A stretch of DNA of 38,429 bases from Sulfurimonas sp. (GTDB taxonomy: Bacteria > Campylobacterota > Campylobacteria > Campylobacterales > Sulfurimonadaceae): assembly GCA_024513425.1 (NCBI GenBank), contig JANEIH010000008.1, positions 1-38,429 on the forward strand, read 5' to 3'. Positions 1 through 38,429 of this stretch are shown here, in pieces. The translations under genes were made by a program, and so were the position numbers. The number at the start of each line of letters is the position of its first letter. The first letter of the stretch is position 1. The notes under the pieces were generated by a model. It worked only from the letters and a program-made list of their open reading frames with translations, was not told the DNA's origin and made no database searches.

Positions 1-144
1 ATGGCAACAACTTATTATATAAAAGTCAATATTGAATCGACAGGAACTAAATATACAGCTGGAGGAATTCCATTTTCATTGGCAGGTCATAGGTTCTATA
101 TCCATAAAGGTACCGATTGGGACATGAAACTTAAAAAAACCTAA
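1..144 (+). pseudogene. Short reading frame interrupted by an inverted-repeat element
   Basis: An ATG at the first base opens a 47-codon frame ending in TAA. Residues 1-29 (MATTYYIKVNIESTGTKYT and onward) look like protein-coding sequence. From codon 30 the frame runs into the left arm of the 89-308 inverted repeat, so its tail (IHKGTDWDMKL) is probably element-derived. The true start may lie before the window, because the edge cuts any upstream sequence. I do not recognise a family. My reading is the remnant of a gene truncated by insertion, at low confidence. Confidence 0.25.
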
Positions 145-308
145 AATTATTCGTTTTTCAAAAAAACAGCTCGTATATCTCCGCTACAAGCCACGAAATT
201 ATTTTTCAAGACCCATACTACGCTTTATCGGTGGATTCCAGCTAGTGGCAATTAAGCTATTTTAAAGTTTCATGTCCCAATTGGTCCATTTATGGATAGC
301 TAACCTAT
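89..308. repeat. MITE-like inverted-repeat element
   Basis: Two 44-base arms (89-132 and 265-308) are inverted copies of each other with 38 of 44 matches. They share ATAGGTT, then TCCATAAA, then ACC.ATTGGGACATGAAACTT. The 132-base interior has no significant ORF. Terminal inverted repeats around a short non-coding core fit a MITE or the collapsed ends of an insertion sequence. I found no direct target-site duplication at any candidate boundary. Both arms can be read as similar peptide tails (IHKGTDWDMKL and IHKWTNWDMKL), each ending in TAA. An alternative is therefore two degenerate convergent paralogues, but the right copy has an in-frame TAA just upstream. Confidence 0.6.
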
Positions 309-482
309 TTGTTTATCCCTGACCTTTGTAGCGAAGATATATGCGCTGTTTTTTCTAAAATATCTATATTTAAGTTTAAAATAAGGGATGAATGTTATAG
401 GTTCAGCTTTTCGCTTTTTATTTCCCTATTTTACGATATTTCCCCTTATGTTCTTATTTCTCTATTTTCTATATCTGGGTTA
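309..482. other. AT-rich intergenic stretch, no gene seen
   Basis: Between the inverted-repeat element and the end of the TRAP protein gene. The only open frame is a Phe/Ser/Ile-rich run starting at TTG, with no Shine-Dalgarno site and the composition of translated AT-rich DNA. I see no hairpin with a T-tract that would clearly terminate the upstream minus-strand gene. Confidence 0.5.
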
Positions 483-1613
483 CTATTTGATATTTAAAAA
501 ATATCTTAAACTTGCATCACTCCACTCTTTTGAGAGTTGAAGATATTTATCTATTGAGTCATACACCTTTGCAAAGTCACTGTTTTGACTACTGAGCTCC
601 GCAATGACCTCTTTGAGTGCTTTTTTTCCCGCCTCTGTAACATCATCGGGAAATCTAGAGAGTTTTACATCAAGAGATTTAAGTTTTTGCAGTGCCTGAA
701 TATTTTGTGCATGAAACTCATAGCTCATATTGGAGTTCATCTCGTTTGCACACACTTCAATCATTGCTTTGTGTTCATCTGAGAGTTTTTCCCAAGAGTG
801 CTTGTTAAATGTAAGTTCCAATACAGAACCCGGTTCGTGCCATCCTGAATAGTAATAAGGGGCTACCTTGTAAAATCCCATTTTAATATCAAGTGCGGGG
901 CCAACCCACTCAGTTGCATCAATAACTCCACGCTCCAATGAAGTATAGATCTCTCCCGCAGGTAGAAGAATAGGATTTACACCCATTTTAGCAAAGACTT
1001 CACCGCCAAGACCGGGAATACGCATTTTTAACCCATGCATATCTGCTAAAGAGTTGATAGGTTTTCGAAACCATCCACCCATTTGAATGTTTGTATTACC
1101 TCCAAGAAAAGGGTAGAGGTTGTACTTTGCATACTGCTCACGCCATAGTTTAAGTCCACCACCATAAATCATCCATGAGTTAACCTCTTGGGCAGTAAAG
1201 CCAAAAGGAGTGCCACTATAAAGTGAAAAGGCAGAGTTTTTTCCTTTCCAGTAATATGGACCTGAGTGAAAAGCATCTATTTGTCCAGAACTTGCCGCAT
1301 CAAAAACAGCAAGAGCAGGGAGGAGAACATTTTTAGGATAGAGTTTTATTTCAAGCATGGCACCACTTATATCTTTTACGCGTTTTGCAAACTTTTCAAC
1401 ACCACTACCCATTATCGGAAAGTGAGCAGGCCAGCTTGTAGCGAGTTTTATAACGGTTTTTTTATTTCTGTTTACATTGACACGCTTTGTTTCTGTCGTG
1501 TATTTTGGATGCTTTGAATAATCAATCGCTTGACGATTATTTTCATTACACCCGCCAAGAGCGAGTGCTGCTGAGGCTGTTGTTGCCGTTGTTAAAAAAT
1601 TTCTACGATTCAT
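483..1613 (-). CDS. TRAP transporter substrate-binding protein (DctP/TakP-like), Tat lipoprotein
   Basis: Periplasmic solute-binding component of a tripartite ATP-independent transporter; the closest flavour I recognise is the TakP group, which binds 2-oxo acids and other carboxylates. The N-terminus combines a twin-arginine motif (NRRNFLT, residues 2-8), a short hydrophobic stretch and a lipobox LGGC with Cys22. That predicts Tat export of a folded protein and lipid anchoring. The body has family hallmarks: ATSWP near the mature start, FDAASSGQIDAF, and LKMRIPG containing the Arg that usually binds the carboxylate. The length (376 aa) is normal. The start ATG has AAAGG upstream. No dctQ or dctM permease gene is nearby, so it is an orphan here. 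The exact ligand cannot be told from sequence. Confidence 0.88.
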   Translation of the reverse strand: MNRRNFLTTATTASAALALGGCNENNRQAIDYSKHPKYTTETKRVNVNRNKKTVIKLATSWPAHFPIMGSGVEKFAKRVKDISGAMLEIKLYPKNVLLPALAVFDAASSGQIDAFHSGPYYWKGKNSAFSLYSGTPFGFTAQEVNSWMIYGGGLKLWREQYAKYNLYPFLGGNTNIQMGGWFRKPINSLADMHGLKMRIPGLGGEVFAKMGVNPILLPAGEIYTSLERGVIDATEWVGPALDIKMGFYKVAPYYYSGWHEPGSVLELTFNKHSWEKLSDEHKAMIEVCANEMNSNMSYEFHAQNIQALQKLKSLDVKLSRFPDDVTEAGKKALKEVIAELSSQNSDFAKVYDSIDKYLQLSKEWSDASLRYFLNIK

Positions 1614-1624
1614 ATGAGACCTTT

Positions 1625-2644
1625 TTAATAAAAATCAAACAAAGATATCTCTGTCTGTTTTGCAAGTGGTTTTATAAGTATGGATTTATTTGCACCTACG
1701 ATAAGTGCAAAATGAAAACTATGTTCTCTCAGAAGATTTTTAATCTCATTTTCACTTTTATATATAATAATATTTGAATTTTCTCGTAGCTCTTGATTGA
1801 GTAATTCTATCGCAGTAAAAGGGATGAGATAGAGAATATTTGCCCAAGTAGCCTGTTTTTGTAAAAATTTGATCTCTTTTTCTATAAGTGTAGTATTTTT
1901 TTCAAATATAAGTACCTTATCGCTTGTTCCAAACTCTTTAATCTCAAAGTTTTTATTTGTAAAGACTGCTTCAAAATGGTCAATTGGAGTAAATTTTCTC
2001 AGTCTAAAGTTTATCTTAAGCACTTTAAAAAAATGAAGAAGTTGCTCTAAATAGGGCATAAAAAAAGGAGAGATAAGCTGTCTTTCATAAAACATATCAT
2101 CATAGATAAAAGAGGTCTCAAAAAGAGTCTGTTCAATGATATTGATAGATTCATTTGGGTTTATAGGTAGTTTTTTTACATTGGTAAAGAGCTCTTTTGG
2201 GGTAAGGGTAGGGCTAAAGAGAATACTTGCTCCATTTTCAAGAGAGCTAAATATCTTGTAGAGTGTTTGAATATTACCATAAAGAGCGATGAAATTTGGT
2301 TCAGTAACAACCTGTAAGGCTAGTTTTAAAATAATCTCATTACACTCATAAATCTCTATCTCTTTGTCTATCAGGATAAATCGCAAAATTCTCTCTAACG
2401 CCTTTTGAAGATCTTTTACCTTTATCCACGCAATTTCACTGTCACTTATCTGTGTCGGTTTGTCAAAAATAATACCATAGGCACCGTTTAACAGAGCATC
2501 TTCTATCATTGTTTTATCAAAAGCTACAAAAAGATCCCCCCTTTTTACAGATTTTGCATCAAAAACAATATTTTCAAAACTGTTTACAAAAGGGGAGTTT
2601 ATGAGTTCCCCATGTGTAAGTGCTAAAATATTTTCAAGTCTCAT
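1625..2644 (-). CDS. Mur ligase N-terminal-domain-like protein, paired with metG
   Basis: The first ~65 residues resemble the substrate-binding N-domain of MurE/MurF: residues 26-43 include IVFDAKSVKRGDLFVAF, followed by an ALLNGAYGIIF element. The rest should correspond to the ATPase part, but where Mur ligases have a GTNGKT P-loop this protein has YGNIQTLYK (about 122-130), so ATP-dependent ligation is unlikely. It overlaps the metG stop codon by four bases (ATGA) and is probably translationally coupled to it. I recall a hypothetical gene of this kind beside metG in Campylobacter and Helicobacter, which suggests a conserved but uncharacterised pair. No function is assigned. Confidence 0.75.
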   Translation of the reverse strand: MRLENILALTHGELINSPFVNSFENIVFDAKSVKRGDLFVAFDKTMIEDALLNGAYGIIFDKPTQISDSEIAWIKVKDLQKALERILRFILIDKEIEIYECNEIILKLALQVVTEPNFIALYGNIQTLYKIFSSLENGASILFSPTLTPKELFTNVKKLPINPNESINIIEQTLFETSFIYDDMFYERQLISPFFMPYLEQLLHFFKVLKINFRLRKFTPIDHFEAVFTNKNFEIKEFGTSDKVLIFEKNTTLIEKEIKFLQKQATWANILYLIPFTAIELLNQELRENSNIIIYKSENEIKNLLREHSFHFALIVGANKSILIKPLAKQTEISLFDFY

Positions 2645-4560
2645 CCAATAGGTGTACCTGCTTTTTTAGGTTTTTGTGGTCTAATTAAACACAAACCATC
2701 TTCATCCTTAGCAGCAAGAAGCATTCCTTCGCTCATCATTCCCATCAATTTTGCAGGTTTAAGATTTGCTACAACACAAACCTGAGTATTTATAAGATCT
2801 TTAGTAGAGTAAAACTCTTTAATGCCTGCAACGATTTGACGAGATCTCTCTTCGCCTAAATCAACTTGCAGTTTGAGAAGTTTTTTACTTTTTGGCACCT
2901 CTTCAGCTTCGAGAACTGTTCCTATTTTCAAAGAAGTTTCAAAAAATTGACCAATTTCAATCAGATTGTCTGTATCTTCTTCTTTTTTCTCCTCTTTTGG
3001 AGGGTTTGTTTCTCCCTTTAAGGCTTCTGCCATTAAAGGTTCTTCAATGCGTGGAAAGAGTGGAGGAACTTTTTTAATATTAAATAATTTGAGAAGTTTT
3101 TTATCAACAACAAGCTCTTGATAACTCTCTTGATTTATCTCAAAAGAGAGAGCGTTGGCAATTATTTTAGTAGTCTCTGGCATAACAGGATGCAACATCA
3201 CAGCAGCGCGTGCTAAAATATTTGCAACAAGCCCAACAGTTGCAAGCGCTTCATCTTCTTGGTTGTTTTTCATTTTTACCCAAGGCTCATATTCTTGAAT
3301 AACACCATTACCAATTGCAAAAAGCTTCCAGAGCTCCTCTAGATACCTATGCGTTTGCAGATTTTCCATAAAGATATCAAGAGAATCAAGCACTTTATTC
3401 ATCTTTATAAGCTCTTTTGTATGATACTTCTCTACATCTTTAGAGTCAATCATAAAGTCACTATATTTTCCACTCATACCGATGATACGATTAAGTAGAT
3501 TACCGAGATCATTAGAGAGTTCAGAGTTTATTCTATCTATGAGTGCACGCTGAGAAAAATCACCATCTTGTCCAAAAGGAACCTCGCGTAACATAAAATA
3601 GCGTAGATTTTCAACACCGTAAGCATCTGCAACCTCTTTAGGTGAAACAACATTTCCTTTTGATTTTGACATCTTTTCGCCATCGCGTGTCCACCAGCCA
3701 TGTGCACCAATATGTTTTGGAAGCGGTAGATCAAGACTCATTAAAAATGCAGGCCAGTAGATCGCATGAAAACGCAAGATATCTTTTCCTACAAAATGTA
3801 CACCCGCAGGCCAATAGTCCATTTGTGCTTCATCTGTACCATATCCAAGTGCCGTAACATAGTTCAAAAGGGCATCAAGCCAAACATACATTACATGCTT
3901 GTCGTCACCAATACTTTTTGGTATTTTTACACCCCAACTAAAAGATGTGCGAGTAATAGAGAGATCTCTTAAGCCACTTTTTACAAAGTTCACTGCTTCA
4001 CTAGCGCGTGATTTTGGCATAATGAACTCTGGATTGGTCTCATAATGCTTTAGGAGTCTATCTTCATATTTTGAAAGTTTAAAAAAGTAACTCTCCTCTT
4101 TTACGACACTTGTCGCACGACCGCAATCAGGACAAAACTCTCCATCTACTAGTTGTGTTTCAGGAAAGAAAGTCTCACAGCTCACGCAGTAGTGACCTTC
4201 GTAAAAATCTTTATAGATGTCACCTTTTGCAACCATTACCTCAAAAGCTTTTTGCACACCTTTCATATGTGTTTCATCTGTTGTACGGATAAATTTGTTA
4301 TAACTGACTCCAAATTCATTCCAAAGATTTTTAAATTTTGCACTTATCTCATCCGCAAATTTTTGCGTCTGTTTACCTGCTTTTACAGCTGACTCTTCAA
4401 TCTTTTGACCATGTTCGTCGGTCCCTGTCAAGAAGAAAGTATCTTCGCCTTTTAATCGCTCATATCGTGCCATCGTATCTGCGATGAAAGTAGTGTAAGC
4501 ATGACCAATGTGAGCCTCGCCATTTACATAATAGATAGGTGTAGTAATATATTTACTCAA
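2641..4560 (-). CDS. metG: Methionyl-tRNA synthetase
   Basis: Charges tRNA-Met with methionine. The class I signature HIGH is at residues 17-20 and KMSKS at about 296-300. A zinc knuckle with two CxxC pairs (CVSC and CPDC, about 123-148) marks the Zn-containing form. The last ~105 residues are an OB-fold tRNA-binding domain (KIGTVLEAEEVPKSKKLLKLQ) after a charged linker. The 639-aa length is typical. The start is TTG, fixed by an AGGAC ribosome-binding site and the lack of an in-frame ATG before HIGH. It is probably first in a unit with the downstream Mur-like gene, and the TRAP gene may follow. A TAAAAT -10-like box lies about 35 bases upstream. Confidence 0.97.
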   Translation of the reverse strand: MSKYITTPIYYVNGEAHIGHAYTTFIADTMARYERLKGEDTFFLTGTDEHGQKIEESAVKAGKQTQKFADEISAKFKNLWNEFGVSYNKFIRTTDETHMKGVQKAFEVMVAKGDIYKDFYEGHYCVSCETFFPETQLVDGEFCPDCGRATSVVKEESYFFKLSKYEDRLLKHYETNPEFIMPKSRASEAVNFVKSGLRDLSITRTSFSWGVKIPKSIGDDKHVMYVWLDALLNYVTALGYGTDEAQMDYWPAGVHFVGKDILRFHAIYWPAFLMSLDLPLPKHIGAHGWWTRDGEKMSKSKGNVVSPKEVADAYGVENLRYFMLREVPFGQDGDFSQRALIDRINSELSNDLGNLLNRIIGMSGKYSDFMIDSKDVEKYHTKELIKMNKVLDSLDIFMENLQTHRYLEELWKLFAIGNGVIQEYEPWVKMKNNQEDEALATVGLVANILARAAVMLHPVMPETTKIIANALSFEINQESYQELVVDKKLLKLFNIKKVPPLFPRIEEPLMAEALKGETNPPKEEKKEEDTDNLIEIGQFFETSLKIGTVLEAEEVPKSKKLLKLQVDLGEERSRQIVAGIKEFYSTKDLINTQVCVVANLKPAKLMGMMSEGMLLAAKDEDGLCLIRPQKPKKAGTPIG

Positions 4561-4710
4561 TTTTATTGTCCTATAAAGTATTTATGGTTGTTATTTTATC
4601 CAAATAGACTTAGATTTTTCAACTAATATCAAAAGATAGATAATTTTTCAAGTTTTATTGCTAATTTTTTAGAGAGAACCTATGAGAATAACTCCATCAA
4701 AAACTACCCA

Positions 4711-4734
4711 AGAGAGGTTCAAAAGAACCTCTCT
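4711..4734 (-). terminator. Hairpin terminator after metE
   Basis: A perfect 10-bp inverted repeat, AGAGAGGTTC and GAACCTCTCT, with an AAAA loop, begins two bases past the metE stop codon. On the metE strand the hairpin is followed by TGGGTAGTTTTT, a delayed T-tract. It separates metE from the metG unit. Confidence 0.7.
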
Positions 4735-4735
4735 T

Positions 4736-7024
4736 TTATGCTGTTTGGTTTAACTCTTTTTTTACAATCTTAACGGCTGCGACCATATTTTGTAAAGATG
4801 GTTTTACCTCCTCCCATTTACGAGTCTTGAGACCACAGTCAGGATTTATCCAGAGTTGCTCTTTTGGTAGAATTTCCAGAAGTGAGTGAATATGTGTCAC
4901 TATCTCTTCAACTGATGGGATGCGTGGCGAATGGATATCATAGACGCCGTGACCAACCTCTTGTTTATAGCCGACTTTTGCAAAGATATTGAGTAGCTCA
5001 TTGCCACTTCTTGCTGTCTCAATTGAGATAACATCAGCATCCATCGCTTCAATAGTTGCAATGATATCATTAAACTCACTATAACACATATGTGTATGGA
5101 TCTGCGTCTCTTTTCTTGCAGAGCTTACGGAGAGTTTAAAATCTCTCACTGCCCAATCTTCGTATGCTTGAACTTTTGAGTCTCTCAGTGGATACCCCTC
5201 TTTAAAGGCAGCTTCATCGACTTGAATGATTTTAATACCTGCATTTTGCAGATCATCAACTTCATCACAAATTCCAAGTGCAATCTGTTTGCTTACTTCG
5301 CTTCTTGGCATATCATCACGCACAAAAGACCAGTTTAGGATTGTAACCGGCCCTGTTAACATTCCTTTCATAATTTTTTCTGTTTTACTTTGTGCATATG
5401 TGATCCAGTCAACAGTCATCGCCTTTGGACGGCTGATATCACCATAGATAAATGGAGGTTTTACACAGCGACTTCCGTAACTCTGCACCCAACCATTTTG
5501 ACTAAATCCATAACCTTGAAGTTGCTCTCCGAAGTACTCTACCATATCATTTCTCTCAGGCTCACCGTGAACTAAAATCTCTAGTCCACACTCTTCTTGA
5601 AATGCTACACATTCATCAATGTAGTTTTTCATCTCTTGCGTGTAAGCATCTTGCGTGAGATTACCACTTTTAAATTCACGCCTTGCGTGTCTTACTTCCG
5701 GTGTTTGTGGAAATGAACCGATAGTTGTTGTTGCAAGCTCTTTGTAGCCTAAAAGCTCTTTTTGAATTTTTATACGCTCTGTATAAGTATCGTCTCTCTC
5801 TAATTTTGTAACGGCAGCAACTCGTTGTTGTACCTTTTTATCATGAATGCGTTTTGAAGTTCTGCGTGAGATATTTGCCTCTTTGTTTAAGATAAGTGCT
5901 TTTTTCTCACTCTCACGCAGAGAAGATTCTCCGTCAAAAAATATTTTACAGAGCAGGGAGATCTCATCGAGTTTCTCAACAGCATAGCTTAACCAGTTTT
6001 TTACCTCTTTGTCCATTTTCTCTTCATATTTAAGAGTAAAAGGAACATGTAGAAGCGAAGAGGATGAACCTATGAGAATATTTTCTCTTTTAATGACATT
6101 TGCGATTTTTTCCAGTTTGGCAAGCGTTGCTTCTATATCTGTTTTCCAGATGTTTCTTCCATCTACAACACCCGCAATGAGTGTTTTTCCGGAATCTGCA
6201 ATAATACCGAGAGAATCATAATTCTCCTCACCATATAAAAAATCAAGCCCAAGAGCCCAAACAGGAGTGTTTACAAGGATTTTTGTAGCTTCACTTGAGT
6301 GTTCAAAATAGCTCACGACTGAGAGTTTAATATTATTTGATATGAGTGCAAGCTTATCATATGTCGGCTTGATTAAAGAGAGTATTTTTGTATCTAAATC
6401 TTTTACAAAGATCGGCTCATCCATCTGTACAACTACTTCATCATCAAGCTCTGCTATCTTTGTTAAAAGCTCCTCATAAAGTGGTAAAAGTTTCGCAAAA
6501 AACTCATAAACATCACCGCCGTCAGCTCTTTTTGAAAGTCCTAGATAAGTAAGTGGACCTATGATATTAATCTTTGTCTTAAATCCTGCTGCTTTTGCCT
6601 CTTTGTATTCGTTGATAATTTTATCTGCATTGAGTTTGAATTGTCTCTCTTTTGAGAGTTCTGGCACGATATAGTGGTAGTTTGTATTGAACCATTTTGT
6701 CATTTCACACGCAGTTGCCTCTTTGTTTCCACGAGCCATTGCAAAGTAAAGCTCTTCATCTTTGAGATCTTTGAAACGCTCTGGAATTACACCAAAAAGT
6801 ACAGAAGTATCAAGCATATTATCATAAAGTGAAAAATCATTTGAGCTGATATGTTCAATACCTGCTTCTCTCTGGTATGCCCAGTGTCTCTTTTTTAGCT
6901 CACTTGCGACTTTTGTAACTTCACCAAAGTCACTTTTACCGCTCCAGTAGCTCTCAAGTGCAAACTTAAGCTCTCTTTGTTCTCCAATTCTTGGAAATCC
7001 TACTATATAACTATTTTTTGACAT
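4736..7024 (-). CDS. metE: Cobalamin-independent methionine synthase
   Basis: Transfers the methyl group of 5-methyltetrahydropteroyl-triglutamate to homocysteine to make methionine in the cytosol. The 762-aa length matches the two-barrel family. The N-terminal half starts with GFPRIG and includes KKRHW. The C-terminal catalytic half carries the zinc and homocysteine site: HTHMCYSEF (about 643-651, His and Cys ligands), the Glu of SIETARSGNE, and the last ligand Cys in NPDCGLKTR (about 726). The ATG has an AAAGGA site seven bases upstream. It lies 40 bases downstream of a 66-codon upstream ORF inside a structured leader, so translation or attenuation control is likely. A hairpin terminator follows. 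Confidence 0.97.
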   Translation of the reverse strand: MSKNSYIVGFPRIGEQRELKFALESYWSGKSDFGEVTKVASELKKRHWAYQREAGIEHISSNDFSLYDNMLDTSVLFGVIPERFKDLKDEELYFAMARGNKEATACEMTKWFNTNYHYIVPELSKERQFKLNADKIINEYKEAKAAGFKTKINIIGPLTYLGLSKRADGGDVYEFFAKLLPLYEELLTKIAELDDEVVVQMDEPIFVKDLDTKILSLIKPTYDKLALISNNIKLSVVSYFEHSSEATKILVNTPVWALGLDFLYGEENYDSLGIIADSGKTLIAGVVDGRNIWKTDIEATLAKLEKIANVIKRENILIGSSSSLLHVPFTLKYEEKMDKEVKNWLSYAVEKLDEISLLCKIFFDGESSLRESEKKALILNKEANISRRTSKRIHDKKVQQRVAAVTKLERDDTYTERIKIQKELLGYKELATTTIGSFPQTPEVRHARREFKSGNLTQDAYTQEMKNYIDECVAFQEECGLEILVHGEPERNDMVEYFGEQLQGYGFSQNGWVQSYGSRCVKPPFIYGDISRPKAMTVDWITYAQSKTEKIMKGMLTGPVTILNWSFVRDDMPRSEVSKQIALGICDEVDDLQNAGIKIIQVDEAAFKEGYPLRDSKVQAYEDWAVRDFKLSVSSARKETQIHTHMCYSEFNDIIATIEAMDADVISIETARSGNELLNIFAKVGYKQEVGHGVYDIHSPRIPSVEEIVTHIHSLLEILPKEQLWINPDCGLKTRKWEEVKPSLQNMVAAVKIVKKELNQTA

Positions 7025-7064
7025 TACAATATCCTTTGTTTATTTTTTTAAGATTGTTTGATTA

Positions 7065-7265
7065 TTAAAGAGATATTGTTAGAGGAGGGTGAACACCACT
7101 GCGACGAAATGCAAAACATACCGTATAGTATGGGCATCTTGGAATATAGTGGTTGAGTAAAATCATAAGTTTTGATTTTATCGTAAAGAAGAGATGGCAA
7201 TGGCATGGTTTTGCATTGTTAAGCAGTGCTTGTTTTGTGGCTATAAAGAGTTCACTAAGTGCCAT
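7065..7265 (-). CDS. Upstream ORF / leader peptide of metE (66 aa)
   Basis: This starts at an ATG with a strong Shine-Dalgarno (AAGGAG at 7272-7277) about 22 bases after a TATAAT promoter, and ends 40 bases before metE. A larger open frame in the same phase begins upstream within pepA, but promoter and SD point to this internal ATG. The peptide contains CHCH (residues 21-24), a later CPYYTVC, and ends RRSGVHPPLTISL; the Cys/His pattern could bind metal. I do not recognise it. It may be a sensing leader peptide, a small protein co-made with MetE, or a frame that happens to lie over the RNA structure at 7108-7217. No run of Met codons is present, so classical Met attenuation is not supported. 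Confidence 0.5.
   Translation of the reverse strand: MALSELFIATKQALLNNAKPCHCHLFFTIKSKLMILLNHYIPRCPYYTVCFAFRRSGVHPPLTISL
7108..7217 (-). promoter_or_regulatory. Structured RNA leader of metE with alternative hairpins
   Basis: On the metE strand, 7217-7202 can pair with 7122-7108. Ten perfect pairs (AATGCAAAAC with GTTTTGCATT) are followed by a one-base bulge and five more, one being a G-U that would be an A-C mismatch on the other strand. The enclosed region has a second perfect 8-bp hairpin (7158-7165 with 7173-7180). A third hairpin (CATAC 7117-7121 with GTATG 7128-7132) uses bases of the long stem, so the two are mutually exclusive. This looks like a switch, but I recognise no known riboswitch class (SAM, SAH and cobalamin boxes not seen). 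Confidence 0.5.
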
Positions 7266-7293
7266 TACTCTCTCCTTGTAGTAAATTTTTGAA

Positions 7294-7299
7294 ATTATA
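7294..7299 (-). promoter_or_regulatory. -10 box of the metE leader transcript
   Basis: TATAAT on the minus strand, with no clear -35 box as is usual for Campylobacterota sigma70 promoters. Transcription would begin near 7287, about 22 bases before the leader ORF start. It sits just before the pepA stop codon in sequence order, so metE need not depend on pepA readthrough. Confidence 0.55.
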
Positions 7300-7306
7300 T
7301 CACAAC

Positions 7307-8713
7307 TTATTTTATACTTTTTAAAAATTGTGTCATAAATCGCACACCTGCACCTGTTGCACCGTAAACATTGACATCCCAAGGAGTCTCTGTGTATGCA
7401 CTTCCTGCGATATCAAAGTGAAGCCATCTACTCTTGTTCTCTTCTTTGATAAAATTATCCAAGAAGAGTCCCGCGGTAATGGCACCGCCATAAGGCTTAT
7501 TGGAGATATTACAAATATCTGCAATATCACTTTTAAGCTGTTTTTTAAGGTGCTTGTTAAATGGTAGGCTTGCTGTAAGCTCTCCTGCTTTTGTTGCAGC
7601 TTTACCGAGATCATGTTTGAGTCTATTGGAGTGTCCCATAACGCCTGTGGTGTATTGTCCGAGTGCTACCATGCAAGCACCTGTAAGTGTTGCAAAGTCA
7701 AAAAGGTAATCTGGTTTTGTTCTCTCCTGTGCATAGTCAAGCACATCTGCTAAAACAAGGCGTCCTTCGGCATCGGTATTGCGTACTTCAATCGTATCGC
7801 CTTTGCGTGAGACAAGTACATCATCTGGCTTATAGGCATCACCGCCTATCATATTTTCAACCGCACCGATAAATGCATGCACTTCGATATCAAGTTTTAA
7901 CTCACTTACAGCCTTAATAATGCCAAGAACAGCACATGCACCTGCTTTATCCATTTTCATAGTGACCATACTTATTGCAGGTTTTAAGCTTAAACCACCA
8001 CTGTCATAAGTGAGACCTTTGCCGACTAGAGAGATGGTTTTTTTTGCATTTTTTGGTCTATATGTAAGATGGATGAGTTTTGACTCATAACGAGAAGCAC
8101 GACCAACTGCAAGCATTGCACTGCATCTCTCTTTCTTGAGCTCACTTTTGCCTAAAATACTACACAAGAGACCATTCTCCTGTGCAAGTTTTTTAGCAAC
8201 TTTTGCCATGACTTCCGGGTGCATATCATCAGGTGCAGTGTTTACAAGATTGCGTGTAAAAGATGTAGCCTCAGTAATAATAAGTGCTTCTTCAAAGAGT
8301 GCTGTAAGCTCTTTAATATTCTCACATGTAAGATAGAGGTTTTTAATCTTTATCTTTTTTGCCTTTGATTTGTAGTTATTAAACTCATATCCACCTAAAA
8401 CAAATCCCTCAATGATTGCCGAAATAGTGTTTTTATCTACATTAACTGAAATTGATTTGTAGTCATAATTTTTTATTGCTTTTGCGGTTGTAGCTGCTGC
8501 AGTGCGTAGGTTTTCAGCATCATAGTTCTCTAAACCACAAAAAAGAAGTGATTTACCATGCATGGCACAAAGAGAATCTTGTTTTGCTTGAAATCCTGCT
8601 TTTTTTAGTGTTTTTTTGAATTTTGCCTTCTTAAGCCCCTCTGCTGTAATCAGCTTTAGAGTAAGATTGTTTTTTATATTAAATACTTTTTTGTCAATAA
8701 GTTGTATATTCAT
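7307..8713 (-). CDS. pepA: Leucyl aminopeptidase (M17 cytosol aminopeptidase)
   Basis: Zinc/manganese exopeptidase that releases N-terminal residues from peptides. The catalytic C-terminal domain has GKGLTYDSGGLSLKP (about 228-242), KMDKAGA with metal-binding Lys and Asp, and the M17 signature NTDAEGRLVL (about 314-323). GAVENMIGG and the YGGAITAG region also match the family. The N-terminal ~160 residues are the less conserved regulatory domain, shorter than in E. coli, giving 468 aa overall. The ATG is preceded by AGGAC. It is upstream of the metE leader on the same strand, but metE has its own promoter candidate. Some PepA proteins also bind DNA; nothing here tests that. Confidence 0.95.
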   Translation of the reverse strand: MNIQLIDKKVFNIKNNLTLKLITAEGLKKAKFKKTLKKAGFQAKQDSLCAMHGKSLLFCGLENYDAENLRTAAATTAKAIKNYDYKSISVNVDKNTISAIIEGFVLGGYEFNNYKSKAKKIKIKNLYLTCENIKELTALFEEALIITEATSFTRNLVNTAPDDMHPEVMAKVAKKLAQENGLLCSILGKSELKKERCSAMLAVGRASRYESKLIHLTYRPKNAKKTISLVGKGLTYDSGGLSLKPAISMVTMKMDKAGACAVLGIIKAVSELKLDIEVHAFIGAVENMIGGDAYKPDDVLVSRKGDTIEVRNTDAEGRLVLADVLDYAQERTKPDYLFDFATLTGACMVALGQYTTGVMGHSNRLKHDLGKAATKAGELTASLPFNKHLKKQLKSDIADICNISNKPYGGAITAGLFLDNFIKEENKSRWLHFDIAGSAYTETPWDVNVYGATGAGVRFMTQFLKSIK

Positions 8714-8830
8714 TTTTTTGTCCTATTTGGTAACTTAGTTTTTACGACCTTTTTTTAAGATTAAAATTCAGAGTAAGGCATATTTATAATATTTTACCCA
8801 AATTTTGTTAAATTTCTATAAATTTTCCAT

Positions 8831-8846
8831 AGCTATTTTTATAGCT
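8831..8846 (-). terminator. Weak hairpin after the mobB-fbp unit
   Basis: AGCTAT and ATAGCT flank a TTTT loop 46 bases past the end of the small Cys protein gene. The stem is only six pairs and no T-tract follows on the minus strand, so terminator function is doubtful. Confidence 0.25.
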
Positions 8847-8891
8847 CCTTAATATGCAGGCATACTTATAGCAAACTACAACTCTTTCATT

Positions 8892-9098
8892 TTAGAACTC
8901 AAAGCCGCCTGTATCGCCTTTTGACATACTGTTATAAACAGCTTTGACATATTCGTCTCGAAGCTCGCAATCTATATAGAGTTTGCAAGAAGAGCAGCTT
9001 TTATGCTCTCTATTTTGTTGACACTCTTGAACTTTTTTTATCATCTCATCAAGATATAATTCAAATCTATCTTTTGGTCTATTGGACATTTTTTGCAT
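8892..9098 (-). CDS. Small Cys-motif protein coupled to fbp (68 aa)
   Basis: A small soluble protein with [10 protein letters not shown] followed by [14 protein letters not shown], that is CxxC plus a third Cys six residues on, possibly a metal site. I have the impression of similar small proteins in Campylobacterota but know no function. The frame is open back to 9113. The ATG at 9098 is preferred because AAAGAGG sits a few bases upstream; an ATG three codons later (MSNRPKD) is also possible. The start lies inside the fbp 3' end (overlap ~20 bases), implying coupled translation in the mobB-fbp unit. Confidence 0.7.
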
Positions 9099-9924
9099 AA
9101 ACCTCTTTGACATGTGTTACTTCACTTTTTGAACCAAAAAAGCATGGAGAGGTATCATGAATATGTGTACAACATAAGTCCAACACTCTCTTTTTGCCAT
9201 CTACCGCTTCACCGCCTGCCTTCTCATAAACAAAAGCAAAAGGAAATACTTCAAAAAGACGGCGTAGCTTACCTTTAGGTTTGTCGCTTGTAGCAGGATA
9301 AGAAAAAAGACCACCGCCTTTGAGAAGAATTTGATGCAAATCAGGTACCATACCACCAGAATAGCGCAACCTGTAACCTTCTGCAAAAAAATCATCTATC
9401 ATGGCTTTGTGATATTTTGGCCAATTTTGCTGTGTTCCGCCTGGAGCCATAAGTTTGCCCTTTTCATCTAGATGAATCTCTTTAACAAACTCAAACTCTT
9501 CAACTTGAAGCAGATAAAGTTTTACTTTATTTTGTGCAAAAACCATCTCGACACGCGGACCATAGACAACATAACAAGCTGCAACCATTCTATTAGATGA
9601 GAATCCGCCCTCATAGATTCCAAAGATAGAGCCTACACTAAGATTTACATCAACTAAAGAGGAGCCGTCAAGCGGATCATAAGCAATAAAGTATTTTCCA
9701 TCACTGTGTAGAAGCTCTTCATGCTCTTTTTCTTCACTTGCTATCGTATGGACAGATGTAACACGCGAGAACTCCTCTTCAATAATTCTGTCGCATTGAA
9801 TATCAAGCTCAAGTTGTGTCTCTCCTGAAGAGTTTTCTTGCTGTGAATAGCCTATCTCTTTTGTATTAATGGCAATTTTAATTCTTTTTGCACTTTTTTG
9901 TATTGCGTTAAATATATCTCTCAA
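9079..9924 (-). CDS. fbp: Fructose-1,6-bisphosphatase, class I
   Basis: Hydrolyses fructose 1,6-bisphosphate to fructose 6-phosphate, the committed step of gluconeogenesis. The metal-binding and catalytic motif [18 protein letters not shown] starts near residue 79, with the upstream EEKE metal ligands. The sugar-phosphate end has [19 protein letters not shown] and the C-terminal KAGGEAVDG. The 281-aa length fits the short bacterial class I form. The start is TTG with AAGGATG just upstream; the nearby ATG is out of frame. It follows mobB by about 12 bases. In an autotroph using the reductive TCA cycle it would carry fixed carbon toward sugars. Confidence 0.95.
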
Positions 9925-9936
9925 GTTTCATCCTTT

Positions 9937-10440
9937 TCATACTTCTTTAGCGTTGTTTTGAATCCACGCAATAATTTCATCGACATCATTTAGATCCAAA
10001 ATATCAACATCTGTCGGTAAATTATATTTTGAAACATCAATACTATCATCTATTGCTAAAGCATTCATATATGGGAAATAATCCTTATCCATAGAGTCTC
10101 TAAAAATACTGATGCGTGGAAGAGGGAGGTTTTTTAGTCCCTCAACAAGTAAAATATCAAACTTATTAAAGAGTCTTACCATATCTTCAAGTTCAGAGTG
10201 CCGGTTGGAAAAGTATGTCGTATGGCTTGGGGAGGTAACGATTACCTCTGCACCGGTATCGCTGAATTTATAACTATCTTTTCCCTCGACATCAAAACGG
10301 GCTTTATCTTTTGGATCGTGTTTTATAATCGCAACTTCCAACCCATACTCATGAATGAGCTTGCGTGCTACTTTTAATATCAAAGTAGTTTTACCGCTGT
10401 TGGATGGTCCGGTAAGTGCAACTGCTAATCTTTTTCTCAA
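9937..10440 (-). CDS. mobB: Molybdopterin-guanine dinucleotide biosynthesis protein MobB
   Basis: A GTP-binding accessory protein that assists MobA in attaching GMP to molybdopterin, needed for DMSO-reductase-family enzymes such as nitrate reductases and formate dehydrogenases. The P-loop GPSNSGKTT is at residues 11-19, followed by the family motifs IIKHDPK, KDSYKFSDTGA and LLVEGLKNLPLPRISIFR. The 167-aa length is typical. The start is TTG: an in-frame TGA lies two codons upstream and no ATG precedes the P-loop. The Shine-Dalgarno is poor. A TATAAT box at 10468-10473 gives a ~20-base 5' UTR. It leads a three-gene unit with fbp and the small Cys protein. Confidence 0.92.
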   Translation of the reverse strand: MRKRLAVALTGPSNSGKTTLILKVARKLIHEYGLEVAIIKHDPKDKARFDVEGKDSYKFSDTGAEVIVTSPSHTTYFSNRHSELEDMVRLFNKFDILLVEGLKNLPLPRISIFRDSMDKDYFPYMNALAIDDSIDVSKYNLPTDVDILDLNDVDEIIAWIQNNAKEV

Positions 10441-10467
10441 TGTTCAACTTTGCTTAAATTTTAAGTT

Positions 10468-10473
10468 ATTATA
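10468..10473 (-). promoter_or_regulatory. -10 box for mobB-fbp
   Basis: TATAAT on the minus strand, 28 bases before the mobB TTG start, in the 84-base space between divergent genes. Confidence 0.5.
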
Positions 10474-10494
10474 CAAAAGAAGAGTTTAATAAGA

Positions 10495-10500
10495 TATAAT
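10495..10500 (+). promoter_or_regulatory. -10 box for the small lipoprotein gene
   Basis: TATAAT preceded by AGA, 24 bases before the ATG at 10525. It lies 27 bases from the opposing mobB -10 box, so the two transcripts probably start within the same short region. Confidence 0.55.
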
Positions 10501-10524
10501 TTCATCTAAAATTTAAGGTATATT

Positions 10525-10983
10525 ATGAGAACTTTTTTAGTAACTGTACTATTTCTTCTACTATTTATCGGATGTACTCAAAAAAATGCATTTGAAAAAT
10601 TCCACTTCTCTTCAGTAGAAGAGCTGAGTGAAGAGAGTATTCAAACGCTTAAAATTAAAAAGGGCGCAAAAGCAGAGGGTCTCATCAACGCTATCTACCT
10701 TAATAAAGTACTGCCTGAGATATATAATCAAAATGAGTATTTTTATATTTATTATTACATAAAAGATAAAAACGATACCGTTACATTTACGCTTAATGGC
10801 AAACCATCTCTGCTACAGGAAGTACTTGAGCCAAAGAATAAATTCTCTTATCTAACATCATTTACTGCACCATGGAGCAAGTATCGTCTGTTTAAATTTC
10901 AAAAAGAGGGAAATGTGTTAAACCTGAAAGTAGAAACCTCCAAGGAGGCAAATGCTACTTTACGGTTTGTTAAAGATAAATAG
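10525..10983 (+). CDS. Small predicted lipoprotein, unknown function
   Basis: A 152-aa protein with a signal peptide and a lipobox (LFIGC, Cys17), so it should be anchored to a membrane facing the periplasm. The mature part is a compact mixed alpha/beta sequence rich in aromatic residues (NEYFYIYYYIKD) and ends in a likely beta sandwich (TFTLNGKPS, LNLKVETS). I do not recognise the family. An AAGG site precedes the ATG and a TATAAT box lies 24 bases upstream. It is the only plus-strand gene between the window start and the TetR gene, and it converges on the YggT-type gene with a one-base gap and no clear terminator. Confidence 0.85.
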   Translation: MRTFLVTVLFLLLFIGCTQKNAFEKFHFSSVEELSEESIQTLKIKKGAKAEGLINAIYLNKVLPEIYNQNEYFYIYYYIKDKNDTVTFTLNGKPSLLQEVLEPKNKFSYLTSFTAPWSKYRLFKFQKEGNVLNLKVETSKEANATLRFVKDK

Positions 10984-10984
10984 T

Positions 10985-11263
10985 CTAGAGACTTCTTAAA
11001 ATAGAAGAGAGAATAACAATAAGCACCTGTAGTGCTATAATTATAATAAGTGGTGCAAAATCAAGCCCATTTAAATTTGTAGAGATAAACCTTCTAAGAA
11101 ATGCATAGGCAGGATTAGTCACTCTATATAAAAACTGGACAATAGGATTGAAAGGATCTGGATTTACAAAGCTCAGTAGCGCAGTAATAATTATAACCCA
11201 AATATATACATTAATTAGCGAGATCACAATCCCACCAATTCCTTGAATAATATCTACTATCAT
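10985..11263 (-). CDS. yggT: YggT-family membrane protein
   Basis: A 92-aa inner-membrane protein with two hydrophobic segments (about 10-30 and 70-90) and the family motif between them: SFVNPDPFNPIVQFLYRVTNPAYAFLRRF. YggT-like proteins occur across bacteria and plastids and have been linked to membrane organisation and osmotic tolerance, but the activity is unknown. Its ATG overlaps the stop of the upstream GluRS-like gene (ATGA), so the two are probably co-translated. Confidence 0.9.
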   Translation of the reverse strand: MIVDIIQGIGGIVISLINVYIWVIIITALLSFVNPDPFNPIVQFLYRVTNPAYAFLRRFISTNLNGLDFAPLIIIIALQVLIVILSSILRSL

Positions 11264-12531
11264 TTTACGATCTTCCTTATATAATTTTTAAGATAATTAT
11301 AGATATCTGCGATATCTGGACCATCTTCTGCATTGGTGAGCAATATACGAAGTGGTGTAACGAAATTTTTATCGACAAGTCCGGTCTTTTTTGTGATGTA
11401 TGCTTTAAAATCATCATATTCCTTAAAATAAGGTGCTTGTATAATTGCTTCTTTCATAGTCGCAACCTGCTTGCTAAAAGTTTTTGGTATATCTTTTGGT
11501 GCAAATATAGATGCAATTTTCTCTTTGAGCTCACATGTCGTTCCTGCTTCTTTTAAGTAGATACGAGCAAGCTCACCAATATCTGCATCAGCAAAACCGA
11601 CATAGCGTGAAAGTTCTGTGGCATCCATGATCTTCATATGCTCTTTATTTATATGCTTTAACATATCTATATCAAAGCGGGTAGGGGAGTTTGAAATAGT
11701 ATTAAGCGTGAACCACTTTTTAGCTTCTTTAAGTGTAAATATCTCACGCAGAGGAGTATTGCCTATTGATATTAAATAATTTAAAATAGCTTCGGGTAGA
11801 TATCCTTGCTCCAATAGCCCTTTTACACTAATTGTATCTTCATCTATTATGGCAGGTATGTATGCGTACTCTATCTTTTTCTCATAGCCAAGCCGATTTC
11901 TAATATGTATCTGTTTTAGAGTATTGTCTCTATGATCCTCACTGCAAACAATCATAGAGATATCACTAAGCATATCATCCACCGCACAGGCAAAGTTGTA
12001 TGTAGGTGTTTTATCTTGATTCATAATGACAAAGCTCTCTATTACATCTGGATCAAAACTTATATCACCTTTTATCTTGTCATAAATAACAATAGACTCA
12101 TTTGGACGGGTAATTCTTACGGTAAAAGGGGCGGTGTTGTCTATTACAAGTTCAGCAGGAAGATTGCGACAAGCATCATCATATCTATATGCCTGTTTCA
12201 TTCTCTTTGCCTCTTGAAATTTTTTCTCAAGCCACTCATTAGAACAGAAACATGAGAAAGCTTTTTTTTCATGAAGAAGCTGCAAAGCCATGGCAGAGTG
12301 AAAACGAAAATTTTTGCTTTGGTATATTACCTGTGAATACTCAATGCCAAAAAGCCCAAAAAGCTCCAAGATTTCTTGATCTCTTCCTTTGGTATCACTC
12401 TCTTTATTAGCATCTTCAATACGGATAACCAAATCTTCTTGACATTGTTTTGCAATAAGATAGTTAAACAGAGCAACACGCAAGTCACCAATATGCATAT
12501 CAGTACCAAGAGAGAATGCAAATCTAAGCAT
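11260..12531 (-). CDS. Glutamyl-tRNA synthetase-like protein with eroded active-site motifs
   Basis: Full-length (423 aa) GluRS architecture: Rossmann core, a zinc-type insertion (C94, C96, Y116, C121) and an alpha-helical anticodon-binding C-terminus. However, the motifs that bind ATP and glutamate are altered. The SPTG segment before HIGH reads SLGT (7-10), although HIG (13-15) remains. RIEDTD reads RIEDAN. The usual VIRGEDH reads IVCSEDH (194-200), losing an Arg that contacts substrate. The KMSKS loop is missing: PAIIDEDTISVKGLLEQGYLPEA (226-248) joins directly. The frame is intact with a good AGGA site. Campylobacterota often carry two GluRS, one charging tRNA-Gln as a step of the amidotransferase route. 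This may be an inactive or repurposed paralogue. It overlaps yggT and follows tRNA-Glu. Confidence 0.82.
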   Translation of the reverse strand: MLRFAFSLGTDMHIGDLRVALFNYLIAKQCQEDLVIRIEDANKESDTKGRDQEILELFGLFGIEYSQVIYQSKNFRFHSAMALQLLHEKKAFSCFCSNEWLEKKFQEAKRMKQAYRYDDACRNLPAELVIDNTAPFTVRITRPNESIVIYDKIKGDISFDPDVIESFVIMNQDKTPTYNFACAVDDMLSDISMIVCSEDHRDNTLKQIHIRNRLGYEKKIEYAYIPAIIDEDTISVKGLLEQGYLPEAILNYLISIGNTPLREIFTLKEAKKWFTLNTISNSPTRFDIDMLKHINKEHMKIMDATELSRYVGFADADIGELARIYLKEAGTTCELKEKIASIFAPKDIPKTFSKQVATMKEAIIQAPYFKEYDDFKAYITKKTGLVDKNFVTPLRILLTNAEDGPDIADIYNYLKNYIRKIVK

Positions 12532-12614
12532 AAAAATTCCTAAATATTTTTTGTGATTTTAGCGTATTTTTGATTAATATAAGTGTTTCTTTGGATTGTT
12601 TTTTTAAGAAAAAG

Positions 12615-12689
12615 TGGTGACCCCTAGGAGAATTGAACTCCTGTAACATGGATGAAAACCATGGATCCTAACCGCTAGACGAAGGGGCC
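12615..12689 (-). tRNA. tRNA-Glu (UUC)
   Basis: The minus strand folds as a cloverleaf. The acceptor GGCCCCT pairs with AGGGGTC including one G-U; the D-arm contains CTAGCGGTTAGGA. The anticodon stem CATGG/CCATG holds the loop TTTTCAT with anticodon TTC, and the T-arm contains the GTTCAATTC motif. The 3' CCA is encoded (12615-12617). Glu-tRNA is also the precursor for haem via glutamyl-tRNA reductase. The GluRS-like gene lies directly downstream on the same strand. Confidence 0.97.
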
Positions 12690-12703
12690 ACTCTTATGTG
12701 AAA

Positions 12704-12723
12704 GCTCAACAATTTTGTTGAGC
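12704..12723 (-). other. Perfect hairpin between the 67-aa gene and tRNA-Glu
   Basis: GCTCAACAA and TTGTTGAGC form a 20-base inverted repeat. It lies 66 bases past the 67-aa gene, so it could terminate that gene. It also lies at or just after the predicted start site of the tRNA transcript, so it could form the first hairpin of the pre-tRNA leader. Only a short T-run (CTTTC) follows. Confidence 0.45.
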
Positions 12724-12727
12724 CGAA

Positions 12728-12733
12728 ATTATA
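12728..12733 (-). promoter_or_regulatory. -10 box for tRNA-Glu
   Basis: TATAAT on the minus strand about 39 bases before the mature tRNA 5' end, with transcription expected from near 12721. Confidence 0.5.
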
Positions 12734-12788
12734 TAAATTTTACTCTTAAATATAGCTAAATTTATGCAAAATACGATTAGAGCATTGT

Positions 12789-12992
12789 TTATTTTGTTTT
12801 GAATTTTTCCAGCCATTGCGTATCGGCTTCTCTATTTTCCTCTTTTTGGTTCAATAGAGAGTCTATTATATTAATAAGTGTCTCTTCATCCATAAACTCT
12901 AATAAGTTTGGATTTATTGAAGTAGGGCGTACACCATTATAACTGTTAAGAAGGTCTTGAATATCTTTAATTAATTGCTGCTTTCTTTCCAT
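12789..12992 (-). CDS. Small acidic/helical protein, unknown function (67 aa)
   Basis: The ATG has AAGGAA eight bases upstream. The protein is highly charged with no Cys, signal peptide or membrane segment. It looks mostly helical (MERKQQLIKDIQDLLNSY, then FMDEETLINIIDSLLNQKEENR). The motif NGVRPTSINPNLLEFMDEETL is the most distinctive part. I do not recognise the family. It stands alone between rnpB and tRNA-Glu on the same strand and may be transcribed from its own promoter. Confidence 0.65.
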   Translation of the reverse strand: MERKQQLIKDIQDLLNSYNGVRPTSINPNLLEFMDEETLINIIDSLLNQKEENREADTQWLEKFKTK

Positions 12993-13146
12993 GTTGATTT
13001 GTTCCTTATAGATTCTTATTGATTAACATAATGTAAATTCTCTTGAAAAATATCTTCTCTATTTTGCTATTCTGCTAATTAGTTAAGTTGCAGACTCCAC
13101 TCTAATTACTCTTGTTTTACTTGTAAGCATTTTTATAATTTCATTT

Positions 13147-13490
13147 GCAGGCATAGGATAAGCTGAGTTTTGTATTGATAGTATTAATCTACTGCATATT
13201 TTACAATATACCTCTAGCGAAGCAATAGCACTGTAAGACGCTAACCATCTGCTTCTTGCTGCCATGTTGGGTTTACAAGCTCTCTGTGTTGCCACAAAGA
13301 CTGGTGGTCTCTTACACCGCCGTTTCACCTTTACTACTTTTTCCTAAAAATTCAAAGAAAAAGCAGAAGTCTCGTTTCTGTTGCACTTTCCCTCGTATTG
13401 CTACGGCCATTCGTTAAATGGAACATTGTCTTACGACAGCTCAGACTTTCCTCTTGAAAAGTTACTCCCAAGTCACTATCTCCTATACCT
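13147..13490 (-). ncRNA. rnpB: RNase P RNA (catalytic RNA of RNase P)
   Basis: Cleaves 5' leaders from pre-tRNAs. The minus strand carries conserved bacterial RNase P RNA blocks in order: GAGGAAAGTC with a following GAGCTG, CGAGGGAAAGTGCAACAGAAA, GTGAAACGGCGGTGTAAGAG with ACCACCAG, and near the 3' end CTCAGCTTATCCTATGCC. The ends pair as P1: GGTATAGGA at the 5' end with TCCTATGCC at the 3' end. The TATAAT box at 13498-13503 puts the 5' end near 13490; pairing could extend each end by about 8 bases. A long open frame in this strand is a by-product of the RNA sequence. Confidence 0.93.
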
Positions 13491-13497
13491 AAATGAA

Positions 13498-13503
13498 ATT
13501 ATA
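13498..13503 (-). promoter_or_regulatory. -10 box for rnpB
   Basis: TATAAT on the minus strand, about seven bases before the predicted 5' end of RNase P RNA. The nearest tetR operator palindrome (13537) is centred about 50 bp upstream of the start. Confidence 0.6.
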
Positions 13504-13536
13504 CAGAATAAATCATTTAATTAAAAATAGAATAAA

Positions 13537-13645
13537 GAACAGTTGTTCATATAGAAAAATAGTAAAAGAGAACAACTGTTCATTTTTGATTAAGAAGATA
13601 TTAACAAGTGTTCATATATAATACTTTATAAATTAACAAATGTTC
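13537..13645 (+). promoter_or_regulatory. Four phased operator palindromes upstream of the TetR gene
   Basis: Four copies of [G/T]AACAnnTGTTC, each followed by AT, begin at 13537 (GAACAGTTGTTC), 13570 (GAACAACTGTTC), 13602 (TAACAAGTGTTC) and 13634 (TAACAAATGTTC). Start spacing is 33, 32 and 32 bp, close to three helical turns, so all face the same side of the DNA. The last two flank the -10 box of the TetR gene, as expected for autorepression. The two distal copies are the more perfect palindromes and lie toward rnpB. Confidence 0.75.
13617..13622 (+). promoter_or_regulatory. -10 box of the TetR-family gene
   Basis: TATAAT between operators three and four; the start would fall near 13629, just before operator four. 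A repressor bound at either site should block RNA polymerase. Confidence 0.6.
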
Positions 13646-13664
13646 ATACAAAAAGGAGTTAGAA

Positions 13665-14282
13665 ATGCCGCAAAACAGGGAGCAAGGAAAGGGCAACAAG
13701 ACAAAAGAGAAGATCTTAAAAGTAGCAACCACCCTCTTTTCACAGCTAGGCTATAGAGGTGCAAGCGTAAGAAAAATAGCAAAGGAAGTCGGTATAAGAG
13801 AGAGCGCACTATATAACCATTTTACAAATAAGGAGGAGATATTTTTAGAGGTAGCAAAAGGGATTTTTTCTTCACCCTTCTCTCTTTTATCACAAGAGAT
13901 TACAGAGTTGGCTCTTCGTGGAAAGCCTTTTTTGCAAAAATTTACAATGCAGTATAAGATGCTCACTTTTGATAAAAGCAACGAAAATATGTTTCGCCTA
14001 CTGATGATAGAGCTCATGCAAAACAGAGAGCTTAGAGAGCAGTTTATGAGTGAATTTCATGATAAAAATATAAAAATTCTCTCTGAAGGCTTTTTTACAA
14101 TGATGCAAAACGGTCTTATTCGTTCTGGTGATCCGATGTTAAATGCATATGAATTTATTAGCACCCTATTCTACATTAGATTACAGGTTACACTGCTGCG
14201 GTTTGATTTACACTCAACAAATGCTCTATCTACACAGTTTGAAAAGCATGTGGATTACTTCTGGGAAAATATAAAAGTATAG
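13665..14282 (+). CDS. TetR/AcrR-family transcriptional regulator
   Basis: A 205-aa one-component repressor. The N-terminal DNA-binding domain is classic: KTKEKILKVATTLFSQLGYRG followed by the helix-turn-helix ASVRKIAKEVGIRESALYNHF (33-53). The C-terminal ~145 residues form a helical ligand-binding and dimerisation domain too divergent to name a ligand. The ATG has AAGGAG eight bases upstream. Four operator-like palindromes overlap and precede its promoter, so autoregulation is likely. No efflux or metabolic gene follows on its strand; the neighbours are rnpB (divergent) and oorDABC (convergent). Its other targets are therefore outside the window or absent. Confidence 0.93.
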   Translation: MPQNREQGKGNKTKEKILKVATTLFSQLGYRGASVRKIAKEVGIRESALYNHFTNKEEIFLEVAKGIFSSPFSLLSQEITELALRGKPFLQKFTMQYKMLTFDKSNENMFRLLMIELMQNRELREQFMSEFHDKNIKILSEGFFTMMQNGLIRSGDPMLNAYEFISTLFYIRLQVTLLRFDLHSTNALSTQFEKHVDYFWENIKV

Positions 14283-14311
14283 ATATTATTTAATATTAAC
14301 TTTTATTTTTA

Positions 14312-14349
14312 AAAAAAGGGTGACTAAAAACCAATAGCCACCCTTTTTT
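14312..14349. terminator. Bidirectional terminator between tetR and oorC
   Basis: AAAAAAGGGTG and CACCCTTTTTT form an 11-bp stem around a 16-base loop, giving a T-run after the stem on both strands. It sits between two convergent genes. Confidence 0.8.
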
Positions 14350-14376
14350 CTTTTATCTAAAGTGAAAAAATAAAGA

Positions 14377-14928
14377 TTAATTCATTGCTTTGAGAGCGTA
14401 TGATTCACCAAGTGCATAAGCTTTTTTATTTGCTTCATGAACTTTTGCTGGAACTTTTGAAAGCATTGTCTCGATCAAAGATTCTTTGGGAAGAACGCTA
14501 GTCATTGTGTTTGTAATTGCAAGAGCAACAACAGACTGAGTAATAACATTACCAACCTCTTCTTTTGCAATAGTAATAATTGGGATCTCATGAATAGTCC
14601 ATTTTTTTCTATCTTCATCAGTTGGATGAACAAGATTTGGATCGACTACGATAATTCCACCTGGTTTTACACCATTTTTAAACTGTTGGTATGAAACATC
14701 AGCAACCGAAAGCATGAAATTAATTTCACCTTCGTTTGCATATGGATAACGAATCTCATCATCATCAAGAGTAATATCAACAACCGTTGCGCCGCCACGA
14801 ACTTGAGAGGTATAAGTAGCAGTTTTTAGACCATAGCCACTATTTTTAATCTTACAAGCGGCCATAATCTCACCAGCAAGTAGAACACCTTGTCCACCAA
14901 CACCGGTAAATCTTAAAGTATGTCTCAT
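14377..14928 (-). CDS. oorC: 2-oxoglutarate:acceptor oxidoreductase, gamma subunit
   Basis: Gamma subunit of the four-subunit CoA-dependent, ferredoxin- or flavodoxin-linked 2-oxoglutarate oxidoreductase. In the reductive direction the complex carboxylates succinyl-CoA to 2-oxoglutarate. The sequence has GVGGQGVLLAGEIMA at the N-terminus and TYTSQVRGGATVVDI, both hallmarks of the POR/KOR gamma fold. The length (183 aa) is normal. The ATG has AAGGAG upstream and follows oorB by 14 bases as the last gene of oorDABC. A strong terminator lies just downstream. Confidence 0.95.
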   Translation of the reverse strand: MRHTLRFTGVGGQGVLLAGEIMAACKIKNSGYGLKTATYTSQVRGGATVVDITLDDDEIRYPYANEGEINFMLSVADVSYQQFKNGVKPGGIIVVDPNLVHPTDEDRKKWTIHEIPIITIAKEEVGNVITQSVVALAITNTMTSVLPKESLIETMLSKVPAKVHEANKKAYALGESYALKAMN

Positions 14929-14942
14929 CTATAACTCCTTAC

Positions 14943-15800
14943 TTATATTTTTTTCTCAAAGTCGTCTTGAGAAATCTTAGCACGTTGTCCTTGTGCGGCT
15001 TTTTGAACTTCGGCGTACATATCACAGTACTCCTCTTGTTCAACCTCTCTAAGTACACCAGTCGGTAAAAGATTTTCTTTTTCTGGTCCCTTCTCAAGAG
15101 CTTCCCATTTTTTTAGAGGCATGGTAATACTGTCAATCCAGTCAAGATTTTCCATAGCATTTGCCATTTTATTTTTACGACCAAGATTGATATGACAGTT
15201 AGAGAGCACTTCAATAAAAGAGAAACCTTTATGAGAGAAACCTTTTACAAGAATTTTTTCAAGTTTCTTGGGATCAATCATAGACTCACGAGCAACAAAA
15301 GAGGCTCCAGCACCAATTGCCAAGTTAGAAGCATTGAATGTTGGGTCAATATTACCATTTTTCTGAGAAACCGTCCACATACCACGAGGAGTAGTTGGAG
15401 ATGTCTGAGAATTAGTAAGACCATAGATGAAGTTATTGATCAAGATAAAGTTTAAGTCAATGTTTCTTCTACAACCGTGAATTGTATGGTTGCCGCCAAT
15501 GGCAAGACCATCACCGTCACCTGCAACAACAATTACATGTGCATGTGGTTTGGCAAGTTTAATACCTGTGGCATAGGCAACAGTACGACCATGTGTAGTG
15601 TGAACAGTATTACAGTCAATATATGAAGAGAAGCGTCCGGAACATCCAATTCCTGAAACAACACATACATCTTTCATATCCCATCCCATCTTCTCAATAG
15701 CACGGATTGTAGCTTTTAGAATAACTCCATCACCACAACCCCAACACCAAAGTGTCGGCATTTTATTTACACGCAAATATTTATCATAATTAAATGCCAT
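14943..15800 (-). CDS. oorB: 2-oxoglutarate:acceptor oxidoreductase, beta (TPP-binding) subunit
   Basis: Binds thiamine pyrophosphate for decarboxylation/carboxylation chemistry. CWGCGDG (about 19-25) marks the cysteine/TPP region of this subunit. The TPP motif begins GDGDGLAIGGNH and continues to FILINN, with YGLTNSQTSPTTPRG next, as in KorB/OorB. The start ATG overlaps the oorA stop codon (TAATG), so the subunits are translationally coupled. The 285-aa length is typical. Confidence 0.96.
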   Translation of the reverse strand: MAFNYDKYLRVNKMPTLWCWGCGDGVILKATIRAIEKMGWDMKDVCVVSGIGCSGRFSSYIDCNTVHTTHGRTVAYATGIKLAKPHAHVIVVAGDGDGLAIGGNHTIHGCRRNIDLNFILINNFIYGLTNSQTSPTTPRGMWTVSQKNGNIDPTFNASNLAIGAGASFVARESMIDPKKLEKILVKGFSHKGFSFIEVLSNCHINLGRKNKMANAMENLDWIDSITMPLKKWEALEKGPEKENLLPTGVLREVEQEEYCDMYAEVQKAAQGQRAKISQDDFEKKI

Positions 15801-16954
15801 TACATCATCTCCTTAACTTTTGCTACCATTTCAGCAGGTGCGATTGGACGCCCATTTGCTTTTAATAGTGTCGTAAAATCGTTGCGTTTAATAACGCGCT
15901 CGATCTCTCTAGAGTATTGACCCATATTGAGCTCAGTAATCATAATTCTGTTTTCAAATTGTCTTCCAAGCTCTTCTAATCTCTTAATTGGTGAAGGCCA
16001 CAACATAATAGGTCTAAAAAGTCCTGCTTTAATACCTTCACTTCTAAGCTTTTTAACTGCTTCATAAGCACCAAGTGCAATTGAACCATAAGCAATAATG
16101 CAAATATCTGCATCATCCAAATCAACCTCTTCATAATCAGGAAGGTCATCTAGCCCATTATTTTCTAAGTGTATAGTATTGATTTTACCAACTAAACGCT
16201 CAATGTTAAATTCACACTGTTGTGCATCTTCTGTTGGAAAACCTTCTGTACCATGGTGAAGACCAGTTACATGATATTTATACCCCTCAAACATTGGATT
16301 GAGTATGGCTGGTTTATTCATAGGAACATCATATGGTTTATAATCAGCAGGATCACCATGGAATTTTTCACGATCTACGATTGAAGCTTCTATTGCTTCA
16401 ATATCTGGAAGATCTGCTTTACCATGCATATGACCGATTGTTTCATCTAAAAGCATAAAAACCGGAGTCATATACTTTTCAGCCAAGTTAAAGGCGCGGA
16501 CAGTTTGCGTGTAACATTCAGAGAGTGAGCCGGCACATAGTGTGATAGAAGCATAATCACCATGAGTTGGGTATTGTGCCTGACCAATATCTGCTTGAGA
16601 TACACGAGTCGGAAGACCGGTTGATGGACCACCACGCATAACATTTATGATAACCAATGGAATTTCAGCAATAAACGCAAGACCAATTTGCTCAGCTTTT
16701 AGTGAAATACCGGGTCCTGATGTTGCAGTAAACGACTTTACGCCCGTAGCAGAAGCACCAATTGCAGATGATATACCAGCGATTTCATCTTCCATTTGAA
16801 TTGCTACACCACCGACAGCCGGCAATAAATCCGATGCAACATGCATTACCTCCGATGATGGAGTGATTGGGTATCCGCCAAAGAACCTTGCCCCTGCCTC
16901 TATTGCAGCTTTTGCGGCAAGTTCATTACCGGTTGAAATTACTTCTCTAGCCAT
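15800..16954 (-). CDS. oorA: 2-oxoglutarate:acceptor oxidoreductase, alpha subunit
   Basis: Alpha subunit forming the substrate/CoA side of the active site with OorB. The pyrimidine-binding domain motif GGYPITPSSEVMH is near residue 24; TSGPGISLKAEQIG, MRGGPSTGLPTR and QYPTHGDY follow, all typical of the KorA group. A transketolase C-like domain lies after ~275 (CIIAYGSIALGAYEAV). Length 384 aa. Its ATG overlaps the oorD stop (TAATG). Confidence 0.96.
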   Translation of the reverse strand: MAREVISTGNELAAKAAIEAGARFFGGYPITPSSEVMHVASDLLPAVGGVAIQMEDEIAGISSAIGASATGVKSFTATSGPGISLKAEQIGLAFIAEIPLVIINVMRGGPSTGLPTRVSQADIGQAQYPTHGDYASITLCAGSLSECYTQTVRAFNLAEKYMTPVFMLLDETIGHMHGKADLPDIEAIEASIVDREKFHGDPADYKPYDVPMNKPAILNPMFEGYKYHVTGLHHGTEGFPTEDAQQCEFNIERLVGKINTIHLENNGLDDLPDYEEVDLDDADICIIAYGSIALGAYEAVKKLRSEGIKAGLFRPIMLWPSPIKRLEELGRQFENRIMITELNMGQYSREIERVIKRNDFTTLLKANGRPIAPAEMVAKVKEMM

Positions 16955-17304
16955 TATTTAGCTCCTTTTTGTTTCAGCGACATATAATTATTTGCAACGA
17001 TTGCTGTTTGACGCTCTTTTGCTTCATCAGTTAATTTTGCGAAGCTCTTTCCAGCAGCTTTTAGCTCTTTTCTATCTGCAACATAGATAGCAAAGTCTGG
17101 ACACGCAAGTTCACACTCATTACATCCGATACAAGATTCCGGGTAATCGATAGAGATCATGGCACCAAGCGTTGAAGTTGGCTCATAAACCATACCAAGT
17201 ACGCCTGAAGGACATACTGATACACAGATATCACATGCTTTACAGTTGTTTGTGTTCACCCATACAGGTTGATCACATGGGTTTTCAGTTTTAAAAGTTC
17301 CCAT
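16954..17304 (-). CDS. oorD: 2-oxoglutarate:acceptor oxidoreductase, delta (ferredoxin-like) subunit
   Basis: Electron-transfer subunit with two [4Fe-4S] motifs: CKACDICVSVCP (about 19-30) and CIGCNECELACP (about 57-68). It passes electrons between the alpha/beta catalytic pair and the external ferredoxin or flavodoxin. The 116-aa length and first position in the operon match oorDABC of Campylobacter. AGGAGA lies six bases before the ATG. The 150-base space upstream holds two palindromes and a TATAGA -10 candidate. Confidence 0.95.
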   Translation of the reverse strand: MGTFKTENPCDQPVWVNTNNCKACDICVSVCPSGVLGMVYEPTSTLGAMISIDYPESCIGCNECELACPDFAIYVADRKELKAAGKSFAKLTDEAKERQTAIVANNYMSLKQKGAK

Positions 17305-17323
17305 TTATTCTCCTATTTTTAAG

Positions 17324-17360
17324 ATGTAAATTTACATACTACTCTTTGTTTTTAAAGAGT
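17324..17360 (-). promoter_or_regulatory. Two adjacent palindromes in the oorDABC leader
   Basis: ATGTAAATTTACAT (17324-17337) is a perfect 14-base palindrome; ACTCTTT and AAAGAGT (17341-17360) form a second repeat around a 6-base gap. Both lie 20-56 bases upstream of the oorD ATG, downstream of a TATAGA -10 candidate on the minus strand. They could be regulator sites or leader hairpins. Confidence 0.45.
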
Positions 17361-17401
17361 ATCTTAGTTTCTATAATTCTACTCTAAAATGTGCTATTAA
17401 C

Positions 17402-17437
17402 GCCTCATAAAATAACAAGAATGTTACTTTATGAGGC
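17402..17437 (-). terminator. Long hairpin after sucD
   Basis: GCCTCATAAA pairs with TTTATGAGGC, and an inner TAAC/GTTA extends the stem. It lies 18 bases past the sucD stop. On the minus strand only a short T-run (CGTTAATAG) follows, so it may be a partial terminator or an RNA-stabilising hairpin separating sucCD from oorDABC. Confidence 0.55.
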
Positions 17438-17454
17438 TCACACAATCTAAAAAA

Positions 17455-18330
17455 CTATTTTTTAGCCAGAACTTCCGCCACTGCTTTACCGATCTCAGCG
17501 GGAGAAACTACAACTTTCACACCAGATGCTTCAAGAGCTGCCATTTTTTCAGCCGCAGTACCTGCGCTACCAGAGATGATAGCACCGGCATGACCCATGC
17601 GTTTACCTTTTGGTGCAGTTTGACCTGCAATGAAAGCAACAACAGGTTTAGTAATCTGCTCTTTGATCAATTTTGCCGCTTGAATCTCAAGATCCCCACC
17701 GATCTCGCCAATCATTACGATTGCTTCAGTCTCTGGATCCTCTTCAAACATCGGTAAGATCTGCTTATATGAAAGACCGATAATCGGGTCTCCCCCAATA
17801 CCAACAGCAGTAGTAATTCCATAACCCTCTTTTACAACTTGGTTTGCACCTTCATAAGTAAGTGTACCAGATTTAGAGATAAGACCAACATTACCTTTTT
17901 TGAAAATCATACCAGGCATAATTCCGATTTTACACTCTTGTGCAGTGATGATACCTGGACAGTTTGGCCCAATTGTTTTCATATTATGTTTTGTAGCATA
18001 CTGTTTTGCATACATCATATCACGCACAGGAGCACCTTCTGTAATAATTACTGCAAGCTCAATTCCGGCATCGGCAGCTTCCATTACGGCATCGGCAACA
18101 AATGCAGGTGGAACAAAAATCATAGAAACAGTTGCACCGGTCGTATTAACAGCTTCTTTAACGGTGTTGAAAACCGGCTTACCTAAATGTTCTTGACCAC
18201 CTTTATTTGGTGTAACACCACCAACAATATTTGTACCGTAATCAAGACATTGCTCGGCGTGGAAAGAACCCTCTTTACCCGTAAAGCCTTGAACAATTAC
18301 TTTTGTATCTTTATTTACTAAAATAGACAT
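17455..18330 (-). CDS. sucD: Succinyl-CoA synthetase, alpha subunit
   Basis: Forms succinyl-CoA from succinate, CoA and ATP; in the reductive cycle it feeds OorDABC. The CoA-binding Rossmann N-domain shows [15 protein letters not shown] and [14 protein letters not shown]. The phosphohistidine loop is GHAGAIISG (about 247-255). [20 protein letters not shown] is typical of the alpha subunit. The 291-aa length is standard. It starts three bases after sucC, so the subunits are made together. Confidence 0.97.
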
Positions 18331-18333
18331 CTT

Positions 18334-19509
18334 TTACAACTCTCCTTTCGCTGCAGTTACCGCTTTTGCAGCACCATCTGCTAAATCTGTTGCAGGAACA
18401 ACATTTTTAATATTTGCATTTTTAAGAATCTCTGCTGCCTCTGGTGCATTTGTGCCATCAAGACGAACGATAACAGGAACATGGACATCTACAAGTTTAG
18501 TAGCTTCTAAAATTCCGTTAGCAATACGATCGCAACGAACAATTCCACCAAAAATATTTACAAATATAGCTTTTACATTTGGATTTTTAAGAATGATCTC
18601 AAAACCTTTTGCAACAGTCTCTGCATTTGCACTTCCACCAACATCAAGAAAGTTCGCAGGTGTACCGCCCATATAGTTAATTGTATCCATAGTACCCATT
18701 GCAAGCCCTGCACCATTTACCATACAACCGATTTCACCATCGAGTGCGATATATGAAAGACCATATTTACTAGCTTCACGCTCATCTAGATCTTCTTCAC
18801 TTAAGTCTCTCATCGCTTCGATATCCGGATGGCGTCCAAGAGCTGAATCATCAAATCCCATTTTACCGTCAAGTGCGATAAATTCACCCTCACCTGTTCT
18901 AATAAGTGGATTGATCTCAATCATCTCTGCATCATTTTCCATATATAATGTATAGAGTTTTTTGGCAAAGTCAATCATATTCTTTTGTTGTACTTTGTCT
19001 GTAATTCCAAGACCAAATACTAATTCACGACCATGGAAACCTTGAAAACCAACTGATGGATCTACTTGAACTTTGATAATTTTCTCTGGTGTTTTCTCAG
19101 CAACAGTTTCAATATCCATACCACCCTCTGTAGAAGCCATGATAATTGGCATCTCGGCAGCACGATCAAGAACAACCGAAAGATAAAGTTCATCTTGGAT
19201 ATCAGCACCATCTTCAATGTAGACTTTTTGTACAAGTTTGCCTTCCGGCCCTGTTTGATGTGTGACAAGTGTCATCCCGAGAATCTCATCTGCAAGCTCT
19301 CTTACTTCATCTAAAGATTTAGCAAGCTTGACACCACCACCAAGTCCACGACCACCTGCGTGAATCTGTGCTTTAACAACCCAAATAGGACCACCTAACT
19401 CTTTTGCGTTCTCTACAGCTTCTTCAACTTTATGAGCAATTTTACCCTTTGGTGTAGGTACACCATATTTAGCAAAAATCTGTTTTGCCTGATACTCATG
19501 TATATTCAT
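18334..19509 (-). CDS. sucC: Succinyl-CoA synthetase, beta subunit (ADP-forming type)
   Basis: ATP-grasp subunit that binds nucleotide and succinate. It begins MNIHEYQAKQIFAKYGVP, with KAQIHAGGRGLGGGVKLAKS in the ATP-grasp domain. The C-terminal ligase domain contains NFLDVGGSAN and FVNIFGGIVRCD, characteristic of SucC. Length 391 aa. AAGGAGAA precedes the ATG. It lies 27 bases downstream of fumC. Confidence 0.97.
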   Translation of the reverse strand: MNIHEYQAKQIFAKYGVPTPKGKIAHKVEEAVENAKELGGPIWVVKAQIHAGGRGLGGGVKLAKSLDEVRELADEILGMTLVTHQTGPEGKLVQKVYIEDGADIQDELYLSVVLDRAAEMPIIMASTEGGMDIETVAEKTPEKIIKVQVDPSVGFQGFHGRELVFGLGITDKVQQKNMIDFAKKLYTLYMENDAEMIEINPLIRTGEGEFIALDGKMGFDDSALGRHPDIEAMRDLSEEDLDEREASKYGLSYIALDGEIGCMVNGAGLAMGTMDTINYMGGTPANFLDVGGSANAETVAKGFEIILKNPNVKAIFVNIFGGIVRCDRIANGILEATKLVDVHVPVIVRLDGTNAPEAAEILKNANIKNVVPATDLADGAAKAVTAAKGEL

Positions 19510-19536
19510 CTATTCTCCTTGTTTTAAGTTGAGTGG

Positions 19537-20928
19537 TTACGCTTTTGGCGCAATCATCTCTTCTGGTTTAACATACTCATCAAACTGCTCAGCAGTTAAA
19601 AGATTAAGCTCAATAGCTGTCTCTTTAAGTGTTGCGTTGTTTATATGTGCTGTTTTTGCGATTTTTGCAGCATTTTCATATCCAATGTATGGATTCAACG
19701 CAGTTACAAGCATCAATGAATTATGTAAGAAATAATCAATTTTCTCTTCAACCGGCTCAATACCGACTGCAGCATGATCATTAAATGAAACAATTGAATC
19801 ACTTAGCAGTCTTACTGATTGTAAAAAGTTATATGCGATAACCGGTTTAAATACATTGAGTTCAAAGTTACCTTGTGATGCTGCAAAACCGATAGTCGCA
19901 TCATTTCCCATAACTTGACATGCAACCATAGTTACAGCTTCAGATTGTGTAGGATTTACTTTTCCTGGCATAATTGAAGAACCTGGTTCATTTGCAGGAA
20001 TCTCAATCTCCCCTATTCCACAACGCGGGCCTGATGCCAACCATCTTACATCATTGGCTATTTTCATCATATCTGCCGCAAGTGCCTTGAGTGCCCCATG
20101 AGCATATACAAGAGCGTCATGAGAAGTGAGTGCGTGAAACTTATTTGGAGCAGTGATAAAATCATATCCTGTAAGTTCACTTAATTTTTTCGCAACTCTC
20201 TCACCTAGCTCTGGGTGAGCATTGAGTCCTGTTCCAACAGCTGTACCACCAAGAGCAAGCTCACGCACAGCATCAAGTGAATCTTTTGCCATCTTCTCAG
20301 ATTTATTTAGCATTTCAACCCAGCCGGAAATCTCTTGACCAAGTGTAAGAGGTGTTGCATCTTGAAGGTGTGTACGACCAATCTTTACAATATGTGCAAA
20401 CTCTTCACTTTTTGTTTGTAGTGTAGCTTTAAGTTTTGCGATTGCAGGAAGAAGTTGTTCTTCAACAGCAACAACAGCTGCAACATGAAGTGCAGTCGGA
20501 TATGTGTCGTTTGAAGATTGGGATTTGTTTACATCATCATTTGGGTGAACGAGTTTCTCTTTTTTAAAGTCACCACCGAGTATCTCAGTAGCACGGTTTG
20601 CAAGAACTTCATTATTGTTCATATTTGACTGCGTGCCTGAACCTGTCTGCCAAACAACAAGTGGATAGTTGCCGTCAAGTTTTCCAGCTAACATATCATC
20701 AGCAGCCTGTGCAATGGCATCTGCTTTTACAGCATCAAGTTTTCCAAGGTCCTTGTTTACAAGTGCTACTGCTTTTTTCAGGTAAGAAAATGCACGAGTA
20801 ATCTCATATGGCATTTTCTCTTCACCGATTTTGAAGTTTTGGATACTTCTTTGCGTTTGTGCAGCCCAGTAGGCATCAACAGGAACTTCAATCTCTCCCA
20901 TAGTATCTTTTTCTATACGAGTTTTCAT
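19537..20928 (-). CDS. fumC: Fumarate hydratase, class II
   Basis: Iron-independent fumarase interconverting malate and fumarate. The superfamily signature [15 protein letters not shown] is at about 316-330, containing the catalytic loop serine. The substrate-binding segments [14 protein letters not shown] and [12 protein letters not shown] are intact. Length is about 463 aa. The frame extends one codon upstream to a TTG adjoining the mdh stop, but the ATG at 20928 has a better-spaced GGAAAG site and is preferred. It is second in the mdh-fumC-sucC-sucD unit. Class II fumarase avoids the oxygen-sensitive cluster of class I. Confidence 0.97.
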
Positions 20929-20931
20929 CAA

Positions 20932-21888
20932 TCACTTTCCTTTAAAAAAATTGTTTTTATTCAATGTATCAATCAATGTCTGAACAGATCCGCATGATTG
21001 CGCAAACATTGCTTTTTCTTTTTCATCTAGTGTTACTTCGATGATCTTCTCTGCCCCTTTTGCTCCAAGCATAACCGGAACACCGGAAACAACATCATAG
21101 TAACCATATTCACCCTCTAAACAGACAGCACACGGATGAATCTGTTTTGTATCTTTTAAAATCGCATCTACCATAATTGCCGTTGATTTTGCCGGTGCAT
21201 AATATGCTGAACCTGTTTTTAGATATCCTACAATCTCAGCACCGCCATGACGCGTTCTGTTTACTATTTCATCAATTTCATCTTGCGTGAGAACATCTGA
21301 AAGTGGAACACCTGCAACTGTTGAATATCTTGGAAGCGGAACCATATCATCACCATGTCCACCCATAACAGAAGCACGAATTTGACCTCCACCATATCCA
21401 AGTTTTTCTTGAATAAATGCAGCCATGCGTGAGCTATCTAATATACCAGCCATTCCAATTACACGGCTTCTGTCAAATCCGCTCTCTTTTAATGCTACAT
21501 ATGTCATGGCGTCAAGAGGATTTGAAACCATAATAACAATCGCATTTGGAGAATATTTTGCAATTCCCTGAATGACCTCTTTTGTGATTTTTGCATTAAT
21601 CATCAAGAGATCATCTCTACTCATACCTGGAAGTCTTGGGCTTCCTGCAGTAACTACAACAACATCACAGTCAACGAGATCACTCATCTCTTCTGCTACG
21701 CTTACAACAGTATGACTTCTTACGGCTGATGCAGCCTGACTCATATCAAGCGCTTTTCCTTTTGCTACATCTATTTTGTTATCACGAAGAATAATTTCAT
21801 GACAAGATCCGAGCATCGCGAGAGAGTAAGCTACTGTTGCACCAACATTACCGGCACCTACTATCCCTACTCTTTTTCCTTGACTCAT
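20932..21888 (-). CDS. mdh: Malate dehydrogenase
   Basis: NAD-dependent interconversion of oxaloacetate and malate. The Rossmann motif [10 protein letters not shown] is at 11-20. The specificity loop reads [14 protein letters not shown]; Arg at the position that is Gln in lactate dehydrogenases marks malate specificity. Catalytic His is in [10 protein letters not shown]. It belongs to the LDH-like MDH group common in Campylobacterota. Length 318 aa. AAGGAGT precedes the ATG. It heads the mdh-fumC-sucCD unit behind a 200-base region with possible regulatory palindromes. Confidence 0.96.
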
Positions 21889-21942
21889 ACAGACTCCTTC
21901 ATATTAAATACTATGATGCTTATTTCAGATACACTTAAACAG

Positions 21943-22008
21943 TATGTGCGAACACATAACACTTAAGTATACTAAACATCATTTTAAGGTGAGAATATAT
22001 TTCACCTT
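21943..22008 (-). promoter_or_regulatory. Promoter/operator region of the mdh unit
   Basis: TATGTGCGAACACATA (21943-21958) is a perfect inverted repeat with a CGAA loop. A second repeat, AAGGTGA (21986-21992) with TCACCTT (22002-22008), lies further upstream. Between them, on the minus strand, TATACT is a -10 candidate near 21967-21972. The repeats could be operators or leader hairpins; I cannot name a regulator. Confidence 0.4.
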
Positions 22009-22047
22009 TTATATAGTTTACTCTATAGTAATCCATATAGAAAGTGA

Positions 22048-22081
22048 AATGTTTATGTATCTAAAAAGACACATAAACATT
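22048..22081 (-). terminator. Hairpin terminator after icd
   Basis: AATGTTTATGT and ACATAAACATT form a perfect 11-bp stem around a 12-base loop, seven bases past the icd stop codon. The following minus-strand sequence (TCACTTTC) is only moderately T-rich. It separates icd from mdh. Confidence 0.6.
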
Positions 22082-22088
22082 CTCAAGA

Positions 22089-24266
22089 CTATATAGCGTC
22101 AATAATAGCATTAAGTGTTGCAGATGGACGCATAGCTTTTTCGGCTTTTACATCATCTGGGTGAAAATATCCACCAATATCTTGTGCTTTACCTTCTGCT
22201 GCTAAAAGTTCAGAGATAATTTTCTCTTCATTTTCAATAAGTGCTTCTGCAACCGGGGTAAATTTTTCAGAAAGTGCACTATCTGCAGTTTGCGCACTAA
22301 GAGCTTCAGCCCAATAGCGTGCCACCCAATAGTGTGATGCTTTATTATCAGCTTCACCAGATTTTCTACTTGGAGCTTTATCGTTATCTAAGTAACTTTC
22401 ATTTGCCTTATCAAGACCTTCTGTTAATGCACCGATTTTACAATCTTCAGTTTTTTGATAGATCATTCTCAGCGATTCGGCAAGTGCCAAGAATTCGCCA
22501 AGTGAATCCCATCTAAGGTGACCACACTCTAAGAATTGATCAACATGTTTTGGAGCAGAACCACCGGCACCGGTTTCAAAAAGACCACCACCAGCTAAAA
22601 GTGGAACGATTGAGAGCATTTTTGCAGATGTTCCAAGCTCTAAGATCGGGTACATATCAGTTAAGTGATCACGAAGAACATTACCAGTTACAGAGATAGT
22701 GTCTTTGCCGGCTCTGACTCTCTCATTGGTATATCTTACAGCAGATGCAACATCCATAATTTTAATATCAAGACCGACTGTATCATAATCTTTAAGATAT
22801 CTGTTTACTTTTTTGATCATCTCAGCATCGTGCGCACGATTTTCATCTAACCAGAAAACAGCAGGATTACCTGTAAGTTTTGCACGCTCTACTACTAAAC
22901 GAACCCAGTCTTTGATTGGAATATCTTTAGCACGGCTCATTCTCCAGATATCACCTTTTTCACACTCAAAACTCATAAGTAGTGTACCATCTTCGGCAGT
23001 GACGGTTACAACACCAGCTTCAGCAAGTTCAAAAGTCGTTGGATGAGAACCATACTCTTCAGCTTTTTGAGCCATAAGACCAACATTTGAGACACTACCC
23101 ATAGTAGTTACATCAAATTGACCGTTTTTAACACAATCAGCCACCATCTCTTGGTGGAACACTCCATAAGTTGAATCTGGAATAACAGCAACACACTCAT
23201 CAGCTGCACCGGTTCTATCCCACTGTTTACCACCCTCACGCACGACAACAGGCATTGAAGCATCAATGATAACATCATTTGAAGCGTTAAAGTTTGTTGT
23301 GCCTTTATCAGAGTCAACCATAGCAATTCTTGGTGCATCAGCATTAACTACTGCTTGGAAAGATGCTTTAATTTCAGCTTCTTTAGCGTGACCGGCGATT
23401 TTCTTCTCTAAATCACTCATGCCGAGGTTTGGATTTACACCCAGTTTGGCAAAGAGATCTGCATATTTTTCAAACACCTCTTTGAAAAATACTTCAAATG
23501 CGTGACCAAACATAACAGGATCAGAGATTTTCATCATTGTGGCTTTAAGGTGAATTGACCAAATAACACCTTTTTCTTTTGCCTCATCAATAGATTTCTG
23601 AATAAAACTTCTTAATTTGCTTGCAGACATAAATGTGCCATCAAGAATTTCATCTTCGAGTGCATCAATAGTTTTTAACTCTTTACTATTTAAAGCAATT
23701 GTAACTTTTTGTGCTTTATCTATAGTAACTGATTTTTCATTACCATAAAAATCACCATCGCCGGACATGTGAACTACATATGTTTTTGAGTTTTCAGCAA
23801 AAGGCTTTAATCTGTGTGGATGATTCTGTGCATATTTTTTAACAGCATGTGCAGCGCGTCTGTCTGAATTACCTTCACGAAGCACTGGATTAACCGCAGA
23901 ACCCAAACACACACTATATTTAGCTTGAATCTCTTTTTCTGTATCATTTTCCGGATTCTCAGGATAATTTGGAATATCATAACCATGAGATTGAAGTTCA
24001 GCAATACACTCTTTTAATTGACCGACAGAAGCTGAAATATTTGGAAGTTTAATAATGTTAGCTTCAGGTTCTAAAACCAACTTACCTAACTTAAATAATT
24101 TATCTTCAGCTAAGCCCATTGCACTTAAAACTCTACTCGCTAGTGAGATATCACTAGCAACTACTTCTACACCTGCTTCTTTTGTAAAAGCACTTACAAT
24201 TGGTAAAAGTGAATAGCTTGCCAAAGCCGGAGCTTCATCAATTTTTGACCAAATAATTTTTGACAT
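22089..24266 (-). CDS. icd: Isocitrate dehydrogenase (NADP+), monomeric type
   Basis: Interconverts isocitrate and 2-oxoglutarate plus CO2. The 725-aa sequence is the monomeric ~80-kDa form, unrelated in length to the 45-kDa homodimer. Recognisable segments include the N-terminal SKIIWSKIDEAPALASYSLLP, NPVLREGNSDRRAAHAVKKYAQ, MVDSDKGTTNFNASNDVIIDASMP and FETGAGGSAPKHVDQF. AGGAG lies six bases before the ATG. It is separated from mdh by 200 bases and a hairpin, so it is probably its own transcript. With the adjacent oor operon it would carry two carboxylating steps of the reductive TCA cycle. Confidence 0.97.
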   Translation of the reverse strand: MSKIIWSKIDEAPALASYSLLPIVSAFTKEAGVEVVASDISLASRVLSAMGLAEDKLFKLGKLVLEPEANIIKLPNISASVGQLKECIAELQSHGYDIPNYPENPENDTEKEIQAKYSVCLGSAVNPVLREGNSDRRAAHAVKKYAQNHPHRLKPFAENSKTYVVHMSGDGDFYGNEKSVTIDKAQKVTIALNSKELKTIDALEDEILDGTFMSASKLRSFIQKSIDEAKEKGVIWSIHLKATMMKISDPVMFGHAFEVFFKEVFEKYADLFAKLGVNPNLGMSDLEKKIAGHAKEAEIKASFQAVVNADAPRIAMVDSDKGTTNFNASNDVIIDASMPVVVREGGKQWDRTGAADECVAVIPDSTYGVFHQEMVADCVKNGQFDVTTMGSVSNVGLMAQKAEEYGSHPTTFELAEAGVVTVTAEDGTLLMSFECEKGDIWRMSRAKDIPIKDWVRLVVERAKLTGNPAVFWLDENRAHDAEMIKKVNRYLKDYDTVGLDIKIMDVASAVRYTNERVRAGKDTISVTGNVLRDHLTDMYPILELGTSAKMLSIVPLLAGGGLFETGAGGSAPKHVDQFLECGHLRWDSLGEFLALAESLRMIYQKTEDCKIGALTEGLDKANESYLDNDKAPSRKSGEADNKASHYWVARYWAEALSAQTADSALSEKFTPVAEALIENEEKIISELLAAEGKAQDIGGYFHPDDVKAEKAMRPSATLNAIIDAI

Positions 24267-24397
24267 TGCGTCTCCTCGCGAATAATATTTTTTTATGATA
24301 CTTTCAAATTCATGAAAATTACAAAATTAATCATAACACTAAGATAGGTAATATTTGCTAAGCTTGTTAAAAGATTGACTTATATTTATTATATGTT

Positions 24398-25342
24398 TCA
24401 TTTTGTAGCATGCCTTATATTGCGTAAATGTGTAGAATAGTTACATGAAAAATCGTGTGTTCCGTTTTTGGACTTCATAAAATAGAGATAATTTGTTTTT
24501 GCCGGAAAGATTGCTGCCATTATAGCCTCTTGTGAGACATTGCATATTGCAGCAGCAGGAAGACCACTATGCATATAGGTATTGTAGATTGATTTATCCT
24601 GCTTGATTCTTTTTGATGTAACTTTTGCGTGAGAATATTTTCCATAATTAAGTGTACCGTCCATCTGTAATTTCATACCTTTTTTAAGCCGATTGTAGAT
24701 AACAGAACTAACAAGTGAGATCTCTTTGTTGTTTGTTGACTCTTTTTGAATAATAGAAGCAATAACAATATATCGAAACCATTTTTTTTCATTATAAGAA
24801 CCAAAAATTTTTATCGATATTGCCTTCATTTTTTTGAGTGATATTTTCAATAAAAGTGAGATTAACTCTTTTTCTGAGATACCGACAGGTATTTTATAGG
24901 TATTGGGAACAAATACCCCTTCTTTTACGGGAGACTGTTTTTCAAACTCTTCTTGAAGCTTTGCTCTGTCTAAACCTAAGTTTTTAGCTAATTGATCTAA
25001 AAAGATATATGTTGTCTCTCCTGGTATGAGCGTAATGTCACGCAGTGCTGCTTTTGCAGTGGTAAGTTTATATAAAAAATCGGCTTTGGTATTGAACTCT
25101 TTTGCCATATTTATCCAGCCACTTTGGGGAGTTCCGGTAAATCGCAAAATAAATGTATCAAGTTTACAAACATTGTAATTTTTATCTTGTAATTGTGATA
25201 TAATTTGATTTATCGAACCCTTGGGAATATAGAGCACTTTAGGGGTTTTAATAGGTTGAATTAGGTAATATATGAAAGATAAAAAAGTTATTAAAATAAT
25301 TTCAACAACATATATCACAATTGTTAGTTTCTTATCTTTCAT
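24398..25342 (-). CDS. mltG: Endolytic murein transglycosylase MltG (YceG)
   Basis: Inner-membrane enzyme that cuts nascent glycan strands and limits their length. One N-terminal membrane anchor (about 7-28) precedes the YceG domain. The catalytic Glu is in IASIIQKES (Glu201), followed by SSVIYNRLKKGMKLQMDGTLNYG and YNTYMHSGLPAAAICN, a slightly altered form of the usual GLPPxPI loop. Length 314 aa. The first 71 bases overlap the divergent AsmA-like gene, and both start codons lie in one inverted repeat. The only other plausible start is a GTG at codon 9, which would shorten the overlap but still keep the anchor. Confidence 0.92.
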   Translation of the reverse strand: MKDKKLTIVIYVVEIILITFLSFIYYLIQPIKTPKVLYIPKGSINQIISQLQDKNYNVCKLDTFILRFTGTPQSGWINMAKEFNTKADFLYKLTTAKAALRDITLIPGETTYIFLDQLAKNLGLDRAKLQEEFEKQSPVKEGVFVPNTYKIPVGISEKELISLLLKISLKKMKAISIKIFGSYNEKKWFRYIVIASIIQKESTNNKEISLVSSVIYNRLKKGMKLQMDGTLNYGKYSHAKVTSKRIKQDKSIYNTYMHSGLPAAAICNVSQEAIMAAIFPAKTNYLYFMKSKNGTHDFSCNYSTHLRNIRHATK

Positions 25343-28300
25343 CTTTCTATCACTTATTGTAGTTTTTATAGTTATTCAACACGGATTATACCTAGATAAT
25401 GTCTCTTTTTCCAACATTACAATAAAAAACATCTATATCAAATGGAATGAAAAACTCAATATATCCATTAAAGAGCTTGATATTGAGAAGCCTAAAGAGA
25501 CAAATGGTAGAGTTAGTATGAAAGATATCAACAGATACTTGAAGCTAACCTCTCACTTTTTTCTTCTGACTGAGTCTGTTATTGTTGAGAAATTTCAATA
25601 TGCTGATTTAAAACTCTCTTTGAAGCACAATAATAAAGAAAAAGGGTTTCTTATTGCAAACTCCCCCTCTTTGCATCTTGATTCACACTTTAAATTTCAT
25701 AAACACTATCTGCTTTTTACCGTTGATAAATTCTCGGCACTTCATAACAAAGTCTCTATGTATGGGGATTTGATTTTAGATACTAAAGCAAAGAGAATCT
25801 TTTCTAAACTACATATACTCTTAAATAATGATGCAAATTTAACACTCTATGCAGTTGCTGATAAAAAACGACTAGATTATACTGTTCAATCACATAAGGA
25901 TATTAAAGATATTAAAGAGATAGTCTCACTATTTCCTCTTCCAAAAGAGGTAAAATTTTGGGCAATAGATGCAATAGCCACACCGAGTTTGACTATTCAT
26001 AAATTTAAAGGCTTTTTAAAATACAATGACCTTCCTGCAGCATACAGACATATCTATGTTGAGGCAACGGCAGATAAATTAAACTATACCTACAATAGAA
26101 AACTTGATGCCGTTCACACGCAAAGAACAGAGTTGAAGTTTGTAAACGGTACACTTTTTATTCGACCAAAAGAAGCCTATTCTTATGGTATGTATCTTCA
26201 TAAAAGCTGGTTAAAAATTGACTTTACCAAGCCACAAGAACTACTGACGCTACACCTTCTCTTTGATGGTATGCTTAACAAAGATATGCTCTATATCTTA
26301 AGTAGTTACAATATTGATCTACCATTTTTACAGCATAAAGGCAAAGTGCAGACAGACTTAACAATAGCCGTCAATCTTAGAACGATAAAAGTCGATGCAC
26401 AAGGTAGTTTCTTTATAAAAAAAGCAAATTTTGATTACTTGGGAATCAATATTGACGCATCTGACACATTTATAAAACTCAATAACTATGATGTAGATAT
26501 AAGAAGTATGAAAGCCCATTATGGAGATATTGCAGATGCAGATGTTACTGCTCAATACAATGCAAAAAAAGCACTCGGTTATATTGATTTTAAATTTACA
26601 AAAATTGCTTTAAATAAAAATCAACATCTCAATGTAGAACAAAAGCCTCTCCATGCAACCTATAAAATCGCACCTTTTGGAGATAAAATAGTTATAGACA
26701 AATCCCAATGGTTTGTCAATGGGCTACATATGACACTAGATCCTCTAGAGCTTCCATTTGATTTAAATGCACTGCAGTTAACAATTCCAACCTCTCACTT
26801 TACCATAGAGGAGATTTCAGATGGTTTTATAACAGGGGAGGCAAACCTTAAAAAAATTCAAGCAGATCTAAAAATTGACCTGCGTAAACTAAAATACCAA
26901 GGTATTGAACTTAACCAATCAAACACAAAGCTGCAACTGCATTATGATAAACACCTCTATCTTACTTCACTCAATGATATTTTTTTAAGTAAAAATGGTT
27001 TGCAATACAAGATTAAAAATTTAGCCTTACGGATGAATAAAAAAAATATTATACTCAATCATACCGCTTTAGATATTGGAAAATATATCAAAACTAATCT
27101 CAGTGCAAATTTTGATATAAAAAAGAAGCAAGCTACTCTTGAGCTTAACAATTTCATCCTTGTAAATCCAAAAAACAAAAAGATTTTATACTATACAAAC
27201 AAAGCAACATTTGCTTTAGATGTTAAAAAAGAGAAAATAAAAATAACCTCTAAAGAGTTAGATGCGGATTTTCTACTGAAAAAAAACAGATGGATACTGA
27301 ATCTAAACTCTATTGGTGTCATTGCAAAAAATTCACAATTTTTGAAAAAGTATAATATTACAAATGGTAAAATCAGTTTTTATAAACGAAGTAAAGATAA
27401 ATATACAAAATTCAAAGGGAGAATTAACTACCCATATAAACTTCTAACCAACCAAGAAAAAGCTATCAGCAACTATAAGATAGAAGGCTATCTTACAAAA
27501 AAACAAAATCTCTACTTGAGCATAAACAAGAGTGTCAATATTAAAATTTCCGACACCATCAAAATAAATATAAACAACAGCGGTATCAATGTAGAGGATT
27601 TACTTAAATTTGTTACATTAATTACCAAGCAAAATAAAACAAAACAGTTGCAAAAACCTTTTGATATCTTTTTTGAGGCAGAAAACTCCTATTTGTATCT
27701 CGGTAATAACAGATATGTTATCTCAGACAAAATGAATTTGCAATATTATCAGGGTATGTTGAAAGCTCAACTGATTCACGCAAATGGAAAAGCTAAATTT
27801 AAATTTGATGGAAAAAAGTTCCATCTTTATGGAAATAGCTTTAATGACAAGTTTGCAGAAAAGCTCCTTTCTCTCTCTAAATTTAAAGGCGGCAACCTGG
27901 ATTTCTCCATGAATGGAACATTTGACGACTACGCAGGGACTTTTTATATAAACAATACCACGATTCAAGACTATGTCATTCTCAACAATATACTCGCCTT
28001 TATTAACACTGTACCATCTTTGGCAACCTTCTCTCTTCCGGGATACAGCAAAAAAGGACTTTATGTTGATAACGCCTATATGAAGTTCCACTTAAAGAAT
28101 CATATTTTTAATATATCAGATCTCTATATGGGTTCTAAAGAGATTAAAATTTTAGGAAAAGGGAGAGCAAGTGTTAAATATAATAATGTTGATTTAGCAC
28201 TCAATCTTAAAACTAATCTTGGTAAAAACCTCTCAAAAGTTCCTGTAGTAGGTTATATCATCTTCGATGGAAAGAGTATCTCAACAACATTGAAGGTTGC

Positions 28301-28439
28301 GGGAAAATTAACAGATCCACATATAAAAATAATGCTCGCACATGATATTGTCGTTGCGCCGTTAAATATTATTTTGCGAACATTAAACTTACCATATAAG
28401 ATTATCAAAGATATTGGTGATTATAACAGTTCAAAATAG
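25272..28439 (+). CDS. AsmA/YhdP-like envelope protein (DUF3971 and AsmA_2 type)
   Basis: A 1055-aa protein with one N-terminal membrane segment (about 12-36) and a long periplasmic body of alternating beta strands, as in repeating beta-groove proteins. The C-terminal ~170 residues carry the AsmA-like signature: GNLDFSMNGTFDDYAG, ILAFINTVPSLATFSLPGY and LSKVPVVGYIIFDGKS followed by a short GKLTDPHI. E. coli YhdP, TamB and AsmA relatives move phospholipid between inner and outer membranes; a similar role here is inferred. The ATG has AGGTAATAT upstream and lies within mltG in the opposite direction. No alternative start keeps the membrane segment. Confidence 0.87.
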   Translation: MKDKKVIKIISTTYITIVSFLSFIFLSLIVVFIVIQHGLYLDNVSFSNITIKNIYIKWNEKLNISIKELDIEKPKETNGRVSMKDINRYLKLTSHFFLLTESVIVEKFQYADLKLSLKHNNKEKGFLIANSPSLHLDSHFKFHKHYLLFTVDKFSALHNKVSMYGDLILDTKAKRIFSKLHILLNNDANLTLYAVADKKRLDYTVQSHKDIKDIKEIVSLFPLPKEVKFWAIDAIATPSLTIHKFKGFLKYNDLPAAYRHIYVEATADKLNYTYNRKLDAVHTQRTELKFVNGTLFIRPKEAYSYGMYLHKSWLKIDFTKPQELLTLHLLFDGMLNKDMLYILSSYNIDLPFLQHKGKVQTDLTIAVNLRTIKVDAQGSFFIKKANFDYLGINIDASDTFIKLNNYDVDIRSMKAHYGDIADADVTAQYNAKKALGYIDFKFTKIALNKNQHLNVEQKPLHATYKIAPFGDKIVIDKSQWFVNGLHMTLDPLELPFDLNALQLTIPTSHFTIEEISDGFITGEANLKKIQADLKIDLRKLKYQGIELNQSNTKLQLHYDKHLYLTSLNDIFLSKNGLQYKIKNLALRMNKKNIILNHTALDIGKYIKTNLSANFDIKKKQATLELNNFILVNPKNKKILYYTNKATFALDVKKEKIKITSKELDADFLLKKNRWILNLNSIGVIAKNSQFLKKYNITNGKISFYKRSKDKYTKFKGRINYPYKLLTNQEKAISNYKIEGYLTKKQNLYLSINKSVNIKISDTIKININNSGINVEDLLKFVTLITKQNKTKQLQKPFDIFFEAENSYLYLGNNRYVISDKMNLQYYQGMLKAQLIHANGKAKFKFDGKKFHLYGNSFNDKFAEKLLSLSKFKGGNLDFSMNGTFDDYAGTFYINNTTIQDYVILNNILAFINTVPSLATFSLPGYSKKGLYVDNAYMKFHLKNHIFNISDLYMGSKEIKILGKGRASVKYNNVDLALNLKTNLGKNLSKVPVVGYIIFDGKSISTTLKVAGKLTDPHIKIMLAHDIVVAPLNIILRTLNLPYKIIKDIGDYNSSK

Positions 28440-28458
28440 AAGAGAAAATAGACTATTA

Positions 28459-29661
28459 CTACTCATTTCTAAGAACAGTCAAAATATCTACTTCACTTGC
28501 TTTTTTAGCTGGATAATAGGCGGAAGCTACAACGATTAAAAATGCACCAATGACTATCATAAAAAAGTCTTGAGTGCTTAAATCAAGTGGCAGTGTTGAT
28601 GTTGGGTAAACATCTTTTGGTAAGTGTATAATATCAAAAGTCTCAAGAACCCAGATGCCACCAAGCCCAAACACAACTCCTGCTAAAATACCACCAATAC
28701 CTATGACAATACCAAGATATAAAAATACTTTTTTAATCTCTTTTGTCGTTGCACCGAGAGAGAGAAGCAACGCTATCTCCCCTCTTCTATTCATTACAGC
28801 CATAAGGAGTGATGAGATAATGTTAATAGCGGCAATAAGAATAATAAGCATCAAAACAATAAAGAGTGATACCTTTTCCATCTCTAAGGCCGCAAAAAAG
28901 TTTACATTATCTTCCCACCAACCACGAATAGTAGTAGTCATCGGTAACTCTTTTTGAATATATTTGATATCTTTACGGGGATCACTTGAGTAGATATGTA
29001 TTCCATCATATTGATTTCTTGGCATATGTAAAATTCGCTGTAATGATTCCATTGTTGTATAGCCATAGGCTTTGTCGTAAGCGGAAAGTCCCGAATCAAA
29101 AACAGAACGCACCTTAAACCGCTTTATCTTTGGCGTGATCGAAAGACCACCCGGTTCCACACTTGTAAAAATATACATCAACTTCTCATTAAGAGTTAAA
29201 TCAAACTCATCTTTAAGACTTTTTCCTACTAAAACATCAAACTTCTTAAACTTTATATTTTTAATAGCCTTGTCTAAAATCTCATTGACACTAGCTTCAT
29301 CTTTAAAGTTAACACCAAAAAGATAACCACCTTCAAGGTTTAAACCACTCTTTACCATAACAGATGATTGAACATAAGGACTAAATTTAAGATTTGGAAA
29401 TTTTAACTCTAGCTCTATAAGCAGATCTTCGTTAACAGATCCATAAAATTTTGGAATAACGGTAAGCGGATAGTTCATAGCGGTTAATTTCTTCTTAAAC
29501 TCATTATCAAAACCGTTCATAAGTGCCATAGCAATTAGAAGAACCGTCACGCCAATAGAGATACCAAGAAATGCTAAAAGTGCCGAGACAAAGATGAAAG
29601 GCTGATCTCTATCAAAGCGAAGAAATCTTTTTACAAGATAAGGAACTATATTCTTTTTCAA
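28459..29661 (-). CDS. LolC/LolE-family ABC transporter permease
   Basis: Membrane subunit of the complex that extracts lipoproteins from the inner membrane. FtsX/MacB topology: one membrane helix after the N-terminus (about 20-45), a periplasmic domain (about 48-260), then three helices. The N-terminal [27 protein letters not shown] and C-terminal [19 protein letters not shown] are typical of LolC/E. Length 400 aa. The TTG start overlaps the secA stop (TTGA), implying coupling. Campylobacterota often have one permease type serving as both LolC and LolE, so I do not choose a letter. The ATPase LolD is not in the window. Confidence 0.9.
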
Positions 29662-32246
29662 GAGGCAAAAACACCTTTTTTAGGACCACTTTTTCCACAG
29701 CACTGTTTATATTTTTTTCCGCTACCACATGGGCAAGGATCATTTCTCGCTGGCTTTTTCTTTGTTGTTCCCACAACCCCATCTTCAGAATCATCATCGC
29801 CCATATTAAGATGCATTAGAGCCTCTTGCATACGCTTTTCATCTTCAAGCTGTTTTGCAATTCTAGCTGCCTCTTCTTCTGCTGTATTTATATTGAACTG
29901 GATAATTTGCAGTGTTACAATAGTGTTGAACTTGATATCATTGATAAGTTCACTAAAGAGATTGAAACTCTCTTTTTTATACTCAACGAGTGGATCTTTT
30001 TGATTATATGCACGCAGACGAATGCCTGTTTTCATATTGTCCATAGCATAAAGGTGCTCACGCCATGCATCATCAAGCTCCTTGAGGTAAAACTCTTTTT
30101 CTATATCTTTGCAGATTTTCTCATCAAGTATGCTCATTTTTTCATCATAAGCTGTTTTTAATAATTCTACAACTTTCATATAGAGCTCTTTATACTCTAA
30201 GCCCTCTAGTTCTATTGTATTGAGGTCAAAATTAAGCTCTTCTTTTAGAAGTTTTGTTAATTTTTTAAGATTATAGTCTTCTGAATCTGCACCTTCAAAA
30301 ATATCAGAGAGCACCAAGAGGTGCATAACATACTCCTCTCTAATCTCATCAATTTTAGCATCGATATCATAATCATCACTAAGCAGTTGATTTCTGAATT
30401 TATAGACAATCTTTCTTTGTTCATTAGCAACATCATCATACTCTACAATCTGTTTACGCCCTTCATAGTGCATATTCTCAACTTTCTTCTGGGCTTTCTC
30501 TACCGCACGAGTAACCATTTTAGACTCAATATATTCGCCATCTTCAACGCCCAAACGCTCCATAATGCTTTTAATCTTGTCTGAACCAAAAATACGAAGC
30601 AGACTATCTTCAAGGGAGAGATAAAACTGTGTCGTACCTGGGTCGCCCTGACGACCGGAACGCCCACGAAGCTGATTGTCAATACGACGATTCTCATGAC
30701 GCTCTGTACCGATAATATAAAGTCCTCCCAAAGCTTTTACTTCATCATCAACTTTAATATCAACACCGCGTCCTGCCATATTCGTAGCAATTGTTACAGC
30801 ACCTTTGACACCGGCATGCTTAATAATTTCACCCTCTTGAGCATGATTTTTGGCATTAAGAACCGTATGGGCAATCTTTCCATGCTTGAGTATTTCATGG
30901 AGTACTTCTGATTTTTCGATAGAGGCCGTACCAATGAGAATCGGCTGTCCTTTTTTACTCAGCTCTTTTATGGTATCAATAACTGCATTAAACTTTTCAG
31001 CCTCTGTTTTATAGATAAGGTCGTTTAAATCTTTTCTTGCAATAGGGATATTTGTAGGTATTGAAACAACATCAAGAGTGTAGATCTGTGAAAATTCTGT
31101 TGCTTCAGTCTCTGCCGTACCGGTCATACCTGCTAGTTTATCATACATTCTAAAGTAGTTTTGAAAAGTAATATCTGCAAGGGTTTGCGTCTCTTCTTTA
31201 ATTTCCACACCCTCTTTAGCCTCTAATGCCTGGTGCAGTCCCTCTGAGAAGCGACGCCCTTCACTAAGACGACCTGTGAACTCATCGACAATAACAACCT
31301 CACCGCTATTAACAACATAATCAACATCTTTTTCAAAAAGATAGTTTGCTTTAAGTGCCTGATCGAGCGTGTGAGGGAGTGAAGAGTTTTCCGCACTGTA
31401 GAGGTTTTCTACACCAAAAAGTTTTTCAGCTCTAGTGATTCCCTCTTCTGTAATAAGAATTACTTTATCTTTTTCATCAACTGTAAAATCTTTATCTTTT
31501 TCAAGTTGCAGGGCAATTGCATTTACACGCAGATAATCCTGCATATTACGATTTGCAGGACCAGAGATGATGAGTGGTGTTCTTGCTTCATCGATTAAAA
31601 TAGAGTCAACTTCATCAACAATAACAAAGTTGTGCTCACGCTGAACCATTTTCTCTTTGGAGTAGCTCATATTATCACGCAGATAATCAAACCCAAACTC
31701 ATTATTTGTTCCATAGGTAATATCTGCTGCATAAGATGCTTTTTTCTCTTCTAGGTCATGCATATCTTCTAAAATTATTCCAACTGTATAGCCTAAAAAC
31801 TCATATAATGGTCCCATCTCTTTTGCATCACGAGAAGCAAGGTAATCGTTTACCGTTACTAGATGAACACCTTTATTTGTCATAGCATTGAGCGTAATTG
31901 CCAGCGTTGCTACAAGTGTCTTACCCTCACCTGTTTTCATCTCTGCGATATGTCCATCATGGAGAACCATCCCACCGATAAGCTGCACATCAAAGTGACG
32001 CATACCAAGTGTACGCTTTGAGGCTTCGCGTGTTATTGCAAAAGAGTCAAAAAGTACATCATCAAGAGTTTTTTCACCACTATTAACACTATTTTTGAGC
32101 TCTAAAAATGAAGCTTTAAGTTCATTATCACTGAAAGACTCATATTTACTCTCAAGAGTATTAATTTTTTCTACTTTTTTTAAATATTTTTTTAATTCAC
32201 GGTCATTTGCTGTACCAAATACCTTACCCATTAATGCCTGTAGCAT
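29658..32246 (-). CDS. secA: Preprotein translocase ATPase SecA
   Basis: Motor of the Sec secretion pathway. Walker A is [11 protein letters not shown] (about 103-113), Walker B is in [18 protein letters not shown], and the second nucleotide domain has [11 protein letters not shown] and [25 protein letters not shown]. The C-terminus is the zinc/SecB-binding tail [14 protein letters not shown]. The open frame reaches a TTG at 32252, but the ATG at 32246 has AAGG six bases upstream and gives a normal [11 protein letters not shown] start (862 aa). It is shorter than E. coli SecA mainly in the C-terminal linker. Divergent from lolA, with the permease gene overlapping downstream. Confidence 0.97.
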
Positions 32247-32331
32247 TTGCAACCTTATTATTAAAATCGCACCTATTTTATCACATTAATTCTAATAAAA
32301 AGTATAAATTATCTGTTTGTTATAAATTTGC

Positions 32332-32337
32332 TATAAT
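32332..32337 (+). promoter_or_regulatory. -10 box for lolA
   Basis: TATAAT 19 bases before the lolA ATG. It fixes the lolA start: an apparent 50-codon upstream extension of the frame begins before the promoter and overlaps secA, so it cannot be part of this transcript. Confidence 0.6.
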
Positions 32338-32356
32338 TTCCTTTATAAGGATAAAT

Positions 32357-32872
32357 ATGAAAGAAAAATTATTACTTCTGTTTTTAGCAACAGCCTCTTT
32401 TGCAAATATAGAAAATATAAACTCATTTGAAGCTGATTTTATACAAAATATTGTTGATGACAAAAACAAAACCATTCTCTATCATGGTCATATAAAAGCT
32501 AAAAAACCACAGTATGCACTTTGGAATTATACAAAACCGATTCAAAAAAGTGTCTATATTCTAGAAAGTCAGGCAGTTATAGTCGAACCAGAGCTTGAAC
32601 AAGCAATCATTAAAAGGATAGGAGATAATTTTGATTTTTTCAAATTAATAAAAAATGCAAAAAAGCTCTCAAAAGATAAATATCTTACACAATACAACAA
32701 TACAACTTTTATTATTCAGAAAAAAAACGGCATCATTGCATCTATTACTTACAGAGATGAGTTTGAAAACAATGTAACAATAACCTTTACAAATCAAATA
32801 GAAAATAAAGAGATAGATAAAAAAGAGTTTACGCCAAATATTCCTAAAGATTATGACATTATAAGAGATTAA
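32357..32872 (+). CDS. lolA: Outer-membrane lipoprotein carrier protein LolA
   Basis: Periplasmic chaperone that carries lipoproteins from the Lol permease to the outer membrane. A Sec signal peptide (MKEKLLLLFLATASFA) is cut near residue 16. The mature half-barrel shows the LolA pattern FEADFIQNI, YHGHIKAKKPQYALWNY and the C-terminal IPKDYDIIRD. Length 171 aa. The ATG has TAAGGAT upstream and follows a TATAAT box. It faces away from secA and the LolC/E-like gene, placing three parts of lipoprotein export together. No LolB is visible, consistent with Campylobacterota. Confidence 0.9.
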   Translation: MKEKLLLLFLATASFANIENINSFEADFIQNIVDDKNKTILYHGHIKAKKPQYALWNYTKPIQKSVYILESQAVIVEPELEQAIIKRIGDNFDFFKLIKNAKKLSKDKYLTQYNNTTFIIQKKNGIIASITYRDEFENNVTITFTNQIENKEIDKKEFTPNIPKDYDIIRD

Positions 32873-32902
32873 AGAAGAGTAGAAACTTGGTTTATGGCTT
32901 GA

Positions 32903-32928
32903 TCAAAAACGGGTTTAGCCCGTTTTGA
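32903..32928. terminator. Bidirectional terminator between lolA and acnB
   Basis: CAAAAACGGG and CCCGTTTTG pair with a single-base bulge around TTTAG. Convergent genes flank it, and A/T-rich ends provide short T-runs on both strands. Confidence 0.7.
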
Positions 32929-32938
32929 CCCTGTATAT

Positions 32939-35485
32939 TTAATTTAACTTATACTCTTTAATAAGGTTAAAGTTGAGATATTTATAGATATCTTCCTCCC
33001 TCCCTTGAATTTTCTTTGTAAGATTTAAATACTCTTCTTTTGCTGGAATGCGTCCAAGAAGTGCACATACTGCTGCAAGCTCTGCGGAACCGAGATAAAC
33101 CTGAGCACCTTTACCAAGGCGATTATCAAAGTTGCGTGTTGAAGTTGAGAATACAATCGCATTATCACCAACGCGTGCCTGATTACCCATACATAGAGAA
33201 CATCCAGGAATCTCAGTACGAGCACCTGCCGCACCAAATAGTGCATAATAACCCTCTTCGGTGAGTTGCTTTTCATCCATTTTTGTTGGAGGGCAAATCC
33301 ATAGACGGGTTGGAACTGCATCTTCGCCTTTGAGAACTTCACCAAGTGCACGGTAGTGACCGATATTTGTCATACAAGAACCGACAAACACTTCATTAAT
33401 TTTTGTAGGTCTATCAGATGCAAGTACTTCTGAAAGTGTTGCAACATCATCGGGATCATTTGGACATGCTAAAATTGGTTCGGTAATTTCATCAAGATTG
33501 ATCTCAATTACTTCTGCATACTCTGCATCGCTATCTGCTTCCATTAATTCTGGATTTTTAATCCATGCTTCCATTTTTGCGATACGGCGTGCAAGAGTTC
33601 TATGATCTTCATAACCGGCCTCAATCATAGACTCTAAAAGAACAATATTTGATTTTAGATACTCAATTATAGGCTCTTTGTTCAATCTTACCGTACAAGC
33701 AGCAGCAGAACGCTCAGCAGAAGCATCGGAGAGCTCAAATGCCTGTTCAGCTTTAAGATCAGGTAAACCTTCGATCTCCAAGATACGACCAGCAAAGATA
33801 TTTTTCTTACCTTTTTTCTCAACTGTAAGAAGTCCCTCTTTGATCGCTTGGTATGGAATGGCATTTACAAGATCACGCAGTGTGATACCTGGTTGCATTT
33901 TACCTTTAAATCTCACAAGAACAGATTCTGGCATAGTAAGCGGCATAGAGCCGGTTACCGCGGCAAATGCAACAATACCGGAACCACCGGGGAAGCTGAT
34001 CCCGATAGGGAAACGCGTATGACTATCTGCACCTGTACCGACAGTATCTGGGAGAACCATTCTATTTAACCAAGAGTGAATAACACCGTCTTTAGGACGA
34101 AGTGCAACACCGGAACGGTTGGCAATAAAGTCAGGAAGTGTATGGTGCATATTTACATCACTTGGTTTTGGATATGCAGCAGTGTGACAGAAAGATTGAA
34201 GTACAAGGTCGGCATTAAATCCAAGCGCAGCAAGCTCTTTGATCTCATCACGAGTCATTGGGCCGGTCGTATCTTGAGAACCGACAGTTGACATCTCCGG
34301 TTCACAATACATACCTGGACGAACACCCTCTAAACCACAAGCCTTACCGACCATTTTTTGAGCTAAACTATACCCTTTACCTGCATCTGCCGGCTGATCG
34401 GCTGTTAAGAAGATCTCAGTTGAACCCATACCTAAAACTCCGCGTGCTTTAGAAGTAAGACCACGACCAATAATCAATGGAATGCGTCCACCCGCACGAA
34501 CTTCATCTGTGATAGTGTTAGGGCGGAGGCTGAATGTTGCGATACACTCACCGTTTTTATGTGCCTCACCTTTATATGGGTAGATGTCGATCACATCACC
34601 CATCTCCATTTTTGTAACATCAAGTTCTAATGGAAGCGCACCTGAATCTTCTGCGGTTGCAAAGAAGATAGGAGCAATGGTTCCGCCAAGAATAACACCA
34701 CCGGTACATTTGTTTGGAACACCAGGAATATCTTCACCCATATGCCATTGCACAGAGTTGATACCGGATTTTCTTGACGAACCAGTACCTACAACATCAC
34801 CAACATATGCAACAGGGTGACCTTTTTCTTTAAGTTTTTTAATAGTACCGATCGGGTCATCCATCTTAGCCGTAAGCATAGAGTTTGCATGAAGTGGAAT
34901 ATCTGAGCGAGTAAATGCCGCTGATGCCGGTGAAAGGTCATCGGTATTTGTTTCACCCGGGATCTTAAATACGGTAACGGTGATTTTTTCAGCCAACTTT
35001 GGTTTGTTAAGGAACCACTCAGCATTTGCCCATGAAGTAAGCAGAGCTGTCGCTGCTTTGTTACCGGCTTTGTGTAACTCTTCAATATCATTAAATGCAT
35101 CATATACCAACAATGTATCTGAAAGTGCTTTGATTGCAGCTTCTACAACTTTTTCATTTTTAGAACTCAATACATCAATAAGTGGCTTAACATTGTAACC
35201 GCCAAGCATCATTCCAAGCATTCTTACAGCCTCTTCCGGAGAGATAGCATCTACATGATGCTCTTGGGAAGCAACTTCATTTAAAAATGCAGCTTTAACA
35301 TAAGCAGCATCATCAACACCCGGAGATACACGGTTTTCTAGAAGATCTAACATCTCTTCTATAAATTCACCTGTTTTAATAAATTCAATAACTTCTACAG
35401 TTTGCTCTGCAGTAAGTGGCAATGGAGGAACACCTAGTGCTTCTCTTTCAGCTGCGTGAGCTGCGTATTCTTCTCTAAATCCCAT
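32939..35485 (-). CDS. acnB: Aconitate hydratase B
   Basis: Interconverts citrate and isocitrate with a [4Fe-4S] cluster. AcnB domain order is visible: a HEAT-like N-terminal domain (to about 160), the swivel domain ([36 protein letters not shown]), then the catalytic core. Cluster cysteines are in [10 protein letters not shown] (about 704) and [12 protein letters not shown] (about 763-766). The 848-aa length is standard. AGGAAT precedes the ATG and a TATAAT box lies ~30 bases upstream. It is transcribed alone, 8.6 kb from icd. In some bacteria apo-AcnB also binds mRNA; nothing here tests that. Confidence 0.97.
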
Positions 35486-35514
35486 AATTATTCCTGTTTG
35501 GTTAAATTTGAAAT

Positions 35515-35520
35515 ATTATA
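35515..35520 (-). promoter_or_regulatory. -10 box for acnB
   Basis: TATAAT on the minus strand 30 bases before the acnB ATG, giving a 5' UTR of about 20-25 bases. No clear -35 box. Confidence 0.55.
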
Positions 35521-35608
35521 ACTAAAGAAATATAATCATTTTTCATTATGTTACATTCAGAAACATTAATATTTTATTTTATTTTAAAGATGTGCAAAAT
35601 AGTAACAA

Positions 35609-36001
35609 TTATAAGTTTCGATTTCTGATTTCTTCTTCTATAAAAGCCTTTTCCCTGCCCATATAGTTGTTTTCAAGCCACAAAAGATAAGAGTCAGGCA
35701 ATTCATTATAACAAACCCCTTTGTATTGTCCAAACCCTATTCTTGGCTTTATTTCAAGCTCTAGAGGCTTATTTTCAAGATCAACATCTAAGCCACTCTG
35801 TTTTGCTAACTTTTGAAACTCTTTATACTCTAGAGATTTTTGTAAAACAAAACTATAGGAAGTAAAGTCAAAATATCCTTTGCGTTTTGCTACAAAAGCT
35901 TCAATAGCTTGAATATCTGAGATGCTGAGTTTTTCTAGATTTGGAATATGTACACGAAAAGAGTTTTGAAATTTTGTAAAAATAAAGTGAGGCTTTGGCA
36001 T
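35609..36001 (-). CDS. DUF3820-like protein coupled to ftsK
   Basis: A 130-aa cytoplasmic protein. The C-terminal ~45 residues match the DUF3820 / quorum-regulated virulence factor-like pattern: GFGQYKGVCYNELPDSYLLWLENN followed by a short acidic helix. That small domain is often attached to exonuclease-like proteins, suggesting a nucleic-acid role, but no nuclease residues are present. The N-terminal half (VHIPNLEKLSISDIQAIEAFVAKRKGYFDF) is unrecognised. Its ATG overlaps the ftsK stop (TAATG), so it is probably translated from the ftsK message. Confidence 0.72.
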   Translation of the reverse strand: MPKPHFIFTKFQNSFRVHIPNLEKLSISDIQAIEAFVAKRKGYFDFTSYSFVLQKSLEYKEFQKLAKQSGLDVDLENKPLELEIKPRIGFGQYKGVCYNELPDSYLLWLENNYMGREKAFIEEEIRNRNL

Positions 36002-38283
36002 TAGAGTATCTCTCTAATACCTTTTGCATTTGGAGCTGAGAGGACTCCCTCACGCTCAAGTTGTTCAAAAACACGCGCAGAGCGATTGTAACCGATTTGC
36101 AGTTTTCTCTGTAGGTAGGAGATGGATGTTTTTTTATCGGTAAGAACTACATTTTTAGCCTCTTCATAAAGCGGGTCTAACTCTTCATACTCCTCACTTG
36201 AATGAGAACTAGCACTACTCTCACTCTCTTCAACTAAAAAACTTTTGTCATAGTTTGGCTCACGCTGCGCCTTAATAAACTCTACAATTTTCTCTATCTC
36301 ATCTTCTGTAGCCCATGGAGCATGTAGGCGTACAAGAGCAGGGGCTCCTGGAGGTGTAAAGAGCATATCTCCACGACCAAGAAGTGATTCGGCACCCATC
36401 TGATCCAAAATGATCTTAGAATCAATCTTTTGACCTACTCTATATGAAATTCGAGATGGTAGGTTTGCTTTAATAAGCCCTGTAACAACATCAACAGAAG
36501 GTCTTTGCGTTGCTACAATCAAATGAATACCGCAGGCGCGTGATTTTTGTGCAAGTCTAGCAATGGAGATCTCAACATCTTTTCCACTTGTCATCATAAG
36601 GTCTGCCAATTCATCAATAACCACAACAATGTAAGGAAAATGTTCCCCGCCCTCACACTTTACCTTCTCATTGTAGTTTTCAATATTTTTTGTTCTACTC
36701 TCTGCCATTAACTCATAACGGCGCTCCATCTCTACGACCATATTATTAAGCGCAATAATAGCCTGTTTTGGTTTTGTAATAACAGGAGTAAGTAAATGTG
36801 GAATATCATTATATATAGAGAACTCTAGCATCTTAGGATCAATCATCAACAGGCGTAACTGGTCTGGTGAGCTTTTATAAAGAAGTGAAAGTATCATAGC
36901 ATTGATACCAACACTCTTTCCACTTCCTGTCGTTCCTGCAATAAGCAGGTGTGGAAGCTTTTTAAGATCGGTCACAAAAGGTTTACCGACAATATCTTTT
37001 CCAAGGGCAATAGTAAGTAGAGAAGCTGCATTCTTAAAGAGTTTGTCATCTAAAAGCTCACGCAGATAGATTGTCTCAAAACTCTCGTTTGGTATCTCGA
37101 TTCCTACTACATCTTTTCCTGGAATAGGTGCCTGGATACGAATAGTCTCAGCTGAAAGTGCCATAGCAAGATCATCTTGAAGGTTTAGAATCTTACTCAC
37201 TTTAACATTTGCAGCAGGTTTAAATTCAAAAGTAGAAACAACCGGACCCGCATAGGTTCGTACAACATCGCCGTCAATTTTAAAGTGAGCAAGTTTTTCT
37301 ATGAGATATTTTATCTTATCGTCAAGCTCATTTTCATCTATGCTGTGTGAGGTCTTTAGTGGTTTTTGTAAAAAGTCCAAGGGCGGAAGTTTGAAGTTTT
37401 TTGGTTTTACAGTACTGCCCTGCTCTAAAGTATCTAAGAGTTTTTTATTCTCTTCTAACTCCTCTACAATTATAGTATTTTTATGCGCTTTTAGCTCTTT
37501 TGCCACATCTAAAATATTTTTTGGTTTTTCCTCTTTGGGCTCCTTTTTGCTCTCTTGTATCGCAGGAGTAACTTTTTTAATTGTAAACTCTTTTTGTCTC
37601 TCTTCTTTTCGTAAATATGCGGGCTGGTCTATCTCACTCACCATATCTTCATCATCTGCCTCATCACCACTCTCTTGCTCCGCCTCTTCTAAATCAGGAG
37701 AAGCTATTTTGCTCTTTGTTGTTTCTACTCTGCTTTGAGGAGTGGTTTTTTTCTTGTTTTGAGTTTTTTTAATACTTTTAAATAGATGATGAATAATTTC
37801 AGCACTGCTTTTATCTAACAAAATCACAGCAACAACAAGAGTAATAATAGTCCAAAACACCCATAAGCCAAAAAGTCCGATGTATGGTGAAAGAAAATCC
37901 ACAAAATCAGCACCAAACCTTCCTCTATACTCATTTGTTACAAGCAAACCTTGGGCAAGTAAAAAAGAGAAAAAAAGTAAAAACGATGCAATAAGAATCT
38001 CTGATTCTCGAAACTCAAATTTTGTATGTTTATAGAGACAATACAAAGGAAATAGAAGCACAAAAAGATAAACAAATGAGATATATCCGAAATATTCTCT
38101 ATTATAAAGGGCAAAGCCAGCTCCATAACTTCCCATAAGTCCTGTTTCACCAAAAATAGTAGAAAATCCCAAGTATGTAATTATGCCAGTAGCAATAATA
38201 AAAATTGTCTCTTTCAAATAAAAAGCCTTTAATAATCTCAATATAGTTGTGAAAGTGTAGCCAAAAATGTTCCAAAAGAACAT
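36001..38283 (-). CDS. ftsK: DNA translocase FtsK/SpoIIIE
   Basis: Septum-located motor that clears chromosomes during division and activates XerCD-type recombination. About four membrane segments in residues 1-165 are followed by a charged linker (170-290). The motor comes next: Walker A GTTGSGKSVG near 445-455 and Walker B VVVIDELADLMM near 550-560, then VATQRPSVDVVTGLIKANLPSRI. The winged-helix gamma domain (about 695-760, SISYLQRKLQIGYNRSARVFEQLEREG) reads DNA polarity. Length 760 aa, with a short linker typical of the phylum. The ATG is preceded by an in-frame TAA and has no recognisable Shine-Dalgarno. Confidence 0.95.
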   Translation of the reverse strand: MFFWNIFGYTFTTILRLLKAFYLKETIFIIATGIITYLGFSTIFGETGLMGSYGAGFALYNREYFGYISFVYLFVLLFPLYCLYKHTKFEFRESEILIASFLLFFSFLLAQGLLVTNEYRGRFGADFVDFLSPYIGLFGLWVFWTIITLVVAVILLDKSSAEIIHHLFKSIKKTQNKKKTTPQSRVETTKSKIASPDLEEAEQESGDEADDEDMVSEIDQPAYLRKEERQKEFTIKKVTPAIQESKKEPKEEKPKNILDVAKELKAHKNTIIVEELEENKKLLDTLEQGSTVKPKNFKLPPLDFLQKPLKTSHSIDENELDDKIKYLIEKLAHFKIDGDVVRTYAGPVVSTFEFKPAANVKVSKILNLQDDLAMALSAETIRIQAPIPGKDVVGIEIPNESFETIYLRELLDDKLFKNAASLLTIALGKDIVGKPFVTDLKKLPHLLIAGTTGSGKSVGINAMILSLLYKSSPDQLRLLMIDPKMLEFSIYNDIPHLLTPVITKPKQAIIALNNMVVEMERRYELMAESRTKNIENYNEKVKCEGGEHFPYIVVVIDELADLMMTSGKDVEISIARLAQKSRACGIHLIVATQRPSVDVVTGLIKANLPSRISYRVGQKIDSKIILDQMGAESLLGRGDMLFTPPGAPALVRLHAPWATEDEIEKIVEFIKAQREPNYDKSFLVEESESSASSHSSEEYEELDPLYEEAKNVVLTDKKTSISYLQRKLQIGYNRSARVFEQLEREGVLSAPNAKGIREIL

Positions 38284-38429
38284 TTATATGACAAAATGAA
38301 AGATATATTACTCAACTTTCGCACATAGATTTCACTAAATCCACGAACTTAAGTTGAGTATTAAAGCCCATAAATAGCCACTTTCCAGTATAATTTTGCT
38401 CCTACAACATCAAAAATACAAGGCTATTT
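38284..38429. other. Repeat-like or IS-edge sequence upstream of ftsK
   Basis: No gene. AAATAGCC (38372-38379) is inverted as GGCTATTT at the last eight bases of the window. On the minus strand the GGCTATTT complementing the first arm leads directly into an ATG and a 19-codon frame (MGFNTQLKFVDLVKSMCES, 38371-38312) that ends 28 bases before ftsK. This looks like the edge of an insertion sequence or its remnant, cut by the window end. Minus-strand -10 candidates (TATACT near 38390, TAATAT near 38307) could drive ftsK. Confidence 0.35.

Follow-up and report, generated by a model that had tools for sequence, protein, structure and literature searches.

The leader locus and its peptide

The window, a stretch of 38,429 nucleotides from Sulfurimonas sp. 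(contig JANEIH010000008.1), carries on its minus strand metE, the gene for cobalamin-independent methionine synthase (4736-7024, 762 aa; PF01717 1.6e-143, PF08267 1.4e-119), and, between metE and pepA (7307-8713, which flanks the leader on the side away from metE), a complete small gene of the same strand. The leader transcript has an extended -10 promoter element TGaTATAAT (7294-7302, with TATAAT at 7299-7294), and there follow a Shine-Dalgarno (SD) sequence AAGGAG (7272-7277) and an ORF of 66 codons plus stop (7065-7265, ATG at 7265) that encodes MALSELFIATKQALLNNAKPCHCHLFFTIKSKLMILLNHYIPRCPYYTVCFAFRRSGVHPPLTISL. These parts, and the Cys and His residues of the peptide, had been picked out in an earlier note on this DNA, and all of them are present on the minus strand. 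In 60 of 118 non-redundant metE leaders an exact TATAAT occurs in the 110 nt ahead of the leader start (median 33 nt), as compared with 4/118 for a control stretch of equal length inside the leader ORF.

Within the ORF, the N-terminal part is variable and the conserved portion is a C-terminal core of 46 codons (7083-7220). The core includes a C-x-C motif, Cys21-His-Cys23 (7197-7205), 39 residues ahead of the first Pro, and it ends in His-Pro-Pro (7083-7091), which on sequence comparison we propose as the site of ribosome stalling upstream of metE, the proposed regulated gene.

When 135 genomes of the genus were searched at the DNA level and the loci translated, the leader element turned up repeatedly directly 5' of metE, with a single conserved reading frame in each intact copy. 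metE itself was located in 72 of the 135 genomes (PF08267), and the leader precedes every one of the 69 metE genes whose 5' end was assembled (G105 with two copies). The core can be written KPCHC[NH]..FF..K[ST]KL..LLNHFIPRCPYYT..FAFRR[ST]G[VI]HPP, is followed mostly by 0-5 residues and the stop codon, and is preceded by a variable N-terminus. Among 115 unique Sulfurimonas-type cores the base entropy per codon position was 0.71/0.56/1.37 and dN/dS was about 0.2, and invariant residues were specified by several codons (Arg -7 by six, Gly -4 by four). Given the low dN/dS, the distribution of entropy over codon positions and the varied codons at invariant residues, selection acts on the peptide. 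The leader ORF is real, is conserved for its peptide, and is the central element here; the comparison of peptides across metE leaders that the earlier note had suggested bore out its small ORF.

At one locus (L066, in G084) only a C-terminal remnant of metE and the last 21 codons of the leader are left, indicating that the two decayed jointly and were lost together. No relatives of the leader peptide were found in Pfam, NCBIfam or PDB, and an AlphaFold model, built from only 16 sequences, was of low confidence (mean pLDDT 57, pTM 0.28), with pLDDT below 50 in the near-invariant C-terminus. Such modelled disorder at the C-terminus would fit a nascent-chain motif.

Target genes and distribution of the family

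A family search also brought up paralogous leaders upstream of genes for TonB-dependent receptors. One of them, the short leader MHIPKGFGRDYFTLATMQAYSSWKKITAFFSAVSALDGKPLLKIKINSPPAS, lies in the genome of the window itself, ahead of genes for a btuB-like receptor, btuF, btuD (ABC ATPase) and a btuC-like permease; this receptor has BtuB as its best family match (TIGR01779 4.5e-76, which does not reach the curated cut-off; PDB entry 1nqf for BtuB, 3e-45). In a second genome a leader-associated receptor is followed by CobT (TIGR00303 6e-31), and in G231 a short leader with a weak match to the family (1e-5; L240:4889-5083) precedes cbiM. The cbiM gene, preceded by a leader in G231, bears an AdoCbl riboswitch in other genomes. 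The loci retrieved hold 229 family ORFs, 196 of them before metE and 22 before a BtuB-like receptor or cobT; these loci partly overlap, such that the counts are not independent. The remaining 11 are mostly at contig ends or are continuous with a receptor ORF.

Riboswitches are the textbook means by which B12 controls metE and btuB, and in other bacteria these genes, together with cobT and cbiM-type targets, are under cobalamin riboswitches. At 13 metE or btuB loci no cobalamin riboswitch (RF00174 or RF01482) was detected at E-values up to 0.1, and Rfam riboswitches (SAM, SAH and others) gave only chance-level matches in the window leader, in agreement with the reading of the earlier note that it held no SAM, SAH or B12 element. 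RF00174 exceeded its cut-off in 1 of the 135 genus genomes. Weak RF00174 matches in a few genomes proved to be AdoCbl riboswitches; where their neighbours were examined they stood before cbiM, not before metE or btuB. Divergent AdoCbl riboswitches, mostly under the Rfam cut-off, were seen at L101-L105, before cbiM-like cobalt transporter genes of the genus, and at L236-L239, and at L102/L242 an AdoCbl riboswitch adjoins a btuB-type leader on the opposite strand.

Taken together, metE, btuB-btuFCD, cobT and cbiM point to a vitamin B12 regulon rather than one of methionine, thiols or metals generally, and it is these targets that argue for B12 as the ligand. The genus has metH in 119 of 135 genomes, a setting in which repression of metE by B12 makes sense; some genomes, G050 among them, have metE and its leader with no detectable metH activation domain. 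The earlier note had proposed a new switch that was ribosome-dependent or responsive to a metal or thiol, acting in methionine synthesis. There is strong support for a ribosome-dependent device based on a small ORF that is translated, while the regulon indicates B12 in place of metal, thiol or methionine.

The family extends well beyond the genus. With a profile built from both leader types, the family is found in 265 of the 398 genomes sampled from the order Campylobacterales and in 56 of its 87 genera. Under a stricter threshold the profile hits 92 of 249 genomes taken from the phylum, all of those among the matches listed belonging to the same order. Named genera with the leader include Sulfurimonas, Sulfurovum, Arcobacter, Poseidonibacter, Halarcobacter and Sulfurospirillum, and in 58 of 59 named records the leader is immediately 5' of metE, the exception (L113) lying near the end of its sequence stretch.

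Leaders of the metE type and the btuB type have a common anatomy. An N-terminal block, [KR]GF[GK]K[NR]YF[ST]LxAI, is optional in both; in the form GFGKNYFTLxAI it is signal-like solely in receptor-fused members, and it is absent from the window leader. The C-x-C motif lies 25-60 residues ahead of Pro-Pro in 156 of 158 unique metE leaders (at 34-39 residues in 151 of these) and 34-36 residues ahead in 10 of 16 leaders at btuB-like genes. Near the C-terminus of both types is R[ST]G[VIL][HSA]PP, with Arg at -6/-7, Gly at -4 and His, Ser or Ala at -2 before Pro-Pro, and right 3' of the Pro-Pro codons both types have a sequence complementary to the downstream SD. Many leaders are about 110 aa long and include the N-terminal conserved block, family lengths ranging from about 50 to more than 120 aa, and the invariant residues fall within the last 21 or so, the N-terminus being variable, a pattern that, judged from sequence, would fit regulatory arrest peptides.

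Given the spacing of 34-39 residues, the C-x-C motif should be near the ribosomal tunnel exit while the Pro codons are read, and the conserved Cys/His motif may well be a sensor placed there. Short btuB-type leaders do not have C-x-C, however, so it cannot be the sole sensor.

TonB-dependent receptors of several genera carry the leader's N-terminal block, GFGKRYFSLAAILA, fused on as their signal peptide, the metE leader staying separate (L235:1807-3786 in G236, L174, L180, L182 and others; ORFs of 627-691 aa); either the leader arose from the 5' end of a receptor gene or the receptor captured the leader block. At L087:387-2708 a full-length leader continues in frame, with no stop, into the downstream receptor including the receptor's signal peptide (773-aa ORF). 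Repeats of a CGTCATTGCGAGCGAAG-type element are inserted between the leader and the receptor start in L081 and L082, and in L100 (about 2340-2395) a very strong hairpin is inserted there.

Predicted pairing at the metE ribosome-binding site

In folding calculations the leader region of the window was more stable than 200 of 200 shuffles (z = -4.2), and no intrinsic terminator was evident in its fold. An anti-SD arm (7067-7078, minus strand), which starts 4 nt 3' of Pro-Pro and overlaps the last leader codons and the stop, can form 11 bp with a partner arm (7027-7037) that contains the metE SD, AAAGGA (7032-7037). The resulting metE-proximal hairpin, which covers the metE ribosome-binding region, had been missed by the earlier note.

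Complementarity to the downstream SD is highest from 0 to +18 nt past Pro-Pro; at the metE loci duplex energies average about -5 kcal/mol where the window begins 0 to +3 nt past Pro-Pro and -2.4 by +12. Arms from the same locus pair better than arms exchanged between loci (0 of 5000 permutations as good, in a test that does not model phylogeny), an effect that was absent in a control window. The accessibility of the downstream SD was 0.25, as compared with 0.35 after shuffling of the spacer (107 representatives, p = 1e-7).

We then considered a footprint model, in which a ribosome mask was moved codon by codon along the leader and the unpaired fraction of the SD was computed. In the window, the metE SD was 0.05 unpaired until the P site was at His-Pro-Pro, where it rose to 0.46-0.50. 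At Pro-Pro the mean accessibility rose from 0.29 to 0.48 at 82 metE loci and from 0.36 to 0.60 at 8 btuB-like receptor loci; the gain on modelled stalling exceeded 0.15 in 41 of the 82 metE loci and was small in about half. Given that the SD opens in these calculations with the ribosome on Pro-Pro, the paused ribosome would represent the ON state.

A potential helix of 18 bp (7186-7205/7260-7277), formed with codons 21-27, lies over the leader's own ribosome-binding site (RBS) and is 85% paired in 26 close relatives. It was rejected as a general element, pairing beyond the close relatives being 53%, no better than in slid controls, and two-sided changes barely exceeding those of slid controls; it could tune leader translation in the clade of the window.

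Proposed mechanism, alternatives and known systems

We favor, with a probability of roughly 0.55, a cis-acting uORF whose nascent peptide stalls the ribosome at Pro-Pro under low B12, leaving metE and btuB on, and in which B12 relieves the stall. When B12 is scarce the ribosome would stall with Pro codons in the P and A sites and cover the anti-SD arm, thereby freeing the SD of metE (or btuB) for translation. With ample B12, the vitamin itself or a signal that depends on it would act on the emerging C-x-C segment to relieve the stall, after which the leader would be completed, the hairpin would close, and metE or btuB would be turned off. The stall, the ligand, and direct binding of ligand by the peptide are what we infer here. 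Given that the cell needs metE and btuB under B12 shortage, it is relief of the pause that should be expected from B12, and a separate leader copy for each target gene is as expected of a cis element.

The same stalling uORF might instead read a different signal, either zinc or cobalt through C-x-C, or the methionine, SAM or homocysteine status of the cell. In its favor, MetE is a zinc enzyme and one leader precedes the cobalt transporter gene cbiM. The fixed-spacing C-x-C also resembles the copper-sensing CXXC of CruR (PMC9426467). Against it, btuB-btuFCD and cobT serve cobalamin rather than zinc or methionine, and the same targets are under cobalamin riboswitches in other bacteria; we regard such a signal as unlikely, if a serious contender. 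Distinctly less probable is that the product of the ORF is a small protein acting in trans, such as a helper of MetE and BtuB that binds B12 or zinc, and that its gene simply shares their operon. Purifying selection on the peptide, the many members of about 110 aa with an N-terminal conserved block, and the fusion of this block to a TonB-dependent receptor in some genomes would suit a protein of this kind. It would not be expected, however, that each target gene has a separate leader copy, that lengths run from about 50 to more than 120 aa with little in common except the ends, that the invariant residues stop at Pro-Pro, usually a few codons ahead of the stop codon, or that the position of the anti-SD arm follows the Pro-Pro codons; the low-confidence structure with its disordered invariant C-terminus, and the loss of leader and metE together in L066, also argue against it.

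Very little probability attaches to translational coupling without peptide-specific arrest, in which the anti-SD hairpin is melted by any ribosome translating the leader, and initiation on the leader is the regulated step. The anti-SD arm does overlap or follow the leader end, and the leader RBS can pair with codons 21-27, but that helix is not kept beyond close relatives, and coupling leaves the invariant peptide residues and the fixed spacing of C-x-C to Pro-Pro unexplained. Classical attenuation by scarce charged tRNA (Met, Cys, His or Pro codons) is highly improbable; the leader does contain Cys, His and Pro codons, but it has neither a run of a regulatory codon nor conserved Met codons, its fold in the window has no evident intrinsic terminator, and Arg, Gly and Phe, for which there is no regulatory logic, are equally invariant. 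We give least credence of all to the RNA switch of the earlier note, in which a long stem and mutually exclusive hairpins within the ORF would respond to a ligand or be rearranged by translating ribosomes. The stems can be drawn in the window, whose fold is stable: the long stem of 15 bp (7202-7217/7108-7122, -16.1 kcal/mol), the inner hairpin of 8 bp (7158-7165/7173-7180) and the competing hairpin of 6 bp (7117-7122/7127-7132). The long stem, however, has 0 two-sided changes in 389 cells of the comparison with 26 close relatives and is 62% paired farther out; as the codons it occupies are conserved for the peptide, it has no support as an RNA structure. As the stems neither covary nor persist, and their sequences follow the constraint on the peptide, the logic of a switch operated by their melting was abandoned.

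With the B12-relieved stall as the preferred reading, the leader appears to stand, in this order, where other bacteria use a cobalamin riboswitch. The broader proposal, that a Campylobacterales-wide cobalamin-sensing nascent peptide controls B12-independent methionine synthesis and B12 uptake as a protein-based, ribosome-stalling counterpart of that riboswitch, we put forward tentatively, at a little short of even odds. We would class the leaders as putative ligand-responsive stalling uORFs of a new family, assigned to B12, and not as a riboswitch. To our knowledge, ligand-relieved stalling has few precedents, CruR being one. The Campylobacterales are largely without a riboswitch at metE and btuB, and the stalling peptide family is a candidate replacement that would explain their B12 control; if this is correct, a large cofactor would join the metals, drugs and amino acids to which stalling peptides respond, and B12 regulons could be predicted in many unstudied genomes of Sulfurimonas, Sulfurovum, Arcobacter and their relatives.

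CruR is a DUF2946 uORF before bfrG in Bordetella pertussis, in which copper acts on a CXXC Cys motif to relieve arrest; 45 residues separate the Cys motif from the C-terminal RAPP, the ligand turns the operon off, and the output is via Rho termination (PMC9426467). The present leaders are likewise small uORFs in which a Cys motif keeps a conserved distance from a C-terminal Pro-Pro, with a TonB-dependent transporter gene downstream, and by analogy their ligand may also relieve arrest to turn the operon off. They differ in having C-x-C rather than CXXC, R[ST]G[VI][HSA]PP rather than RAPP, a regulon of B12 (metE, btuB) rather than copper, and a predicted output through SD masking rather than Rho termination, and no DUF2946 match was found in any of the 25 members of the A1 or of the A2 leader sets. 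CutF, a uORF before cutO in Rhodobacter capsulatus, is a Sec-exported copper sensor that turns expression on, and a stem-loop after the uORF was shown to mask the SD of the next gene (PMC9973294). The Cys motif, the Pro-rich C-terminus and the SD-shielding stem-loop, here predicted and comparative, recur in our leaders, most of which, unlike CutF, are by eye without a convincing signal peptide, and which have a B12 regulon.

TonB-receptor genes are one reported target class of the RAPP-like arrest peptides (SecM/ApdA/ApdP/ApcA; PMC10951233, PMC10987492, PMC12992588), and no metE or btuB targets in Campylobacterota appeared in the papers searched. Our leaders resemble them in a putative C-terminal proline-containing arrest motif in a uORF and differ from them in that Arg is 5-6 residues ahead of Pro-Pro, not 2, and the RAPP/RGPP core is absent. 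No B12- or metE-associated arrest peptide was found in the literature searched, which took in few subscription papers and no bioRxiv preprints. Cobalamin riboswitches (RF00174, RF01482) serve the same genes (metE, btuB, cbiM) elsewhere through an RNA aptamer, none of which was seen at the leader sites. In Mycobacterium tuberculosis, metE has a B12 riboswitch with a uORF, the RNA aptamer sensing B12 and translation of the uORF being linked to control (PMC11260477), whereas here no aptamer was detected and the conserved entity is the peptide. In its logic, though without sequence relationship, the leader would most resemble uORFs of the CruR and CutF type.

Follow-up and report, generated by a model that had tools for sequence, protein, structure and literature searches.

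GluRS2, GlnRS and the routes to Gln-tRNA

The GluRS2 of Helicobacter pylori glutamylates tRNA-Gln and not tRNA-Glu (PMC3927822). Dasgupta and Basu (2014; PMC3927822) recorded GluRS2 together with GlnRS in 6 of 10 epsilonproteobacteria, a co-occurrence which they termed remarkable, and from the patchy occurrence of GlnRS and the obligatory nature of GluRS2 they proposed that the GlnRS was possibly non-functional; the main text of their paper carries no mention of motif loss in GluRS2. Mesorhizobium is the other group for which that paper records GluRS2 alongside GlnRS. A literature search, with most subscription journals outside its range, found nothing further on this co-occurrence.

Two other systems invite comparison. 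GluQ-RS (YadB), the queuosine glutamylase of tRNA-Asp, is likewise a GluRS-derived paralog with another role; it has no anticodon domain and keeps its ATP motifs. HisZ is a catalytically inactive synthetase paralog, with a synthetase fold but no aminoacylation. The protein described here, unlike GluQ-RS, has the C-terminal half and lacks the ATP motifs, and, in contrast to inactive paralogs such as HisZ, its inactivation has been repeated many times and is linked to the arrival of a synthetase that takes its place.

The gene at issue lies in a 38,429-nucleotide stretch of Sulfurimonas DNA, all of which was analysed and which is here called the window. We favour, with a probability of roughly two in three (0.68), the reading that it is a GluRS2 inactivated after takeover by a horizontally acquired GlnRS and kept for a non-catalytic role.

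A GltX2 with its fold kept and its catalytic motifs lost

The window genome, 1.35 Mb in 91 contigs and 99.96% complete, encodes three class Ic synthetases: an intact GluRS of GltX1 type on contig C85 (468 aa, with SPTGYLHIGG and KKLSKR), a GlnRS of ~750 aa on contig C15 that ends in a YqeY/GatB domain, and the gene considered here. This gene is thus not the only GluRS of the genome, and the inventory of GluRS genes rules out that it is the sole active one. (The C-terminal domain of the GlnRS is the type of fusion reported for Deinococcus-Thermus.)

The window gene is an ortholog of campylobacterial GluRS2 (GltX2), and so of the same type, by sequence and phylogeny, as the H. pylori enzyme, with whose kind the intact forms share a HIGN-type N-terminus. 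When aligned with GltX1 and GltX2 proteins it is 54–83% identical to GltX2 orthologs and ~35% to GltX1; it groups with the former apart from the GltX1 of its own genome, and yggT is downstream of it, as it is across the order. The AF2 model of the protein has the bacterial GluRS fold (mean pLDDT 89.9), and its best structural match is E. coli GluRS 8i9i (TM 0.83). Pfam matches the catalytic domain and finds no anticodon domain in the window protein, a weak match to which persists in an intact ortholog.

The HIGH-type motif, KMSKS and the glutamate-site residues of bacterial GluRS are all missing from the window protein (Table 1). SLGT stands at residues 7–10 and HIGD at residues 13–16, and by alignment with intact orthologs KMSKR has gone, within a block of 9 residues, from between residues 230 and 231 (junction ~11841/11842). 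The departure from H. pylori GluRS2 is therefore in the KMSKS loop, HIGN, IRGEDH and anticodon-side residues, and in the presence of GlnRS in the same genome. Orthologs of six families also have the loop missing or mutated. An earlier note, made from the window's letters, had described an uninterrupted frame of 423 codons with a complete GluRS fold and a zinc-type cysteine pattern, and the frame, the model and C94, C96 and C121 bear this out; SLGT, RIEDAN, IVCSEDH and the in-frame loop deletion all read as it gave them, and its ribosome site is the AGGAA of Table 1, though such matches are not above chance across the window. It had expected no normal charging of tRNA, and the motif loss leads us to infer the same.

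Table 1. Features of the gltX2 locus in window coordinates
Feature	Position	Strand	Basis
gltX2 ortholog, catalytically degenerate GluRS2, 423 aa	11260..12531	(-)	open frame, ortholog identity, TIGR00464, AF2 fold
SLGT...HIGD (residues 7-16) replacing SPTG...HIGN	12484..12513	(-)	alignment to intact orthologs
RIEDAN (residues 37-42) replacing RIEDTD	12406..12423	(-)	sequence and alignment
Zinc-type site C94, C96, C121 in the acceptor-binding (CP) domain	12169..12252	(-)	conserved in degenerate orthologs
IVCSEDH (residues 194-200) replacing VIRGEDH	11932..11952	(-)	sequence and alignment
Junction of in-frame 9-residue deletion, KMSKS loop gone	11839..11844	(-)	alignment
Anticodon-domain LVDK (LKGK in intact forms), holding K397 (reference numbering)	11368..11379	(-)	alignment
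Shine-Dalgarno-like AGGAA	12537..12541	(-)	sequence; such matches not above chance window-wide
tRNA-Glu (UUC), 84 bp upstream of gltX2	12615..12689	(-)	
yggT, 4-nt overlap with gltX2 stop	10985..11263	(-)	

The equivalog model for bacterial GluRS, TIGR00464, gives the window protein 318.7 bits, above the cut-off of 289.95, and gives an inactive ortholog of family f20 237.9, which is under it. By this model the window protein and two genus relatives are labelled glutamate--tRNA ligase, above the curated cut-off. Identity with GluQ-RS was rejected on a score of 122.8 against a cut-off of 276.7 and on the full-length GluRS-like model. That catalysis persists with another acceptor or amino acid, as a modified-tRNA or non-tRNA ligase, is highly improbable: the Rossmann and CP folds are retained, R3 never varies and R37 and D40 mostly persist, all of which such an enzyme would want, but H13, G15 and KMSKS of the ATP motifs are lost, as are Y178, N179 and R196 in the glutamate-site region, with no consistent replacement, and the score is far under the GluQ-RS cut-offs.

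Loss of the catalytic motifs goes with GlnRS

Across the ~145 genes scored, in Sulfurimonas and in further campylobacterial families, the KMSKS loop is deleted or mutated in 85 of the 87 GltX2 from genomes with GlnRS, and GltX2 is intact in 54/59 from genomes without it. The genus sample was of 100 genomes, one of which (G023) was re-scored as having GlnRS for its 272-aa GlnRS fragment. For those Sulfurimonas genomes with a scored GltX2, the loop is deleted or mutated in 59/60 with GlnRS (deleted 54, mutated 5, intact 1) versus 3/29 without (intact 26, deleted 2, a single R-to-Q change 1), with a Fisher p of 5e-18. For other families of the order the protein is degenerate at 26 of 27 loci with GlnRS versus 2 of 30 without (Fisher p 8e-13), in a sample that is non-random, having been picked partly by low score, and for which GlnRS status was scored separately. 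Sisters are telling: in the Arcobacter-like f9.g61, L119 is intact without GlnRS and L114, L115 and L118 are degenerate with it, and there are further such pairs in f20.g52 (L103, L102), f4.g9 (L137, L113) and f1.g5 (L134, L127).

The catalytic loss is convergent across lineages. With the motif columns left out, the GltX2 tree has 18 state changes and yields 16 independent pairs on supported branches; loss agrees with GlnRS in 11–12 of these and opposes it in 0 (p ~0.001). A single inherited inactivation is ruled out by the same tree. Inactive GltX2 occurs without detected GlnRS in four genomes (G018, G028, G249 and G260), every one of them an incomplete assembly (79–96%), and the G018 contig terminates just upstream of gltX2, where glnS is sited in many relatives. 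The two f7 cases (L121 in G249 and L123 in G260, assemblies 96% and 85% complete) are either assembly gaps or true exceptions.

In GlnRS, HIGH and VMSKR are kept in those adjacent loci that could be read, and its dN/dS is 0.161 between the window genome and its closest relative. The organism group and the YqeY-fused GlnRS are the same as in the co-occurrence reported in 2014 (PMC3927822). However, it is GlnRS that keeps its motifs here and GluRS2 that is degenerate, and the data argue against GlnRS being the non-functional partner.

The presence of GlnRS is the likely cause of GluRS2 inactivation. The ancestral GluRS2 of Campylobacterota, if its activity was that of the H. pylori enzyme as we assume, would have put glutamate onto tRNA-Gln for later amidation by GatCAB. 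A lineage gaining the GlnRS/YqeY-fusion enzyme would make Gln-tRNA-Gln directly, at which point GluRS2 activity and tRNA-Gln binding would be useless or harmful. Deletion of the KMSKS loop, breakage of HIGN and IRGEDH and removal of acceptor-side basic residues would follow, with change of K397 to Glu/Asp in most lineages as part of the shutdown, until GluRS2 no longer worked with ATP, glutamate or tRNA, while purifying selection preserved the rest, chiefly the zinc-bearing CP domain and the C-terminal half with its helices. GatCAB would not be retired with it. GatB is present in all good Sulfurimonas genomes and no AsnRS scores above cut-off in them, which leaves Asn-tRNA dependent on GatCAB. 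That need was considered as the sole reason for GltX2 retention and rejected, since G024 has no GltX2 yet has a full GatB.

Constraint on the inactive protein

Inactive GltX2 proteins have kept their full length. For four degenerate clades the codon model gives omega values of 0.106, 0.151, 0.137 and 0.119, versus 0.040 in intact GltX2, and dN/dS of close pairs is 0.11–0.33 in degenerate versus 0.03–0.08 in intact forms. With frames open across species and omega at 0.106–0.151 a plain pseudogene was rejected, the window copy being at 0.317 against its relative G161. The constraint is domain specific. From intact to inactive forms, omega goes from 0.012 to 0.083–0.159 in the second catalytic segment (145–225), from 0.033 to 0.044–0.102 in the zinc/acceptor-binding segment (70–144) and from 0.087 to 0.093–0.134 at residues 313–384; constraint on the CP/Zn domain is nearly unchanged and that on the catalytic region is relaxed ~tenfold. 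Within the genus the relative site rate of CP is 0.60 in degenerate versus 1.11 in intact forms, and that of the KMSKS region 1.96 versus 0.37. In 88 degenerate proteins of six families C94, C96 and C121 each have a weighted frequency of 1.00. What degenerate forms have lost (H13, G15, Y178, N179, R196–H200, KMSKR, R116, R294, K395 and G396) are the residues needed for catalysis and tRNA contact.

It may be asked whether GluRS2 has simply been functionless since GlnRS arrived and is drifting slowly to loss, with nothing but avoidance of misfolding behind its constraint. Inactive omega is 2–4 times intact omega, the window copy is the fastest of the neighbouring genes compared, and some genomes with GlnRS have reached what would be the end point. 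GltX2 was not detected in f10.g15, f7.g12, G024 and G083; in two f20 genomes it looks broken, and has an in-frame TAG (G136:C1:933633-934577) or is truncated after ~318 of 432 positions (G246:C1:1961764-1962576). Whatever its role is, it is thus dispensable in those backgrounds, and GltX2 decay occurs where selection stops. However, none of the ~60 Sulfurimonas copies in genomes with GlnRS contains a stop, omega stays at 0.11–0.15 over deep trees with the zinc cysteines at a frequency of 1.00, and mere drift would hardly leave the CP domain constrained nearly as in the active enzyme with the catalytic core ~tenfold relaxed. We regard slow decay as unlikely overall, though a need for safe folding could explain part of the constraint.

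When the window genome is compared with G161, the nearest relative, the window copy has a dN/dS of 0.317, the highest of eight genes, the neighbours lying at 0.055–0.162. Polarised changes on its branch are 21.5 non-synonymous to 20.5 synonymous, versus 5 to 15 on the other, so that its constraint is weaker than in relatives and still below the neutral expectation of ~3 to 1. It violates 5 of the 130 columns conserved among degenerate forms. Though the class may be maintained, this copy, in its small genome, could be heading for loss.

For the class, purifying selection on the rest of the protein makes it most likely that a second, non-catalytic role predating GlnRS has been retained, probably as a protein partner. 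A fuller version, to which we give slightly less than even odds, is that this non-aminoacylating function resides in the zinc CP domain and C-terminal half and that each gain of GlnRS selected a targeted shutdown (K397E, KMSKS loss), leaving a pseudo-synthetase; it might serve, for example, as a structural or regulatory partner of GatCAB/AspRS or of the GlnRS machinery.

Charge reversal and tRNA contact

K397 directly precedes the PLR..LTG element, which we take to contact the anticodon in Thermus GluRS. The position is basic in 96% of intact proteins and is Glu/Asp in 79% of degenerate ones, the change being found in families f1, f4, f6, f7, f9 and f20. Other lost lysines turn acidic less often (K154 1%, K290 10%, K109 11%, K385 17%, K395 26%), and the AAA-to-GAA route alone is therefore a poor explanation. 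Parsimony counts 12 K-to-E changes with inferred reversals, a figure that rests on an imperfect tree. The one Sulfurimonas copy with GlnRS and an intact KMSKR, L050, already has E397. The window copy retains K397, and its net charge of −6 is unlike the degenerate mean.

Basic residues R116, K290, R294 and K395 are lost or charge-reversed in inactive forms, K397 goes to E/D, and net charge of the whole protein is −16.7 in degenerate versus −5.7 in intact forms (about −17 versus −6). We infer from these residues that tRNA binding looks lost in inactive GltX2 and selected against. This speaks against two roles put forward in the earlier note, that of a tRNA chaperone and that of a regulator of Glu-tRNA use: a full-length GluRS fold beside tRNA-Glu would suit either, but basic residues on both the acceptor and anticodon sides are gone or reversed, intact loci have the same tRNA-Glu linkage, and this reading is the least probable of those weighed.

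Locus context

The order tRNA-Glu, gltX2, yggT is ancestral, being also found in genomes without GlnRS (L016, L022). That the gene is maintained, as had been proposed in the earlier note, is upheld by in-frame orthologs and dN/dS well below 1; its linkage to tRNA-Glu and yggT is no evidence of a new role, since the linkage is ancestral and also present at intact loci. Further upstream of tRNA-Glu is the RNase P RNA (RF00010, 208.4 bits) at 13144-13491 (-), where a mechanical ORF call (13083-13328) is probably spurious.

In the window the last four nucleotides of gltX2 (11260-11263) are also the first four of yggT. Where yggT could be seen, the two genes overlap or almost do so at 90 of 91 inactive loci and at 49 of 50 intact ones. 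This coupling may help to keep the gltX2 frame. Were it the only reason for retention, with yggT translation needing ribosomes that finish gltX2 and the protein irrelevant, amino acids would not be conserved; amino-acid constraint is thus left unexplained, and with dN/dS far under 1 and domain specific, this account is very improbable.

The glnS gene is between tRNA-Glu and gltX2 in L050, L053 and L066, a position that would fit entry at the tRNA gene, and at other loci it is upstream of gltX2 in tandem or divergent orientation. Functional pairing of glnS and gltX2 was considered as the cause of adjacency. Insertion at the tRNA gene is simpler, because of the loci where glnS is between the two, and in the window genome and G161 the two genes are on different contigs.

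Implications

Public annotation of degenerate GltX2 genes is likely to mislead, at least in some cases via TIGR00464. In Campylobacterota nature has run the same experiment repeatedly, exchanging the indirect route to Gln-tRNA for the direct one, and the outcome shows which enzyme is retired and how. What has been spared in the retired protein points to a selectable non-catalytic function of a GluRS.
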